A stretch of 64,000 nucleotides of DNA from Terrabacter sp. MAHUQ-38 (GTDB taxonomy: Bacteria > Actinomycetota > Actinomycetes > Actinomycetales > Dermatophilaceae). Location: contig NZ_JACVCU010000002.1 of NCBI RefSeq assembly GCF_014518425.1, forward strand, positions 558,001-622,000. The letters run 5' to 3'. A program made the position numbers and the translations under genes. The notes under the pieces were generated by a model. That model saw only the letters and a program-made list of their open reading frames with translations, did not search any database and was not told the origin of the DNA. Below, piece after piece: positions 1-64,000 of the stretch. Numbering within the stretch: the stretch's first letter is position 1; every line of letters begins with the position of its first letter.

Positions 1-531
1 GAGGATCGAGGGGCGGTGGCCGTAGGGCGGCAGGATCTCCTGGGCACCCCACTGCGCGACGGGGATGAGCGGGCAACGGGTCTCGAGCGCGACGCGTGCG
101 GCGCCCGTCTTGCCGCGCATGGGCCAGAGGCCAGGGTCACGCGTGATCGTGCCCTCGGGGAAGATGCCGACCGCCTTGCCCGCCCGCACGGCCTCGACGG
201 CGGCGCGGTAGGAGTCGGCAGCGGCGACCGAGTTGCGGTAGACCGGGATCTGTCCGCACTTCCTGAGCAGCCAGCCGACGACCGGGATCGCGAAGAGGCT
301 GTCCTTGCCGAGGAAGTAGGCCTCGCGGCCACTGTCGTACATGAAGTGGGCGAACACGAGTGGGTCGGCGTACGAGATGTGGTTCGGCGAGACGACGAAC
401 CCGCCCTCGGCCGGGAGGTTCTCCAGCCCGCGCCAGTCCCGCTTGGTCAGGCCCATGAGCAGAGGGCGGAGCATGAACGCCACGAACCGGTAGGCCCACG
501 GCAGCCGCCTCGAGCGCACGCCGGCTGTCAC
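1..531 (-). CDS. 1-acyl-sn-glycerol-3-phosphate acyltransferase family protein (PlsC-like), 3' end outside window
   Basis: A membrane-associated acyltransferase of the PlsC/LPLAT family, which transfers an acyl group to lysophosphatidate or a related lysolipid. The visible 177 codons contain the family's HX4D block (NHISYAD) and, about 65 residues later, the substrate-binding FPEGT motif followed by T-R-D. The start is the GTG at 531, 8-10 bases after a strong GAGGAGG sequence on the minus strand. The C-terminus runs off the left edge, so the exact substrate cannot be judged. It is divergent from cofC, with about 100 bp between them. In many actinobacteria a plsC-gpsA-ddl cluster lies beside cofC, which fits, but the other members would be outside the window. 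Confidence 0.87.
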   Translation of the reverse strand, partial: MTAGVRSRRLPWAYRFVAFMLRPLLMGLTKRDWRGLENLPAEGGFVVSPNHISYADPLVFAHFMYDSGREAYFLGKDSLFAIPVVGWLLRKCGQIPVYRNSVAAADSYRAAVEAVRAGKAVGIFPEGTITRDPGLWPMRGKTGAARVALETRCPLIPVAQWGAQEILPPYGHRPSIL

Positions 532-635
532 AGTCCACGTCCTCCTCGTCGTGCGCACGCCGGTCGACGTCGCTGGGCTTCATCTTGTCCACCTCACGGC
601 GCGGTGTCGAGCAGCGCGGCGGCGAGTGGGACGAT

Positions 636-1523
636 ATGGCCAGCATGACGACCTCCTCCGCGGCACCTCACGAGCCCCTCGTCTCCGACAGGGCCGTCGA
701 CTGGCACGTGGTCGTCCCCGTCAAGGACACGGGGCACGGCAAGTCGCGCCTGGCCCGCGCCGTGGGCTCCGACCGGGTCGAGCTCAGCGCCGCGATCGCG
801 AACGACACGCTCGCGGCGGTCCTCGATGCCGTGGGCCCCGACCGGCTCGTCCTCGTGACGGGGGACGTCCGGCTCTCGGCCGCCTGGCGCGCACGTGGCG
901 CGCACGTCGTCATCGACCCCGGCAACGGCCTCAACGCCGCGGTCACCGAGGGTATGCGGTACGCCGGCCCGGGTGCACAGGTGGCGGCCCTGCTCGGCGA
1001 CCTCCCGGCTCTCGATGCGGCGTCGCTGGAGGCGGCTCTCGCGGCGGCCGGCGACGCGGGCGAGTCGTTCGTGCCCGATGCCGACGGCACGGGGACCGTC
1101 ATGCGGTGCGGGACGGGGTTCACGCCGAGGTTCGGCGCAGACAGCGCCTCGCGCCACGCGGCCGACGGCGCTGTCCTGCTCGACCTGCCGCTTCCCCGGC
1201 TGCGCACCGACGTCGACGACGCGAGGAGCCTCTCGCAGGCCCGCCGGCTCGGGCTCGGGCCGCAGACACGCGCCGTGCTCGAGCACCGGGCGTCTGGTTG
1301 GATCAGGAGCATGCAGGCATCGGTTCACCGCTTCGACCCCGAGACGCACACGGGGAGCGTGCTGCGCGACGACGGCGTGGAGCTCCGGTTCGAGGCCGCC
1401 GCGTTCGACGCCAGCGGGCTGCGGCTGCTGCGGGTCGGCCAGCGGCTCACGATCGACGTCGTCGACGACCATGTCGTGGGCCTGCGCATCGTGGGGGTCG
1501 GCGCCGGCCAGGCCATCCACTGA
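636..1523 (+). CDS. cofC: CofC/FbiD guanylyltransferase (coenzyme F420 biosynthesis) with C-terminal cold-shock-like domain
   Basis: Activates 2-phospho-L-lactate or phosphoenolpyruvate with GTP, an early step of coenzyme F420 synthesis; the mycobacterial homologue is FbiD. The N-terminal 220 residues carry the CofC hallmarks: VVPVKDTGHGKSRLA near the start, LLGDLPAL in the middle and the late D-V-D-D motif. After the normal family end (G-L-G-P-Q-T-R-A-V-L) the frame continues without a stop for about 75 residues that resemble a CspA-type beta-barrel (V-x-R-F-D, G-S-V-L-R-D-D-G-V-E-L-R-F, L-R-V-G-Q-R-L). Possible starts are TTG 585, ATG 636 and ATG 645; 636 is chosen because the conserved region begins about 25 residues later, but no start has a good ribosome site. 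The ATG at 1312 could give a separate small protein. Confidence 0.85.
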   Translation: MASMTTSSAAPHEPLVSDRAVDWHVVVPVKDTGHGKSRLARAVGSDRVELSAAIANDTLAAVLDAVGPDRLVLVTGDVRLSAAWRARGAHVVIDPGNGLNAAVTEGMRYAGPGAQVAALLGDLPALDAASLEAALAAAGDAGESFVPDADGTGTVMRCGTGFTPRFGADSASRHAADGAVLLDLPLPRLRTDVDDARSLSQARRLGLGPQTRAVLEHRASGWIRSMQASVHRFDPETHTGSVLRDDGVELRFEAAAFDASGLRLLRVGQRLTIDVVDDHVVGLRIVGVGAGQAIH

Positions 1524-1681
1524 CGCGGCGCCGTGCCGCGTTGACGGGGCGTTGACGGGGCGCTGACTCGGCCCTGACTCGGCGCTGACGCATCGCTGGC
1601 GCGGCGCGCATGTGACCCGGACGTGACCCGCTCGCGGGGGGCGCCGGCACGACGTAGCGGGCGTGCGCGCCCGCGGCCGGG

Positions 1682-1725
1682 CACGGAGGTGGGCCCGGCC
1701 GTCAGCGGCCGAGCCCACCTCCGTG
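1682..1725. terminator. Bidirectional hairpin between cofC and hup
   Basis: Two 13-bp arms, CACGGAGGTGGGC and GCCCACCTCCGTG, with further inner GGCC pairing, lie between the convergent cofC and hup genes. There is no clear U-tract on either side. The preceding stretch (1525-1610) only contains short imperfect repeats of TTGACGGGGC and CTGACTCGGC. Confidence 0.6.
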
Positions 1726-1770
1726 TCGCACACCGTCACGGCCCTGTGGAGTGTGACGGCGGGGCGACGG

Positions 1771-2496
1771 TCACCTCGAGGCGGTCTTCCTGGCGGTCGT
1801 CTTGCGCGCGGTCGTCGTCTTGGCGGCGGCCTTCGTGGTCGTCTTCTTCGCGGCGGCTCGGGCCGGGGCGGCCTTGGTCGTGGTCTTCTTCGCAGCGGCT
1901 CGGGCCGGGGCGGCCTTGGTCGTGGTCTTCTTCGCGGCGGCCCTCGCCGGAGCGGCCTTGGTCGTCGTCTTCTTCGCCGCAGCCTTGGCCGGAGCGGCCT
2001 TCGTCGTCGCCTTCTTCGCAGCGGCCCTCGCCGGAGCGGCCTTCGTCGTCGTCTTCTTCGCCGCAGCCTTGGCCGGAGCGGCCTTCGTCGTCGTCTTCTT
2101 CGCAGCAGCCTTGGCCGGAGCGGCCTTGGTCGTCGTCTTCTTCGCCGCAGCCTTGGTTGCCGGAGCCGCCGAAGAGCCGGCGGAGGCGCGTGAAGCGGCG
2201 GACTCGGTCTTCGAGAGCTTCTTGGCGCCGGAGACGACGTCCTTGAAGTTCGTGCCCGACCGGAACTTGGGGACGCGGGTCTTCTTGATCCGCACGGTCG
2301 CCCCGGTCTTGGGGTTGCGCCCGGTGCGCGCGGCGCGGTCGGCGCGCTCGAAGGTGCCGAAGCCGGTGATGCCGACCTTGCCGCCCCTGGCGACCTCGCG
2401 GATGACGACGTCGAGGAATGCCTCCAACGAGTCGGATGCGACCTTCTTGCTGCCGAGCTTGCTCTCCAGCGCGTCGATCAGTTCTGCCTTGTTCAC
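1771..2496 (-). CDS. hup: HU-family histone-like DNA-binding protein with Lys/Ala/Thr repeat tail
   Basis: Nucleoid-associated protein that bends and compacts DNA. Residues 1-90 are a complete HU domain with the signature GFGTFERADRAARTGRNPKTG region and the arm sequence that inserts into the minor groove. Residues 116 to about 225 consist of seven full 14-residue repeats plus a partial one (consensus AAAKKTTTKAAPAK), a basic histone-H1-like tail as in mycobacterial HupB. The start is GTG at 2496 behind GGAGGGG. Length 241 aa is more than twice bacterial HU without a tail. It lies next to leuD as hupB does in Mycobacterium. A possible promoter is TAACGT at 2572-2577 (minus) with a weak -35 about 18 bp upstream. 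Confidence 0.95.
   Translation of the reverse strand: MNKAELIDALESKLGSKKVASDSLEAFLDVVIREVARGGKVGITGFGTFERADRAARTGRNPKTGATVRIKKTRVPKFRSGTNFKDVVSGAKKLSKTESAASRASAGSSAAPATKAAAKKTTTKAAPAKAAAKKTTTKAAPAKAAAKKTTTKAAPARAAAKKATTKAAPAKAAAKKTTTKAAPARAAAKKTTTKAAPARAAAKKTTTKAAPARAAAKKTTTKAAAKTTTARKTTARKTASR
1820..2151 (-). repeat. 42-bp in-frame tandem repeats coding the HU tail
   Basis: About eight copies of a 42-bp unit encode the 14-residue AAAKKTTTKAAPA[KR] repeat. Copies differ by Lys/Arg switches and one Thr-to-Ala change. Such an array can change length by slippage or recombination. Confidence 0.9.
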
Positions 2497-2710
2497 GTCT
2501 TCCCCTCCAGAGGACTGTCGGCGTCAGGCGACCCGACGATATGCGTCCGGAACCGGTCCGGCTACCTCCTGACGTTAGGCCGACTCGCCCTGCGCGTCCA
2601 TCACCAGTCACTGGGTTTTTCGTTGTGTCGCAAGGACTTTGACGTCCCGACAACCCGCCGGCTGGCCAGTCACTGGCCGAACGCGAACGTCCGGATTGTC
2701 CGCAAACGAA

Positions 2711-2743
2711 AGCGGATCCCATTGCGCCGCAATGGGATCCGCT
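2711..2743 (-). terminator. Intrinsic terminator of leuCD
   Basis: A nearly perfect 33-bp palindrome with 16-bp arms (AGCGGATCCCATTGCG and its complement) lies 38 bp after the leuD stop. On the minus strand it is followed by TTCGTTTG, a modest U-rich tail. The rest of the hup-leuD spacer (2497-2781) holds the hup promoter region and two copies of the palindromic motif CCAGTCACTGG (2604-2614 and 2666-2676). Confidence 0.75.
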
Positions 2744-2781
2744 GTCTGGTCATCTCGTCTGAGGCGTCGGACCGCTGGGGA

Positions 2782-3375
2782 TCAGGCTGGCGTGGTCACC
2801 GGTTTGTGGCTCGGACGCGCCGACTCGAAATCTGCGACGAGATCCTCGTGTCGCAGGGTGAGTCCGATGTCGTCGAGCCCCTCGAGAAGGCGCCAGCGGG
2901 TGTAGTCGTCGATGTCGAAGAGGGCCACGATCTCGCCGGCGTGGACGGTGCGGCCGACGAGGTCGACGGTGATCTCGGCGCCGGGGTTGTTCTCGAGGTA
3001 CTTCCAGATCAGCTCGACATCGTCCTGCGCGACGATCGCGGTGAGCAGTCCCTGCTTGCCGCTGTTGCCGCGGAAGATGTCGGCGAAGCGCGAGGAGATG
3101 ACGACGCGGAAGCCCCAGTTCATGAGGGCCCAGACGGCGTGCTCGCGACTCGACCCCGTGCCGAAGTCGGGCCCGGCGACGAGGACGGAGCCGTCGGCAT
3201 ACACGGGGTTGTTGAGGACGAACGACTCGTCCTTGCGCCAGGCGGCGAAGAGGCCGTCCTCGAAGCCGGTGCGCGTGACGCGCTTGAGGTACTCCGCCGG
3301 GATGATCTGGTCGGTGTCGACGTTGCTGCGGCGCAGGGGGACGCCGACGCCGGTGTGCGTCTCGAACTTCTCCAT
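2782..3375 (-). CDS. leuD: 3-isopropylmalate dehydratase small subunit
   Basis: Small subunit of isopropylmalate isomerase, which with LeuC converts 2- to 3-isopropylmalate in leucine synthesis. The 197-residue protein has the typical N-terminal [19 protein letters not shown] segment and the substrate-loop [13 protein letters not shown] motif near residue 70. The ATG at 3375 follows the leuC stop by 3 bp, with GGAGAGG inside the end of leuC, so the two are translationally coupled. The length is normal for the family. Confidence 0.97.
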
Positions 3376-3378
3376 GGC

Positions 3379-4824
3379 TCAGGCCTCTCCGGTCGTCGCG
3401 GACGCGAGCTCACCCTGGGGCTGGCCGGCGGTCTGCAGGTCGGCGGGGCTGGACAGGGTGCCCCGGATGGCGGTCGCGGCCGCGACGAGCGGGCTGACGA
3501 GGTGAGTGCGGCCACCCTTGCCCTGGCGGCCCTCGAAGTTGCGGTTGGACGTCGACGCGCTGCGCTCCCCCGGCGCGAGGGTGTCGGGGTTCATGCCGAG
3601 GCACATCGAGCATCCGGGCAGTCGCCACTCGGCGCCGGCCTGGGTGAAGATCTTGTCGAGCCCCTCGGACTCGGCCTGGAGTCGTACCTTGGCCGAGCCC
3701 GGCACGACGAGCATCCGCACACCGTCGGCGACGCGGTGGCCGCGAACCACGTCGGCAGCGGCACGCAGGTCCTCGATACGGCCGTTGGTGCACGAGCCGA
3801 CGAAGACCGTGTCGACCTTGATGTCGCGCAGCGGCGTGCCGGCCTCGAGGCCCATGTAGGCGAGCGCGTTGGCGGCGGCGAGGCGGTCGCTCTCGTCGGC
3901 GAACGACTCGGGGTCGGGCACCGAGTCGGAGAGCGGTAGGCCTTGCCCGGGGTTCGTGCCCCACGTGACGAACGGCGTGAGAGCGGAGGCGTCGAGATCG
4001 ACCTCGGCGTCGAAGACGGCGTCGTCGTCGGTGCGCAGCGCGGTCCACTCGGCGACGGCGGCGTCCCAGTCGGCGCCGGTCGGCGCATGGGGGCGGCCCT
4101 CGAGGTAGTCGAAGGTCGTCTGGTCGGGGGCGATCATGCCGGCGCGGGCGCCGGCCTCGATCGACATGTTGCACACCGTCATCCGCGCCTCCATCGACAG
4201 GGCCTCGATGGCCTCGCCGCGGTACTCGATGACGTAGCCCTGACCGCCGCCGGTGCCGATCTTGGCGATGACTGCGAGGACGATGTCCTTGGCGGTGACT
4301 CCGGCGGGCAGCTGTCCGCGGACGTTGACCGCGAGGGTGCGGAACGGCTTGAGCGGCAACGTCTGGGTGGCGAGCACGTGCTCGACCTCGGACGTGCCGA
4401 TGCCGAAGGCCAGGGCCCCGAAGGCGCCATGGGTCGAGGTGTGGCTGTCACCGCAGACGACGGTCATGCCGGGCTGGGTCAGACCGAGCTGGGGGCCGAC
4501 GACGTGGACGATGCCCTGGTCGGCGTCACCCATGGGATAGAGGCGGACGCCGAACTCCTCGCAGTTGCGGCGCAGCGTCTCGACCTGGATCTTCGACACG
4601 GGGTCGGTGATGGGGCCGGGCGTCGTCGGGACGTTGTGGTCCTCGGTGGCGAGCGTCAGGTCGGGCCGGCGGACCGGTCGCCCGGCGAGGCGCAGCCCGT
4701 CGAAGGCCTGCGGGCTGGTGACCTCGTGGAGCAGGTGCAGGTCGATGTAGAGGAGGTCGGGCTCCCCCTCGGCGCGACGTACGACGTGTGCGTCCCAGAC
4801 CTTCTCGGCCAGTGTCCCTGCCAT
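3379..4824 (-). CDS. leuC: 3-isopropylmalate dehydratase large subunit
   Basis: Catalytic [4Fe-4S] subunit of isopropylmalate isomerase (leucine pathway). The cluster cysteines are visible in [10 protein letters not shown] and [11 protein letters not shown], and the N-terminus has the [14 protein letters not shown] segment. The ATG at 4824 is chosen over an upstream in-frame start because it has CGGAGGGAAG 4 bases upstream and matches the family start; this gives 481 aa, a normal length. It is divergent from the IclR-type regulator at 4967, with a 25-bp palindrome between them that probably controls both genes. Confidence 0.97.
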
Positions 4825-4930
4825 GACTTCCCTCCGCGGCGGCGTTCCCTGTGTCGAGCGCGTGCGCCATCGAGGACCTGGTCGCGACATCGCTCTTGGG
4901 CAAGCGTGAACCTTTTGTGGGCCCAGTGGA

Positions 4931-4960
4931 TTGACGTCTCAGTGCCTGAGACGTCAGTAT
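4931..4960 (+). promoter_or_regulatory. Palindromic operator and promoter between leuC and ndgR
   Basis: A perfect 11-bp inverted repeat, TGACGTCTCAG and CTGAGACGTCA separated by TGC (4932-4956), lies between a TTGACG -35 (4931-4936) and a CAGTAT -10 (4955-4960, spacing 18). Transcription would start at about the ATG at 4967, so ndgR is probably leaderless. The dimeric IclR-type protein encoded next door is the obvious ligand; this follows the known NdgR/LtbR habit of regulating leuCD and itself. Confidence 0.75.
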
Positions 4961-4966
4961 CAGTGC

Positions 4967-5719
4967 ATGGACAACTCTTCTGGAGTCGGTGTTCTCGACA
5001 AGGCCGCCACGGTGCTCGGCGCCCTCGAGGCGGGTCCGGCCACCCTCGCCCAGCTCGTCGGCGCCACCGGACTCGCCCGTCCGACGGCCCACCGTCTGGC
5101 GGTCGCTCTCGAGCACCACCGACTGGTCTCACGCGACATGCAGGGCCGCTTCGTGCTCGGCCCGCGCCTCGGCGAGCTGGCCTCTGCCGCGGGCGAGGAC
5201 CGCCTCCTTGCGGCGGCCGGTCCCGTGCTGGGTGCCCTGCGCGACCACACCAACGAGAGCGCGCAGCTCTTCCGCCGGCAGGGGGACCAGCGCATCTGCG
5301 TCGCGGCCGCCGAGCGGCCGGTCGGCCTGCGCGACTCGATCCCCGTGGGCGCGACCCTGTCGATGCTCGCCGGCTCCGCCGCCCAGGTGCTGCTCGCGTG
5401 GGAGGAGCCCGACCGGCTGCACCGCGGGCTGCAGGGCGCGGCCTTCACGGCCACGGCGCTGTCCGGCGTGCGCCGTCGCGGCTGGGCCCAGAGCGTGGCC
5501 GAGCGCGAGGCCGGGGTCGCATCGGTGTCGGCCCCCGTGCGCGGCCCGTCCGGTCGCGTCGTGGCGGCCGTGTCGATCTCGGGCCCCATCGAGCGCCTGT
5601 CGCGCCAGCCCGGCCGTCTGCACGCCGCGACCGTCGTCGCGGGAGCCAACAAGCTGACCGAGGTCCTCCGCCGCCACCACGCGATGCAGCAGCAGCAACA
5701 GCAGCAGCAGAACGCCTGA
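4967..5719 (+). CDS. ndgR: IclR-family transcriptional regulator, NdgR/LtbR type
   Basis: Regulator of leucine (and in relatives tryptophan and other amino acid) genes; homologues are NdgR of Streptomyces and LtbR of Corynebacterium, which sit divergent from leuCD exactly as here. Residues 8-65 form a winged helix-turn-helix (recognition helix near GLARPTAHRL), and the remainder is the IclR ligand-binding domain (IPVGATLSMLAGSAAQVLLAW). At 250 aa it is slightly longer than the family because it ends in a run of eight glutamines (M-Q8-N-A) encoded by CAG/CAA repeats. The ATG at 4967 is 6 bases after the -10 box with no Shine-Dalgarno, so translation is probably leaderless. Confidence 0.9.
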   Translation: MDNSSGVGVLDKAATVLGALEAGPATLAQLVGATGLARPTAHRLAVALEHHRLVSRDMQGRFVLGPRLGELASAAGEDRLLAAAGPVLGALRDHTNESAQLFRRQGDQRICVAAAERPVGLRDSIPVGATLSMLAGSAAQVLLAWEEPDRLHRGLQGAAFTATALSGVRRRGWAQSVAEREAGVASVSAPVRGPSGRVVAAVSISGPIERLSRQPGRLHAATVVAGANKLTEVLRRHHAMQQQQQQQQNA

Positions 5720-5831
5720 CACCGTCGGCCGAGGCGCCACCGGAGCACGTCCAGCAACACAGCGTTCGCGCCGCCCCGTCCATCGTCGTGCGGGCCCGCG
5801 AGGCCGTCCGGAGCCCGTCGAGGACCGGACA

Positions 5832-5861
5832 TTGCACAACAGATCGGTCACGATCTGTATC
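5832..5861 (+). promoter_or_regulatory. Candidate promoter with inverted repeat upstream of the L,D-transpeptidase
   Basis: TTGCAC (5832-5837) and TGTATC (5856-5861) are spaced 18 bp. The inverted repeat ACAGATCG / CGATCTGT (5839-5858) fills the spacer and could be an operator. The rest of 5720-5955 shows nothing else recognisable. Confidence 0.4.
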
Positions 5862-5955
5862 AGCACCCCCACTCGGACAACCTTTTGCAGGGTGGCCCCG
5901 TCACCCTCAGTGCAGCGCACCAGCACAGGCACGTCGGGTTCAGACAGGGGTCACG

Positions 5956-6915
5956 ATGCACCGAGCCAGCTCTCCGTTCCGCTTCACGGGCGGTCTGCTC
6001 CGCGCCCTCACCCTGACGGGCGCCCTCGCACTCCTCGCAGCCACCGCCGCCTGCACCCCCGACCCAGGCCCGGGCGTCGCTGCCACGCAGGTCGGCCAGA
6101 CGTCGCAGGGCTCGGGCACGAGCGGCACCCCGCAGCCGAGCGTCCCCACCACGGACCTCCCGACGACGGGCCTCCCGACGACGACAGCGCCGCCGACGAC
6201 CACCCCGGCGCCCGCTCCCCCGAAGCCCTCCCCCACGACCGAGAAGCCGGCGCCCACCCCCGTCATCGTGCTGCGGCAGGGTGACACCGGCCCGAAGGTC
6301 CGTTCGCTCCAGGCGCGGCTGCGCCAGATCGGCTGGTTCGACGGCGACGTCAGCGACCGCTACGGATCCCGCACGGCGGCATCGGTGCGGGGCTTCCAGA
6401 CCAAGCGGGGGTACGACGCCACGGGCCTGCTCGACGAGCACACGTGGGACAAGCTCGTCTCGATGACCCACCGACCGACCGCCGACGAGCTGGCCAACGT
6501 CAAGCCCGACCCGGCGACGCCGCCGCCCGGTTCCGTCGCGTGGGATGTCGACGAGCGCTGCATGACGGGCCGTGTCATGTGCGTCAGCAAGTCCACCCGG
6601 CGCCTCACGTGGGTGGTCGACGGCGTGCCGCAGTACGGCTTCGACGTGCGCTTCGGCAGCGACGAGCTGCCCACGCGCGAGGGCGTCTTCTCCGTCTACA
6701 AGAAGAAGGTCGACGTCATCTCGAACCTCTACCACACGCCGATGCCGTACTCCATGTTCTTCTCGGGCGGCCAGGCCGTGCACTACTCCTCGAACTTCGC
6801 CCGGCTCGGCTACTCCGGCGCCTCGCACGGCTGCGTCAACGTGCGCAACAAGCCGCTGCTCATCCAGCTCTACAACGAGGTCCGGATCGGCGACAAGGTC
6901 GTCGTGCACTGGTGA
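5956..6915 (+). CDS. L,D-transpeptidase lipoprotein with peptidoglycan-binding domain
   Basis: Cell-wall enzyme that makes 3-3 peptidoglycan cross-links or attaches ligands. Order: signal peptide with a lipobox-like L-A-A-T-A-A-C ending at Cys33, a Pro/Thr-rich linker (to about residue 100), a PG_binding_1 domain (VLRQGDTGPKVRSLQARL to about 165), then a YkuD catalytic domain with the SHGCVNVRN active-site motif (Cys nucleophile) preceded by the conserved His of AVHYSS. The start at ATG 5956 gives 319 aa and the signal peptide; the same frame is open upstream but overlaps ndgR and is not coding. It is a single gene between ndgR and fgd. Confidence 0.92.
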   Translation: MHRASSPFRFTGGLLRALTLTGALALLAATAACTPDPGPGVAATQVGQTSQGSGTSGTPQPSVPTTDLPTTGLPTTTAPPTTTPAPAPPKPSPTTEKPAPTPVIVLRQGDTGPKVRSLQARLRQIGWFDGDVSDRYGSRTAASVRGFQTKRGYDATGLLDEHTWDKLVSMTHRPTADELANVKPDPATPPPGSVAWDVDERCMTGRVMCVSKSTRRLTWVVDGVPQYGFDVRFGSDELPTREGVFSVYKKKVDVISNLYHTPMPYSMFFSGGQAVHYSSNFARLGYSGASHGCVNVRNKPLLIQLYNEVRIGDKVVVHW

Positions 6916-6989
6916 CCGCCGGCTGAGGCACACCGGGCGCGCCGTCCTAGGCTGGCGGGGTCACTCCCCCACGACCCCGAGGAGTTCGC

Positions 6990-7997
6990 GTGCTCAAGGT
7001 TGGTTGGAAGGCGTCCGCGGAGCAGTTCGGTCCGCGCGACCTCGTCACGTACGCGGCCCGGGCCGAGGAGGTCGGGCTCGACTCGGTGTTCATCTCCGAC
7101 CACTTCCAGCCATGGCGGCACCGCGACGGGCACGCGCCGTTCGCGATGAGCTGGCTCGCCGCCGTCGGCGAACGCACCGAGCGGGTGCTGCTCGGCACGT
7201 CCGTCATGACGCCGACCTTCCGCTACAACCCTGCGGTGGTCGCGCAGGCGTTCGGCACGCTCGGTGCACTGAAACCCGGCCGGATCGTCCTCGGCATCGG
7301 AACGGGTGAGGCGCTCAACGAGGTGGCGGTCGGCGCATCCGGGTCGCCGTGGCCCGAGTTCAAGGAGCGGTTCGCGCGGCTGCGCGAGGCGGTCACGCTC
7401 ATGCGGAGGCTGTGGACCGAGGAGCGAGTCGAGTTCGAGGGCGAGTACTACCGCACCCACGCCGCCACGGTCTACGACCGCCCGGAGCAGCCGATCCCGG
7501 TCTACGTCGCCGCCGGCGGCCCACTCGTCGCGCGGTATGCCGGCAGGTCGGGTGACGGGTTCATCTGCACGTCGGGCAAGGGCCGGGAGCTCTACGAGGA
7601 CAAGCTCCTGCCGGCCGTGGACGAGGGGCTCGAGAAGTCAGGGCGCACCCGCGACGACATCGACCGAATGATCGAGATCAAGCTGTCCTACGACCGCGAC
7701 GCGGCGCAGGCGCTGCACAACGTGCGCTTCTGGGCGCCCTTGTCCCTCAGCGCGGACCAGAAGCACGGGGTCGACGACCCGGTCGAGATGGAACGCCTCG
7801 CCGACGAGCTCTCCGACGAGGAGATCGCGAAGCGCTGGATCGTGACGAATGACCCGGCCGAGGCGGTCGAGGCCGTGCGCCAGTACGTCGACTGGGGCTT
7901 CAACCACGTCGTCTTCCACGCTCCTGGCCAGGACCAGGGCCGGTTCCTCGAACAGTTCTCGGCCGACGTCCTGCCGGGGTTGCGCGAGCTCAGCTGA
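6990..7997 (+). CDS. fgd: F420-dependent glucose-6-phosphate dehydrogenase
   Basis: Oxidises glucose 6-phosphate to 6-phosphogluconolactone and reduces coenzyme F420, supplying F420H2. It is a luciferase-like TIM barrel of 335 residues and aligns by eye along its whole length with mycobacterial Fgd1: [48 protein letters not shown] and [14 protein letters not shown] are all present, including the active-site His (SDH) and Glu (GTGE). Start GTG 6990 lies behind GAGGAG; a TAGGCT -10 is at 6948-6953. It overlaps the convergent DUF4188 gene by 8 bp. With cofC it makes F420 metabolism a theme of this end of the window. Confidence 0.95.
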
Positions 7998-8538
7998 CAG
8001 CGTCCACGGCATCGGCGCCGAGCCCGTCACTCCGGACACCCGGGACGGCCCGTGCGAGCCGGGCGTGCGCGCGGCGGGTGCGGTCGTGCGTCGTTCCGAA
8101 CGCCTTGCCGAGGCCGGTGGGCGGCATGCCCAGGTAGAGGCTCTCGTGCGCGCCGGCCGGGACGGCATACGTCTCGTGCCAGAGGCCCACGGCGCCGGTC
8201 GCCATGCGGCTTCGCCGGTAGAACGCCGTCCACGCGGGCCGGTGGCGCCGCTCCGCGTCGTTGGCATAGGCGTAGATCGACTCGACGTCGCGCCAGTACT
8301 GCACGACCGTCGTTCCGCGGGCGCCGACGAGGCTGCGGGCCTCGAGGAAGCCCGGGTCGGGCCGGTCCCCGCACTCGGCGGCGGCCTTTGCGACGTACAG
8401 CTCCGCGAGCATCCCCGGCATCGCCGTGAGGACCGGTACCCAGAGGTCGGGTCGCCACGGCTGGTTGATGCGCATCCCGATGAGGAAGACGGCGAGGTCG
8501 CCGTCGTGGGTGTGGCTGGTGTGTGCGAAACCGGTCAT
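7990..8538 (-). CDS. DUF4188 domain protein, probable haem-free monooxygenase-like
   Basis: A 182-residue cytoplasmic protein of the DUF4188 family; no activity is established. Recognisable family segments are [13 protein letters not shown] near the N-terminus, [20 protein letters not shown] and the later GLWHETY. The fold is predicted to be related to antibiotic biosynthesis monooxygenase (ABM) domains, which is inference. The start is ATG 8538 behind GAGAGG. It is transcribed divergently from a MerR regulator over two tandem palindromes, so it is the likely target of that regulator. Confidence 0.8.
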
Positions 8539-8550
8539 GACACGCCTCTC

Positions 8551-8592
8551 GGATAGTTCGACTATCCAATTTTGGAGAGTCATACTATCCAA
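8551..8592. promoter_or_regulatory. Two MerR-type operators between DUF4188 gene and merR
   Basis: Palindrome 1 is GGATAGT-TCG-ACTATCC (8551-8567). Palindrome 2 is TTGGAGAGT-CAT-ACTATCCAA (8572-8592) with one mismatch. On the minus strand palindrome 2 lies inside an 18-19 bp spacer between TTGACT (8594-8599) and CAAAAT, the classic geometry of a MerR-activated promoter. On the plus strand a weaker TTCGAC-18-CATACT could serve merR. Confidence 0.7.
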
Positions 8593-8611
8593 AGTCAAGA
8601 GAGGAACTTCC

Positions 8612-9244
8612 GTGCGCATCTCCGAGCTGTCCGACCGCACCGGCGTCACCATCCCCACGCTCAAGTACTACCTGCGGGAAGGGCTCCTGCATGCCGGAGA
8701 GGCCCAGAGCGCGACCCGGGCCGTCTACGACGACAGCCATGTCGAGCGGGTGCGGCTCGTGCGCACCCTCATCGACGTGGGGCGCCTCTCGATCGAGCGG
8801 GTGCGCGAGGTCGTCGACGCACTCGAGCACCCGCCGCCGTCACGGCACCAGCTGCTCGGCGTCGTGCACGAGGCTCTGCGTCCCCACCCCGCCCCGGAGC
8901 CACCCACGACGGAAGCGGTCGACCGCGTACGGGCGCTCGGCGCTCCCGGCTGCGACGAGTCGCTCGCGAGCACACAGCTCGCCCAGGCACTGTCGGCGGC
9001 GGCCGCCGGTGGCTGGGTCGTCGAGGACGCGACGCTCCGGGTCTGGCAGCGGGCCATGCACGCCGTCGCCGAGACCGACGTCGCCGAGGAGCTGGGCAGC
9101 ATCGCACCCGCGGATGCCCTGCGCCACGCCATCGTCGGCACCGTGCTCACCGACCCGGTGCTGCTCGCGCTGCGCCGGGTCGCCCAGGAGGCCCTGAGCG
9201 CCGAGCGCTTCGGCTCGGCCGACCCGGAGGACGGGGTGACGTAG
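8612..9244 (+). CDS. MerR-family transcriptional regulator
   Basis: DNA-binding regulator of 210 aa. The N-terminal winged helix is clear (MRISELSDRTGVTIPTLKYY, then R-E-G-L-L and Y-D-D-S-H-V-E-R-V-R-L-V) and is followed by the usual dimerisation helix and an uncharacterised C-terminal effector region. The GTG at 8612 is chosen because it begins the conserved MerR fold and has AGAGGAA upstream; longer in-frame starts run back through the operator and the divergent gene. The ligand is unknown; it probably controls itself and the DUF4188 gene. Confidence 0.9.
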   Translation: MRISELSDRTGVTIPTLKYYLREGLLHAGEAQSATRAVYDDSHVERVRLVRTLIDVGRLSIERVREVVDALEHPPPSRHQLLGVVHEALRPHPAPEPPTTEAVDRVRALGAPGCDESLASTQLAQALSAAAAGGWVVEDATLRVWQRAMHAVAETDVAEELGSIAPADALRHAIVGTVLTDPVLLALRRVAQEALSAERFGSADPEDGVT

Positions 9245-9295
9245 CGGGCCGACGTAGCGGTGGCTCGCCCGGACGACGTGGGCCCGGGAACGACA

Positions 9296-9326
9296 GAAGA
9301 CCCCGGTCCAGTGGACCGGGGTCTTC
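9296..9326 (+). terminator. Terminator after merR
   Basis: Perfect 15-bp arms GAAGACCCCGGTCCA and TGGACCGGGGTCTTC around one base, then CTCTGCTCCT. It may also stop transcription coming from the tRNA genes on the other strand. Confidence 0.75.
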
Positions 9327-9350
9327 CTCTGCTCCTCCGAGCAGTTCACG

Positions 9351-9423
9351 TAGCCCCGACGGGATTCGAACCCGCGCTACCGCCTTGAGAGGGCGGCGTG
9401 CTAGGCCGCTACACAACGGGGCC
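9351..9423 (-). tRNA. tRNA-Glu (CTC)
   Basis: A full cloverleaf on the minus strand: acceptor GGCCCCG with CGGGGCT (first pair G-U), D-arm GTAGCGGCCTAGCAC, anticodon stem CCGCC/GGCGG around loop CTCTCAA giving anticodon CUC, and T-loop GTTCGAATC. No CCA is encoded. It is 91 bp downstream of tRNA-Gln on the same strand, probably cotranscribed. Confidence 0.96.
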
Positions 9424-9514
9424 GTGAGCGGTGCCGAGCGGACTCGGCACGAGAAGAAACCTTACCGTGAAGGCTGGATTTCTCCGAATCGGCTCACGTG
9501 ACCGTGAGCCAGAG

Positions 9515-9586
9515 CTGGGGTACCAGGACTCGAACCTAGAATGACGGAACCAGAAACCGTAGTGTTGCCAATTACACCATACCCCA
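9515..9586 (-). tRNA. tRNA-Gln (CTG)
   Basis: A 72-base cloverleaf on the minus strand with acceptor TGGGGTA/TACCCCA, discriminator G, anticodon loop TTCTGGT (anticodon CUG) and T-loop GGTTCGAGTCC. The pair closing the anticodon loop is a U-U mismatch. No CCA is encoded. In actinobacteria this tRNA is normally charged with Glu and then amidated by GatCAB; both gltX and gatCAB are in this window. Confidence 0.96.
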
Positions 9587-9644
9587 AGGGGTTTCACTCC
9601 TCGCTGGCCTTGCAGTCAGCTACGGGGTGAACCGAAGAGGAATA

Positions 9645-10400
9645 CTACCGGTCCCTGCGCGGAGGCCCAAATCGGTGGTCGATGGCCTCCGTGACCTCGT
9701 CGAGAGCATGCACGGTGGCCACGGCCTCAGAGGTCCCTCGACCGCCCCGGTCGAGCCAGATGGCCCGCAGCCCGGCTGCCTCGGCGCCGAGAACGTCCCA
9801 CTCGAGGCTGTCGCCGATGCAGACCACGCGGCCCGGAGGAGCATCGAGGAGCCGGCACGCCTCGAGGTAGACGCGCGGGTCGGGTTTGCCGAAGCCGAGC
9901 GTGTCCGTGGTGACGACGACGTCGAAGCGCTCGACGAGGTCCAGGGCCTCCAGCTTGATACGCGTCGGCGCCGACGCGGAGTTGGTCAGCAGGGCGACGG
10001 GCAGCGCGGCGCGCTCGGCGGCCGCCAGCAGGTCGGCCACGTCGGGGAACAGGCGCTGGGCGCTCCTGAAGGCCGGCGCGTACGCGTCGTCGAACGACCG
10101 GTGGGCATCACCCGGGACCTCCAGGCCGAACGCCGTCGCGACCTCGGCGAGGCGCCGTGCCCTCATGACGTCGAAGTCGACGTCGCCGGACGCGTAGCGC
10201 GGAAACCATCGCTCGGGGTCGTCGTAGTAGCGCTGGGCCATCGCGCGGTGGTCGTCCTCGGCGCGGTGCGGCCAGATGATCGCGGCCGCGTACGTGCCCG
10301 CCTCGACCATCGCCCGGCGGGTGTCGACGATGGTGTCGTCGACGTCGAGGAGCAGAGCCTGCGCCCCGTCGAGAACGGCCTCGAGCCGAAGCGCGCTCAC
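9645..10400 (-). CDS. HAD-family hydrolase
   Basis: Probable phosphatase of the haloacid dehalogenase superfamily, 251 aa. All four motifs are present: LLLDVDDTIVDT (nucleophile Asp and acid/base Asp), LLTNSAS, the Lys of FGKPDPRVY and CIGDSLEWDVLGA. A helical cap lies between motifs I and II. The start GTG at 10400 overlaps the stop of the upstream acetyltransferase in a GTGA junction, so the two are coupled. The substrate cannot be told. Confidence 0.88.
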   Translation of the reverse strand: MSALRLEAVLDGAQALLLDVDDTIVDTRRAMVEAGTYAAAIIWPHRAEDDHRAMAQRYYDDPERWFPRYASGDVDFDVMRARRLAEVATAFGLEVPGDAHRSFDDAYAPAFRSAQRLFPDVADLLAAAERAALPVALLTNSASAPTRIKLEALDLVERFDVVVTTDTLGFGKPDPRVYLEACRLLDAPPGRVVCIGDSLEWDVLGAEAAGLRAIWLDRGGRGTSEAVATVHALDEVTEAIDHRFGPPRRDR

Positions 10401-11041
10401 GCGACCGCCTCGACGCCGAAGAGCGGCAGGGCCGGTGCCACGCCGTCGACGACGACGCCGTGGGCCTGTCCCGAACCGACCCACATCGCCCGGTCGAGGC
10501 GCACGTGCTGAAGCGTCTCCCCCGAGTGCTCGAGGACCGACCGGTGCGTGTCGCGGTAGCCGAGGGCGCGCGAGACCCCGAGCGACGACGCGTTGTCGAC
10601 GACGGCCGAGCTGACGGCCGCCTCCGCTCCGAGCGGGCCGAAGGCGAGCGCCAGCACCGCGGCCCGCATCTGCTTGCCCAGTCCCCGGCCCCGCGCCGAC
10701 GTGACGAGCCACGACGACGAGTCGACGGTGCGGTCGGCGCGCCAGTCGGGCCCCTCGAGCCACTGGACCCCGACGAGCTCCCCACGGGACCGCACCACGA
10801 AGGGAAGGGCCCAGTCGTCGGTCGACCACAGGCCGAGCGCGCGCCAGTAGCCCTGTGCCAGGACAGCCCGGCGGTTCGCACGGTCGTCGAGGCCGGCATA
10901 CCGCGTGGCGTGAGGGTTCAGCTCGACGTCGTCGGGCAGCGCCGCGGCGAGCACCCCCAGCTCACTCTCGGTCATGACGCGGAGGTCGAGGTCGGCGGTG
11001 CGCAGGTGGATGCCGTGCACGGGCCACACGTCAGCTCCCAC
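10397..11041 (-). CDS. GNAT-family N-acetyltransferase
   Basis: A 214-residue GCN5-related acetyltransferase: the acetyl-CoA loop appears as TSARGRGLGKQMR, preceded by a beta strand (E-L-V-G-V-Q-W-L-E-G) and followed by VDNASSLGVSRALGYRD. The substrate is unknown. Start GTG 11041 is used; an internal GTG at 11029 with GGGAG upstream is an alternative and would shorten the protein by four residues. It lies 15 bp downstream of gltX and overlaps the HAD gene by 4 bp, so the three may form one transcript. Confidence 0.85.
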   Translation of the reverse strand: MGADVWPVHGIHLRTADLDLRVMTESELGVLAAALPDDVELNPHATRYAGLDDRANRRAVLAQGYWRALGLWSTDDWALPFVVRSRGELVGVQWLEGPDWRADRTVDSSSWLVTSARGRGLGKQMRAAVLALAFGPLGAEAAVSSAVVDNASSLGVSRALGYRDTHRSVLEHSGETLQHVRLDRAMWVGSGQAHGVVVDGVAPALPLFGVEAVA

Positions 11042-11056
11042 AGGTCAGCCGACGCC

Positions 11057-12676
11057 TCAGACCGAGTCGCGCAGCGCGCGCAGGCGGCCGAGCGTCGACG
11101 TCTTGCCGAGGATCTCCATCGACTCGAAGAGCGGCGGGGAGATGCGCGCACCCGACACGGCCGTGCGCAGCGGCCCGAAGGCGAAGCGTGGCTTGATGCC
11201 GAGCCCGTCGACGATGGCCGTGCGCAGCGCCTCCTCGATGGCGGCGGCGTTCCAGGCGCTGCCCGTGCCGAGGACCCCGGGTCCGTGGTCGTCGACGTCG
11301 CCGAGGACCTTCAGGGCCGCGTCGAGCACGGCGGGGGCGTCGTCCTTGAGCTGGGCGCGGGCGTCGTCGTCGATGACGAGCTGGTCGTCGGCCACGAAGA
11401 ACGGGCGCACCAGCGCCGGCGCCTCGGTGAGCAGCGCGATGCGGGTCTGGATGAGCTCGGCGATCGCCTTGAGGCGGGCCAGCTCGCCGAGAGACTGCGT
11501 CTCGCCGAGGATGCCCTCGGCCACGAGGTGGGGCAGCAGGCGGCCGGCGAACTCGCCGACCTCGAGCGACCGGATGTAGACGCCGTTGAGCCACTCGAGC
11601 TTCTTGAGGTCGAAGATCGGCCCGATGGGGTTGACCTTGGCCCAGTCGAAGGTGCGGCTGAAGTCCTCGAACGTGAAGACTTCGACGTCGGTGCCCTCGG
11701 CGTCCTGCTGCGGCGGATAAGCAAGCAGCGCAAGGAAGTTCACCAGCGCCTCGGGCAGGTAGCCCTGCTCGCGGAACCAGGTCAGGCGCGCCGCGGGGTT
11801 CTTGCGCTTTGAGATCTTCGACTTGTCGGTGTTGCGCAGGAGCGGCATGTGCGCGAACGCCGGTGGCTCGAGCCCGAGCCACCGGTAGAGCAGGACGTGC
11901 TTCGGCGTCGAGCTGATCCACTCCTCGCCGCGCACGACGTGGGTGATCCCCATCTCGTGGTCGTCGACGACGACGGCCAGGTGGTACGTCGGGAAGCCGT
12001 CGGCCTTGAGGATGACCTGGTCGTCGGGGCGCGGCGCCGACACCTTGCCCCGGATGACGTCGTCGAAGACGAGCGGCACGTCGTCGGGGATGAGCATGCG
12101 CACCACGGGCGACTCGGTGAAGCCGGGCAGCGTCGACCGCTCCTCGCGGGTCTTGCCGACGCACAGCCGGTCGTAGCCGGTGGGCTGCTTCGTCTTCTGC
12201 TGGACCTCGCGCATCTGGTCGAGGCGCTCCTTCGAGCACCAGCAGTAGTAGGCGTGGCCGTCCTCGATGAGCCTCTCGACGTAGGGACGGTAGGTGTCGA
12301 GCCGCTCCGACTGGCGGTACGGCGCAAAGGGACCGCCGATGTCCGGGCCCTCGTCCCAGTGGAGCCCGAGCCACGCGAGGGTGTCGTAGAGCTGCGCCTC
12401 GCTGTCCTCGCGGAAGCGCACGCGGTCGGTGTCCTCGACGCGGAGGACGAACTGGCCGCCCTGCTGCCGGGTGAAGGCGAGGTTGAAGAGCGACATGTAG
12501 GCGGTGCCGACGTGCGGGTCGCCCGTCGGGCTCGGCGCGACGCGGGTGCGCACCGGACCACTGCCGTCGGACGTGCTCCGCCGGGCCTGGCCTGCCGGGC
12601 GGACCTCGACCTGCGCGTCACCCGGGGCGGCCCCGGGAAGGGAACTGGACGGCATACCTGATGTGTTGTCGCTCAT
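11057..12676 (-). CDS. gltX: Glutamyl-tRNA synthetase
   Basis: Class I aminoacyl-tRNA synthetase that charges tRNA-Glu and, in bacteria without GlnRS, also tRNA-Gln. The HIGH-type motif is HVGT (residues 55-58, in APSPTGDPHVGTAY), the KMSKS-type motif is KISKR (287-291) and the discriminating Q-S-E-R-L-D-T-Y segment is present. Length is 539 aa with a roughly 40-residue N-terminal extension before the catalytic domain. ATG 12676 follows a TACGCT -10 (12686-12691, minus) by 9 bases and has no Shine-Dalgarno, so it may be leaderless; ATG 12655 is an alternative. Confidence 0.97.
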   Translation of the reverse strand: MSDNTSGMPSSSLPGAAPGDAQVEVRPAGQARRSTSDGSGPVRTRVAPSPTGDPHVGTAYMSLFNLAFTRQQGGQFVLRVEDTDRVRFREDSEAQLYDTLAWLGLHWDEGPDIGGPFAPYRQSERLDTYRPYVERLIEDGHAYYCWCSKERLDQMREVQQKTKQPTGYDRLCVGKTREERSTLPGFTESPVVRMLIPDDVPLVFDDVIRGKVSAPRPDDQVILKADGFPTYHLAVVVDDHEMGITHVVRGEEWISSTPKHVLLYRWLGLEPPAFAHMPLLRNTDKSKISKRKNPAARLTWFREQGYLPEALVNFLALLAYPPQQDAEGTDVEVFTFEDFSRTFDWAKVNPIGPIFDLKKLEWLNGVYIRSLEVGEFAGRLLPHLVAEGILGETQSLGELARLKAIAELIQTRIALLTEAPALVRPFFVADDQLVIDDDARAQLKDDAPAVLDAALKVLGDVDDHGPGVLGTGSAWNAAAIEEALRTAIVDGLGIKPRFAFGPLRTAVSGARISPPLFESMEILGKTSTLGRLRALRDSV

Positions 12677-12708
12677 GGTGCGACCAGCGTAGTGGGCGCC
12701 CAGAAGTC

Positions 12709-13488
12709 TCAGCGACGCACGAAGGTGTTGGTCAGCGAGCCGATGCCCTCGATCTCGACGGTGACCTGCTGGCCCCCCTCGACGAGGCCGACACCCGCGG
12801 GGGTGCCGGTGAGGATGATGTCGCCGGGGAGCAGGGTGAACGCGGCCGAGGCGTACTCGATGATCGCGCCGATGCCGTGGATCATGTCGGCCGTGGAGCC
12901 GTCCTGGCGCACCTCCCCGTCGAGCGTCGTGACGATCGAGACGTCGGCGGGGTCGAGCTCGGTCTCGACCCACGGACCGAGCGGGCAGCTCGTGTCGAAG
13001 CCCTTGGCGCGCGCCCACTGGCCGTCGGAGCGCTGCCAGTCGCGGGCCGTGACGTCGTTGGCGATCGTGTAGCCGTAGATGCACTCGGCAGCCTTCTCGG
13101 CCTTGACGCCCTTCGTGATCGTCTTGATGACGACGGCGAGCTCACCCTCGTAGGAGACCTCGCGGCTGCCCGCCGGCAGGACGACGGGGTCGAACGGTCC
13201 GACGACGGAGGTGTTGGGCTTGAAGAACATCAGGGGCTCGGCCGGGGCCTCGCCGCCCATCTCCTTGGCGTGGTCGGCGTAGTTCTTGCCGATGGCCACG
13301 ACCTTGGAGCGCGGGATGACCGGTGCGAGGAGGCGCACGTCCTCGAGCATGACCGGCGGCTGGCCGCTCGGCTGGATCCCGATGTAGAGCGGGTCGCCCG
13401 CGAGCGGCGTGATGACCTCGCTGCCGGGGTCGCCCTGGACGATGCCGTATGCCGGGTCGTCCCCGGTCGTGTACCTCGCGATGCGCAC
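12709..13488 (-). CDS. Fumarylacetoacetate hydrolase family protein
   Basis: Metal-dependent C-C hydrolase or isomerase of the FAH superfamily, 259 aa, often labelled 2-hydroxyhepta-2,4-diene-1,7-dioate isomerase; the true substrate is unproven. Family blocks are VVAIGKNYADHAKEMG, the metal-binding Glu of YEGELAVVI, CIYGYTIANDVTARDWQ and LTGTPAGVG. It sits directly upstream of gltX on the same strand (32 bp), as does the homologous gene in Mycobacterium. Start GTG 13488 is 7 bases after TAGGCT (13496-13501, minus), a leaderless arrangement. Confidence 0.9.
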   Translation of the reverse strand: MRIARYTTGDDPAYGIVQGDPGSEVITPLAGDPLYIGIQPSGQPPVMLEDVRLLAPVIPRSKVVAIGKNYADHAKEMGGEAPAEPLMFFKPNTSVVGPFDPVVLPAGSREVSYEGELAVVIKTITKGVKAEKAAECIYGYTIANDVTARDWQRSDGQWARAKGFDTSCPLGPWVETELDPADVSIVTTLDGEVRQDGSTADMIHGIGAIIEYASAAFTLLPGDIILTGTPAGVGLVEGGQQVTVEIEGIGSLTNTFVRR

Positions 13489-13531
13489 GGGCCCCAGCCT
13501 ACGACGACGCCCGTCGACCGCCCGTGCCCGG

Positions 13532-14995
13532 TCAGCGCGGCCAGACGATGGTGACGTCGGCCGGCGACCCGGGCAGCCCGCTCGGGCGGGTGCGGTACTC
13601 CGGCACGCCCACGCACGTCCACAGCAGGCCGGCGACGTCCTGTCCGAGCAGGTGGGCCAGGTCGGAGTCGCGGAACGTCATGCCCGACGCAGCGGCCCCG
13701 AGGGCGTACGCCATGAGGTGGAGCCGGCCCTCGGCGAGGCCCGACATGAGCTGGACCTCGCGGTAGTCGTGGTCGTCGAGCCCGGCCAGGTCGGTGCCGC
13801 TCATGACGACGAACGACGCATCGCGTGCCAGTCCCTGCTCCAGCGCGGCGGTGAACAGCTCGGCGCGCACGGCCTGCTCCGGGAGGGGGCGTACCGGAGT
13901 GGTGACCTCGGGCCAGAGGTGGATGCCGGTGGGCACGTCGTCGACCCCGCTCACGCCCACCCAGTGCGGCACGGTGACCCCGCGCAGCGAGGCAGCCATC
14001 GCGTCGAGAAGAACGTGGTGCGGGAGGGAACTGTCCGGGTGCAGCCGCCGGATCGAGCCCTTGCTCACGACGACGGCGTCGACGCTCGGGCCGGGGTCCA
14101 CCGCGAGGAGCCGGACGGGGCCGCCGCGCTCCAGCTCGGGACCGAGCTGCGCCTGCTCCCCCGCCCGCTGCGCTGCGGTGACGAGCGGGAACTCGAGACC
14201 GTCCGCGTCGTGGTGACCGGGAAGCGGGTCGCCGGTGGGGTGCACCGCGGGTCGTCCGGGGCCGAGAGCCACGAGGGCCACGGGGAACTCGTGCACCCGG
14301 TCCGCGCCCACGAGGGCAGCCACCTCGGCATCCGGGAAGGACGTGAAGAGGCGGGCGGTGAGACCAGCCGAGTCGGCGAGGGCCAGCAGCTGCGCGAGCA
14401 TCGTGCCGGCATCCCAGTAGATGTGGCGGAAGCCGCGCTCGCGGTATCGCCAGCCCGTGCGCCACGGCACTCCGGTGACGACGATCGTCGGCGCGTCGCC
14501 CGTGGGTGGCGGCCCGACGACGACGAGCGTGTGCGCCTCGGGGTCGTACCAGTGCAGGCCCGGTTCGATCCCTTCGGCGGCCCCGCCGCGCGGTACGGCC
14601 ACGTAGAGCTCGAGCGGGAAGCGGGCGCCCGCCGACCCCGCGGCGCGGAAGAGGACGACGCCGCCGTCGGGGCGGGTGGTCCGCCGGGTCACTCCGGACG
14701 ACAGGTAGAGCAGCCGCGCCAGACCGGGGAGGTCGAGCGGGGACTCCTCGATCGCGGCCGCCCCGGAGAGCACCGCGGTGGCCGGGGCCGGCGACGCCGG
14801 CAGGTCGGCCGGCAGGAGGATCCGGTGCAGGTCGTCGTCGTAGTCCTTGTAGGGCCGGGGTCGCCGGGTCACGTCGTTCGGGACGAAATCCTGCACGAGG
14901 CGGTCGTCGTCGGGGACCTCGGTCCACTCACGGTCGGCTGAGTAGCAGGTCAGGCGGTGCAACAGGTGGGTGGGCCGCTCGTCATCCGGTGCCAT
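13532..14995 (-). CDS. SagB-type (nitroreductase-fold) oxidoreductase with two tandem domains
   Basis: 487-residue protein with two nitroreductase-like halves. The first half has YLSSGVTRR, F-P-L-E-L-Y-V, G-L-H-W-Y-D and FRHIYWDAGTMLAQLLALA; the second has LPEQAVRAELFTAALEQG, G-L-A-E-G-R-L-H-L-M-A-Y and G-M-T-F-R-D-S-D. SagB/ThcOx relatives use FMN to oxidise azolines in thiazole/oxazole peptides, but stand-alone versions exist with unknown substrates. No YcaO cyclodehydratase or precursor peptide is nearby, so peptide modification is not supported. The start is ATG 14995 with AGGATG just upstream. Confidence 0.8.
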   Translation of the reverse strand: MAPDDERPTHLLHRLTCYSADREWTEVPDDDRLVQDFVPNDVTRRPRPYKDYDDDLHRILLPADLPASPAPATAVLSGAAAIEESPLDLPGLARLLYLSSGVTRRTTRPDGGVVLFRAAGSAGARFPLELYVAVPRGGAAEGIEPGLHWYDPEAHTLVVVGPPPTGDAPTIVVTGVPWRTGWRYRERGFRHIYWDAGTMLAQLLALADSAGLTARLFTSFPDAEVAALVGADRVHEFPVALVALGPGRPAVHPTGDPLPGHHDADGLEFPLVTAAQRAGEQAQLGPELERGGPVRLLAVDPGPSVDAVVVSKGSIRRLHPDSSLPHHVLLDAMAASLRGVTVPHWVGVSGVDDVPTGIHLWPEVTTPVRPLPEQAVRAELFTAALEQGLARDASFVVMSGTDLAGLDDHDYREVQLMSGLAEGRLHLMAYALGAAASGMTFRDSDLAHLLGQDVAGLLWTCVGVPEYRTRPSGLPGSPADVTIVWPR

Positions 14996-15065
14996 GAGGT
15001 CATCCTGCCTTCGAACGGCCCGTGCGCGGTGGGGTCGGGCGGCTCCGATCGCCTACCCTCGTGGG

Positions 15066-15944
15066 GTGCAGGTCCTGGGTGAGCCGCAGTGGCGCGAGCG
15101 GACGGCGGCGCACGAGGCGCGGGTCGATGCCGCGACCGCCGCGCACCTGTCCCGCCGACGTGACCACCGCACGCACCCGGTCGAGGACTTCCTCTTCACG
15201 TACTACTCCTTCAAGCCCGCCCAGCTGCGCCGCTGGCACCCGGGGGCCGGGGTCAGGCTCGAGGGCGCGGCTCGGGCGCCGCACCGCGACTGGCGCTTCT
15301 ACGCCGTCGAGGGTGACCAGGCGCGGGTCGACACCGACGCCTTCCAGGCCGCCCGCGGGGATACTGTCCGGTTCGTGCGCGACCTGCTCGTGCGCACGGC
15401 AGGACGGCCGGCGCGGTTCGGGTGCTTCGGCCTGCACGAGTGGGCCATGGTCTACCGCCTCGACCCCTCTGACGTCCGCCACTCGGGGTGGCCGCTGCGC
15501 CTCGGGCCGGAGGGCACCGACACGGTCGTCGAGAGCCACCAGGTCGCGTGCTCGCACTTCGACGCGTACCGCTTCTTCACCGCGGACGCCATGCCCCGCA
15601 ATGCTCTTCGCCCGACGCGGGAGAGCCAGTCCGAGCTCGAGCAGCCGGGCTGTCTGCACGCCGGGATGGACCTCTACAAGTGGGCGCACAAGCTCGTCCC
15701 CGCCATCCCGAGCGACCTCGTCATGGACTGCTTCGAGCTGGCGCGCGACGTCCGGTCGCTCGACATGCGCGCCGCGCCGTACGACCTGCGCGAGCTCGGC
15801 TACGAACCGGTCGCCATCGAGACACCCGAGGGCAAGGCGGAGTACGCCGCGGAACAGCGCGGGTTCTCGGTCCGCGGCCAGGCCCTGCGGGCCCGCCTCG
15901 TCGAGGCGATCGACGCGGTCACCAGCCAGGCGGCGCGGCCCTGA
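15066..15944 (+). CDS. Conserved actinobacterial protein of the family labelled 3-methyladenine DNA glycosylase
   Basis: 292-residue cytoplasmic protein from GTG 15066, which lies 6 bases after a TACCCT -10 (15054-15059) without a Shine-Dalgarno. The sequence has the family blocks EPQWRERTAAHEARVD, P-V-E-D-F-L-F-T-Y-Y-S, W-H-P-G-x-G-V, FGCFGLHEWAMVYR and HAGMDLYKWAHKL. This family is widely named 3-methyladenine DNA glycosylase in databases, but I see no helix-hairpin-helix or AlkA/Tag motif here, so the activity is doubtful. It is divergent from the SagB-like gene. Confidence 0.7.
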   Translation: MQVLGEPQWRERTAAHEARVDAATAAHLSRRRDHRTHPVEDFLFTYYSFKPAQLRRWHPGAGVRLEGAARAPHRDWRFYAVEGDQARVDTDAFQAARGDTVRFVRDLLVRTAGRPARFGCFGLHEWAMVYRLDPSDVRHSGWPLRLGPEGTDTVVESHQVACSHFDAYRFFTADAMPRNALRPTRESQSELEQPGCLHAGMDLYKWAHKLVPAIPSDLVMDCFELARDVRSLDMRAAPYDLRELGYEPVAIETPEGKAEYAAEQRGFSVRGQALRARLVEAIDAVTSQAARP

Positions 15945-15963
15945 CCGTCCACCACCTGGCGCG

Positions 15964-16374
15964 TCACCGGTCCTCGGCGGACTCGGCGTCGTCGGGGTCG
16001 AGGTAGAGGCAGAACGGGTGGCCGGCAGGGTCGAGCATGACCCGGACGTCCTCCTGGGGCTGGTAGGCGGCGACCTGTGCGCCGACCTCCACGGCATACG
16101 CCGTCGCGGCCTCGAGGTCGTCGACCTCCAGGTCGAGGTGCAGCATCATCAGCGGCCGGCCCGCCTCGCTGGGCCACACCGGGCGCACGTAGTTCGGCTC
16201 CTGCTGGAAGGCGAGGTTGTAGCCGGACGTCTCGTCCGGGGCGAGAGTCGCCCAGCCGGGGCTGTCCTTGTAGAGCGTCCACCCGAGGAGGCGTTGGTAG
16301 AAGTGCGCCAGGTCCGACGCGTCGGGGGCATCGAGCACGACACCGAACCAGTGCTTCTTCGTCCGTAGCGGCAT
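15964..16374 (-). CDS. VOC (glyoxalase/bleomycin-resistance fold) protein
   Basis: 136-residue small protein with one vicinal-oxygen-chelate repeat pair: a first module (WFGVVLDAPDASDLAHFYQRLLGW) and a second (M-M-L-H-L-D-L-E-V-D-D-L-E, G-H-P-F-C-L-Y-L). The His and Glu positions expected to bind metal are partly kept. Function is unknown; relatives include glyoxalase-like and antibiotic-sequestering proteins. The start ATG 16374 begins MPLRTKK; longer starts have no support. Confidence 0.82.
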   Translation of the reverse strand: MPLRTKKHWFGVVLDAPDASDLAHFYQRLLGWTLYKDSPGWATLAPDETSGYNLAFQQEPNYVRPVWPSEAGRPLMMLHLDLEVDDLEAATAYAVEVGAQVAAYQPQEDVRVMLDPAGHPFCLYLDPDDAESAEDR

Positions 16375-16508
16375 CGCACCAGTGTGCCCGCGCAAGGGAT
16401 GCAATCGGGCGGTGCGCCGCATGTATCAGCGCGGTGCGGCCACGCACTGTCAGGTGTCGGCGAAGGTTCGGGCACGCGCGCCGACGACGTCCACCCCGTC
16501 AGGGGGTG

Positions 16509-16538
16509 GTGCTGGGCGGGGCCCGGGCCGCCCAGCAC
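16509..16538 (-). terminator. Terminator after the TetR gene
   Basis: Perfect 11-bp stem GTGCTGGGCGG / CCGCCCAGCAC with an 8-base loop, placed 15 bp after the stop of the TetR gene. There is no clear U-tract. Confidence 0.6.
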
Positions 16539-16552
16539 GTCCACGTCCGCGC

Positions 16553-17113
16553 TCAGTCCCGTCCCGTCGCCAGGCCGCGCACGATGACCGCCATCCCGAT
16601 CTCGAACGCCTTGGCATCGCTGGTCGGGTCAGGGGTGGGCAGCTCGGGGTCAACCTGCGCCATGAGCGCCCGGTTCTGCTGTGCCGCAACGGAACCGAGG
16701 ATGTGGTGGAGCACCAGCGTGGCCACCTCCTCGCGCTCCGACGGGGTCGCGCCGGCGTCGTGGACCAGGCGCGCCAGGTCGCGGAGGGGACGCGCCGAAC
16801 CTGGCTCGACGGCATACGCGAGGGCGACGACGTCGGCGGCGTCGGGGACCCGCAGCAGCGCCTCACGGATGGCGACGGCAACACCCGTCAGGGCCTCGGC
16901 CGGAGGGCGGTCCGTCGGCGGCTCCGGGATCTCGGCCAGGAGCACGTCGGCCACCTCGACGAGCAGCTCCTGCTTGTTGGCGACGTGCCAGTAGAGCGCT
17001 CCCGGGGCAACGCCGAGCTCCCGGGCGAGCCTGCGCATCGACAGGTCGCCGAGCCCGTAGCGGCGCAGCAGGTCGACCGCGGTCGTCACGACCTGCTCCC
17101 TGGTGAGTGCCAT
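16553..17113 (-). CDS. bioQ: TetR-family repressor, BioQ-like regulator of biotin genes
   Basis: 186-residue TetR protein. The N-terminal helix-turn-helix is typical (REQVVTTAVDLLRRYG, then LSMRRLARELGVAPGALYWHV), and the rest is a TetR ligand domain of the C-terminal type seen in tetracycline-like regulators. ATG 17113 follows GGGGAG. It is divergent from bioBAFD and the spacer contains two TGAAC-N3-GTTCA palindromes, close to the site known for corynebacterial BioQ. This makes a biotin-pathway repressor likely, though the name is assigned by context. Confidence 0.8.
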   Translation of the reverse strand: MALTREQVVTTAVDLLRRYGLGDLSMRRLARELGVAPGALYWHVANKQELLVEVADVLLAEIPEPPTDRPPAEALTGVAVAIREALLRVPDAADVVALAYAVEPGSARPLRDLARLVHDAGATPSEREEVATLVLHHILGSVAAQQNRALMAQVDPELPTPDPTSDAKAFEIGMAVIVRGLATGRD

Positions 17114-17162
17114 GGTGCGCTCCCCTGCCTCCCTGCCGCGGCGACCCGAGACGGACCCCACG

Positions 17163-17221
17163 TTGACACCCGAGCGTACCCACTCGGCATACTGAACGGC
17201 GTTCAAGTTGAACACCGTTCA
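17163..17221 (+). promoter_or_regulatory. bioB promoter with two TGAAC-N3-GTTCA operators
   Basis: TTGACA (17163-17168) and GCATAC/CATACT (17187-17193) form a promoter with an 18-19 bp spacer. Immediately downstream are two palindromes, TGAAC-GGC-GTTCA (17193-17205) and TGAAC-ACC-GTTCA (17209-17221), centred 16 bp apart over the start site. Binding there would block bioB transcription; the divergent repressor promoter also lies here. Confidence 0.8.
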
Positions 17222-17243
17222 ACGCCGCGCGCAAGGAGCCTCC

Positions 17244-18320
17244 ATGACCCGCCGATTCGACGACCTCGCCGACGCCGTCCTGGCCGGCACCCCCGCCACG
17301 CCGGACGAGGCGATCGACGTGCTGCGGACGACCGACGAGGAGCTGCTCTCGATGGTCGACGCCGCGGCTCGCCTGCGCCGCAAGCACTTCGGCAACACGG
17401 TCAAGGTGAACTACCTCGTCAACCTCAAGTCGGGCCTCTGCCCGGAGGACTGCCACTACTGCTCACAACGGCTCGGCTCGCAGGCCGACATCCTCAAGTA
17501 CACGTGGCTCAAGCCGGACGAGGCGATCGAGCAGGCGGCCGCGGGCCTGCGCGGCGGCGCGACCCGGATCTGCATGGTCTCGAGCGGGCGCGGGCCCACG
17601 GACCGCGACGTCGAGCGCGTCGCCGGCATGGTCGGCGCCCTCAAGGGCGAACATCCCGACGTCGAGGTGTGCGCCTGCCTCGGGCTGCTCAAGGACGGTC
17701 AGGCCGAGCGCCTGCGCCAGGCCGGGGTCGACGCCTACAACCACAACATCAACACGGCCGAGTCACACCACGACGACATCGTCACGAGCCACACGTACGC
17801 CGACCGCGTCGACACCGTGACCAAGGCCAAGGGCGCCGGCCTGTCGCCGTGCTCGGGCCTCATCGCCGGCCTCGGCGAGAGCGACGAGCAGCTCGTCGAG
17901 GCGCTCTTCGCGCTGCGCGACCTCGGCTCGGACTCGATCCCCGTCAACTTCCTGATGCCCTTCGACGGCACGCCCCTCGAGGGCACGTGGGAGCTCACGC
18001 CGGGTCGCTGCCTGCGGATCCTGGCCATGGCCCGGTTCGTCTGCCCCGACAAGGAGATCCGCATCGCGGGCGGTCGCGAGATGCACCTGCGGTCACTGCA
18101 GGGGCTGGCGCTGCACGTCGCCAACTCGATCTTCCTGGGCGACTACCTGACGTCGGAGGGGCAGGCGGCAGAGGCCGACCTCGAGCTCATCCGCGACCAC
18201 GGCTTCGTCGTCCTGGGGAGCGAGGCCCAGTCGACCGCCGGCCTCGCCGCCGCGACAACGACGCACGACCCCGCCAAGCGACGCCGCGGCGCCGGGACCG
18301 ACCTGCCCGCCAATGCCTGA
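17244..18320 (+). CDS. bioB: Biotin synthase
   Basis: Radical-SAM enzyme that inserts sulfur into dethiobiotin to make biotin. The CX3CX2C motif binding the SAM cluster is C66-P-E-D-C70-H-Y-C73; later conserved parts are [30 protein letters not shown] and the Arg of [12 protein letters not shown] that ligates the second cluster. ATG 17244 has AAGGAG upstream. It is 358 aa with a short charged C-terminal tail. First gene of bioBAFD, overlapping bioA by 8 bp. Confidence 0.98.
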
Positions 18321-19653
18321 CCCCGTCGGGACGCCGCTCGCCGCCCGCGACCGCGGCCTCGTCTGGCACCCGTACGCACCGCTCGACGGCCCCGAGCCGT
18401 ACGCCGTCGAGGCGGCCTCCGGCGTGCGCCTGCGCCTCGTGGCCCCCGACGGGGAGACGTTCGAGGCCGTCGACGCGATGGCGTCCTGGTGGTGCGCCGT
18501 CCACGGCTACCGGCACCCCGTGCTCGACGCGGCGGCGCACGAGCAGGTCGAGCGGTTCAGCCACGTCATGTTCGGCGGCCTGACGCACGAGCCGGCGGTG
18601 AGCCTCGCGGAGCGGCTGACGGCAATGGCGCCGGGACCCATGGCGCACGTCTTCTTCGCCGACTCGGGCTCCGTCTCGGTCGAGGTCGCCCTCAAGCTGT
18701 CGTTGCAGTACCAGGCGGCGCGCGGCAGGCCGGGCCGCCAGCGCTTCCTCACCGTCCGCGGCGGCTACCACGGTGACACGTTCGCCGCGATGAGCGTGTG
18801 CGACCCCCTCGACGGCATGCACTCCGCCTTCCCCGGCGCGTTGGCACGACAGGTGTTCGCGCCTCGACCACCGGCGGCCCGTCTCGTCATCGGTCCGGAC
18901 GGCGAGGAGCACTGGGAGGTCGACCGGTCCGCGGTCGAGCAGTGGGCCGTGGAGGTGCGTGCGCTCGCCGCCGCCCACACCGACGAGCTGGCGGCCGTCG
19001 TCGTCGAGCCCGTCCTGCAGGGTGCCGGAGGAATGCATGTCTACGACCCGGGCTGCCTCGGCGTGCTGCGCGAGGTGGCCGACGACCACGGCCTGCTCCT
19101 CATCGTCGACGAGATCGCCACGGGCTTTGGTCGCACGGGCCGGCTCTTCGCGTCGGAGTGGGCCGACGTGTCCCCCGACGTCATCTGTGTGGGCAAGGCG
19201 CTGACCGGCGGATACCTCACTCTTGCAGCGGTACTCACGACCCGGCGAGTGGGCGAGGCGATCACCCGGTCGGCGTTCCGCGCCCTGTTGCACGGCCCGA
19301 CCTTCATGGCCAACCCCCTCGCGTGCGCGGTCGCCAACGCATCGCTCGGTCTCGTCGAGGAGCGCTGGAAGGACGACGTCCCGCGCGTCGGACGATTGCT
19401 CGCCGAGCACCTCACGCCGGCGCGAGGCCTGGCCCACGTCGCCGACGTGCGCACGCTTGGGGCGGTCGGCGTCGTCCAGCTCGACTTGCCCGTCGACGTG
19501 CAGGCCGTGACCCGCGCGGCCCTGCGCCGCGGGGTCTGGGTGCGCCCGTTCCGCGACCTCGTCTACACGATGCCGCCCTACGTCTGCACCGACGCCGAGG
19601 TGCGCCTCGTCGCCGAGGCGGTCGTGGGGGCCGTCGCGGAGGTGCACGCATGA
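18313..19653 (+). CDS. bioA: Adenosylmethionine-8-amino-7-oxononanoate aminotransferase
   Basis: PLP enzyme that makes 7,8-diaminopelargonic acid using SAM as amino donor. Visible are [13 protein letters not shown] and S-W-W-C-A-V-H-G-Y at the N-terminus, the cofactor Asp in [15 protein letters not shown] and the PLP lysine in [16 protein letters not shown], then [14 protein letters not shown]. Length 446 aa is normal. The start overlaps the end of bioB by 8 bp, and its stop overlaps bioF in an ATGA junction. Confidence 0.97.
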
Positions 19654-20912
19654 GCGGAGTCTGGGACGCGTGGCTGCAGGAGCGGTCGGCCCTGCGCTCG
19701 GAGCGCGGCACCGAGCGCTTCGACCCCGTGCTCCGTCTCGGCGGCCGCCTACCCGGCCGCCACGACGCTCTCGACCTCGCCTCCAACGACTACCTCGGGC
19801 TCTCGCAGGACGAGCGCGTGGTCTCGGCGGCCCGTGAGGCGCTCGAGCGCTACGGCGCGTCCGCTACGGCGAGCCGCCTCGTCACGGGGACCCTCCCGAT
19901 TCACCGGGACCTCGAGGCCGCGCTCTGCCGCCTCACCGGCCATCCTGCGGCCCTCGCCTTCTCCACCGGGTATGCCGCCAACCTCGGGGCACTGACCGCG
20001 CTGAGCGGGCGCGGGGCCGAGATCCTGCTCGACGCTCACGCGCACGCCTCGCTCCACGACGCGGCACGGATGTCGCGCGTCCCGTACGCGACCTTCGCGC
20101 ACAACGACCCGGTCGACCTGGACCGCGAGCTGGCCGCCCGCGCCGGTCGCCGCGTCGTCGTGGCCATCGAGTCGATCTACTCGGTGCTCGGCGACGCGGC
20201 GCCTGTGCGCGCCTTCGTCCAGGTGTGCCGGCGACGCGGCGCCCTTCTCGTCGTCGACGAGGCGCACGGCATCGGTGTCGCCGGACACGGTCGCGGGCTC
20301 GTCCACGAGCTCGGCCTGACCGGTACGCCGGACCTCGTCGTGACGATGACCCTGTCGAAGTCGCTCGGGTCGCAGGGCGGCGCGGTGCTCGGTTCGACGG
20401 CGGTCCGCGACCACCTCGTCAACACGGCGCGCAGCTTCATCTTCGACACCGGCCTCGCACCCGCGTGCGCAGGCGCGGCCACGGCGGCGGCAGACCTCGT
20501 CGCCGACGACCCGACCCTCGCTGCGGCCGTGCGTGCCAACGCGCGCACGATCGCAACCGTGTGCGGGATCGACCAGGCGGCCGGGGCGGTGCAGTCGCTC
20601 CCCATGCCCTCTCCCGCCGCGGCCGTGGCCGCGGCCCTCCGGCTGCGCGAGCAGGGGGTCCTCGTCGGCTGCTTCCGGCCGCCGAGCGTCCCCGACGGCG
20701 TCTCCCGGTTGCGGGTCACCGCCCGCGCCGACCTGACCGGCGACGACCTGCTCGCGGCCGCCCGCCTCGTCGCCCGCGCCGTCGAGAGGTCACGGGCGGA
20801 CGATGCTCCCTCGCCCGTCCGTGGCCTCCCGTCGGTCGCGGCCGGCGAGCCGGTCGACCCGGCCCGGCCGGCCGCGCTGCACGTCGTGCCGCCGCAGGAC
20901 CCGCATGGCTGA
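19650..20912 (+). CDS. bioF: 8-amino-7-oxononanoate synthase
   Basis: PLP-dependent condensation of pimeloyl thioester with alanine, the first ring-building step of biotin synthesis. Conserved parts are [20 protein letters not shown], the cofactor Asp in [15 protein letters not shown] and the PLP lysine in [13 protein letters not shown]. The protein is 420 aa; about 35 residues at the C-terminus after V-A-R-A-V-E are Pro/Ala-rich and beyond the usual end. ATG 19650 overlaps the bioA stop by 4 bp. Confidence 0.96.
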
Positions 20913-21609
20913 CGCCGGGTGGCCGAAGGTGCTCGTCGTCACGGGCACCGACACCGACGTGGGCAAGACCGTCGTCACGGCGGCTATCGTGGCGACGCTG
21001 CGTGCAGCGGCACGCACCGTGGTGGCCTACAAGCCGACGCAGACGGGCGTCGCGCCCGACGAGCCCGGCGACATGGCCGAGGTCGCCCGTCTCACCGGGG
21101 CGCCCACGTCGGAGGGCGTACGCCTCCGGGCACCGATGGCGCCGCGCCCGGCTGCCGCGCTCGAGGACGCGACGCTCCCGACGCTCGACGACCACCTCGC
21201 GGCCGTCCACCGGCTGGGCCAGCACCACGACCATGTCGTCGTCGAGGGTGCAGGGGGCCTGCTCGTCGAGCTGACCGAGGCGGGCGAGACGGTGGCCGAC
21301 CTGGCGCGCCTGCTCCCCGGCAGTGGCATCGTGCTCGTCGCCCGCAGCGCACTCGGCACGCTCAACCACACGATGCTGACCCTAGAAGCGCTCGCGCACA
21401 GGGGCATTCGAACGCTGGGCGTCGTCATCGGTGGATGGCCCGAGGACCCGAGCGTCGTCGAGACCACGAACCGCGACTACCTCGAGGCCCTGCCGGAGGG
21501 CCTGCTCGGCGCCGTCCCGTGGGGGGCGCCGGCACTGGCACCCGAGGCGTTCCGTGCCGCGGCACCCACGTGGCTACCGCGACTGCACGACGGGCTCACC
21601 GGGCCCTGA
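20905..21609 (+). CDS. bioD: ATP-dependent dethiobiotin synthetase
   Basis: Closes the ureido ring of dethiobiotin from diaminopelargonic acid, CO2 and ATP. The P-loop is GTDTDVGKT (residues 14-22), followed by the catalytic Lys in YKPTQTG and the VVEGAGGLLVEL segment. Length is 234 aa. ATG 20905 overlaps the end of bioF by 8 bp. With bioB, bioA and bioF it completes the late biotin pathway; no bioC/bioH-type pimelate genes are seen in this window. Confidence 0.97.
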   Translation: MADAGWPKVLVVTGTDTDVGKTVVTAAIVATLRAAARTVVAYKPTQTGVAPDEPGDMAEVARLTGAPTSEGVRLRAPMAPRPAAALEDATLPTLDDHLAAVHRLGQHHDHVVVEGAGGLLVELTEAGETVADLARLLPGSGIVLVARSALGTLNHTMLTLEALAHRGIRTLGVVIGGWPEDPSVVETTNRDYLEALPEGLLGAVPWGAPALAPEAFRAAAPTWLPRLHDGLTGP

Positions 21610-21635
21610 GGGGTATCGGGCCACGCGGCATACCT

Positions 21636-21663
21636 GTCCGCGGTGTGCGACGCTGCCGCGGAC
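21636..21663. terminator. Hairpin between bioD and cimA
   Basis: Perfect 8-bp arms GTCCGCGG and CCGCGGAC with a 12-base loop between the convergent bioD and cimA genes; it has no U-tract. Confidence 0.45.
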
Positions 21664-21668
21664 GCGCC

Positions 21669-23258
21669 TCAACGACGCGGGATGCCCTGGCGCAGCAGGC
21701 CGTGGACGATGCCGTCGGTCAGGGCCCGCCACGACGCCGCGAGGATCGAGCCCGCCACGCCGATGGTGTCCCACGACGTCTCGCCGTCGGAGGTCTCGAT
21801 GAGCACGCGCGTGATGGCGTCGGTGCCGTGCGAGGCATCGAGGATGCGCACCTTGAAGTCGATGAGCTCGATCTTCTCGATCTCCGGGTAGGCGCGGCTC
21901 AGGGCCTCCCGCAGGGCGTGGTCGAGGGCGTTGACCGGGCCGTTTCCCTCGCCGGTCGCGATGAGGCGTGAGCCGTCGGCGCGCAGCTTGACGGTCGCCT
22001 CGGACGTCGCGGCACCCTCCCCCGACGAGTCGGTGATGACGCGCCACGACTCGACCTCGAAGTAGTGGGTGCAGCCGGGCTCGAGCGCCTCGCGCACCAT
22101 CAGCTCGACCGTGGCGTCGGCCGCGTCGAAGGTCCAACCACGCAGCTCGAGGTCCTTGACCTCTGCGAGCACCTTCGCCACGACGTCGGGCCGGTCGGAG
22201 AGGTCGAGCCCGGCCTCTCGCGCCTTGAGCTCGATGCTCGCGCGCCCCGCCATGTCGGAGACGAGCGTGCGCATGCCGTTGCCCACCAGGGCAGGGTCCA
22301 TGTGCTGGTAGAGGTCGGGGTCGACCTTGAGGGCACTCGCGTGCAGGCCGGCCTTGTGCGCGAAGGCGCTCGCGCCCACGTACGGTTGACGGCTGTAGGC
22401 GGGGACGTTGGTCACCTCGCTGATGGCGTGCGCGATGTGCATGGCGCGCCGGAACGCGTCGGCCTCCATGGCTTCGAGCTCGAGCTTGAACTGGAGGTTC
22501 GCCGCGACGGTGACGAGGTCGGCGTTGCCCGTGCGCTCGCCGTAGCCGTTGACCGTGCCCTGCACGTGCGTCGCGCCGGCGCGGACAGCGGCGACGGAGT
22601 TGGCGGCCGCGCAGCCGGTGTCGTTGTGGCAGTGGGCCCCGATGCGGGCGCCGGTCTCGGCGATGACGTCGGCGACGACCACCTCGACCTGGTGCGGGAG
22701 CATGCCGCCGTTCGTGTCGCACAGCACGACGACCTCGGCGCCCGCCTCGTGTGCGGTGCGCACGACCGACAGTGCGTAGTCGCGGTCGAGGTGCCAGCCG
22801 TCGAAGAAGTGCTCGCAGTCGACGAAGACCCGGCGGCCCTGCGCGACGAGGAACGAGACGGTGTCGCGCACCATGGCGAGGTTCTCCTCGAGCGTGGTCT
22901 TGAGGGCGCGCTCGACGTGGCCCGTGTGTGACTTGGCCACCAGACACACGACGGACGCCCCCGAGTCGACGAGGGCGCGTACGAGGGGATCCTCCGCGGC
23001 GAGCCCGCCGGCCCGTCGGGTGGCCCCGAAGGCGGCGAGCGTCGCGCGGCGGAGGCTCAGCTCGCCCTTGGCGCGCTCGAAGAACTCGGTGTCCTTCGGG
23101 TTCGCGCCCGGCCAGCCCCCTTCGATGAAGTCGACCCCGAGATCGTCGAGCAGTGCGGCAATGGCGAGCTTGTCGGACACCGAGAGGTTGAGCCCCTCCT
23201 GCTGGGCGCCGTCGCGCAGGGTGGTGTCGTAGACGTGCAGCGCTTCCATGGCCCTCAT
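21669..23258 (-). CDS. cimA: (R)-citramalate synthase
   Basis: Condenses pyruvate with acetyl-CoA to citramalate, a threonine-independent entry to isoleucine synthesis. The LeuA-like TIM barrel begins with DTTLRDGAQQEG and has the metal ligands in IGAHCHNDTGCAAANS; a C-terminal LeuA dimer/allosteric domain (E-S-W-R-V-I-T to the end) is where isoleucine feedback would act. The length, 529 aa, fits CimA rather than LeuA. ATG 23258 and ATG 23249 are both possible starts; neither has ideal ribosome-site spacing. A leader peptide and terminator lie 137-230 bp upstream, suggesting attenuation. CimA and LeuA-like homocitrate enzymes are similar, but the pathway context supports CimA. Confidence 0.9.
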   Translation of the reverse strand: MRAMEALHVYDTTLRDGAQQEGLNLSVSDKLAIAALLDDLGVDFIEGGWPGANPKDTEFFERAKGELSLRRATLAAFGATRRAGGLAAEDPLVRALVDSGASVVCLVAKSHTGHVERALKTTLEENLAMVRDTVSFLVAQGRRVFVDCEHFFDGWHLDRDYALSVVRTAHEAGAEVVVLCDTNGGMLPHQVEVVVADVIAETGARIGAHCHNDTGCAAANSVAAVRAGATHVQGTVNGYGERTGNADLVTVAANLQFKLELEAMEADAFRRAMHIAHAISEVTNVPAYSRQPYVGASAFAHKAGLHASALKVDPDLYQHMDPALVGNGMRTLVSDMAGRASIELKAREAGLDLSDRPDVVAKVLAEVKDLELRGWTFDAADATVELMVREALEPGCTHYFEVESWRVITDSSGEGAATSEATVKLRADGSRLIATGEGNGPVNALDHALREALSRAYPEIEKIELIDFKVRILDASHGTDAITRVLIETSDGETSWDTIGVAGSILAASWRALTDGIVHGLLRQGIPRR

Positions 23259-23394
23259 TGTCCTCGATCTCGGGGATGCGGCCGACCGCGGCGTGGCGGT
23301 CGGCTCGGAGTGACGTCGCGTCTCGTTTCTCTTCTCGTGCGGTGGGGCCGGGGTGGTGGCCGCCGCGGGTCTCCCTCAGGGGTGGGTCGGGAAA

Positions 23395-23423
23395 CAAAAA
23401 GACCCCCCAGGGTTGGGAGGTCT
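23395..23423 (-). terminator. Intrinsic terminator in the cimA leader
   Basis: Nine-bp stem with one G-U pair and a T5 tract on the minus strand (positions 23396-23400), 137 bp upstream of the cimA start. Because the next gene upstream (a GATase) ends only about 150 bp away, it could also terminate that operon, but the peptide ORF between them favours attenuation. Confidence 0.75.
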
Positions 23424-23447
23424 GCGCAACGAGGGGTGCTCGTCGCG

Positions 23448-23489
23448 CTATTCGATAATGAGCGTGCCGGTGGGCACGAGGCGCTTCAT
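23448..23489 (-). CDS. Candidate leader peptide of cimA (13 aa)
   Basis: ORF of 13 residues, MKRLVPTGTLIIE, ending in TAG. It holds Leu, Val, Leu, Ile, Ile, and the two Ile codons (ATT ATC) lie two codons before the stop, next to the first leader stem. The ATG is 9 bases from a -10 box and has no Shine-Dalgarno, so it is probably translated from a leaderless mRNA. Ribosome stalling at the Ile codons would fit control of citramalate synthase, which feeds isoleucine. There is no direct proof that it is translated. Confidence 0.6.
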   Translation of the reverse strand: MKRLVPTGTLIIE

Positions 23490-23573
23490 CACACGCCAAA
23501 GGTAGGGCTCACGAAACACGGGCGAAACACCCCGTCCGGATCGTGGACCCGCTGTCCACCTGGTGGCCGCGGC

Positions 23574-24296
23574 TCAGCCCTGTCGCACGGCGACCGCCGC
23601 CTCGACCAGCGCGCGGAAGAGACGCGGGTCGCTCCCGACCTCCGGGTGCCACTGGACGGCCAGGCGGAAGGCTGCGTCGGCGTCCTCCATGGCCTCGAGC
23701 GTGCCGTCGTCGGCCCAGGCCGAGGGCTCGTAGCCGGGGTGCGTCAGCACCGACTGGTGGTGGTAGCTCGGCACGTCGGTCTGCTCCCCGAGGATCTCGG
23801 CCAGCCGCGTGCCCGGCACCGTGCGTACGGGGTGGCTGCCGTACGTCGCGGGGCCCGGTGAGTGGTCGTCGTGCCCGACCCGGTCGGGGACGTGCTGCTC
23901 GAGCACTCCCCCGGCAGCCACGGCCATGACCTGCATCCCGCGGCAGATTCCGAGGAGCGGCAGGTCGAGCGTGGCCGACGCGCGGGCGATGGCGAGCTCG
24001 GTCGTGTCGCGGTCGGGTCGCGACGCCTGGACGGTCGCGTGCCGCTCGTCGGCGTAGAGCTCGGGGGCCACGTCGACGCCGCCCGCGAGCACCACGCCGT
24101 CGAGGCGCCTGAGGATCTCGAGGGCGACGCCGTCGTCGGTGTCGGGGCGCGGGGGGATGACGACCGCGATGCCCCCGGCATCCTCGACCATGCGCACGTA
24201 GCGATGCGGGACGAGTGCACCCGGGACGTCGACCCAGTGGCCCCACGAGGCGCGCTCGACGTAGGCCGTGATCCCGATGACCGGCCGGCTGGTCAC
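23574..24296 (-). CDS. Gamma-glutamyl hydrolase, class I glutamine amidotransferase-like (PuuD type)
   Basis: 240-residue peptidase C26 family enzyme that cleaves gamma-glutamyl amides. The nucleophile Cys is in LLGICRGMQVMAV and the catalytic His and Glu are in AVQWHPEVG; G-V-D-V-A-P-E-L-Y and Y-H-H-Q-S-V are typical of PuuD. GTG 24296 has GAGGTGG upstream. It is the last gene of a six-gene operon with a permease, regulator, glutamine-synthetase-like ligase, aldehyde dehydrogenase and SDR, where it would release glutamate from the oxidised gamma-glutamyl product. Confidence 0.9.
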   Translation of the reverse strand: MTSRPVIGITAYVERASWGHWVDVPGALVPHRYVRMVEDAGGIAVVIPPRPDTDDGVALEILRRLDGVVLAGGVDVAPELYADERHATVQASRPDRDTTELAIARASATLDLPLLGICRGMQVMAVAAGGVLEQHVPDRVGHDDHSPGPATYGSHPVRTVPGTRLAEILGEQTDVPSYHHQSVLTHPGYEPSAWADDGTLEAMEDADAAFRLAVQWHPEVGSDPRLFRALVEAAVAVRQG

Positions 24297-24334
24297 GTGC
24301 GCCACCTCATCCCTCCCATGAGACCACGCGTGGC

Positions 24335-25102
24335 TCAGAGAGGTGTGACATACGCGCCGGAGATCCCGCCGTCGACCAGGAAGGTGGAGGCCGTGATGAA
24401 GCTCGACTCGTCGGAGGCGAGGAAGAGCACGGCGTTGGCCATCTCCTCGGGCTCGCCGAACCGCCCCATCGGCACGTGGACGAGGCGTCGTGCGGCGCGC
24501 TCCTCGTCCTTGGCGAACAGCTCCTGGAGCAGCGGCGTGTTGACCGGCCCAGGGCACAGGGCGTTGACCCGCACGCCCTCGCGGGCGAACTGCACGCCGA
24601 GCTCGCGCGACATCGAGAGCACGCCACCCTTGCTGGCGCTGTAGGAGATCTGCGAGGTCGCGGCGCCCATGACGGCGACGAATGACGCCGTGTTGATGAT
24701 GGAGCCCTTCTTCTGCTCGAGCATGTAGGGCAGGGCGGCCTTGCAGCACAGGTAGACGGACGTCAGGTTGACCTCCTGCACCTTGCGCCACGCGTCGAGG
24801 TCGGTGTCGAGGATGGAGTCGTCCTCGGGCGGGCTGATCCCGGCGTTGTTGAAGGCGATGTCGACCGAGCCGTACGTGTCCTTGGCCGTGCGGAAGAGTG
24901 CGTCGACGTCCGCCTTGCTCACGACGTCGGTGCGCACGAAGCCGCCACCGACCTCCTCGGCGACCCGTGGCCCGTTGGTCTCATCGAGGTCGCCGATGAC
25001 GACCTTCGCGCCTTCCTCGGCGAACCGCCGCACCGTTGCGAGACCGATGCCGGAGCACCCTCCCGTGATGACCGCGACCTTGCCGTCGAGCCTGCCTGCC
25101 AT
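24335..25102 (-). CDS. Short-chain dehydrogenase/reductase
   Basis: 255-residue classical SDR with the cofactor motif T-G-G-C-S-G-I-G (13-20), an Asp after the second strand (GDLDE) suggesting NAD rather than NADP, the N-N-A-G motif, and the catalytic Tyr/Lys in YSASKGG. In this operon it takes the place where putrescine pathways have an amine oxidase, so it may oxidise a gamma-glutamyl amino alcohol to the aldehyde (inference). The start ATG 25102 follows a GGAAGGAAT sequence. The gene is 38 bp from the GATase and 39 bp from the aldehyde dehydrogenase. Confidence 0.9.
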   Translation of the reverse strand: MAGRLDGKVAVITGGCSGIGLATVRRFAEEGAKVVIGDLDETNGPRVAEEVGGGFVRTDVVSKADVDALFRTAKDTYGSVDIAFNNAGISPPEDDSILDTDLDAWRKVQEVNLTSVYLCCKAALPYMLEQKKGSIINTASFVAVMGAATSQISYSASKGGVLSMSRELGVQFAREGVRVNALCPGPVNTPLLQELFAKDEERAARRLVHVPMGRFGEPEEMANAVLFLASDESSFITASTFLVDGGISGAYVTPL

Positions 25103-25141
25103 GTGGATTCCTTCCAGCCCAGTGGATGCGTGATGTGTCGG

Positions 25142-26515
25142 TCAGTCGGTCGAGATGAAGACGTTCTTCACCTCGGAGAACGCGTCGAGCGCGTCGGGGC
25201 CGAGCTCGCGGCCGAGGCCGCTCTGCTTGAAGCCGCCGAAGGGAGTCGAGTAGCGCACGCTGCTGTGCGAGTTGACGGAGAGGTTGCCGGCCTCGACACC
25301 GCGCGCGACGCGCAGCCCGCGACCGATGTCGCGCGTCCAGATCGAGCCGGAGAGTCCGTATGCCGTGTCGTTGGCCTTCGCGACCGCGTCGGCCTCGTCG
25401 TCGAACGGCATGACCGCGACAACCGGTCCGAAGACCTCCTCCTGCCAGACCCGGTCGCTCGTGGAGCGCGGGAGCACGACGGTTGCCGGGTACCAGTACC
25501 CGGCCCCGTCGGGCGCCCCGCCACGGAAGGCCACGTCGACGTCGTCGGTCGACTCCTCGACGAACGATCGGACGCGCTCCTGCTGCCCGGCGCTGATGAG
25601 GGGACCCATCTCGGCCGACTCGTCGTGCGGGTCTGTGACGACGACGCCGTGCACGGCCGTCTCGAAGTGCTGCATGAACGTGTCGAAGACGCTGCGCTCG
25701 ACCAGGATCCGGCTGCGGGCGCAACAGTCCTGTCCCGCATTGTCGAAGACGCCGTATGGCGCCCGCGCCGCGGCCAGCTCGAGGTCGGAGTCTGCGAAGA
25801 CGATGTTGGCGCTCTTGCCGCCGAGCTCCAGGGTGACCCGCTTGACCTGGTCGGCGGCGCCCCGCATGATTCCCTGCCCGACCGCCGTCGAGCCGGTGAA
25901 GCAGATCTTCCGGACGTCGGGGTGCGTCACGAACCGCTCTCCCACCACCGACCCCTTGCCCGGGACGACCGTGAACACGCCCTCGGGCAAGCCTGCCTCG
26001 AGGGCGAGCTCACCGAGGCGCATCGCGGTCAGTGGTGTCAGCTCGGCCGGCTTGAGCACCACGGTGTTGCCGGCCGCGAGGGCCGGTGCGAAGCCCCAGC
26101 CGGCGATCGGCATGGGGAAGTTCCACGGCACGATGATGCCGACGACGCCGAGCGGCTCCCGGAACGTGACGTCGACGCCGCCCGCGACGGGGATCTGCCG
26201 CCCGAAGTGCCGCTCCGGGGCGCCGGCGTAGTACGCGAGGACGTCGCGGACGTTGCCGGCCTCCCACCGGGCGTTGCCAATGGTGTGGCCGGCGTTCTCG
26301 ACCTCGAGCAGGGCGAGCTCCTCCTGGTGCTCACCGACGAGGTCGGAGAAGCGGCGCAGCAGCAGGGCCCGGTCCGCAGGGCTCACGGCCCGCCAGGCCG
26401 GGCCCGCTGCCGAGGCGTGGGCGATCGCGGCGTCGGCCTCCTGCACCGAGGCGAGCTCGACCGTCCGGACCACCTCCTCGGTGGCCGGGTTGATGACGTC
26501 GTGGGTCGTGGTCAT
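25142..26515 (-). CDS. Aldehyde dehydrogenase, NAD(P)-dependent
   Basis: 457-residue ALDH. The cofactor site F-T-G-S-T-A-V-G-Q, the general base Glu in LELGGKSANIVF and the nucleophile Cys in GQDCCARSR are in order, and the end has FGGFKQSGLGRELG. Family relatives include gamma-glutamyl-gamma-aminobutyraldehyde and betaine-aldehyde dehydrogenases. Within this operon it would oxidise a gamma-glutamyl aldehyde to the acid. It lies 50 bp after the ligase gene. Confidence 0.92.
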   Translation of the reverse strand: MTTTHDVINPATEEVVRTVELASVQEADAAIAHASAAGPAWRAVSPADRALLLRRFSDLVGEHQEELALLEVENAGHTIGNARWEAGNVRDVLAYYAGAPERHFGRQIPVAGGVDVTFREPLGVVGIIVPWNFPMPIAGWGFAPALAAGNTVVLKPAELTPLTAMRLGELALEAGLPEGVFTVVPGKGSVVGERFVTHPDVRKICFTGSTAVGQGIMRGAADQVKRVTLELGGKSANIVFADSDLELAAARAPYGVFDNAGQDCCARSRILVERSVFDTFMQHFETAVHGVVVTDPHDESAEMGPLISAGQQERVRSFVEESTDDVDVAFRGGAPDGAGYWYPATVVLPRSTSDRVWQEEVFGPVVAVMPFDDEADAVAKANDTAYGLSGSIWTRDIGRGLRVARGVEAGNLSVNSHSSVRYSTPFGGFKQSGLGRELGPDALDAFSEVKNVFISTD

Positions 26516-26565
26516 GTCGTGCGTGTCGCTTTCCGTGTCGGTCCTGCGGTCCGGTCGACGGTGGG

Positions 26566-27933
26566 TCAGAGTCGCTCGAAGCCGCGTCGGCGTTCCCAGT
26601 CGGTCACTGCGGCGTCGAACGCCGTGATCTCCACGTCGGCGGCGTTGACGTAGTGGTCGACCACTGCGTCGCCGAACAGCCGCCGGGCGAGAGCGGAGCA
26701 GTCCAGCAGGTCACGCGCCTCGCGAAGGGTGGCGGGGACGTGCTCCTTGTCGGACCGGTAGGCGTTGCCCTCGAAGGCGGGCTCGAGCTCGAGCTTCTGC
26801 TCGATGCCGTGCAGCCCGCCCGCCATCATCGCCGCGACGGCCAGGTACGGGTTGACGTCGCCGCCGGGGACCCGGTTCTCGACGCGCAGAGCGGAGCCGT
26901 GGCCGACGACGCGCAGGGCGCACGTGCGGTTGTCGTGCCCCCAGGCGATCGCGGTCGGCGCGAAGGTGCCGGGCTGGAACCGCTTGTACGAGTTGATGTT
27001 CGGCGCGTAGAAGTACGTCAGCTCGCGCATCGTGGCGAGGATGCCGGCGATGAAGTGGTCGAACACCTCGCTGTGTCCGTGCTCGCGGGAGTCGTCGGCG
27101 AAGGCGAGACCGCCGTCGGCCCCGCGCAGCGACAGGTGGATGTGGCACGAGCTGCCCTCGCGCTGGTCGTACTTCGCCATGAAGGTGAGCGACTTGCCGT
27201 GCCGGGCCGCTATCTCCTTGGCGGCGTTGCGGTAGACGACGTGGTTGTCGCAGGTCTTCACCGCCTCGTCGTAGAGGAAGGAGATCTCGTGCTGGCCGAG
27301 GTTGCACTCCCCCTTGGCACCCTCGACGACGATGCCTCCCTTGTACATCTCGTTGCGGATCTCACGCAGGAGCGGCTCGACGCGGTCGCCGCCGAGGATC
27401 GAGTAGTCGACGTTGTACCGGTTCGCCGGCGTCATGCCGGTGTAGCCGCGGTCCCAGGCGGCGTCGAAGGAGTCCTCGAAGACGATGAACTCCAGCTCGG
27501 TGCCGCAGAAGGCGGCGAGCCCCATCGACTCGGCCCTGTCGACCTGTGCCTTGAGCACCGATCGGGGCGCCTGCGCGACCATGCCGCTGCCGTCGAGCCA
27601 CGTGAGGTCGCACTGGATCGTCGCCGAGTGCGGCGACCCGGGCGTGCGCCGCAGCGTCGAGAGGTCCATGTCGAAGAACATGTCGCCGTAGCCGCGTTCC
27701 CACGACGAGATGGCGTAGCCGTCGACGGTGTTCATGTCGACGTCGACGGCGAGCAGGTAGTTGCAGCCCTCGGTGCCCTGCTCGAGCACGTGGTCGAGGA
27801 AGTAGTGGCCGTGCAACCTCTTGCCCTGCAGGCGTCCCTGCATGTCGGTGAAGGCGACGATCACCGTGTCGACGGTTCCCGACTCGATGTCGGCGCGGAG
27901 CTGCTCCAGGGTGAGCGTGGGCGCTGGTGCCAT
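26566..27933 (-). CDS. Glutamine synthetase-like gamma-glutamyl ligase (PuuA/GlnA4-type)
   Basis: 455-residue ligase of the glutamine synthetase III/PuuA group that couples glutamate to an amine with ATP. The beta-grasp N-terminus (DTVIVAFTDMQGRLQGKR) and the catalytic domain with metal-binding Glu residues (CGTELEFIVFE, E-G-A-K-G-E-C-N-L-G-Q-H-E), H-I-H-L-S-L and the glutamate-binding NRVPGGDVNPYLA are present. The adenylylation tyrosine loop of true GlnA is not seen. ATG 27933 begins MAPAPTL; the same frame is open upstream only as antisense to the GntR gene. The amine could be putrescine or ethanolamine; the operon's SDR favours an amino alcohol. Confidence 0.93.
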   Translation of the reverse strand: MAPAPTLTLEQLRADIESGTVDTVIVAFTDMQGRLQGKRLHGHYFLDHVLEQGTEGCNYLLAVDVDMNTVDGYAISSWERGYGDMFFDMDLSTLRRTPGSPHSATIQCDLTWLDGSGMVAQAPRSVLKAQVDRAESMGLAAFCGTELEFIVFEDSFDAAWDRGYTGMTPANRYNVDYSILGGDRVEPLLREIRNEMYKGGIVVEGAKGECNLGQHEISFLYDEAVKTCDNHVVYRNAAKEIAARHGKSLTFMAKYDQREGSSCHIHLSLRGADGGLAFADDSREHGHSEVFDHFIAGILATMRELTYFYAPNINSYKRFQPGTFAPTAIAWGHDNRTCALRVVGHGSALRVENRVPGGDVNPYLAVAAMMAGGLHGIEQKLELEPAFEGNAYRSDKEHVPATLREARDLLDCSALARRLFGDAVVDHYVNAADVEITAFDAAVTDWERRRGFERL

Positions 27934-27944
27934 GTCGTGCCGTC

Positions 27945-28688
27945 CTATCCGATGAGTCCGCGCAGCAGGGCGGAGGTGGCGTCGCAGTGCTCCTCCATGA
28001 CGGCGCGGGCGCGGTCCGCGTCGCCGGCGAGGATCGCCCCGACGATCTGGTGGTGCTGCTCGTTGGAGTGCCCGATGTTCGTCTTGAGCACGGGGATCGC
28101 GACGAGCATCTCGTGCAGGGCCGCCTGCGAGCGCGTCACCGCGTCGATGAGCATGGCCGAGCCCGCGAGCGTCGCGATGGCCAGGTGCAGCCGCGAGTCG
28201 GCCACGCGGTGGGCGGCCGGACCCTCGGCGTCGTCGACGGCCGCGAGGCTGTCGGCGAGCCAGGCCCGCTGGTCGGCCGCGAGCGCCTGCGAGGCGGCAA
28301 GCCACGCAGCCCCGGGCTCCACGACCCGCCGGAACGTGAGCGCGTCGAGCATCGCGGCTCCGCTGCGCACGAACGTGCCGCCCGCCTCGGTCCGGACCTG
28401 CTCGGCACGGGTCACCCAGGTGCCTCCGCCCCGACCGCGACGGGTCGTGAGGAGACCCGACTCGCGCAGCGCCGCGATGGCGTCGCGCAGCGTGTTGCGG
28501 CTGACCCCCAACCGCTCAGCCAGGTCACGCTCGGGTGGCAGCTGCTCGCCGTCGGCGAGCACGCCGAGGCGGATGGCCCGGGCCAGCTGCTCGACGGTGT
28601 TCTCGAACGCGTTGCCGGGAGCCGGGCGCAGTACGGCATCCGGCAACGCGTTCCGTGCGAGGTCGCTCGCACCCCCGACTCCGGCCAT
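27945..28688 (-). CDS. FadR-subfamily GntR transcriptional regulator
   Basis: 247-residue regulator with an N-terminal winged helix (LPPERDLAERLGVSRNTLR, then L-L-T-T-R-R-G-R-G-G-G-T-W-V) and an all-helical FCD ligand domain with the metal-binding pattern D-x3-H (D-S-R-L-H-L) and later His residues (S-N-E-Q-H-H-Q, E-E-H-C). It sits inside the operon between the permease (1 bp gap) and the ligase (11 bp gap), so it probably senses the pathway substrate and autoregulates. Confidence 0.9.
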   Translation of the reverse strand: MAGVGGASDLARNALPDAVLRPAPGNAFENTVEQLARAIRLGVLADGEQLPPERDLAERLGVSRNTLRDAIAALRESGLLTTRRGRGGGTWVTRAEQVRTEAGGTFVRSGAAMLDALTFRRVVEPGAAWLAASQALAADQRAWLADSLAAVDDAEGPAAHRVADSRLHLAIATLAGSAMLIDAVTRSQAALHEMLVAIPVLKTNIGHSNEQHHQIVGAILAGDADRARAVMEEHCDATSALLRGLIG

Positions 28689-28689
28689 G

Positions 28690-30264
28690 TCAGTCGAGCA
28701 GCTCCGCCGCCGGCTTCGTGTCGTGACCCTCGGGCACGTCGCGCATGAAGTGCTTGCGGCCGACGACGAGCCACGACACGAGCGCGAACACCGCCACGAC
28801 CGCGACCGTGACCGGCGCGAAGTTGAACGTCGCGTCGCCGAACGTGCCGGGCGAGTACTGCGGCAGCAGGAACAGCACGACGATGAACCCGACCCAGACC
28901 ACGGCGACCCAGCCGATCGGGGCGCTCCACCGGCCGAGGTTCCACCGGCCCTGCCGGAAGTCCGGGTTGAGCCGGCGGAGCAGGATCGGCGTCGCGTACG
29001 CGATGTAGAGGCCGATGACCGCGACCGAGGTCACCGCGAAGAAGGCCGTCGTGTTCCAGACGGCCGGGACCGTCAGGACGAAGGACAGTGCCGCGCAGAG
29101 CCAGATGGAGTTGGTCGGCGTGCCGGTGCGCGGGTTGATCCGGGCCCAGATGCGGGAGCCGGGAAGCGCGTTGTCGCGGGAGAACGCATACGACATCCGG
29201 GAGTTGGCCGTGACCGACGCCATGCCGCAGAAGAACTGCGCCACGCCGCAGATGACGACCATGACGAGCCCGAGTCGGTCACCGAGCGCGTCGAGGAAGA
29301 TCTGCGCCGGGGGAAGCCCGTTGGCGTCGGCGGCCTCGCGGGCCGTGCCGTAGTCGGTGATGGCCGCCGTCACCGAGACGAGCAGCACCGAGCCGGCGAT
29401 GATCGACACCCAGACGCTGCGCACGATGCCCTTGGGCGCCTCGATGGCGGCGTTGCGCGTCTCCTCGGCGACGTGGGCGGACGCGTCGTAGCCGGTCAGC
29501 GTGTACTGGGCCATGAGCAGCCCGACGAGGAACGCGTAGATCGGCAGGCCGAAGACGCCGCCCGTCCCGGAGAAGCCGGTCTCGTTGACGTAGTGGGTGA
29601 AGGTCCACGAGAGCGACTGGTGCTCGATGGGGGCGGCCCAGAGTGCGACGACGATGACCGTCACGCCGCCCACGTGCCACCAGGCACTCACCGACGACAG
29701 GAGCTTGACGAGGTCGACCCCGAACGTGTTGAGCAGGGCGTGCGCGACGAGCAGGACGACGAAGACGAGGAAGACCTGCGGCAGGCCGAGCGAGTTGCCG
29801 GTCGCCATCGTGTAGACCGCCGACCACGTCACGGCTGCGCCGTAGTCGATGGAGGCCGTGACGGCGACCTCGCCGAGGAAGTTGAACCAGCCGACGAACC
29901 ACGCCCACTCGCGCTTGTTCGTCCGGGCGAGCCGGCCGGCCCACCAGTAGAGGCCCCCCGCCGTCGGATAGACCGAGCAGATCTCGGCCATCGCGAGGGC
30001 GACGCAGAGCACGAAGGCGCCGCAGATGAGCCAGCCGGTGTTGATGGCCAGCGGGCCACCGGCGTCCATCGCCAGGTAGTAGGTCGTGATGCATCCGGCC
30101 AGGATCGAGATGATGGAGAAGGAGACGGCGAAGTTGGCGAAGCCGCTCATGCCGCGGTGGAGCTCTTGCTTGTAGCCCAGCTCGGCGAGCATCGACTCGT
30201 CGTCGGACTCTGAGACCGTGCCCGTCGGGCTCAGGGTGTCGGGGGTGGAAGGAGGAACGCTCAT
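28690..30264 (-). CDS. APC-superfamily amino acid/amine permease
   Basis: 524-residue inner-membrane transporter with about 12 hydrophobic segments. The first helix region (GFANFAVSFSIISILAGCITTYY) and the YDASAHVAEETRNA motif are typical of the ACT/GABA-permease and choline/ethanolamine-permease branches of the APC superfamily. ATG 30264 has GAGGTAG upstream. It is the first gene of the catabolic operon and would import the amine. A TTGACG -35 and TAGAGG -10 (30350-30355 and 30328-30333, minus) lie 64 bp upstream. Confidence 0.9.
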   Translation of the reverse strand: MSVPPSTPDTLSPTGTVSESDDESMLAELGYKQELHRGMSGFANFAVSFSIISILAGCITTYYLAMDAGGPLAINTGWLICGAFVLCVALAMAEICSVYPTAGGLYWWAGRLARTNKREWAWFVGWFNFLGEVAVTASIDYGAAVTWSAVYTMATGNSLGLPQVFLVFVVLLVAHALLNTFGVDLVKLLSSVSAWWHVGGVTVIVVALWAAPIEHQSLSWTFTHYVNETGFSGTGGVFGLPIYAFLVGLLMAQYTLTGYDASAHVAEETRNAAIEAPKGIVRSVWVSIIAGSVLLVSVTAAITDYGTAREAADANGLPPAQIFLDALGDRLGLVMVVICGVAQFFCGMASVTANSRMSYAFSRDNALPGSRIWARINPRTGTPTNSIWLCAALSFVLTVPAVWNTTAFFAVTSVAVIGLYIAYATPILLRRLNPDFRQGRWNLGRWSAPIGWVAVVWVGFIVVLFLLPQYSPGTFGDATFNFAPVTVAVVAVFALVSWLVVGRKHFMRDVPEGHDTKPAAELLD

Positions 30265-30327
30265 GCACTACCTCGCAAACATCGTGCAGCGGACCTTTGT
30301 CCACCGCTCCCGGAAGGTGCTTGGCAT

Positions 30328-30355
30328 CCTCTACCCGCCTGCGCGGTGCCGTCAA
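30328..30355 (-). promoter_or_regulatory. Promoter of the gamma-glutamyl catabolic operon
   Basis: On the minus strand TTGACG (30350-30355) and TAGAGG (30328-30333) are 16 bp apart, upstream of the permease. The short repeat GGTTTGAACAAGAACC just upstream is a loose dyad that could bind the GntR regulator; that is speculative. Confidence 0.5.
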
Positions 30356-30395
30356 TGGTTCTTGTTCAAACCTTTGATGGCGGAGCGTCCCCGGC

Positions 30396-31220
30396 TCAGG
30401 ATGTGAACAGACTCTCGAGCGTACGTGCCACACCGTCCTCGTCGTTCGACGGACACACGCGGTCAGCAGCCGCGCGCGCGTCCGGATGGGCATTTGCAAC
30501 CGCCCAGGCGGTGCCGGCCCACTCGAGCATCGGGACGTCGTTCGGCATGTCACCGAAAGCCCACACGTCGGCCGCGTCGATGCCCAGCCGAGCGCACCAG
30601 CGGACCAGGCCCGCGGCCTTCGTGACGCCCGGCGCCGAGATCTCGGCCAGACCACCGGTGCCGGAGTGCTGCACGAGCGCTCGGTCGCCGATGATCTCTG
30701 CGACGCGCGGGATGACGTCGTCGTCGGGCAGCTGCTCCGTGCGGGCGAGGAGCTTGCCGACGACGGCCTCGAGGGGCAGGTCGTCGATCGGCGCGGGCAC
30801 GAGGTCGGCCGGCACCCACCGGGGATGCAGCTCGGGGTAGTCGGGCTCCGTGTGCACGCCGTCCGTCAGCTCGGCGCTGAAGCCGATGCCGGGCAGCGCC
30901 GCTCGAAGGTCCGCGACGAGCTCGCGCACGAGCTCGCGGTCGAGCGGGTAGGCCGCGGTCACCCGGCGCGTCCGCACGTCGTAGTCGAAGGCCCCGTTGG
31001 CGCTGATGACGGTGCCGTCACCGCCTACGGCGTCGGCCAGCGGGTCGAGCCAGCGAGGCGGTCGCGCCGTGACGAAGACGACGCCGACACCCTCGGCCTC
31101 GACGGCGCGCAGGACATTGCCGGTGCGTCGCGAGATCGAGCCGTCGGAGCGCAGCAGCGTGCCGTCGAGGTCGGTCGCGACGAGGCGTGGACGCCTCAGG
31201 CCCGAGACGTCCACGGTCAC
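30396..31220 (-). CDS. HAD-superfamily hydrolase, Cof type
   Basis: 274-residue phosphatase of the Cof/IIB subfamily. Motif I is LVATDLDGTLLRSDG, motif II VFVTARP, the Lys of motif III is V-T-K-A-A-G-L and motif IV is VWAFGDMPNDVPMLEWAG; the large cap domain between motifs II and III marks subclass IIB, which acts on sugar phosphates or similar. Start GTG 31220 has GGGGGAGG upstream. It follows ilvE by 40 bp on the same strand. Confidence 0.9.
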   Translation of the reverse strand: MTVDVSGLRRPRLVATDLDGTLLRSDGSISRRTGNVLRAVEAEGVGVVFVTARPPRWLDPLADAVGGDGTVISANGAFDYDVRTRRVTAAYPLDRELVRELVADLRAALPGIGFSAELTDGVHTEPDYPELHPRWVPADLVPAPIDDLPLEAVVGKLLARTEQLPDDDVIPRVAEIIGDRALVQHSGTGGLAEISAPGVTKAAGLVRWCARLGIDAADVWAFGDMPNDVPMLEWAGTAWAVANAHPDARAAADRVCPSNDEDGVARTLESLFTS

Positions 31221-31260
31221 CGCTCCGCCTCCCCCTGCCGGAAGAGCGTCACACCCGCCG

Positions 31261-32385
31261 TCACACGAGCCGGGTCAGCCAGCCGTGGGCGTCCTCGACG
31301 CGGCCGTACTGGATGTCGAGGAGCTTGTTGCGGATGGCCTCGGCGTAGCGGTCCTCGTGCCCGTCGCGGCGGTGGTCGACCGATCCGCCGTCCCAGCGCA
31401 GCTCGCCGACCGGGGTGACGACGGCGGCCGTGCCGCAGGCGAAGATCTCGACGATGTCGCCGTTGGCGGCGCCTTCCTTCCACTCGTCGATCGGGATGCG
31501 GCGCTCCTCGGGCTCGAGGTCGAGCTCCTTGGCGATCTCGAGGATCGAGCTGCGGGTGACCCCTTCGAGGATCGTGCCGGTCAGCTCCGGCGTGATGATG
31601 CGGCCGTCCTTGGTCACGAGGAAGAGGTTCATGCCGCCGAGCTCCTCGATGTACGTGTGCGTCGAGGAGTCGAGGAACACGGCCTGGTCGCAGCCGTGGT
31701 CGATGCCTTCGAGCTGGCCGGCGAGAGAGCTCGCGTAGTTGCCGCCGCACTTGGCCGCGCCGGTGCCTCCCTCGCCCGCGCGGGCGTAGTCGGTCGAGAT
31801 CCACAGCGTGACGGGCTTGAGGCCGCCCGGGAAGTACGCGCCGGCCGGCGAGGCGATGACCGAGTACGTGACCTGCTGGGCCGGGCGCACCCCGAGGAAG
31901 GCCTCGGAGGCGAACATGAACGGGCGCAGGTAGAGGCTCTTCTCCCCCGCGTCACCGGCCGGCACCCACGCCTGGTCGACGGCGACGAGCTGGCGCAGCG
32001 ACTCGATGAAGTCCGCCTCGGGCAGCTCGGGCAGCGCGAGGCGTCGGGCGGAGCGGGCGAAGCGGGCGGCGTTGGCCTGCGGACGGAAGGTCCAGATCGA
32101 GCCGTCGGCGTGACGGTAGGCCTTCATGCCCTCGAAGATCTCCTGGGCGTAGTGGAGCACCGCTGCCGCGGGGTCGAGCTGGAACGGCCCGTAGGGCTTG
32201 ACCTGGGCGTCGTCCCAGCCGCCGTCGGCCGTCCACGTCGCGACGACCATGTGGTCGGTGAAGGTCCTGCCGAAGCCGGGGTTGTCGAGGATCTCGGCGA
32301 TCCGCTCGGTGGGCGTCGCGTCGTCGCGGCGGGTGACCGCGAAGGACAGCCGGGTCGAAGAAGCCTGGGCGGCGTCCGTGGTCAT
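31261..32385 (-). CDS. ilvE: Branched-chain amino acid aminotransferase
   Basis: PLP-dependent transaminase making Leu, Ile and Val from their keto acids. It belongs to the longer (374 aa) class found in actinobacteria and eukaryotes. Visible are HYAQEIFEGMKAYRH, the PLP lysine in GAAKCGGNYASS, Q-A-V-F-L-D, E-E-L-G-G-M-N-L-F and FACGTAAVVTPVG. ATG 32385 follows GGAGGTTT by 6 bases. The frame is open upstream through the leuB shadow, but that is not coding. Confidence 0.97.
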   Translation of the reverse strand: MTTDAAQASSTRLSFAVTRRDDATPTERIAEILDNPGFGRTFTDHMVVATWTADGGWDDAQVKPYGPFQLDPAAAVLHYAQEIFEGMKAYRHADGSIWTFRPQANAARFARSARRLALPELPEADFIESLRQLVAVDQAWVPAGDAGEKSLYLRPFMFASEAFLGVRPAQQVTYSVIASPAGAYFPGGLKPVTLWISTDYARAGEGGTGAAKCGGNYASSLAGQLEGIDHGCDQAVFLDSSTHTYIEELGGMNLFLVTKDGRIITPELTGTILEGVTRSSILEIAKELDLEPEERRIPIDEWKEGAANGDIVEIFACGTAAVVTPVGELRWDGGSVDHRRDGHEDRYAEAIRNKLLDIQYGRVEDAHGWLTRLV

Positions 32386-32499
32386 GGCAAACCTCCAAAG
32401 ACAATCAGCAGTGATCGACGTCAGGCTATCGCCCACATCGTGAGATGAGACACCGGCCCCGCCTCGTGCGAGGCCGGAGCGGGCCCGGAATCCCGGGTG

Positions 32500-32601
32500 T
32501 TTCGCGCGCTCGTCGAACGAGCGCGCGATCGGCACGCCGGTCGCGCGCAATGTTGCGCGCGCCGTGCCGGGTTCGCGCGCTCCATGCACGAGCGCGCGAA
32601 A
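32500..32601. repeat. Complex multi-arm palindromic element between ilvE and leuB
   Basis: Within 102 bp: arm A TTTCGCGCGCTCGT, its complement A', arm B CGGCACG, arm C CGCGCAA, complement C' TTGCGCG, complement B' CGTGCCG, a shortened second copy of A, and a final ACGAGCGCGCGAAA that pairs perfectly with the first A. It can fold either as three side-by-side hairpins or as one long branched cruciform. Nearby are two more small hairpins (GCCTCG/CGAGGC at 32461-32474 and CCCGG/CCGGG at about 32483-32496). The remaining ilvE-leuB spacer (32386-32680) shows no coding. Confidence 0.8.
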
Positions 32602-32680
32602 CAGGTGAGCGTCGTCCGTATGCCGTGGGGTGCGCCCGCCGCAACGGGCACACGGGCGGGCGGGTGGCCCGCCGAGTGGC

Positions 32681-33745
32681 TCAGAGTCGGGATACGACCG
32701 CGTCGCCGACGGCAGTGGTGCTGCGTACGCTGTCGCCGCGCTCGGCGAGGTCGGCCGCGACGGCTGCCTCGACGCGCTCCGCCTCGGTGTCGAGGCCCAG
32801 GTGGGCGAGCAGCATGCCGACCGAGAGGATCGCCGCGGTCGGGTCGGCCTTGGACTGGCCCGCGATGTCGGGGGCAGAGCCGTGGACCGGCTCGAACATG
32901 CTCGGGGTCGTGCGGGCGGGGTTGATGTTGCCCGACGCCGCGAGTCCGATGCCGCCGGCGATGGCGGCGGCGATGTCGGTGAGGATGTCGCCGAAGAGGT
33001 TGTCGGTGACGATGACGTCGAAGCGGCCCGGGTCGGTTGCCATGAAGATCGTCGCGGCGTCGACGTGCTGGTAAGCGGTCTCGACCTCGGGGAACTCGGC
33101 GCCGACCTCCTCGACCGTACGGCGCCACAGGTGGCCCGCATAGGTGAGGACGTTGTGCTTGTGCACGAGGGTCAGGTGCTTGCGCGGGCGCGCCTGGGCG
33201 CGGGCGAAGGCGTCCCGGACGACGCGCTCGACGCCGTAGCGCGTGTTGACGCTGACCTCGGTCGCGATCTCGGCCGGAGTGCCGACGCGCAGCGCTCCAC
33301 CGTTGCCGGTGTACGGGCCCTCGGTGCCCTCGCGCACGACGACGAAGTCGATGCCGTCGGGCGCGACGCGAGCGACGTCGAGGGGGCTCGCGACGCCGGG
33401 GAAGAGCTTGGCCGGGCGCAGGTTGACGTAGTGGTCGAGGGCGAAGCGGAGCGGGAGCAGGACCCCTCGCTCGAGGACACCGCTCGGGACGCTCGGGTCG
33501 CCGATGGCGCCGAGAAGGATCGCGTCGTGGCCGCGCAGCTCGTCGAGGACCGAGTCCGGCAGGGTCTCGCCGGTCGCGTGCCAGCGGCGGGCACCCAGGT
33601 CGTAGTCGCTCGTCGCGAACTTCGGGCCGCCCGCCCCGGTGACCGCGTCGAGGATCTTGAGCCCTTCGGCGACCACCTCGGGACCGATCCCGTCACCGCC
33701 GATGACGGCGATGGAGTAGGCGTCCCTGAGCTGCGTCTGTCCCAT
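32681..33745 (-). CDS. leuB: 3-isopropylmalate dehydrogenase
   Basis: NAD-dependent oxidative decarboxylation of 3-isopropylmalate to 2-ketoisocaproate (leucine). 354 aa: the N-terminal [14 protein letters not shown], the substrate-binding Arg/Lys residues in LRPAKLFPG and H-K-H-N-V-L, metal ligands in [14 protein letters not shown] and the NAD-binding [15 protein letters not shown] are visible. ATG 33745 is 7 bases after a TAGGCT -10 (33753-33758, minus) with no Shine-Dalgarno, so it is probably leaderless and has its own promoter downstream of the 33806-33840 terminator. Confidence 0.97.
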
Positions 33746-33805
33746 GGTCGTCAGCCTAGAACCCGTCTTGTGATGTGGAATGCGTGTCTCATTTGGTGAA
33801 CGACA

Positions 33806-33840
33806 GCAGAGGCCCCCACCCGGCGGGTGGGGGCCTCTGC
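33806..33840 (-). terminator. Terminator between the small ORF and leuB
   Basis: Perfect 17-bp arms, GCAGAGGCCCCCACCCG and its complement, around one base; on the minus strand it is followed by TGTCGTTC. It would end transcripts from the 34 kb leader region before the leuB promoter, or act as a leuB leader terminator. Confidence 0.75.
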
Positions 33841-33899
33841 GAGGTCATGCTGCGCCGGACTCGGTCGGACCCAGTCGGACTCGGCTCGACACCGTCGAC

Positions 33900-33980
33900 T
33901 CAGTTGTCGGTGTGGCCCTGGTCGCGCAGGTCCATGGACTCCTGCAGAGCCTGACGGGCTGCTCTGGCGTCTTCGCTCAT
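33900..33980 (-). CDS. Hypothetical 26-residue peptide
   Basis: A short ORF from ATG to TGA, beginning MSEDARAARQALQESMDLRD and ending H-T-D-N. It is hydrophilic, highly charged and predicted helical, with no cysteine and no signal. The ORF ends 60 bp before a strong terminator and follows a convincing promoter, so it may be a real small gene. No clear Shine-Dalgarno is seen (only AAAGA 10 bases upstream). Coding is plausible but unproven, and no family is recognised. Confidence 0.4.
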   Translation of the reverse strand: MSEDARAARQALQESMDLRDQGHTDN

Positions 33981-34064
33981 GGTGATCACGTCTTTCGATT
34001 GCAGTGCGTTTGGTGGTCTCAGGTGGCTCCAGCCCGGGTGGGCGAACCGGTCAGCAGAGGGGTG

Positions 34065-34175
34065 CGCGGGATCTCCGCGGCGAGGTTGCTGACTACCTGG
34101 ACTCGCCGCGGCGGGGAATAAGTACGACCTGCCGCGTCATGCGATTCACGGTACGCGCGGCTACCCACGAGTAAA
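34065..34175 (-). promoter_or_regulatory. Promoter and leader with mutually exclusive stems upstream of leuB region
   Basis: On the minus strand: TTTACT (34170-34175), 16 bp, TACCGT (34148-34153), then ATG 7 bases later. The stem CCGCGGCGAG/CTCGCCGCGG (34102-34111 with 34075-34084) covers the end of the peptide ORF. A second stem CGCGG/CCGCG (34075-34079 with 34065-34069) uses the same bases, so only one can form. No U-rich terminator directly follows. Confidence 0.5.
34093..34140 (-). CDS. Candidate leaderless leader peptide (15 aa)
   Basis: ORF coding MTRQVVLIPRRGESR and stop TAG, starting 7 bases after a good -10 box. The Val-Val-Leu-Ile run precedes the stem-forming codons. It resembles the cimA and ilvB leader peptides in position, size and hydrophobic block. 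Downstream lie the 26-residue ORF, a terminator and leuB; the distance to leuB (about 350 bp) is long for a classical attenuator. Confidence 0.5.
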   Translation of the reverse strand: MTRQVVLIPRRGESR

Positions 34176-34347
34176 GGGGGTTTCCACTAAATGAGACGTG
34201 CAGTCCGGCATGTGTCCACAACATCCTGTGCCGGGTGACAGGGGTCACGACCAGGCCGGTCGCCCACGAGGCCGGCCCGCACGACGCCGACTCGTGACCT
34301 CGCCGCGCATCCCCCGTTCGCGGGCACCCGGACCGTAGGCTCGCCGC

Positions 34348-35628
34348 GTGAGCGCCGACCAGCCCGACGCGCCATCCGACCTCACGTCCGGCGCCCCTCG
34401 TGACCCAGCCGACAGCAAGCGGCAGGACAGCCACGCCGTCCCCGGTGTGCCGTTCGACGACCAGGCCCGCTGGATCGCCATCACCCCTGGCAACGCGCGC
34501 CGGGTCACCGCCATCGTGCTCAGCTCCCTGGTCCTGCTCTGGATCGCCTCGTGGGCCTTCAACGCCATGGGCAGCTTCCTCTTCCTGCTGCTCCTGGCCT
34601 GGCTGCTGTCCATCGCGATGGAGCCGGTCGTCCTCTGGCTCGCGGGCCGCGGCCTGCGGCGTGGGCTCGCGACGGGGCTGACCATGCTCGGCATGCTCGT
34701 GCTCTTCGCCGGGGTCGCCGAGCTCTTCGGGCAGGTGTTCGTCTCGCAGCTCTCGGAGCTCGGTTCGCAGCTGCCGACGGCGGTCACCGCAGCCATCGAC
34801 TGGGTGAACTCCACCCTCGGCACGAGCTTCGACCTCGAGCAGATCCAGAAGGCTCTGAGCCTCACGCCCGACAAGCTCGGCGAGCTCGCGGGCAAGTACG
34901 GCGGCGGCATCGTCGGCGTCTTCGGCTCGGTCGTGACCTTCCTCTTCGACAGCCTGACGATCCTCGTCTTCGCCTACTACTTCTCGGCCGACAGCCCGCG
35001 GCTGCGCCAGACCATCGGTTCATGGCTGCCCCAGCGCTACCAGCGGGTCTTCGTCACCGTGTGGACGATCTCGGTCGAGAAGACCGGCGGCTACGTCGTC
35101 TCGAAGCTCGTGCTCGCCACCCTCTCGGCGGTCTTCCACGCCGCGTTCTTCTGGTTCATCGACGTGCCGTTCTGGCTGCCCCTCGGCGCCTTCGCCGGCA
35201 TCGTCGGGCAGTTCATCCCGACGATCGGCACCTACATCGGCGTCGTCCTGCCGGCGCTCTTCGCGCTGCTCGACAAGCCCATCAACGCCCTCTGGATCGC
35301 GCTCTTCGCCACCGTCTACCAGCAGGTCGAGAACTACGTCTTCACGCCGAAGATCAGCCGTCGCACCATGGACGTGCACCCGGCCGTGGCACTCGGCTCG
35401 GTGATCGCGGGCGCCGCGCTCTTCGGCCCCATCGGCGCCCTCATCGGCATCCCGGTCGCGGCGGTGGCCCTCGCGATCATCGACACGTTCAGGAAGCGCC
35501 ACGAGCTGTTGCCCGAGCTCGCCGACCTCGAGACGTCGGTCGACGCCCCTGTCAGGGACAGTGTGCCGGACGCCGGCGCCGGCGAGTCCCCGGCGGGGAC
35601 GGCGCCGACCGGGCCTGACCGGGCCTGA
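34348..35628 (+). CDS. AI-2E/PerM-family permease-like membrane protein
   Basis: 426-residue membrane protein of the AI-2E transporter (UPF0118, PerM) family, with about eight membrane segments, a long extracytoplasmic-type region between segments 3 and 4, and the family motifs FVPTIG-like (GIVGQFIPTIGTYIGVV) and PKISRRTMDVHPAVAL near the C-terminus. The hydrophilic tail is Asp/Pro/Ala-rich. Members export varied small molecules or act as sodium/proton antiporters; the substrate is unknown. GTG 34348 is 6 bases after TAGGCT (34336-34341), a leaderless arrangement. Confidence 0.9.
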   Translation: MSADQPDAPSDLTSGAPRDPADSKRQDSHAVPGVPFDDQARWIAITPGNARRVTAIVLSSLVLLWIASWAFNAMGSFLFLLLLAWLLSIAMEPVVLWLAGRGLRRGLATGLTMLGMLVLFAGVAELFGQVFVSQLSELGSQLPTAVTAAIDWVNSTLGTSFDLEQIQKALSLTPDKLGELAGKYGGGIVGVFGSVVTFLFDSLTILVFAYYFSADSPRLRQTIGSWLPQRYQRVFVTVWTISVEKTGGYVVSKLVLATLSAVFHAAFFWFIDVPFWLPLGAFAGIVGQFIPTIGTYIGVVLPALFALLDKPINALWIALFATVYQQVENYVFTPKISRRTMDVHPAVALGSVIAGAALFGPIGALIGIPVAAVALAIIDTFRKRHELLPELADLETSVDAPVRDSVPDAGAGESPAGTAPTGPDRA

Positions 35629-35657
35629 CCGGGCCTGGCCTGACCGGGCCTGACCGG
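35607..35657 (+). repeat. 10-bp tandem repeats across the AI-2E gene stop codon
   Basis: About five copies of GGGCCTGACC, one degenerate, starting inside the last codons (...P-D-R-A-stop) of the AI-2E gene and running 29 bp past it. Confidence 0.8.
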
Positions 35658-35676
35658 CATTGCCGGGTATGCCGCT

Positions 35677-35717
35677 GGGCGGGCCCCCGCCGGATGGCTC
35701 CGGCCGGGGACCCGCCC
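35677..35717. terminator. Terminator between the AI-2E gene and serA
   Basis: A long stem: GGGCGGG with CCCGCCC, continuing inward through CCCC-GCCGGA and TCCGGC-GGGG with one mismatch on each side, around a TGGC loop, between two convergent genes. Confidence 0.7.
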
Positions 35718-35755
35718 GGAGGACGTACGTCGGTGGCGCGTCGGGCGCCGGGTGC

Positions 35756-37339
35756 TCAGTCCTGCAGGTCGACGGCCGTGAACGTCTTGGCCTCGACGAC
35801 CTCGGAGAGCTCCGAGGCGAGGGCCGGCGGCACGGCGGTGTCGACGTTGAGCACACCGATGGCGCGATCCTCCTGGCGCGAGACCTGCATTCCGCCGATG
35901 TTGATGCCGGCGTCGCCGAGGATGCGGCCGACGGACCCGATGACGCCGGGACGGTCGGAGTACTCGAAGACGAGCATGTGCTCGGTGAGCGGTACCTCGA
36001 GGTCGTAGCCGTTGACGCCGACGAGCTTCTCGACCATCTTCGGGCCGGTCAGCGTGCCGGAGACCGACACCACCGTGCCGTCGACGAGCGTGCCGCGCAG
36101 CGTCGTGACGTTGCGGAAGTCACCCGAGTCGGGATCGGTGACGAGGCGCACGACGCAGCCGCGCTGCTCGGCCAGGACCGGTGCGTTGACGTAGGTCACG
36201 GCGTCCTCGACGACGTCGGTGAACAGGCCCTTCAGGGCGACGAGCTTCCACACGCTGACGTCGTGCTCGATGATCTCACCGCGCACGTCGACATCGAGCT
36301 GGGCCGGGACGGAGCCCGCGACGGCGGTGAAGATGCGGCCCAGCTTCTCGACGAGCGGGATGCCCGGACGGACCTCCTCGGCGATGAAGCCGCTGCTGAC
36401 GTTGACCGCGTCGGGGACGAGCTCGCCACCGAGCGCGAGGCGCACGGACCGGGCGACCGCGATGCCGGCCTTCTCCTGGGCCTCGTCGGTCGACGCGCCC
36501 AGATGCGGCGTGACGACCACAGACTCGTGCTCGAAGAGCGGCGACTCGGTCGTCGGCTCCGACGCGAAGACGTCGATGCCGGCCCCGGCGACACGGCCGT
36601 CGGCGATGGCGCGCGCGAGGGCGGCCTCGTCGACGATCCCGCCGCGGGCCGCGTTGACGATCCGCACCGACGGCTTGACCTTGGAGAGGGCCTCCTCGCC
36701 GATGAGGCCGAGCGTCTCGGGCGTCTTGGGCAGGTGGATGGTGATGAAGTCGGACTGCGCGAGCAGCTCGTCGAGCCCGACGAGGTGGGCACCGAGCTGG
36801 CCGGCCTTCGCGGGCGAGGCGTAGGGGTCGTAGGCGAGGATCTTCATGCCGAAGCCCTTGAGCCGCTCGGCGACCAGGGCCCCGATGCGGCCGAGGCCGA
36901 CGACGCCGACGGTCTTGTCGAACAGCTCGACACCGGAGTACTTGCTGCGCTTCCAGGCGCCGGCCTTGAGGGCCTGGTTCGCCGGGGCGATGTTGCGGGC
37001 CGTGGCGAGGAGCAGGCCGACGGCGAGCTCGGCTGCCGAGGTGATGTTGGAGGTCGGGGCGTTGACGACCATGACGCCCGCCTGGGTGGCCGACTGCACG
37101 TCGACGTTGTCGAGGCCGACGCCCGCGCGGGCGATCACCTTGAGCTGCTTGGCTGCCGCGATCGCCTCGGCGTCCATCTTCGTGGCCGAGCGGATGAGCA
37201 CGGCGTCGACGTCGGCGAGGGCGGGGAGCAGCTCGTCGCGGTTGGCTCCATCGGCCGAGCGGACCTCGAAGTCGGGCCCCAGTGCCTCGATCGTGGCGGG
37301 CGACAGCTCTTCGGCGATGAGGACAACGGGCTTGCTCAC
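35756..37339 (-). CDS. serA: D-3-phosphoglycerate dehydrogenase, long form
   Basis: First step of serine synthesis, oxidising 3-phosphoglycerate. The 527-residue protein is the long actinobacterial type: catalytic and Rossmann domains (VGVVGLGRIGALVAERL; active Arg in NAARGGIVDEAAL; His in VVTPHLGAST), an intervening substrate-binding domain (residues about 320-450) and a C-terminal ACT domain (LVFEYSDRPGVIGSVGRILGDAGINI) for serine feedback. GTG 37339 follows AAAGGGAATT. The promoter TGAACT-16-TAGAGT (37468-37473 and 37446-37451, minus) leaves a leader of about 100 bases. Confidence 0.96.
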   Translation of the reverse strand: MSKPVVLIAEELSPATIEALGPDFEVRSADGANRDELLPALADVDAVLIRSATKMDAEAIAAAKQLKVIARAGVGLDNVDVQSATQAGVMVVNAPTSNITSAAELAVGLLLATARNIAPANQALKAGAWKRSKYSGVELFDKTVGVVGLGRIGALVAERLKGFGMKILAYDPYASPAKAGQLGAHLVGLDELLAQSDFITIHLPKTPETLGLIGEEALSKVKPSVRIVNAARGGIVDEAALARAIADGRVAGAGIDVFASEPTTESPLFEHESVVVTPHLGASTDEAQEKAGIAVARSVRLALGGELVPDAVNVSSGFIAEEVRPGIPLVEKLGRIFTAVAGSVPAQLDVDVRGEIIEHDVSVWKLVALKGLFTDVVEDAVTYVNAPVLAEQRGCVVRLVTDPDSGDFRNVTTLRGTLVDGTVVSVSGTLTGPKMVEKLVGVNGYDLEVPLTEHMLVFEYSDRPGVIGSVGRILGDAGINIGGMQVSRQEDRAIGVLNVDTAVPPALASELSEVVEAKTFTAVDLQD

Positions 37340-37445
37340 AGGGAATTCCCTTTCCGAGGCGGATGCGTGGCGGGTGCCGTAGTGGGCGCGAGGCCCTGGT
37401 CCATCCCGGACGCGGGCCGCTGAGGCACCGCGATGTGCCGCAGTC

Positions 37446-37473
37446 ACTCTAGGCGCTCGGCGAGCGGAGTTCA
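37446..37473 (-). promoter_or_regulatory. serA promoter
   Basis: On the minus strand TGAACT (37468-37473) and TAGAGT (37446-37451) with 16-bp spacing, 107 bp upstream of serA. Confidence 0.5.
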
Positions 37474-37522
37474 CGCGTTGTAACCAACATGTGAACAGCA
37501 GAACGCAGGCGTCCACGCGTCT

Positions 37523-37540
37523 TGGGTTGTGGACAACCCA
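37523..37540. promoter_or_regulatory. 18-bp palindrome upstream of the NAD-binding protein gene
   Basis: TGGGTTGT-GG-ACAACCCA lies 36 bp before the -10 box TAGCGT (37576-37581) of the following gene, where an activator or the -35-region regulator could bind. The protein that binds is unknown. Confidence 0.4.
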
Positions 37541-37588
37541 TCCCGTATGCCGGAACGCCGCGCTCGCGCTCCGGCTAGCGTGGACGCC

Positions 37589-38344
37589 ATGCGGATCGTC
37601 GTGACGGGTGGTGCCGGTGACCTCGGGTCCCGTGTCGTGTCCGAGCTCTCGGGACGCGGTCACGAGGCCGTCCCCGTGAGTCGGCGGACAGGCCTGGACC
37701 TCACGACGGACGCGGGCCTCGAGGCGGTCCTGGTCGGTTCCGACGCCGTCGTGCACTGTGCCGACGACCCCTCGCGCGGTGATGTGGTGACCGTCTACGC
37801 GACCCGTCGGCTCGAGGACGCGGCAGCCACGCACGGCGTCCATCTCGTCCACATCTCCATCGTCGGCATCGACGAGCACCCCCTCGCCTACTACCGCCGC
37901 AAGCTGCGTGCCGAGCAGGGGATCGAAGCCGCCGGCGGTGCAGCCACGGTCCTTCGAGCCACCCAGTTCCACTCCCTCGCAACGTTCTTCGCACGTACGT
38001 TCACCAAGGGGCCGCTCACGGTGACGATCGGCGACATGGCGTTCCAACCGGTCGACACCGACTTCGTGGCCGTGCGGCTGGCCGACCTCGCGCTGGGTCC
38101 GCGGCCGGCGGCATACGCCAGGGCGGCGGACGTCGCCGGTCCGGACCTGCTGACCCTCGGCGAGATCGCCACCCTCGTGCGCGCCCACCGGGGGGCGTCC
38201 GCGCCACGGGTGCTGCACGCGCCGGCGGTCGGCCGGGTCATGCGGGCGTTCGCGCAGCGCCGCAACGTTCCCGCACCGGGGTCGGCCGACGAGGGCGGGC
38301 GCACCTTTGCCGAGTGGCTGACCCAGGAGGTTCCACGCGGCTGA
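37589..38344 (+). CDS. NAD(P)-binding SDR-like protein (NmrA/atypical epimerase type)
   Basis: 251-residue protein with an N-terminal Rossmann motif MRIVVTGGAGDLGSRVV, a short acidic second strand, and Y-Y-R-R-K-L in place of the classical YxxxK, as in NmrA-like and atypical extended SDRs. It lacks a membrane segment. Likely a redox sensor or quinone/epimerase-like enzyme; the exact role is unknown. ATG 37589 is 7 bases after TAGCGT with no Shine-Dalgarno, so leaderless. The frame is open to 37529 but the conserved fold begins at 37589. Confidence 0.82.
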   Translation: MRIVVTGGAGDLGSRVVSELSGRGHEAVPVSRRTGLDLTTDAGLEAVLVGSDAVVHCADDPSRGDVVTVYATRRLEDAAATHGVHLVHISIVGIDEHPLAYYRRKLRAEQGIEAAGGAATVLRATQFHSLATFFARTFTKGPLTVTIGDMAFQPVDTDFVAVRLADLALGPRPAAYARAADVAGPDLLTLGEIATLVRAHRGASAPRVLHAPAVGRVMRAFAQRRNVPAPGSADEGGRTFAEWLTQEVPRG

Positions 38345-38438
38345 GCTCGGGAGTCCGCGCCACGGGGTGCCGGACGCGCGGCAGGACCATCCGGCACGGG
38401 GACGGGCACCCGCGTGTCCTGGCTCGGGACGCAGACGA

Positions 38439-38465
38439 CCGGCCACCCCGCGTTCGGGTGGCCGG
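38439..38465. terminator. Terminator between ilvC and the NAD-binding protein gene
   Basis: Ten-bp arms CCGGCCACCC and GGGTGGCCGG with a 7-base loop in the convergent spacer. Confidence 0.65.
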
Positions 38466-38485
38466 CCGTCAGGCAAGCGAAAGGG

Positions 38486-40094
<1,609 letters not shown>

Positions 40095-40096
40095 GC

Positions 40097-41956
40097 TCAG
40101 TCCTCCCGCTCCCAGACCGGCGCCTCATGACGCGCAGCCTGGATCATGTCGTTGCTGACGCCCGCCGGCACCATCGGCCACACCATGGCGTCACGGTGGA
40201 CGATGAAGTCGATGACGACCGGGCGGTCGTCGGTCTCGAGCGCCTGCTTGATGACGGCGTCGACCTCCTCCGGCGTCTCGGCGCGCAGGCCGAGGCAGCC
40301 GTAGGCGTCGGCCAGCTTCACGAAGTCGGGCACCCGCTGGCTCATCGGCTGCAGGTCGGTGTTGGAGTAGCGCTCGTTGTAGAAGAGCGTCTGCCACTGG
40401 CGCACCATGCCGAGCGAGCTGTTGTTGATGACCGCGACCTTGATCGGGATGTTGTTGATGACACAGGTCGCGAGCTCCTGGTTGGTCATCTGGAAGCAGC
40501 CGTCGCCGTCGATGGCCCAGACGGTGCGCTCGGGCTCGGCGACCTTGGCACCCATGGCCGCCGGGACGGAGAACCCCATCGTGCCGAGGCCACCGGAGTT
40601 GATCCAGGCGTTGGGGCGTTCGTACTGCACGAACTGCGCGGCCCACATCTGGTGCTGGCCGACACCCGCGACATAGGTCGACTCGGGGCCGGAGAGGGCC
40701 CCGATGCGCTCGATGACGTACTGCGGCGACAGCGTGCCGTCCTCGCTGTCGGTCCAGCCGAGCGGGAACGTCTGCTTCCAGTCGGCGACGCGCGTGCGCC
40801 AGGCCGCGTAGTCCCAGCCGTGCTCGGCTCCTTCGGCCGAGGCGCGGTCGAGCGTCACCTGCTCGATGAGGTCCTTGATGACCTCACCCACGTCACCGAC
40901 GATCGGCACGTCGGCGATGCGGTTCTTCGAGATCTCGGCGGGGTCGATGTCGGCGTGGATCACCTTGGCGTGCGGGGCGAACGTCGACAGCTGTCCGGTG
41001 ACACGGTCGTCGAAGCGGGCGCCCAGGGCGATGATGAGATCCGACTTCTGCAGACCCGTGACGGCCGCGACGGTGCCGTGCATGCCGGGCATGCCGAGGT
41101 TGAGCGGCTCGCTGTCGGGCACCGTGCCGCGCGCCATGAGAGTCGTGACGACCGGGATCTGGGTCAGCTCCACGAGCCGACGCAGCTGCTCGCTGGCGCG
41201 GGCCCGCACGACGCCACCACCGACGTACAGGATCGGCCGCTTCGCCGCTGCCATGAGCCGCGCGGCCTCGCGAATCTGCTTGCCGTGCGGGCGAAGCACG
41301 GGTCGGTAGCCGGGCAGGTCGATCTGCGGCGGCCAGGAGAACGTCGTCTTCGCCTGGAGGGCGTCCTTGCTGATGTCGACGAGGACAGGGCCCGGGCGGC
41401 CGGTGCTCGCGACGTGGAACGCCTCGGCGATGGCCTGCGGGATCTTCGCCGCGTCGGTCACGAGGTAGTTGTGCTTCGTGATCGGCATGGTGATGCCGCG
41501 GATGTCCGCCTCCTGGAACGCGTCGGTGCCGATCGCGGCGCTGGCGACCTGGCCCGTGATCGCCACCATGGGCACCGAGTCCATGTGCGCGTCGGCGATC
41601 GGCGTCACGAGGTTCGTCGCGCCCGGGCCCGAGGTCGCCATGCAGACGCCGACCTTGCCCGTGGCCGCCGCGTAGCCCTCGGCCGCGTGACCGGCTCCCT
41701 GCTCGTGGCGCACGAGGATGTGGCGGACCTTCTTGGAGTCGAGCATCGGGTCGTAGGCCGGCAGGATCGCGCCGCCCGGGATGCCGAAGACGGTGTCGCA
41801 GCCGATGGCCTCGAGGGAGAGTACGAGCGCCTGCGCCCCGGTGACCTCGCGGGCCGGCGTGACGGCCTCGGCGGGCTTCGCCTCCGCCGTCGGTCGGGGA
41901 CGGGCCAGGGAGGCCACGTCAGCGGGCGATGGCGCCTGCTTGGTCGTGTCGCTCAC
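40097..41956 (-). CDS. ilvB: Acetolactate synthase large (catalytic) subunit
   Basis: Thiamine-diphosphate enzyme making acetolactate and acetohydroxybutyrate. 619 aa: the catalytic Glu region ([21 protein letters not shown]), the FAD-binding central domain ([18 protein letters not shown]) and the ThDP motif [15 protein letters not shown] ending in NNSSLGMV. A roughly 40-residue Ala/Pro-rich N-terminal extension precedes the fold. GTG 41956 has AAGGAAAA upstream. A leader peptide and T7 terminator in the 366-bp upstream region indicate attenuation. Confidence 0.98.
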
Positions 41957-42016
41957 GATCTTTTCCTTGTCTCGAGCACGTCATGTGTCCTGCCGTGTCT
42001 GGCTGACTCCACCCAC

Positions 42017-42052
42017 AAAAAAACCCTTCGGTCCCATGGCGGGACGGAAGGG
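42017..42052 (-). terminator. Intrinsic terminator in the ilvB leader
   Basis: Twelve-base arms with one C-C mismatch, loop GCCAT and seven T on the minus strand, 61 bp upstream of ilvB: the strongest U-tract terminator in the window. Confidence 0.9.
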
Positions 42053-42083
42053 AGCGCGCTGACCGGTCGGGCTGGTCGGCGCG

Positions 42084-42110
42084 CTATGGAAGTACGAGGA
42101 GTCGGGCCAC
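42084..42110 (-). CDS. ilvL: ilvB leader peptide (8 aa)
   Basis: GTG-initiated ORF coding (M)ARLLVLP and stop TAG. Four of eight codons are Leu or Val. It overlaps the first leader stem, so stalling on Leu/Val codons would alter folding before the terminator. The start is within 6-9 bases of the promoter -10, so a leaderless mRNA is likely. Expression is not proven, but the context strongly supports it. Confidence 0.75.
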   Translation of the reverse strand: MARLLVLP

Positions 42111-42322
42111 GGGTCAACCGTCCTACGCAGCCACACCGGTGTCAATCGGCCGTCACGGGCGTCTCAGGATGTGACCTCGTGATCTCACCCACCGTCGGCC
42201 GAGGAGGCGCGCGTCGGTGCGCCGAAAGTCGGTTGTCGGCACCGCGGCCCCTCGGGACACTGACGGCAGTGACCGCGCAGTGGCCGACCCGTGCCCTGAC
42301 GACACGCACCTGGAGGAGATCC

Positions 42323-43294
42323 ATGAACGCCACCTCCGTCGAGCGCAACGAACCCGTCGATCTGGCCCTGCCGGCGGGAGCGAGCGACCTCGCCGCCCGG
42401 GCGCTGACGCGAGACGATGCGGCCGCCGTGGCAGCGCTCATCGGCGCGTGCGAGCTGCACGACGTCGGCGAGGTCCTCATCGAGGAGGCCGACATCGTCG
42501 GCGACTGGCAGCGACCGGTCTTCGACCTCGCCACGCAGTCGGTCGGCGTCCTCGACGGCGACCGGCTGGTCGCGTACGCGGAGGTGTACAAGGGCCGCTG
42601 GGCAGACGCGGCGGTCGACCCGGCATACCGCGGACGTGGGCTCGGGACGGCGCTCTCGCGCTGGACGCGCGCCGTCGGGGCCCGTGACGGCGGGACGGTC
42701 GTCGGGCAGCCGGTGCCCGGCGACTCGGCCGGCGAGCGGCTGCTCTCCTCGCTCGGCTACCGCAACCTGTGGACCTCCTGGGTCCTCGAGCTGCCCTCGG
42801 GAGGCACCATGACGCCGCAACCGACCCCCGAGGGCTACTCGATCCGCGAGCCACGCGACGGTGCCGACCTGCGCGCGACCTGGACCGTCAACGAGGACGC
42901 CTTCCTCGAGTGGTCCGAACGCGAGCGGACGACCTACGAGGAGTGGGCGGCCACGGTCACCGAGCGGCCCGGCTACGAGCCGTGGCAGCTGCGCCTCATG
43001 GTCGACCCCGCTGGAGAGGTCGTCGGCATGGCCTTCGTCATCGTCTCCAGCGGGTGCGCGTACGTCGACAAGCTGGCCGTGCGCCGTGACCAGCGCGGCC
43101 GCGGGCTCGCGCGGGCGCTGCTCGTCGACGCGTTCGAGGTGGGTCGCTCGCACGGCGGCGAGCGCTCGGAGGTGTCGACGGACTCGCGCACCGGTGCGCT
43201 CGGCCTGTACGAGAAGGTCGGCATGCAGGTGACGTCGGTGTGGCGCCACTGGGCGGCCGACGTGGAGCCTGCACCCGTCGCTGCCCGGGACTGA
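42323..43294 (+). CDS. Tandem-domain GNAT acetyltransferase
   Basis: 323 residues made of two GNAT domains: the first has DPAYRGRGLGTALSRW (CoA loop, about residue 100), the second RRDQRGRGLARALLVDAF with S-R-T-G-A-L-G-L-Y-E-K-V-G-M (about 255-300). This double arrangement resembles mycothiol synthase (MshD) and related enzymes, but MshD-specific residues were not verified; the substrate is unknown. ATG 42323 follows GGAGGAG. It stands alone between ilvB and ilvD. Confidence 0.87.
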   Translation: MNATSVERNEPVDLALPAGASDLAARALTRDDAAAVAALIGACELHDVGEVLIEEADIVGDWQRPVFDLATQSVGVLDGDRLVAYAEVYKGRWADAAVDPAYRGRGLGTALSRWTRAVGARDGGTVVGQPVPGDSAGERLLSSLGYRNLWTSWVLELPSGGTMTPQPTPEGYSIREPRDGADLRATWTVNEDAFLEWSERERTTYEEWAATVTERPGYEPWQLRLMVDPAGEVVGMAFVIVSSGCAYVDKLAVRRDQRGRGLARALLVDAFEVGRSHGGERSEVSTDSRTGALGLYEKVGMQVTSVWRHWAADVEPAPVAARD

Positions 43295-43342
43295 GGTCGC
43301 GGCCAGGCCGCAGGCCTCCCGCAACACACCGGGAAACCGCGA

Positions 43343-43369
43343 ACGCACCGGGATCGGGTCCCGGTGCGT
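43343..43369. terminator. Terminator between the tandem GNAT gene and ilvD
   Basis: Eleven-bp arms ACGCACCGGGA and TCCCGGTGCGT, loop TCGGG, in the convergent spacer. Confidence 0.7.
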
Positions 43370-43402
43370 CGCGAGCTGCTCGGTGGGTTGCGGTCCGGTC
43401 GG

Positions 43403-45103
43403 TCAGTCGCAGACGGCGCCGCGGCTCGCGCTCCCGACGAGCTTGCGGTACTTGGCGAGCACGCCCCGCGTGTACTTCGGCTCGGGGTGCGTCACGCCCT
43501 CGGCGCGGCGCCGCTCGAGCTCCGCGTCGTCGACGAGCAGGTCGAGCGTGCCGCCCGCGACATCGAGCCGGATGCCGTCGCCGTCGCGGACGAAGGCGAT
43601 CGGGCCCTCGTCGACGGCCTCGGGTGCGACGTGGCCCACGCAGAGTCCGGTCGTGCCGCCGGAGAAGCGTCCGTCGGTGAGCAGCAGCACGTCCTTGCCC
43701 AGGCCGGCGCCCTTGATGGCGCCGGTGACGGCCAGCATCTCGCGCATGCCCGGCCCGCCCTTGGGCCCCTCGTAGCGGATGACGACGACGTCGTTCTTCT
43801 GGAGCGACCCCTGCTCGACGGCGTCCATCGCGGCGCGCTCGCCGTCGAAGACACGTGCCGTGCCCTCGAAGACCGACTCGTCGAAACCGGCCGACTTCAC
43901 GACCGCGCCCTCCGGGGCGAGCGATCCCTTGAGGATCGTCAGGCCACCGGTGTGGTGGATCGGCTCGGACAGCGCACGCAGGACCTTGCCGTCGACGTCC
44001 GGCGGGTTGATGTGGGCGAGGTTCTCGGCGAGCGTCTTGCCGGTCACGGTGAGGCAGTCACCGTGCAGCAGGCCCGCGTCGAGCAGTGCACGCATGACGA
44101 CGGGCACGCCGCCGACGCGGTCGATGTCGGTCATGACGTACTGCCCGAACGGCTTGACGTCGGCGAGGTGAGGCACCTTGGAGCCGATCCGGGCGAAGTC
44201 GTCGATGGTCAGGTCCACCTCGGCCTCGTGGGCGATCGCGAGCAGGTGCAGCACGGCATTCGTCGACCCACCGAACGCCATGACGACGGCGATGGCATTC
44301 TCGAACGCCTCCTTGGTCATGATGTCTCGGGCGCGAATTCCCTTGCGCAGCAGCTCGACCACAGCCTCACCCGACTTGCGGGCGAAGCCGTCGCGGCGAC
44401 GGTCGGTGGCGGGTGGGGCTGCGGAGCCGGGCAGCGACATGCCGATGGCCTCGGCGACCGAGGCCATGGTGTTCGCGGTGTACATGCCGCCGCACGCGCC
44501 CTCGCCGGGACAGATGGCGCGCTCGATGGCGTCGACGTCCTCGCGGGACATCCGACCGGCGGCGCAGGCCCCGACGGCCTCGAAGGCGTCGATGATGGTC
44601 ACCGTCTTCTCGGTGCCGTCGGAGAGCTTGGCGATGCCGGGAAGGATCGAGCCGGCATACAGGAAGACCGACGAGAGGTTGAGGCGTGCAGCCGCCATGA
44701 GCATGCCCGGCAGGGACTTGTCACAGCCGGCGAGCAGCACTGAGCCGTCGAGCCGCTCGGCGTTCATGACGGTCTCGACGGAGTCGGCGATGATCTCGCG
44801 CGACACGAGGCTGAAGTGCATGCCCTCGTGGCCCATCGAGATGCCGTCGGACACGGAGATGGTGCCGAACTCGAGCGGGTAGCCGCCGCCGGCGTGGACG
44901 CCGTCCTTGACGGCCTTGGCGAGCCGGTCGAGGGACAGGTTGCACGGAGTGATCTCGTTCCACGAGCTCGCGACGCCGATCTGCGGCTTGGCGAAGTCGT
45001 CGTCGCCGAGGCCTACGGCCCGAAGCATCCCCCGCGCGGCGGTCTTCTCGAGACCGTCGGTGACGTCGCGGCTGCGGGGCTTGATGTCAGGCGTCTGCGT
45101 CAT
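43403..45103 (-). CDS. ilvD: Dihydroxy-acid dehydratase
   Basis: Iron-sulfur dehydratase forming the keto acids of valine and isoleucine. 566 aa; the cluster cysteines appear in [27 protein letters not shown] and [14 protein letters not shown], so it is the typical Fe-S type. The ATG at 45103 is 7 bases after a TATGCT -10 (45111-45116, minus), without Shine-Dalgarno, so leaderless. The frame is open upstream into the SixA region as a shadow. It is separate from ilvBNC but nearby. Confidence 0.97.
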
Positions 45104-45110
45104 GCTCAGC

Positions 45111-45140
45111 AGCATAAGACCGTGTCCGCTGGGTGGACAC
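45111..45140 (-). promoter_or_regulatory. ilvD promoter with a short dyad
   Basis: TATGCT (45111-45116) is the -10; GTGTCC / GGACAC (45122-45127 and 45135-45140) covers the spacer and -35 zone and may be an operator. Confidence 0.45.
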
Positions 45141-45174
45141 CGCATCTCACTGCCTGATCGACGCGTGCGTCGCC

Positions 45175-45708
45175 TCAGTCCTCGTGCCCTCGGCTCAGGT
45201 GGAACCGGGTCAGCGCGCACGATCCGGCCTCGAGGTCGGCCCACTCCCCCTTGTAGCTGAGCACCGCCAGCCCGCTCGTCCCGAAGCCCTCGGCGAGCGC
45301 CTCGTGCGCCTCGCGCGAGCCCTCGCCGTCGGTGAGCAGGCTCGTCAGCTGCGCCACCGTCGGGTTGTGGCCGACGAGGAGGACGGTGGAGGTGTCGCCG
45401 GCGTCCTCGCGCAGCGTCTCCAGCGTCTGCACCGAGCCGCCGAGGTAGACGCTGCGGCGGTACTCCACGAACTCGGCCTTGGCGCCGCCGTGGCACGCCT
45501 CCTCCCACGTCTGGCGGGTGCGTTGGGCGGTCGAGCAGATGACAAGGTCGGGCACGAGCCCCTGGTCGCGCAGCCACCTGCCGGCAGCCTTGGCGTCACG
45601 CCGACCACGGGGCGCGAGCTCGCGGTCGTGGTCGGCCTTGCCGTGGCCCTCCTCGGCCTTGGCGTGGCGCATGAGGATGAGGGTCTTCTCTCTCGCGGCA
45701 CTGCTCAT
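45175..45708 (-). CDS. Histidine phosphatase family protein (SixA-like)
   Basis: 177-residue phosphoglycerate-mutase-fold phosphatase. The active-site RHG motif is [10 protein letters not shown], and the second His is in [12 protein letters not shown]; it also has [11 protein letters not shown]. The small size and the RHAKAE form resemble SixA, which removes phosphate from phosphohistidine in phosphorelays. No histidine kinase is nearby, so the target is unknown. Confidence 0.88.
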
Positions 45709-45769
45709 ACGTCAAGAGCATGCTCGGGGGTGGCCGCTTTGTCAGCCCCGGACACGCCTTCCGCCGGGG

Positions 45770-47833
45770 TCACAGGCTCAGCTCGGGCTTGATCCGCGCG
45801 GGAGTCCACACGCGCGAGCGTCGCGCTGCCACGGTCGCGACCGCGAGCGCCCCGACGAGGTATGCCGTGAGGACCCCCAGGTCACCCACCACCGGTGAGA
45901 GGCCGGCGCCGTACATGAGCCGCCGGAGCCCGTCGATGGCATACGTCATCGGGACGACGTGGTGGATGGCCTGGAGCGGGCCGGGCAGCGTCTGCCAGGG
46001 GAACGTGCCGCCCGCGCTGACGAGCTGGACGACCATGAAGACGAGGCCGATGAACTTGCCCACTGCGCCGAGGCGGGCCGCGAGGGCGTGCAGGATCGCG
46101 ACGAACGTCATCGAGACGAACCCGAGGAACAGGAGCGCGAGCACGGGGTGCGCGACCCGGATGCCGAGCGCGAGCGACACGACGAGGTAGAGCGCGACGG
46201 TCTGGGCGAGGCCCACCGCGACCGGCGCGAGCCAGCCGCCGAGCGCCGTGCGCAGCGAGCGCTGGCTCGTCGCGAGGGCGCGGGTCGAGAACGGGCGCAC
46301 GAGCAGGAACAGGGTGTAGGCGCCGATCCACAGCGCGAGGCTCAGGAAGAGCGGGGCGAGTCCGGCGCCGTAGGTCCCCGCCGCTGCCATGCTGCTCGAC
46401 GTGACGTCGACCGGGTCGCCGATCGTCCTGGCCGTTGCCGTGCGTTGCGCGTCGGTGGGGTTCGGCACGGCGGCGCGGCCCCTCGCCAGCTCGGAGTGCA
46501 GCCGACCTGCTCCCGAGGCGAGGCGGTGCACACCGTCCTCGAGCTGCGCGACTCCGGTCGCGAGCGAGTCCCCGCCCGAGGCCGCCCTCGTGGCGCCTGC
46601 CTCGAGCTGAGCCGACCCGGCGACGAGGCGGCCGAGGCCGCTCTCGAGGGTGGCTGAACCGTCGCGCAGCCGGCGTGCGCCCGTGGCAGCCTCCCCGATC
46701 CCGTCCGTCAGGGCGGGGGTGGCCTCAGCGAGGGCACGCGCTCCGGTCGCCACCTGGTCGGCGCCCGCCGAGAGGTGGTCGAGCTCGTCGGAGGCCTTCT
46801 GGATGCGACCGTCGGCCGTGTCGACGAGGCCGTCGACACGGTCGAGCCGGCTCTCCACGAGGGCGATCTGCGCATCGTCGAGGCCCGCGGAGCGCAGCTC
46901 GTCGAGTAGGACCTCGCGCTGGCTCCGGAGATCGCCCTTGAGGTCGCTCGAGACCCCGGCGACCGTGCGCCCGAGGCCGGCGATCTTCTCGTTGCCCCCG
47001 GCGACCTGGGCTGCGCCGTCGGCGAGCCGGTCGGTCTGCGCCGGGAGCGTCGCGGTGCGTTGCTCGAGGGTGCCGAGCCCGGAGGCCAGCGCCGTCGCGC
47101 CCGAGTGGAGGCGCTCGGCACCGGAGAACGCCGAGGCGACGCCATCGTGCAGCCGGGCAGCCCCGCTCGCGAGGTCGTGGAGTCCCGAGGCGAGCGACCG
47201 CGCGCCCGCCGCGGCCCTCGCCGCGCCCTCCTCGGCCGTGCCGATACCGTCGCGGAGCCTCCCCGCACCGTCTACGGCCTTGCCGAGGTCGTCGTGGACC
47301 TGGTTGAAGCCGAGGAGGAGCCGGTCGGCCGCCGTCTGGCTGACCTGCGAGGCGACCGAGGCACTCACCTGCTTGATGACGGTGTTGCCCATGATCGTCG
47401 TCATGTAGTTGTTGGCGTCGTTCGTCTCGAGCGCGACGGTGGCCTGCCGCGGCGTGAAGTCGGCGGTCGCAGCGAGGTCGGCCGAGAACGTGGCGGGCAG
47501 CAGGACGGCGAAGGAGTAGCGCCCGTCGTGGACGCCTTGGAGCGCTTCGGCATGCGAGACCTTGTGCCAGTCGAAGGACCCTGACTCGACGAGGTGGTCG
47601 GCGACCTCGTCGCCGACCTCGAGCGTCTCTCCGGTGGAGAGCGTCGCGCCGGTGTCGTCGCTGGCCACGGCGGCGGGGACCTGCGGCAGGGCGGCATACG
47701 GGTCGTGGTTGGCGTAGAGGTACAGCCCGCCGTAGAGGGTCGGGATGATGGCGAGCGCGATGAGGCCGAGCCGCGCGAGGCGCGAGGAGGTGAGGCGCCG
47801 GAGCTCGGCGAGGGCCAGTCGGACGGGGTTCAT
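45770..47833 (-). CDS. YhgE/Pip-type membrane protein
   Basis: 687-residue membrane protein. One N-terminal helix (ARLGLIALAIIPTLYGGLYLY) is followed by the family's extracytoplasmic YhgE domain, a long region (about 190-480) of repeated S/A-G-x-x-x-L-x-x-G units predicted as a coiled coil, and five C-terminal helices. Relatives are phage-infection (Pip) proteins, ABC-2-like permeases and the ESX-associated YueB/EsaA group, which are poorly understood. ATG 47833 overlaps the upstream ATPase-like gene's stop (ATGA), so they are coupled and presumably form a complex. Confidence 0.88.
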   Translation of the reverse strand: MNPVRLALAELRRLTSSRLARLGLIALAIIPTLYGGLYLYANHDPYAALPQVPAAVASDDTGATLSTGETLEVGDEVADHLVESGSFDWHKVSHAEALQGVHDGRYSFAVLLPATFSADLAATADFTPRQATVALETNDANNYMTTIMGNTVIKQVSASVASQVSQTAADRLLLGFNQVHDDLGKAVDGAGRLRDGIGTAEEGAARAAAGARSLASGLHDLASGAARLHDGVASAFSGAERLHSGATALASGLGTLEQRTATLPAQTDRLADGAAQVAGGNEKIAGLGRTVAGVSSDLKGDLRSQREVLLDELRSAGLDDAQIALVESRLDRVDGLVDTADGRIQKASDELDHLSAGADQVATGARALAEATPALTDGIGEAATGARRLRDGSATLESGLGRLVAGSAQLEAGATRAASGGDSLATGVAQLEDGVHRLASGAGRLHSELARGRAAVPNPTDAQRTATARTIGDPVDVTSSSMAAAGTYGAGLAPLFLSLALWIGAYTLFLLVRPFSTRALATSQRSLRTALGGWLAPVAVGLAQTVALYLVVSLALGIRVAHPVLALLFLGFVSMTFVAILHALAARLGAVGKFIGLVFMVVQLVSAGGTFPWQTLPGPLQAIHHVVPMTYAIDGLRRLMYGAGLSPVVGDLGVLTAYLVGALAVATVAARRSRVWTPARIKPELSL

Positions 47834-48453
47834 GCGCTCACCCGGTCTGACGTCACGGGGTGCAACGTGTCGGCGACGGCCGGCGAGCACAGGACGACGA
47901 CGGTCAGGCCACTGTCGGCGAGGGCGGATGCGGCCTCGAACCACTCGCGCGGGTCGCCACCGTGGCGGTCCGGCCCGGCGAGGACCACGACACGGACCTG
48001 GGGATGCCAGGAGCCGAGCTCGAGCAGCAGCCTCGTGCGCAGGCCGGAGCGCAGGCTCTCCCACCGGCGTGCGGCGAGGGCGGTGAGCTCACGGTCGGCG
48101 AGGAAGGCCGCCACGTCCCTGCGCGACGAGGGTCGCTCGGCGAGCGCGAGCTCCTCTGCGACGACGGCGCGCAGCGGGAGCGAGTCCTCAGGCGCCGTCA
48201 CGTCGGGCACGTCGACGAGGCGGGTGCGCAGCTGGAGGTGCGACCGGTGGCTCGAGCCGCCGATGCTGATCGACCCGCCGATCAGGTCGACCCGGCCGCC
48301 GATGGCGAGGGCGAGGGCGGTCTGCGCCGCTCCCGGGTCGACACCGACGACGGTGACCTCTCCGGGCGGTGCCACGAAACCCACCCCGGACACGAACGGC
48401 TCGTGGGTGCCCTGGACCGACACGTCGCGCGCGATGACCTGGCGCTCGTTCAC
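47830..48453 (-). CDS. Degenerate ABC transporter ATP-binding protein
   Basis: 207 residues with an ABC-ATPase layout: a Walker-A-like segment (GEVTVVGVDPGAAQTALALAIGG), a Q-loop-like strand and a Walker-B-like strand (VRVVVLAGPDRHGGD). The Walker A lysine is missing (A-A-Q-T instead of G-K-T/S), there is no LSGGQ signature (S-L-R-S-G-L-R-T-R-L appears instead) and no clear Walker B Glu. It is therefore probably unable to hydrolyse ATP normally. GTG 48453 has GGAGGGA upstream. It is coupled to the YhgE-like gene and divergent from a TetR gene. Confidence 0.75.
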   Translation of the reverse strand: MNERQVIARDVSVQGTHEPFVSGVGFVAPPGEVTVVGVDPGAAQTALALAIGGRVDLIGGSISIGGSSHRSHLQLRTRLVDVPDVTAPEDSLPLRAVVAEELALAERPSSRRDVAAFLADRELTALAARRWESLRSGLRTRLLLELGSWHPQVRVVVLAGPDRHGGDPREWFEAASALADSGLTVVVLCSPAVADTLHPVTSDRVSA

Positions 48454-48469
48454 GCTTGCACATCCCTCC

Positions 48470-48486
48470 GGCGGGACGATCCCGCC
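48470..48486 (-). promoter_or_regulatory. Hairpin abutting the ribosome site of the degenerate ATPase gene
   Basis: GGCGGGA-TCG-TCCCGCC on the minus strand ends directly before the GGAGGG ribosome site (48464-48469), so it could affect translation of the operon. Confidence 0.45.
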
Positions 48487-48508
48487 TTTCGATACAAGTA
48501 TGCATCCA

Positions 48509-48548
48509 ATACGAGCTCGTATCCAATTCGAGGGCGTATCCTGTGCGT
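48509..48548 (+). promoter_or_regulatory. Palindromic operator and promoters between the ATPase and TetR genes
   Basis: Perfect 14-bp palindrome ATACGAGCTCGTAT (48509-48522). On the plus strand TATCCT (48537-48542) is a -10 six bases before the TetR ATG. On the minus strand TTGGAT-18-CATACT has the palindrome inside its spacer, so the TetR protein probably represses both directions. Confidence 0.65.
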
Positions 48549-49178
48549 ATGCCGTCCGTCACGTCGCCGAGGTCAGCCCCGTCCCGCATCACCGCCCGCC
48601 GCCAGGCCACCCGCGACCGGGTGCTCGACGCCGCGAGCGACGTCTTCGCCGAGCGCGGGTTCCACGGGGCGACCGTCGAGGACATCTGCGAGCGGGCCGG
48701 CTTCACACGCGGCGCGTTCTACTCGAACTTCGCCTCGAAGGACGACCTCGTGCTCGAGCTGTCCCGACGGCACTCCGAGGCGCTCGTCGACCGGATCCGA
48801 AGGGCGAGCAAGCGTGAGAGCGGCAGCGCCGAGGAGGTGCTCCGTGACGTCTTCGCGGCACTCGCCGACGAGACCCGCAGCAAGGAGCAGTGGCTCGTCC
48901 TCACGACCGAGTTCACCCTCCACGCCATCCGCGACGCGGGCGCCCGCCGCGCGTGGGCCGCCCAGCAGCGGCGCGTGCGTGACGAGCTGGTCGCCGTTGT
49001 CGACGAGGCCGTCGCGCGGCAGGGGCTCACGCTGCCGATGCCGACCGAGCTGTTCGTGCGCGCGGCCATCTCGCTCGCCCAGGGCACGATGACGCAGCGC
49101 CTGGTCGAGCCCAGGTCGCTCGCGGTGGGCGAGCTCGAGCGGACCGTCCTGCCGATCCTCCTCGGCGTCGACACCTGA
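48549..49178 (+). CDS. TetR-family transcriptional regulator
   Basis: 209 residues; the helix-turn-helix is standard (RDRVLDAASDVFAERGFHGATVEDICERAGFTRGAFYSNF) and the C-terminal ligand domain is unspecific. ATG 48549 is leaderless-like, 6 bases after the -10. It is divergent from the degenerate ATPase and YhgE-like genes, with a palindrome between them, and thus likely regulates them. Similar regulator-transporter pairs often respond to membrane-active compounds. Confidence 0.9.
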   Translation: MPSVTSPRSAPSRITARRQATRDRVLDAASDVFAERGFHGATVEDICERAGFTRGAFYSNFASKDDLVLELSRRHSEALVDRIRRASKRESGSAEEVLRDVFAALADETRSKEQWLVLTTEFTLHAIRDAGARRAWAAQQRRVRDELVAVVDEAVARQGLTLPMPTELFVRAAISLAQGTMTQRLVEPRSLAVGELERTVLPILLGVDT

Positions 49179-49212
49179 CCGTCCGCCGCGTGGGCGCGGC
49201 GGTCTCGGCGGG

Positions 49213-49509
49213 TCAGCCGCCGGAGACGGCGTTGATGATGTGGACCCTGGCTCCTGCCGGCACCGGCGCCCCGATGCCCTCACCGCGCGTCGCGTCCTCG
49301 CCGTTGACGAAGACCTTGACATGGCGCCGGATCTGGCCCCGCTCGTCGCGCACCTTGCCCTCGAGGATGCGGTGCTCCGCGAACGCGCGGTCGAGCAGCT
49401 CGGCCACGGTCTGGCTCTCGGTCGGCGACTCCACCTCGATCTCCGCCACACCGCCGACGAGGTCGCGCAGCATGCCCGGCAGGATGATGCGGACTGGAGC
49501 GGACGGCAT
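49213..49509 (-). CDS. MoaD/ThiS-family small protein
   Basis: 98-residue beta-grasp protein ending in Gly-Gly (N-A-V-S-G-G), which is the form that is adenylated and thiocarboxylated to carry sulfur. F-V-N-G-E-D precedes the end as in MoaD. The start ATG 49509 has AAGGGG upstream. It follows a beta-propeller gene by 17 bp; no molybdopterin or thiamin genes are near, so its sulfur role is unknown. Confidence 0.87.
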   Translation of the reverse strand: MPSAPVRIILPGMLRDLVGGVAEIEVESPTESQTVAELLDRAFAEHRILEGKVRDERGQIRRHVKVFVNGEDATRGEGIGAPVPAGARVHIINAVSGG

Positions 49510-49526
49510 ACGAAACCCCTTGGGAC

Positions 49527-50609
49527 TCAGGCGAGCTGGGCTGCGCGTACGGCGAGCACGTCGGGCAGCTGGGTGGCGATGCGCTGGAACGACTCGCCCT
49601 CGTCGGCCGAGGCGAACACGTCGCCGTTGCGCGTGCCGAGGTACACGCCGACCGGGTCCGCCGAGTCGAGTGAAGCGGCGTCGCGCAGCACGCACGTGTA
49701 GCTGTGGTCGGGCAGACCGGTGGCCTGTTGGCGCCACGTCGAGCCCGCATCGTCGGACCGCTGCACCTGCAGCTGCGCGTCCGGCGGTATGCGCTCGCCC
49801 CCGTCCACGACGGGGACGACCCACACGACGCCGGGCCTGCGCGGGTGCGCCAGGATCGTGAAGCCGAAGTCCGTGGGCAGCCCGTCCGCGATGGAGTCCC
49901 ACGTCGCGCCGTTGTCGTGCGAGCGGTAGACCCCGTTGTGGTTCTGCGCGAAGAGCTCGCCCTCCCCCTGCCCACGTGCCACCTTGTGCACGCACTGGCC
50001 GAACTCGGGGTACTCGTTCTCCGGATTGAAACCTGCGCGGATGCCCGGGTTGCTCGGCGCCCAGCTGTCGCCGCCGTCGCCGGAGCGGTAGACGCCACCG
50101 GTGCTCATCGCGACGAGCACCGACTCGGGGTGGCCTGGCTCCGGCAGGATCGTGTGCACCGCTCCCCCGCCGAAGCCTGGCTCCCACGTGGGTCGGTGCG
50201 GGTGGTCCCACAGACCGCGCACGAGCTCGTAGTGCTCGCCGCGGTCTGTGCTCTTGAACAGGGCGTGCGGCTCGACGCCCGCCCACACGACCTCGGAGTC
50301 GTTGGGGTCAGGGGTGAGCTGCCAGACGCGTTCGAGCGCGGTGTCGGTGTCGGACGGGAAGGCGATGGCGCGCTCGGCACTCTCGGTCCACGTGCGTCCG
50401 CCGTCGGTCGACGCCTGGACGGTCGGGCCCCAGTGCCACGACTTGACCCCGGCGAGGAGGGTCGAGCGTCCCTCGCGGGTGTCGACGGCGACGGAGGCGA
50501 CCTCACTCATGAGGAAGTGCGGTCCCTCGAGGGTCCAGTCCTGCCGGTCGGTGCTGCGGGCGATCCAGAGCCCCTTGCGCGTGCCGATGGCGACGATGGT
50601 CTCGGTCAT
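49527..50609 (-). CDS. BNR/sialidase-like beta-propeller protein
   Basis: 360-residue cytoplasmic (no signal peptide) protein with repeated Asp-box units: S-T-D-G-G-R-T-W, S-G-D-G-G-D-S-W, S-H-D-N-G-A-T-W, S-D-D-A-G-S-T-W, S-A-D-E-G-E-S-F. These mark a sialidase/photosynthesis-stability-factor type propeller, often misnamed glycosyl hydrolase or exo-alpha-sialidase; the catalytic Arg triad was not found. It is cotranscribed with the MoaD-like gene, a pairing that recurs in actinobacteria from memory. ATG 50609 begins the conserved part. Confidence 0.82.
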   Translation of the reverse strand: MTETIVAIGTRKGLWIARSTDRQDWTLEGPHFLMSEVASVAVDTREGRSTLLAGVKSWHWGPTVQASTDGGRTWTESAERAIAFPSDTDTALERVWQLTPDPNDSEVVWAGVEPHALFKSTDRGEHYELVRGLWDHPHRPTWEPGFGGGAVHTILPEPGHPESVLVAMSTGGVYRSGDGGDSWAPSNPGIRAGFNPENEYPEFGQCVHKVARGQGEGELFAQNHNGVYRSHDNGATWDSIADGLPTDFGFTILAHPRRPGVVWVVPVVDGGERIPPDAQLQVQRSDDAGSTWRQQATGLPDHSYTCVLRDAASLDSADPVGVYLGTRNGDVFASADEGESFQRIATQLPDVLAVRAAQLA

Positions 50610-50698
50610 GTTGACAGTGTCCACTAGGTCCGAGAACACGACAAGGGCTCGAGACGCGAACCCGTGCCCAACCTCGCCTGCCGCGCCGGGAACGCCCC

Positions 50699-51640
50699 TC
50701 AGCCGGTCGGGTTCACGACGTTGTCGACCGGTTCACCGGCCAGCATCGCCTCCACCTGCCGGCGCACGAGGGCCTTGGCCCTCGGCCGCATCGCCCGGGT
50801 CGCGCCCCCGATGTGCGGAGTCACGAGCACGCCCGACGTCGTCCAGAGCGGGTGGTCCCGGGGCAGCGGTTCGGGGTCGGTGACGTCGAGCGCGGCGCGC
50901 AGCCGCCCGGACGCGCACTCCGCGACGAGGGCATCTGTGTCGACGACCGGCCCGCGCGCGACGTTCACGAGCAGCGCCCCGTCCTTCATCCGGCCGAGGG
51001 CCGCTGCGTCGAAGAGGCCTCGGGTCGCGTCGGTGAGGGGCACGATGACGACGACGACGTCGTGCTCGGGCAGCAGGTCGGGCAGCTCGTCGATGCCATG
51101 GACGTGCGGCACGAGCCCGTCGCCCGCGCGCGCACGAGAGGCGACCGCGCTGAGCGTGACCTCGAAGGGCGCGAAACGCCGCGCGACCGCTCGGCCGATC
51201 TGGCCGTAGCCGACGACGAGCACGCGGCTGTCCGCCAGGGATGGACGCAGCACGAGCGGCTCCCACGTCGACCGCGCCTGGGCCGCGACGAACCACGGGA
51301 TCTCGCGGATCGAGGCGAGCGTCAGCGTCAGCGCCAGCTCGGCGGTCGACGCGTCGTGCACACCCGCCGCATTGCACAGCCTCACCCCGTCAGGGACGTC
51401 GGGCAGGAACTCCTCGTAGCCCGCGCTCTGGAGCTGGACGACCTCGAGTGCCTCGAGCCCGCGCACGACGTCGGCCAGCCGCAGGCGCGTCATGTACGGC
51501 AGGACGGCAAGCCGGATCTCGGCGCCCCGCTCGTGTGGCTGCTCCATGTCCCAGACCACGACGTCGACGCCGTCGAGGTCGTCGAGTGCCTCGGCGTACT
51601 CGGGCTCGGGCACGGACACGACGAGCGGGGTGGCAGCCAT
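50699..51640 (-). CDS. D-isomer-specific 2-hydroxyacid dehydrogenase
   Basis: 313 residues; the NAD-binding Rossmann motif is VLVVGYGQIGRAVARR, the active Arg is in NVARGPVVDTDALV, and the Glu and His are in D-P-E-P-L and TPHIGGAT. The N-terminal catalytic domain has Q-S-A-G-Y-E-E-F. The physiological substrate is unknown. ATG 51640 is 6 bases after TAGCGT (51647-51652, minus) with no Shine-Dalgarno, so leaderless. Confidence 0.9.
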   Translation of the reverse strand: MAATPLVVSVPEPEYAEALDDLDGVDVVVWDMEQPHERGAEIRLAVLPYMTRLRLADVVRGLEALEVVQLQSAGYEEFLPDVPDGVRLCNAAGVHDASTAELALTLTLASIREIPWFVAAQARSTWEPLVLRPSLADSRVLVVGYGQIGRAVARRFAPFEVTLSAVASRARAGDGLVPHVHGIDELPDLLPEHDVVVVIVPLTDATRGLFDAAALGRMKDGALLVNVARGPVVDTDALVAECASGRLRAALDVTDPEPLPRDHPLWTTSGVLVTPHIGGATRAMRPRAKALVRRQVEAMLAGEPVDNVVNPTG

Positions 51641-51720
51641 GCGGCCACGCTAGATGACGCGGGCGAGGGCGCCGACGGGCAGTCCACGCGGACAGGGCCC
51701 GCGTGGCTAGGCTCGCACAC

Positions 51721-52380
51721 GTGACCACCCCGCACGTCCTGAGCCTCAGCTCCGGTCTGCGCACGCCACCTCCCGGCGGCGGCCGACCGACGGCCATCGA
51801 CAAGAAGGCCGTCGACTCCTTCACTGTGCGCGACCCCGGACCGAAGCACGGCGGCCTCGGCAGCGGCGTCGTCGGCGACGAGATCGGCAACCCCAAGCAC
51901 CACGGTGGTGAGCTGCAGGCGGTGTACGCCTATGCACGCGAGGACCACGAGTATTGGGAGCGGCAGATCGGGCGACCCATCGCCCCAGGCGGATTCGGCG
52001 AGAACATCACCACGCTCGGCGTCGACACGACGCATGCGCGTGTCGGCGAGCTGTGGCACGTCGGCGACGTCGTGCTTCGCGTCGAGGTGCCGCGCATCCC
52101 GTGCGCGACGTTCGCCGCGCACATGGGTGAACCGCGATGGGTGTGGCGGTTCACGGAGGCCGGCCGGACCGGCGCCTACCTGTCGGTCGTGTCCCCCGGC
52201 ACCGTGCGGACCGGGGCGGACATCGTGATCGAACGACCCGACCACGACGTCGACCTGCTCGTGCTCTTCCGGGCCCTCACCGGCGACCTCGCCGCGGCGC
52301 ACCGGGTCGTCGAGGCGGGCGTCGGCCACCCGGACGTGCGGGCCGGGCTCGTCGAGAACCTCGAACGGCGCGGCGCCTAG
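51721..52380 (+). CDS. MOSC domain-containing protein (YiiM-like)
   Basis: 219 residues with the MOSC core (AIDKKAVDSFTVR, then D-x-x-x-N-P-K-H-H-G-G, G-x-F-G-E-N-I-T-T-L-G, V-P-R-I-P-C). The conserved Cys of the P-R-x-P-C motif, expected to bind sulfur or molybdenum cofactor, is present. YiiM relatives help detoxify N-hydroxylated base analogues with the molybdenum cofactor. GTG 51721 is 7 bases after TAGGCT (51708-51713), leaderless. Confidence 0.85.
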   Translation: MTTPHVLSLSSGLRTPPPGGGRPTAIDKKAVDSFTVRDPGPKHGGLGSGVVGDEIGNPKHHGGELQAVYAYAREDHEYWERQIGRPIAPGGFGENITTLGVDTTHARVGELWHVGDVVLRVEVPRIPCATFAAHMGEPRWVWRFTEAGRTGAYLSVVSPGTVRTGADIVIERPDHDVDLLVLFRALTGDLAAAHRVVEAGVGHPDVRAGLVENLERRGA

Positions 52381-52420
52381 AGCAAACCGCTCGCCGAGGA
52401 CGTGTGGGACACAATGAGGT

Positions 52421-53605
52421 ATGCCGCATCCTTCCCGATCGATCGGCCGTGCCCTCGCCGTGGTTGCCGCCGTCGCCCTCGTGACGGCCTCGTGCTCGAC
52501 GGGTGAGCCGACGGGCTCGTCCACGAGCCGGAGCGCCAGCGAGACGAGCCCGGCGGCGTCGACGACGACGACCGGCTCCAGCTCGACGACGACAGCGACG
52601 ACCCCTGCCACGACGACGAGCGCTCCCGCACGCCAGCCCGCGGGCCCGGTCACGTTGCTCAGCGGGATCGACATCGCATGGTCCGTCGCGGTGCTGCCCG
52701 ACGGCAGCTCGCTCGTCAGCGAACGCAACACCGGCGACGTCTACCACGTGCCGCGACCGGGTTCGGGCGGTAAGGCCGGCGTCGCCGGGCGGCTGCCGAT
52801 CACGCGCACGGAGGGCGAGGGCGGCCTGCTCGGGCTCGCCGTTGCGGACGACTTCAGGGCCGACCCCGTCTTCTACGCGTACTACTCCACGGAGAGCGAC
52901 AACCGCATCGCGGCCGTGCCCTGGCGCGACGGCAGGATCGGCGAGCCCGACGTCATCTTCACCGGCATCCCGCGAGGGCGGAACCACAACGGCGGCCGCA
53001 TCGCCTTCGGACCCGACGGCTACCTCTACGTCGGCACGGGAGAAGCGGGCGACACGGCGCTGTCGCAGAACCTCGGCTCGCTCGGCGGCAAGATCCTGCG
53101 CATCACCCGGGACGGCGAACCGGCACCTGGCAACCCGTTCGGCGGCTCCCCGATCTGGTCCTACGGTCACCGCAACGTCCAAGGCCTCGCGTGGGACAGC
53201 CGGAAGCGCATGTGGGCCAGCGAGTTCGGGCAGAACACGTTCGACGAGCTCAATCTCATAGAGCCGGGCAAGAACTACGGCTGGCCCGAGGTCGAGGGCC
53301 GCGGCGGCGACCCCGACTTCGTCGACCCGGTCGCGCAGTGGCCGACGTCCGAGATGTCGCCCAGCGGCATCGCGGTCGGGCCGGACGGCGCGGTCTACAT
53401 GGCGGCGCTGCGTGGAGAGTCCGTGTGGCGGGTGCCGGTCAACGCCGACGGCACCGTGGGGCAGCCGACACGGCTCCTGCAGGGCACCTACGGCCGCGTC
53501 CGCGACATCGCGTTCGTGTCGGGCCGGGCCTGGATCACGACGAGCAACAACGACGGCGCCGACCGGCTCATCTCGTTGCCGCTCGCCGACGTCGGGGCAC
53601 GCTGA
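52421..53605 (+). CDS. PQQ-dependent sugar dehydrogenase-like lipoprotein
   Basis: 394 residues. A signal peptide with lipobox V-T-A-S-C and a Ser/Thr-rich linker (to about residue 75) precede a six-bladed GSDH propeller: RNHNGGRIAFGPDGYLYVGTG, GGKILRITRDG, GHRNVQGLAWD and NYGWPEVEG are the family signatures. It is probably anchored outside the membrane and oxidises aldoses; whether it binds PQQ is not visible. ATG 52421 is 5 bases after a CACAAT -10-like box, so leaderless translation is possible. Confidence 0.9.
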   Translation: MPHPSRSIGRALAVVAAVALVTASCSTGEPTGSSTSRSASETSPAASTTTTGSSSTTTATTPATTTSAPARQPAGPVTLLSGIDIAWSVAVLPDGSSLVSERNTGDVYHVPRPGSGGKAGVAGRLPITRTEGEGGLLGLAVADDFRADPVFYAYYSTESDNRIAAVPWRDGRIGEPDVIFTGIPRGRNHNGGRIAFGPDGYLYVGTGEAGDTALSQNLGSLGGKILRITRDGEPAPGNPFGGSPIWSYGHRNVQGLAWDSRKRMWASEFGQNTFDELNLIEPGKNYGWPEVEGRGGDPDFVDPVAQWPTSEMSPSGIAVGPDGAVYMAALRGESVWRVPVNADGTVGQPTRLLQGTYGRVRDIAFVSGRAWITTSNNDGADRLISLPLADVGAR

Positions 53606-53723
53606 CCGGTCTGTCAGCCCGATGTCGGCGGGGGGAACGCAGGCCTCCCGTGGCCGCTGCCCCCGTGACTAGCCTGTCGAACAGGGGTCGGCAGCGGCGC
53701 CGCCCCGTGACGAGGAGGGCACC

Positions 53724-54416
53724 ATGGCTTCGTACGACGAGATCCTGGACCAGGTACCGATCGACGAGCTGGCGCGCCAGCTCGGCGTCGAGCGTGACGA
53801 GGTGCGGCAGGCGGCCGAGACCGCCGTGCCAGCCCTGCTCGGCGGCCTCCACGCCAACGCCTCCGACCCGGCCGGTGCGGACTCCCTGCTCGCCGCGCTG
53901 TCCGACCACCAGGGCACCATCGGCGGCCTCGACGACGTCGACGAGCAGGACGGCCGGGCCATCGTCGGCAACATCTTCGGCGACAACACCGACCAGGTCG
54001 TCAACCAGCTCGGCGGGGTGGGCGGCTCCTCCGGTGGCCTCGTCCGGAAGCTGCTCCCGATCCTCGCCCCGATCGTCCTGTCGTGGCTCGCCAACCGGAT
54101 GGGCCAAGGTGGCCTCGGCGGCATGCTCGGCGGTGCCGACGACCAGAGCGGCTCGGGCGACTCGAGCGGCTCGTCCGGCTCGTCCGGGTCCTCGGGCGCG
54201 ACCGATGGCGGTGCGCTGTTCCCCGGCGGGGCGGGGGCCGGGACCGGTCCGGTGCAGGCGCCCGGCAGTGCGACCTCCACCGGCACCGCCTCGAGCGGCT
54301 CGAACCCCCTGCAGGACATCCTCGGCCAGGTCCTCGGCGGCGGAGGCTCGTCCTCAGGCGCCGGCGACATCCTCGGCGGGCTGCTCGGCGGCCTCCTAGG
54401 AGGCGGCAAGCGCTAG
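53724..54416 (+). CDS. DUF937 domain protein
   Basis: 230 residues. The N-terminal half (residues 1-130) has the DUF937 YidB-like helices, including E-V-R-Q-A-A-E-T-A-V-P-A-L-L-G-G-L and a short hydrophobic helix (LPILAPIVLSWLANRM). The C-terminal half is Gly/Ser-rich and ends in I-L-G-G-L-L-G-G-L-L-G-G. No function is known. ATG 53724 has GAGGAGG upstream. Confidence 0.85.
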   Translation: MASYDEILDQVPIDELARQLGVERDEVRQAAETAVPALLGGLHANASDPAGADSLLAALSDHQGTIGGLDDVDEQDGRAIVGNIFGDNTDQVVNQLGGVGGSSGGLVRKLLPILAPIVLSWLANRMGQGGLGGMLGGADDQSGSGDSSGSSGSSGSSGATDGGALFPGGAGAGTGPVQAPGSATSTGTASSGSNPLQDILGQVLGGGGSSSGAGDILGGLLGGLLGGGKR

Positions 54417-54422
54417 CACCGA

Positions 54423-54498
54423 GGTGGAAAGCGCCCACTCGACTCACAGGGGTCGAGTGGGCACTTTCACCCCAAATCGTCGAGTGGGCCCTTTCACC
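54423..54498. repeat. Three copies of a 20-bp motif forming a hairpin between DUF937 gene and gatB
   Basis: Copy 1 is inverted (54423-54443), copy 2 (54452-54471) GTCGAGTGGGCACTTTCACC pairs with it to form a stem of about 19 bp with one mismatch, and copy 3 (54479-54498) differs at one base (C for A). It can serve as a bidirectional terminator in this convergent spacer. Confidence 0.8.
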
Positions 54499-54510
54499 CA
54501 CACCCAGGGC

Positions 54511-56058
54511 CTACTGGAGCTTGGCGAGGATGAGCTCGCGGGCCTTGCCGGCATCGGCCTGGCCCTTCATCTCCTTCATGACCTGCCCGATGAGCGCGCC
54601 GGCGGCCTGCACCTTGCCGTCGCGGATCTTTGCGGCGACGTCGGGGTTGGTCTCGATGACCTTGTCGACGGCGGCCTCGAGGGCGCCGTCGTCCTTGACC
54701 AGCTCGAGCCCGCGCGCGTCGGCGACCGCGGTCGGCGTGCCCTCCCCGGCGAGCACGCCGTCGAGCACCTGCCGCGCCATCGAGTCGTTGAGCCGACCCG
54801 ACGTGACGAGTGCGTCGAGCTCTGCGACGTGCGCGGGGGTGAAGCCCAGCGCGGCTGCATACGTGACGATGTCCTGGCCCTCGGCGTTCGCGCGGCGCGA
54901 CGGCTCACCGAGCCACCACTTCTTCGCCGCGCCCGCACTCGCGCCCGCGGCGACGGTCTCCTCGATGAGCTCGACCGCTCCTGCGTTCATCACGTCGCGC
55001 ATCTCGAGGTCGCTGTACCCCCAGTCGGACTGGAGCCGCTTGCGGCGCTGTCCGGGAGGCTCGGGCAGGGTGGCACGCAGCGCCTCGACCATCTCGCGGG
55101 TCGGCGCGACGGGCACGAGGTCGGGCTCCGGGAAGTAGCGGTAGTCCTCGGCATCGGACTTCACGCGGCCCGACGTCGTGATGCCGGTGTCCTCGTGCCA
55201 GTGCCGGGTCTCCTGCAGGACCGAGCCGCCGGCGTCGAGGATCGCCGCGTGGCGGGAGATCTCGTAACGCACGGCGCGCTCGACCGAGCGCAGCGAGTTG
55301 ACGTTCTTCGTCTCGGTGCGCGTGCCCAAGGGGACGGCGAGCTGCTCGCTGCTCAGCGGGTCGCCGACCTTCGGGCGGAGCGACACGTTGGCGTCGCAGC
55401 GCATCGAGCCCTGCTCCATCTTCACGTCGCTGACGTCGAGGGCCCGCAGCAGGTCACGCAGGGCGGAGACGTACGCCTTGGCGACCTCGGGTGCGCGCTC
55501 CCCCGCCCCGACCATCGGCTTCGTGACGATCTCGATGAGCGGGATGCCGGCGCGGTTGTAGTCGACGAGGGAGTGGTCGGCGCCGTGGATGCGGCCGGTG
55601 GCACCGCCGATGTGCAGCGACTTGCCGGTGTCCTCCTCCATGTGGGCGCGCTCGATCTCGACCCGGTAGATGCTGCCGTCCTCGAGCTCCACGTCGAGGT
55701 ACCCGCCGTAGGCGATGGGCTCGTCGTACTGCGAGGTCTGGAAGTTCTTCGGCATGTCCGGGTAGAAGTAGTTCTTCCGGGCGAAGCGACACCACTCGGC
55801 GATCTCGCAGTTGAGGGCGAGGCCGATGCGCATGGCCGACTCGACTGCTTTCTCGTTGACGACGGGCAGGGCGCCCGGCAGGCCGAGGCAGACCGGGCAG
55901 ACCTGCGAGTTCGGCTCGGCGCCGAACCCGGTGGGGCAGCCGCAGAACATCTTCGTGGCCGTGTGCAGCTCGACGTGGACCTCGAGGCCCATGACGGGGT
56001 CGAACTTCGCCATGGCCTCGTCGTAGTCCATGACGGCGTCAGTCGCGACAGCGGTCAT
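54511..56058 (-). CDS. gatB: Aspartyl/glutamyl-tRNA(Asn/Gln) amidotransferase subunit B
   Basis: Kinase and tRNA-binding subunit of GatCAB, which converts Glu-tRNA(Gln) (and Asp-tRNA(Asn)) to the amide. 515 aa; the N-terminal catalytic cradle has [20 protein letters not shown] and the Zn-binding C-x-C...C-P-V-C group, [23 protein letters not shown], and [10 protein letters not shown]. The C-terminal YqeY-like tail is [14 protein letters not shown] 56058 follows AAGGGAG; it lies 1 bp after the gatA stop. Confidence 0.98.
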
Positions 56059-56059
56059 G

Positions 56060-57598
56060 TCAGGCTCCCTTCGCAGCAGCGACGCCACCCAGCTCGGGTG
56101 CGCGGTCGAGGATCGGACCGCCCCAGCGGTCGACGAGTGCGGCCTCGAGGGCGGCGCCCACCGAGTAGAGGCGCTCGTCCTTCGTGGCCGGCGCGAGGAT
56201 CTGGATGCCGGCGGGCAGACCGTCCTCGTCGGCGAGGCCCGACGGGATCGACATGCCGGGCACCCCCGCGAGGTTGGCGGGGATCGTCGCGATGTCGTTG
56301 AGGTACATGGCCATCGGGTCCTCGAGCTTGTCGCCGAGCTTGAACGCCGTCGTCGGCGCGGTCGGGCTGACGAGCACGTCGACCTGCTCGTACGCGTTGG
56401 CGAAGTCCTGCGCGATGAGCGCGCGGACCTTCTGGGCCGAGCCGTAGTACGCGTCGTAGTAGCCGGAGCTGAGGGCGTACGTGCCGAGGATGATCCGGCG
56501 CTTGACCTCGGGACCGAAGCCCGCGTCGCGCGTGGCTGCCATGACCTGCTCGGCGCTCGGGTCGTCGACGCCGTCGGGCAGCACGCGAAGGCCGTAGCGC
56601 ATCGCGTCGAACTTCGCGAGGTTGCTCGAGGCCTCGCTCGGCAGGATGAGGTAGTACGCGGCGAGGGCGTAGTCGAAGTTGGGGCAGCTGACCTCGACGA
56701 CCTCGGCCCCGAGCTCCTCGAGAAGGGCCACGGACTCGTCGAAACGGGCGCGCACGCCTGGCTGGTAGCCCTTGCCGCCGAGCTCCTTGACGACGCCGAC
56801 GCGCATGCCGCGCACATCGGCGGCCCGCGCAGCCTCGACGACCGGGGGCACCGGAGCGTCGATCGAGGTGGAGTCCATCGGGTCGTGGCCGCCCATGACG
56901 GCGTGCAGCAGCGCCGTGTCGAGGACCGTGCGGCCACACGGGCCGGCCTGGTCGAGCGAGCTCGCGAGGGCGACGAGACCGTAGCGCGAGACGCCGCCGT
57001 AGGTCGGCTTCGTGCCGACCGTCGCCGTCACCGCCGCGGGCTGGCGGATCGAGCCACCCGTGTCGGTCCCGGTCGCGAGCGGGGCCTGGAACGAGGCGAG
57101 CACCGAGCTCGAGCCACCGCCCGAACCGCCGGGGATGCGCTCGAGGTCCCACGGGTTGCGGGATGGGCCGTACGCGGAGTGCTCGGTCGAGGAACCCATC
57201 GCGAACTCGTCCATGTTCGTCTTGCCGATGATCGGCAGGCCCGCCTCACGCAGCTTCGTGACGACGGTCGCGTCGTAGGGCGGGATCCACCCTTCGAGGA
57301 TCTTGCTGCCGCACGTCGTGGGCAGGCCCTTCGTCGTCATGACGTCCTTGACGGCGATGGGCACGCCGGCGAGGGCGCTGAGGCTCTCACCGGCGCCGCG
57401 GCGCTCGTCGATCGCGCGCGCCTGGGCGAGGGCGCCCTCCGCGTCGACGTGGAGGTACGCGTGCACCTGGCCGTCGACGGCGGCGATGCGGTCGAGGTGC
57501 GCCTGGGTCACCTCGACGGACGAGACCGCCTTGGTCGCGAGCGCGTCGGCCAGGGCGGCGGCGGTGGCCCGGGTCAGGTCGGTTGGCAGGTCGGTCAC
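56060..57598 (-). CDS. gatA: Aspartyl/glutamyl-tRNA(Asn/Gln) amidotransferase subunit A
   Basis: Glutaminase subunit that frees ammonia for GatB. 512 aa with the amidase signature: the Ser-cisSer-Lys triad is in [22 protein letters not shown] and [13 protein letters not shown], with [13 protein letters not shown] 57598 is the start. It is 106 bp from gatC in the same operon. Confidence 0.97.
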
Positions 57599-57704
57599 GT
57601 CGTTGCCTTCGGGTTCGGTTCTGCTGCAAGAGGTTCGTGATGCCCGTGAGGGCGGCGTATGCCGGGTGCTCGGCCCGACGGCATTCGCAGGCTGCGGTGG
57701 TGGC

Positions 57705-58001
57705 TCAGTCCTCGTCGAGGATGCGCGGCACGGAGAAGCGCTGCATCTCGGCCTCCGGGGCGCCGGCGAGCGCGGCCTCGGCGCCGAGGCTCGGACGCAC
57801 CACGTCGGGGCGGGTCACGTTGGTCAGCGGCATCGGGTGCGACATCGGGGCCACGCCGTCGGTCGGGGCCTGCTGGACCTTGGCCACGGACTCGAGGATG
57901 ACCGACAGCTCACCCACCATGCGGTCGAGCTCGGCGTCGGAGAGCTCGATGCGGGCGAGGCCGGCCAGATGGGCTACGTCTTCGCGGGACAGGGAGGACA
58001 T
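57705..58001 (-). CDS. gatC: Aspartyl/glutamyl-tRNA(Asn/Gln) amidotransferase subunit C
   Basis: Small subunit that stabilises GatA; 98 aa with [20 protein letters not shown], the S-V-I-L-E-S-V motif, and [11 protein letters not shown] 58001 is 7 bases after TAGACT (58009-58014, minus) and so leaderless. The 106-bp gap before gatA is long for a coupled operon and contains no recognisable terminator. Confidence 0.95.
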
Positions 58002-58159
58002 GCGGGCCAGTCTATGGGGCCGACGGAACCGAACCGACCACGTGCCCGGGTGGCCGATGCGGTCGAACTCGGGCGGGTCGGGGCGTGTCCCGGGACGGGG
58101 TTCGCTCGTTGGGCACGGCAGAGCAATGGACCGGTCCGGGACAGCCAAGGAGACCCTCG

Positions 58160-58696
58160 ATGACGAGCCCCGCCAGCACGACGAAGACCACGCCCACCGA
58201 CGGTGCCGCCTCCGCGGAGCAGCCGACCGGAGGACAGCCCACCATCGCTGAGCCCGGCGGCACCCCCGCGAGTGAGCCCCCGGACAGGCCGGCGAGCCAG
58301 CCGACGGACCGCGCCGCCGCCAAAGCCGAGAAGGGCCGGCCTTCACCCGACCTGCGCGCCGGCGCGCGTCGGGCCGCGTCCCTCACGCGCACCGGCGTGG
58401 CCCGAGTGCGGACCGTGCTCGGTGAGCTGGTGTGGCTCGCCTGCCTGCTCGCAGCGACGGCGCTGCTGCTCGGTGCGGTGCTCGTCGTTCTCGAGGCGAA
58501 CACCAGCAACGCGCTCGTCGAGGCGGTCCTGCGCGCGGCGGACTGGGCCGACCTCGGGGTCTTCAGCCGCGATGCCGGGGTCAAGCAGTTCACCGGCGAG
58601 GGCGCCGTCGTCAGGAACGCGGTCGTCAACTGGGGTCTCGGTGCGCTCGCCTGGCTCGTCGCCGGCCGCATCGCCCGACGCATTCTCACTCCCTGA
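58160..58696 (+). CDS. Hypothetical membrane protein
   Basis: 178 residues: a Pro/Thr/Ala-rich hydrophilic N-terminus (about 85 residues), a strong membrane helix (WLACLLAATALLLGAVLVVL) and a shorter second hydrophobic segment near the C-terminus (V-N-W-G-L-G-A-L-A-W-L-V). No known family is recognised. ATG 58160 follows AAGGAG. It is divergent from gatC and convergent with livM. Confidence 0.75.
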   Translation: MTSPASTTKTTPTDGAASAEQPTGGQPTIAEPGGTPASEPPDRPASQPTDRAAAKAEKGRPSPDLRAGARRAASLTRTGVARVRTVLGELVWLACLLAATALLLGAVLVVLEANTSNALVEAVLRAADWADLGVFSRDAGVKQFTGEGAVVRNAVVNWGLGALAWLVAGRIARRILTP

Positions 58697-58726
58697 TGTC
58701 GTCCGCTTCCTCGACCCGCCCGGGGG

Positions 58727-59746
58727 TCAGTCGCGCGTCCTGCGACGTCGGTCGAGCACGTAGCGGCGCAGGACGTTGCGGCCGGTACCCCAGATGCCGT
58801 GGCGGAAGAGCAGGACGATGAGCACGAAGATCGTCCCGGTGATGAGGCCGATGCCCTCGAAGCCCGAGCTCGCGAGGTAGTCCTCCAGCGACACCACCAC
58901 GCCCGCGCCGGCGAGGCCGCCCCACAGGGTGCCGATGCCGCCGAGCACCGTGACGAGCACGACCTTGCCCGACGTCGTCCACATCAGCTCCTGGAGCGAG
59001 GCGAACTGGTGGCTGATCGCGAAGACGCCACCCGCCAGGCCCGCGAGTCCGGCCGAGATGACGAACGCCTTGATCTTGTACCTCTCGACGTCGTAGCCCA
59101 GGGCGCGGGCGCGAGCCGGGTTGTCGCGCACGGCCGTCAGGACGCGCCCGAAAGGCGAGTTGACGACCCGCCAGGCCAGGAGCACGCCGAGCAGGATCAG
59201 CGCGGCGCCGACGTAGTAGAAGTAGAAGGAGTCCGTCTCGACGGGCTCGATGGCGAAGAAGCTCTTCGGGATGCCCTGCAGGCCGTTCTCGCCACCGGTC
59301 AGCGCACGGGCCTGGTTGGCGATGAAGTACAGCATCTGCGCGAACGCGAGGGTGACCATCGCGAAGTAGATACCGGTGCGCCGCACCGACAGGTAGCCGA
59401 TCGGCCACGCGATGACCATCGAGAAGACGGCGCCACCCAGGACCGCGACGGGGAACGGCACGCCCCAGTGGGTCGCGATGAGGCCGGTGCAGTACGCCGA
59501 GCCGCCCCAGAACGCGGCGTGCCCGAAGCTGAGCAGGCCGGTGAAGCCGAGGAGCAGGTCGACGCTGATGGCGAAGAGCCCCCAGCAGAGGATGTCCATG
59601 GCGACCGGCGGGTAGATCCAGTACGGCAGCAGCACGGCGACCGCGAGACCGCCGAGCAGCATGACGTAGCGCAGCGGGCCCCGCCGCGACAGGACCGAGG
59701 GCTGGGCCAGGTCGACGTCGACCTTTCCGGTCATCTGCTCGCTCAT
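58727..59746 (-). CDS. livM: Branched-chain amino acid ABC transporter permease LivM
   Basis: 339-residue inner-membrane permease with about 8-10 helices (family BPD_transp_2) and the conserved L-L-L-G-F-T-G-L-L-S-F-G-H-A-A-F and RDNPARARALGYDV segments that contact the ATPases. It overlaps livH by 4 bp (ATGA). Last gene in the transporter operon. Confidence 0.93.
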   Translation of the reverse strand: MSEQMTGKVDVDLAQPSVLSRRGPLRYVMLLGGLAVAVLLPYWIYPPVAMDILCWGLFAISVDLLLGFTGLLSFGHAAFWGGSAYCTGLIATHWGVPFPVAVLGGAVFSMVIAWPIGYLSVRRTGIYFAMVTLAFAQMLYFIANQARALTGGENGLQGIPKSFFAIEPVETDSFYFYYVGAALILLGVLLAWRVVNSPFGRVLTAVRDNPARARALGYDVERYKIKAFVISAGLAGLAGGVFAISHQFASLQELMWTTSGKVVLVTVLGGIGTLWGGLAGAGVVVSLEDYLASSGFEGIGLITGTIFVLIVLLFRHGIWGTGRNVLRRYVLDRRRRTRD

Positions 59747-60612
59747 GCGATCTCCTCCCGTCCGAAGAGCCCCGAGGGCCGGACGAGGACGACGAGCGCC
59801 ATCAGCACGAAGATGACGATCTGGGCGTACGTGGGGGCGTAGGCGATGCCGTAGGCCTCGACGAGCCCCACGAGGAAGCCTGCGACCACCGCCCCGAGGA
59901 TGCTGCCGAGGCCGCCGATGACGACGACCGCGAACAGGACGATGATGAAGTTGCTGCCCATCTCGGCCGTGATGGCGCGCGTCGGCGCGGCGAGGACGCC
60001 GGCAAGGCCCGCGAGCGCGATGCCGAAGCCGAACACCGGCGTCACCCAGCGCCCGACGTTGATGCCCAGGGCCCGGGTGCGCTCGGGCGCCTCGGTCGCC
60101 GCGCGCACGATCATCCCGATGCGCGTCCTCGTCAGGGCCAGGCCCACGCCGACGCAGACGACGACCGAGAACACGCAGGCGAAGATCGCGTACACCGACA
60201 GGTTGACGCTGCCGATCGTCACCTGGCCGCCGAGCCCCGCGGGGATCTCGTACGGCAGGCCCGAGACGCCGTACCGCTGCTTGACGGCCTCGACGAGGAT
60301 CAGGGTCAGGCCGAACGTGAGCAGGAAGTTGTAGAGCGGGTCGAGGGCCAGGAGCCAGCGCACGAGCAGCCGCTCCATGAGCACGCCGAAGCCGTACATG
60401 AGGATCGGCACGACGAGCAGCGCGACCCAGAACCCGACGTGCAGCTCGGCGAGGAGCACGGCGGAGATGACGGCACCGAGCATGTAGCAGGCGCCGTGGG
60501 AGAAGTTGACGACGCCGAGGACGCCGAAGATGACGGCCAGGCCCAGCGCCGACAGGGCGTAGAAGCCTCCGGCGGCGAGCCCCTGGAGCGTGTACTGGAT
60601 GAACTCGCTCAT
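59743..60612 (-). CDS. livH: Branched-chain amino acid ABC transporter permease LivH
   Basis: 289 residues, about 8 helices; the family blocks are G-L-A-A-G-G-F-Y-A-L-S-A-L-G-L, VNFSHGACYMLGA and the coupling-helix T-E-A-P-E-R-T-R-A-L-G-I-N. Its ATG 60612 shares one base with the stop of the binding-protein gene (TGATG). The frame is open upstream only as antisense-like shadow over livJ. Confidence 0.94.
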   Translation of the reverse strand: MSEFIQYTLQGLAAGGFYALSALGLAVIFGVLGVVNFSHGACYMLGAVISAVLLAELHVGFWVALLVVPILMYGFGVLMERLLVRWLLALDPLYNFLLTFGLTLILVEAVKQRYGVSGLPYEIPAGLGGQVTIGSVNLSVYAIFACVFSVVVCVGVGLALTRTRIGMIVRAATEAPERTRALGINVGRWVTPVFGFGIALAGLAGVLAAPTRAITAEMGSNFIIVLFAVVVIGGLGSILGAVVAGFLVGLVEAYGIAYAPTYAQIVIFVLMALVVLVRPSGLFGREEIA

Positions 60613-61856
60613 CAGCTCATCGAGCAGGCGGGGTTTGCCTCGCCGTACGCCTCGGCGGCGGGGATGGTCTTGACGATCTGCTCGTAGTCCCACTCCTCGG
60701 GTGCGGAGCTCTTGACCTTGGCGAGGTAGACGTCGTGGGTCACGGCGTGGTCGGCCTTGCGGATCTCGCCGTTGCGCAGGAACACGTCGTTGATCTTCTT
60801 GCCCTCGAGCGTGCCGACGACCTTGTCGGCGTCGTCGGTGCCGGCCGTCTGGACGGCCTCGAGGTAGTTCATCGCGGCCGAGTAGTTGGCGGCGTGGGCG
60901 AAGGACGGTCGCGTGTTCGTCTTCTGCTTGAAGCGGTCGGCCCACTTCTTGTTCTGCTCGTCGAAGTTCCAGTACCACGCGTCGGTGAACTGCGTGCCGG
61001 CGAACTGGTCGACGCCCAGCGAGTGGATGTCGGTGATGAACATCAGGCCGACGGCGAGCTGGACCTTGCCCTTGAGCGGGCTCTGGTTGAACTGCTTGAC
61101 GAAGTTGATGAGGTCGCCGCCGGCGTGCATCGAGCCGACGACCTTCGGGTTGCCCTCGCCGGCCTTCGTGATGAAGGTCGCGAAGTTGTCGCTCGGGAAC
61201 GGCGAGGCGATCGACTCGCCGACGGAGCCGCCGGCACCGGTGACCTCCTTGGTGAAGGACTTGTTCATGTCCTGCCCGAACGCGTAGTCGGGGTAGACGA
61301 TGTTCCAGGAGGTGCCGCCCTCCTTCGTGATCGTGCCCGCCGTGCCACGGGCGAGGACGGCGGTGTTGTACGCCCAGTGGAAGGTGTACCTGTTGCAGCT
61401 CGCGCCCGTCAGCGCCGTCGTGCCGGCGCCGATGTTGATGTACAGCTTCTTCTTGTTCTTCGCCTGGGTCGCGACGGCGAGCGCGGCGGCGGAGTTCGGC
61501 ACGTCGAGGATGATGTCGGCCTTCTGCCGGTCGTACATCTCCTGCGCCTTGGAGTTGGCGATGTCGGCCTTGTTCTGGTGGTCGGCCGTGACCACCTCGA
61601 TGGTGTTGGCGACGGCCTTGTCGCCGTACTTGGCCTTGTAGTCCTCGATGGCCAGCTCGATGGCCGTCTTCGAGTTGGGCCCGGAGAGGTCCTTGTAGAC
61701 GCCGGACTGGTCGTTGAGCAGGCCGATGACGACCTTGTCGTCGGTGAGCTTGCTCGAGCCGCCGGACTGCGGACCGCCGGCGCCGCCGCACGCGGCGAGC
61801 GCGAGTGAGGCGGTCGCGGCGATCGCGACGGAGCCCTGGACTGTCCTGCTTCGCAT
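60612..61856 (-). CDS. livJ: Branched-chain amino acid ABC transporter substrate-binding lipoprotein
   Basis: 414-residue periplasmic-binding (type I) lipoprotein: signal peptide with L-A-A-C at residues 20-23, then VVIGLLNDQSGVYKDLSGPNS and the two-lobe fold with N-I-V-Y-P-D-Y-A-F-G. It catches the substrate outside the membrane. Whether that is Leu/Ile/Val or another amide or amino acid cannot be told. The ATG has GGAGGGG upstream. Between livF and this gene lies a tandem repeat array. Confidence 0.92.
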   Translation of the reverse strand: MRSRTVQGSVAIAATASLALAACGGAGGPQSGGSSKLTDDKVVIGLLNDQSGVYKDLSGPNSKTAIELAIEDYKAKYGDKAVANTIEVVTADHQNKADIANSKAQEMYDRQKADIILDVPNSAAALAVATQAKNKKKLYINIGAGTTALTGASCNRYTFHWAYNTAVLARGTAGTITKEGGTSWNIVYPDYAFGQDMNKSFTKEVTGAGGSVGESIASPFPSDNFATFITKAGEGNPKVVGSMHAGGDLINFVKQFNQSPLKGKVQLAVGLMFITDIHSLGVDQFAGTQFTDAWYWNFDEQNKKWADRFKQKTNTRPSFAHAANYSAAMNYLEAVQTAGTDDADKVVGTLEGKKINDVFLRNGEIRKADHAVTHDVYLAKVKSSAPEEWDYEQIVKTIPAAEAYGEANPACSMS

Positions 61857-61872
61857 GTCCCCTCCTGGGGTT

Positions 61873-61934
61873 GTGACGGGGTGTGACGGGGTGTGACGGG
61901 TGTGACGGGTGTGACGGGTGTGACGGGTGTGACG
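61873..61934. repeat. Minisatellite of GTGACGGGT units between livF and livJ
   Basis: Seven units of 9-10 bp: two 10-bp units (TGTGACGGGG) and then 9-bp units (TGTGACGGG). On the operon (minus) strand it reads CCCGTCACA and ends 17 bp before the livJ start codon, close to its ribosome site (GGAGGGG). The rest of the 144-bp gap has no feature. Confidence 0.9.
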
Positions 61935-62000
61935 AGAGGGCGGGCGCGCCGCCGTGGTGGCGTGGGATGCCGGTGGGCCGCGGGCCGGCGGTGGCGGGCG

Positions 62001-62780
62001 CTACATCCCGAGGTAGGTGAGCAGCTCGCCCTCGCGAGCCGTGAAGTCGTCGTTGCCGAGGTGCTCGACGACCTGGCCCTGTGCGAGCAGGTAGTGCCGG
62101 TCGGCCACCGTCGAGGCGAACTTCACGTTCTGCTCGACGAGGAGCACCCCGACCCCCTGCCCCTTGATCTCGCGGATGATCTCGCCGATGCGCTGGACGA
62201 TGACGGGCGCGAGACCCTCGCTCGGTTCGTCGAGCAGCAGCAGGCGCGAGCCCATCCGCAGGACGCGGGCCATGGCGAGCATCTGCTGCTCACCGCCCGA
62301 CAGCTTCGTGCCGGGGAAGTCGCGGCGTTCGTGGAGGACCGGGAAGAACTCGTAGACCCGCTCGATGGGCCACGCGTCGGGGTGCACCACCGGTGGCAGC
62401 AGGAGGTTCTCGGCGACGGTGAGGCTCGCGTAGATTCCGCGGTCGTCGGGCACCCAGCCGATGCCGGCGCGGGCCCGGGCGTCGGCGGACCTCCTGCCGA
62501 GGTCGGCGCCGTCGAGGCTGATCGTTCCCTGCATCTGCGGGTGCAGGCCCATGACGGAGCGCAGCAGCGTCGTCTTGCCTGCGCCGTTGCGGCCGACGAG
62601 CGTGACGACCTCGCCCGGGGCGACGTCGATACTGACGTCCGACAGGACGCGCGCCTCGCCGTACCAGGCGGACAGGCCGGTCACCTCGAGCATCCGCGAA
62701 CGGCGCTCTGCCGCAGGCGCGCTCGCCGTCGCGGTCCTCGCGCCGGCGCTGCTCGCGGTGCTGGTCGTGTCGTCAGTCAT
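62001..62780 (-). CDS. livF: Branched-chain amino acid ABC transporter ATP-binding protein LivF
   Basis: 259 residues; Walker A GRNGAGKTT, signature LSGGEQQMLAMAR, Walker B LLLLDEPSEGLAP and the switch His replaced in LLVEQN as usual in LivF. A roughly 28-residue Ser/Ala/Thr-rich extension precedes the conserved start (M-L-E-V-T). It overlaps livG by 8 bp. Confidence 0.95.
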   Translation of the reverse strand: MTDDTTSTASSAGARTATASAPAAERRSRMLEVTGLSAWYGEARVLSDVSIDVAPGEVVTLVGRNGAGKTTLLRSVMGLHPQMQGTISLDGADLGRRSADARARAGIGWVPDDRGIYASLTVAENLLLPPVVHPDAWPIERVYEFFPVLHERRDFPGTKLSGGEQQMLAMARVLRMGSRLLLLDEPSEGLAPVIVQRIGEIIREIKGQGVGVLLVEQNVKFASTVADRHYLLAQGQVVEHLGNDDFTAREGELLTYLGM

Positions 62781-63537
62781 GGGTGGCTCCCAGGTATGCC
62801 GTGATGACCCGATCGTCGGCGCGCACCTGCTCGTAGGGCCCCTCCGCGAGCACCTGCCCCGACTGGAGCACCGTGACCCGGTCGGCGAGGGAGCCGACGA
62901 CGTGCATGTTGTGGTCGACGAGGACGACCGTGCGTCCGACGGCGAGCTGCTTGACGAGCGCGATGGTGCGGTCGACGTCCTCGATGCCCATGCCCGCGGT
63001 GGGCTCGTCGAGGAGCAGCAGCTTGGGGTCGAGTGCCATGGCGATGGCCAGCTCGAGCGCGCGCTTCTGGCCGTACGCGAGCGATGATGCGGGCGCTCCG
63101 GCGCGGTCCGCGAGCCCGACCTGCTCGAGCAGGTCCATCGCGCGGTTCCGGAACACCGCCAGGCGCGTGACCGAGCGCCACCACTGCTTCCCCATGCCGG
63201 TCGGGCTCGCGAGTGCGAGCTCGAGGTGCTCGGCCAGGCTCATGGCCTCGAAGAGGCTGGTGATCTGGAAGGAGCGGGCGATGCCGAGCGGGGCGATCTG
63301 CTCGGGCGCGCGGCCGGTGATGTCCTGACCGTCGAAGAGGACGGTGCCCGAGGTCGGTGACAGGAAGCCGGTGAGGAGGTTGAAGAGCGTGGTCTTGCCG
63401 GCTCCGTTGGGCCCGACGAGGGCATGGACCGTGCCGCGGGCCACGGACAGGTCGACGTCCCAGACCGCCCGGAAACCGCGGAACTCCTTGGTCAGGGCTC
63501 TGGTCTCGAGCAACGGGGTACCCGTCAAGACCTGCAC
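62773..63537 (-). CDS. livG: Branched-chain amino acid ABC transporter ATP-binding protein LivG
   Basis: 254 residues; Walker A GPNGAGKTT, the LivG-specific insert A-R-S-F-Q-I-T-S-L-F, signature-like S-S-L-A-Y-G-Q-K-R-A-L-E-L-A (Y-G-Q instead of S-G-G-Q) and Walker B LLLLDEPTAGM. GTG 63537 directly abuts GAGGAG, so TTG 63528, nine bases later, is a better-spaced alternative start. First gene of the operon; a TAGGCT -10 lies at 63631-63636 (minus). Confidence 0.94.
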   Translation of the reverse strand: MQVLTGTPLLETRALTKEFRGFRAVWDVDLSVARGTVHALVGPNGAGKTTLFNLLTGFLSPTSGTVLFDGQDITGRAPEQIAPLGIARSFQITSLFEAMSLAEHLELALASPTGMGKQWWRSVTRLAVFRNRAMDLLEQVGLADRAGAPASSLAYGQKRALELAIAMALDPKLLLLDEPTAGMGIEDVDRTIALVKQLAVGRTVVLVDHNMHVVGSLADRVTVLQSGQVLAEGPYEQVRADDRVITAYLGATHD

Positions 63538-63849
63538 CTCCTCGTGCGTCGCGCTGAGTCAGCGGTTCGCCGACCTGGCGGCCGGCGATGGTTGCCTTGC
63601 TGGTTCCGGCGGAACCGGAAACTTCGGGCAAGCCTAGGAGGGCGGCACGGCGAAAGGACGGTGGGGACCCACACACCTGTCGTGGTTCTGTGGGGTGGGC
63701 ACACATGAGGGCGTAGAAGCACCCGGCCGCGGAGGGAACGAGCACGGAACGGGGTCAGGACGGAGACGGAACGGGGTCAGGACGGGGACGGAACGGGGTC
63801 GGAACGGGGACGGAACGGGGTCAGGACAGAGTCTTTGGGATCGGTCGGC
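63538..63849. other. Non-coding spacer between livG and ligA
   Basis: 312 bp without a gene. It contains the livG -10 (63631-63636, minus), a hairpin GGTTCC/GGAACC near 63602-63616 and a GC-rich tandem repeat array (63746-63828). No conserved reading frame is seen. Confidence 0.8.
63746..63828. repeat. Tandem 11-bp/22-bp repeats downstream of ligA
   Basis: Units of GGAACGGGGTC and the longer GGAACGGGGTCAGGACGGGGAC alternate about five times with small changes (GAGAC for GGGAC). The array lies just past the ligA stop. Confidence 0.85.

Positions 63850-64000
<151 letters not shown>

Follow-up and report, generated by a model that had tools for sequence, protein, structure and literature searches.

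A candidate isoleucine-sensing transcription attenuator upstream of the citramalate synthase gene cimA in Terrabacter and other Actinobacteria

In the genomic stretch of Terrabacter sp. MAHUQ-38 analysed here (64,000 nucleotides, hereafter the window), the citramalate synthase gene cimA is preceded by a leader that very probably acts as a ribosome-mediated transcription attenuator, which would sense charged tRNA-Ile and control cimA. The product of this gene starts the threonine-independent route to isoleucine. As judged from sequences, the comparison makes a strong case for isoleucine attenuation of cimA by a ribosome-mediated mechanism, and this case comprises the anatomy of the leader, its conservation and covariation, the matching of its codons to the downstream gene and the spacing of its parts. 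The following features are referred to throughout:

23499..23504, minus strand: -10-like hexamer TACCTT, 6 nt 5' of the GTG start (sequence and similar placing in relatives)
23448..23492, minus strand: leader ORF with GTG start, 14 codons plus TAG, M-MKRLVPTGTLIIE (sequence, relatives)
23464..23477, minus strand: hairpin H1 within the leader ORF, GTGCC-CACC-GGCAC (covariation in 28 leaders)
23454..23459, minus strand: control codons ATT ATC (Ile Ile) (spacing to stem A in relatives)
23424..23448, minus strand: hairpin A, 10 bp, with the G of the stop codon TAG as its first base (folding, covariation)
23400..23423, minus strand: terminator hairpin T, abutting A (folding, terminator scan, covariation)
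23396..23400, minus strand: T-run of five T, the first of which closes hairpin T (sequence)
21669..23258, minus strand: cimA, citramalate synthase (TIGR00977, 612.6 bits, cut-off 450)
42017..42110, minus strand: parallel leader before ilvB, MARLLVLP-TAG, followed, as at cimA, by hairpin A and then a terminator (sequence, folding)

The leader ORF ends in Thr-Leu-Ile-Ile-Glu-TAG and may start at GTG 23492 or ATG 23489. An ORF of 13 codons had been proposed in the initial annotation, and the ATG at 23489 does open MKRLVPTGTLIIE-TAG; a length of 14 codons is nevertheless more likely, because an in-frame GTG (23492-23490) lies one codon 5' of this ATG and 6 nt after the -10 hexamer, and because a start codon occupies the equivalent place in 27 other leaders (alignment A2, selected for that feature). 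The same annotation had correctly pointed out the -10 box (TACCTT, 23504-23499), the two adjacent Ile codons (ATT ATC at 23459-23454), a stem-loop with five T (T-run at 23400-23396) and a distance of 137 bp to cimA, which we find to be approximately 137 bp between the leader element and the ATG at 23258. The stem, which it had placed after the stop, in fact takes the G of TAG itself as its first base, and the 3' end of hairpin A is the base just before terminator hairpin T (23423-23400). The suggestion that the ORF is leaderless agrees with the sequences, in which start and -10 hexamer are separated by 6 or 7 nt in 69 of 95 distinct copies, a count that is indicative only, as start and hexamer were chosen jointly by a script. 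A promoter scan detected no consensus -35/-10 promoter upstream of cimA, so that the promoter call rests on the -10 hexamer and its place in relatives.

Folding of the 106-nt leader gave -47.8 kcal/mol (z -5.9), with no equally stable sequence among 200 shuffles; A and T alone reached a z of -6.6, and here again 0/200 shuffles were as stable. A terminator scan across 3.7 kb reported four overlapping or single sites compared to 0.5 in shuffles, and three of the four were hairpin T. The locus combines a short ORF bearing a codon run for the end product of the controlled gene (Ile, cimA) with an intrinsic terminator located between this ORF and cimA, as is characteristic of leader attenuators. 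The Terrabacter cimA itself is 93-94% identical to three named Terrabacter loci.

Conservation was assessed in the 450 nt upstream of cimA in the window and 110 further loci (80 named records plus 30 sites from related genomes, among them the site in the window itself, with duplicates between the two sets). The arrangement of A followed by T was located in 108/111 of these regions by a script that allowed one mismatch, a count that leans towards the attenuator reading because this second finder accepted A only if it began with GCG and gave a bonus for Ile codons. The element was absent from loci L033, L056 and L079, the contig of the last beginning 68 nt before cimA. An earlier finder, which had neither the GCG nor the Ile rule, placed A and T in 66/80 named loci, chose a wrong A in 5/80 and returned nothing in 9/80. 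Hairpins A and T adjoin without a gap in 56 of the 95 distinct copies and are 1 nt apart in 38 and 2 nt apart in a single one. The distance from the start of the last Ile codon to A is 8 nt in 85/95 copies and 6-10 nt in all 95, and the leader stop is TAG in 86 and TGA in nine. When the frame with the most Ile codons adjoining A was taken as the leader reading frame, the uninterrupted Ile run comprised two codons in 51 leaders, three in 40, one in three and four in one.

Both stems covary. Across 82/95 copies, 97.2% of the 1392 cells of A and T were paired, while control structures slid along the same alignment paired at only 38-56%. Changes on both sides affected 8/17 pairs (shuffled mean 5.1, reached by 3/500 shuffles) and 109 cells (31 in shuffles, 0/500), the pair counts being lowered because T is misplaced by one column in a few rows of this alignment (A1). 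For H1, all five pairs had changed on both sides in the 28 leaders of the 14-codon type (shuffled mean 3.0, reached by 15/500) and the covariation score was 0.53 versus 0.18 in shuffles (0/500); as with A and T, these figures are not probabilities, because the shuffles leave relatedness in. Locus L048, whose start likely lies elsewhere, was not part of alignment A2. With Ile codons and both stems conserved, and with compensatory changes in the stems, the comparison supports the reading as an isoleucine attenuator put forward in the initial annotation.

The leader peptides have a composition of their own. In 93/95 leaders (two longer than 18 residues were set aside), isoleucine accounts for 22% (231/1030) of residues, compared to 3.4% in 80 cimA genes, and ATT is used for 92/229 Ile codons of the leader runs versus 20/1404 in the cimA genes. 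Threonine is also frequent, with 18% (186/1030) of leader residues versus 6.7% in cimA genes, and it often immediately precedes the Ile run (e.g. L062, L071, L038). Threonine is the precursor of isoleucine on the other route, and the thr leader of Escherichia coli senses threonine and isoleucine. That the cimA leader likewise senses threonine in addition to isoleucine appears improbable to us: the enrichment and the position of Thr directly before the Ile run would fit such a role, but a conserved ACC codon in the H1 loop of the 14-codon leaders could explain the Thr, and Thr is scarce in several distant leaders that do have Ile runs.

In order to describe the spread of the element, a covariance model (R1) was built from 82 cimA leaders, leaving out the 13/95 with A loops > 12 nt, and run on 396 actinobacterial genomes (E <= 0.001). 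It matched 74 sites in 70/396 genomes. A later search with an element model recovered all 13 of the left-out leaders and found nothing in L033 and L056. In the window genome, the cimA leader was the single match at E <= 0.001 under stricter filters. Downstream genes were labelled for 70/74 matches by tblastn with the window CimA and IlvB, by ORF reading and by tblastn with four of those ORFs, which NCBIfam identified as LeuB, LeuA, LeuA and LeuS (for LeuS, an incomplete stretch that scored below the cut-off). The gene following the match was cimA in 26 cases, ilvB in 32, leuB in three, leuA in five and leuS in one, and no gene was assigned in three.

Distant cimA genes were approached separately. 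The gene was detected at E <= 1e-80 in at least 281 genomes, and 80 were hand-picked for variety among the matches listed; up to 2.6 kb upstream was taken and searched with a structure-only finder, counting hits within 600 nt. Such hits were obtained for 20/80 genes. All 15 that scored > 31 have Ile codons directly before A (e.g. RIIIIR-stop, TIIIID-stop), and the five scoring below 31 have no Ile codons there. The genus with an MIIGS leader before cimA is taken by us to be Streptomyces, and SCO5529 is presumably the S. coelicolor cimA. For another 20 of the 80, a leader containing one or more Ile codons, and in most cases Val codons too, precedes leuB at approximately 2 kb upstream of cimA; leaders combining Val and Ile were seen at L214, L218, L228, L246, L251, L254, L277, L281 and others. 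These leuB leaders probably head an operon with cimA as its last gene. In distant families, A and T may be as much as 5 nt apart. Among the 80, L208, L245, L256 and L266 (family f64) and L232 (f56) show an Ile run and a strong hairpin with no U-tract, and the four f64 loci share GCUCCCGUAG beside that hairpin; control at these loci is perhaps Rho-dependent or translational. No leader was seen in the remaining 40/80 distant cimA genes, which speaks against the attenuator reading, as do the lack of the element in L033 and L056 and the wider spacing of A and T in distant families. The element is widespread, not universal.

The amino acids encoded in the run match the downstream gene: leaders of cimA carry Ile, those of leuB Val/Ile, those of ilvB Leu/Val/Ile and those of leuA Leu. 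Counting the last six codons of leaders framed by the stop at A, we obtained 30 Ile, 2 Val and 3 Leu codons of 60 in ten cimA leaders, where the matches lean towards Ile because the model contains Ile columns. Ten further cimA leaders that came from structure-only finding, one of them misframed, gave 32 Ile and 2 Val of 60. Before ilvB (23 leaders), the counts were 16 Ile, 50 Val and 38 Leu of 138; before leuB (21 leaders, two genomes counted twice), 45 Ile, 26 Val and 3 Leu of 126; and before leuA (five leaders), 17 Leu of 30 with no Ile or Val. The ilvB and leuA matches were obtained despite the Ile columns in the model. In the codon tables, the rows of most presumed Streptomyces and of L136, L138, L191 and L216 are misframed or unframed and were read from other outputs. 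Leaders with Leu runs that the cimA model also matched include L189, L195, L200, L201 and L186 (leuA) and L191 (leuS), and the matched leader L192, for which no downstream gene was assigned, ends in GFVAIA-stop.

Within the window, the cimA model matched the ilvB leader at 42014-42100 (25.6 bits, E 3e-4). The Terrabacter genome hence has two forms of the leader, one with Ile codons only (cimA) and one with Leu/Val codons (ilvB), and the RNA scaffold is common to cimA and ilvB leaders, given that the cimA-derived R1 matches 32 ilvB leaders as well as the window's own.

How the leader would work can be outlined as follows, where we infer the transcription start, the direction of the response and the part of A as blocker of T. 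Transcription would start at or beside the leader start codon, and the ribosome would begin on leaderless RNA. With isoleucine plentiful, it would reach the TAG and cover the 5' arm of A, T would form and transcription would stop before cimA. With isoleucine short, it would stall at the Ile codons, its front edge reaching to the base of A. Hairpin A would then form directly against T, T would not be completed in time and cimA would be transcribed.

The spacing of the parts can be compared with this outline. The distance between the first base of the A-site codon and the front edge of the ribosome was taken as 12 nt. On this footprint, a ribosome at the first Ile codon overlaps the 5' arm of A (10 nt) by 0-1 nt in 89/95 leaders, and one at the stop covers 8-10 nt in 94/95, so that hairpin A is placed for opposite effects of a waiting and a finishing ribosome. 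A ribosome at the last Ile codon covers 4 of the 10 nt in 85/95, which counts against the scheme. In five of the 95 leaders the stop lies 13-19 nt inside A, and there the A loop measures 18-34 nt versus a median of 5 in the other 90, of which four also have loops of >= 19 nt. The spacing is the geometry of an antiterminator that is freed by a waiting ribosome and masked by a finishing one.

Against the scheme, the folds of 60 homologues contain both A and T (mean -36.6 kcal/mol), and masking the 5' arm of A makes no difference to the formation of T. A classical antiterminator was sought in these 60 by forbidding T or masking the A arm, and nothing competing appeared in a folding model that leaves pseudoknots outside; an extension of A through UAG into T fails by eye in the window sequence and most others viewed. 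No antiterminator sharing bases with the terminator was thus found, and the classical three-region form is not claimed. Since A and T do not compete, we infer how a stalled ribosome would prevent termination, and we favour steric hindrance of T by the adjoining A. The two hairpins are 0-2 nt apart in every one of the 95 copies from this clade, which leaves A immediately next to the terminator. A broader proposal, namely a phylum-wide type of attenuator with two hairpins that share no base, in which A sterically blocks T at or in the RNA exit channel and codon runs are exchanged from gene to gene, is offered tentatively and is somewhat less likely than its opposite.

A different role for A has to be weighed against this steric effect. 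Hairpin A could be a pause or synchronising hairpin, with the antiterminator formed by pseudoknot-like pairing between the C-rich A loop and the G-rich 3' arm of T, as drawn for the Corynebacterium ilvB-II motif in the relevant part of Narunsky et al. (PMC10272879). The A loops are indeed C-rich and G-poor (216 C and 24 G of 386), and in 84/95 sequences they pair with the T 3' arm over a mean of 3.54 bases compared to 3.26 in shuffles (0/300), a statistic that leaves relatedness in. The effect is small, however, and without G-U pairs it falls to 2.77 versus 2.63, reached by 6/300 shuffles; furthermore, T is longer and nearer and should outcompete the loop pairing. We regard this arrangement as unlikely, while leaving it appreciable weight.

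Two readings dispense with the sensing of isoleucine by the leader ORF. As a gene on the same strand lies 82 bp before the leader GTG, T might be an ordinary terminator that closes an upstream transcript, with the short ORF arising by chance. The element is conserved with cimA, however, and not with the upstream gene, the PuuD-like gene being present in 10/80 named loci, and the fixed spacing of Ile codons, stop and stem argues against a chance ORF. In 67 other loci, a crude longest-ORF test gave an oppositely oriented upstream ORF in 36, one on the same strand in 29 and none in two. Hence T is not the end of a conserved operon, the outcome that the initial annotation had named as evidence against attenuation; the upstream-operon terminator was rejected on synteny, and we consider this explanation most improbable. 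The RNA could instead bind a protein or small ligand directly, with the ORF being secondary, which would suit the well-conserved stems and which is how the LEU element of leuA in Actinobacteria is read in the corresponding part of a 2005 survey (PMC1262725). Against direct binding, one and the same scaffold carries different codons depending on the gene that follows, stop position and A loop size change together in 5/95 leaders, and no Rfam family was matched: a scan of the window with Rfam 15 at gathering score yielded two tRNAs only, and the best family at the cimA leader was Phe_leader with 20 bits (gathering 55, E 0.46). Direct binding is therefore also very unlikely, and ribosome-mediated attenuation remains the preferred reading.

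With respect to novelty, full-text searches yielded no description of a cimA or citramalate-synthase leader, in line with the initial annotation, which treated such attenuation as apparently undescribed; Lopatovskaya 2010 (Mol Biol 44:128) may contain an earlier prediction. The sections concerned in PMC1262725, PMC8079986 and PMC10272879 document branched-chain leaders before ilvB, leuA and leuS in Actinobacteria. As no earlier description was found, cimA appears to be a new target of such attenuation. If this is true, a large phylum has an isoleucine sensor dedicated to the citramalate route, and the list of attenuated genes grows by cimA and by transcripts starting with leuB. Since nature has already swapped the codon runs on a common scaffold, the leaders provide ready-made controls for amino-acid specificity, and the compact actinobacterial attenuators pose a clear mechanistic question because A and T do not overlap.

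Among known systems, the 2005 survey of Actinobacteria lists, in the part dealing with leaders, trp, cys, ilvB, leuA, leuS, trpS and ileS leaders, LEU elements and T-boxes (PMC1262725). Its ilvB leaders resemble the present element in being short ORFs with branched-chain codons that overlap terminators, whereas a cimA leader is not reported in that part; for the S. coelicolor ilvB leader, the same part states that codon changes had no effect on regulation (PMC1262725). Leaderless leaders before ilvB, leuA, leuS and others are likewise described for Streptomyces lividans TK24, whose IlvL MRTRILVLGKRVG (PMC8079986) is similar to those cimA leaders, MRSLVIIGGRVGTA for example, that extend into A. 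The list of eight leaders given there is without cimA, (PMC8079986), while the presumed Streptomyces genus has the cimA element. For ilvB attenuators with similar parts in Corynebacterium and mycobacteria, the pertinent passages of PMC10272879, PMC11857589 and PMC13236596 present experimental support. The ilvBNC attenuator of C. glutamicum and the ilvB-II motif share with the Terrabacter leader a leaderless peptide with branched-chain codons and a hairpin followed by an intrinsic terminator (PMC11857589, PMC10272879), and differ from it in that the Terrabacter target is cimA and its control codons are Ile only. The antiterminator and terminator of C. glutamicum have a GCC in common (PMC11857589), whereas A and T of Terrabacter share no base. 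In Mycobacterium tuberculosis, the gene is ilvB1 and the control codons encode LVVI; the word 'citramalate' is absent from the main text of that source, and cimA is not mentioned in its passages on ilvB1 (PMC13236596). For the ilvB1 leader, as we propose for cimA, those passages put forward that a ribosome at the stop masks the antiterminator hairpin and one at the control codons frees it (PMC13236596).
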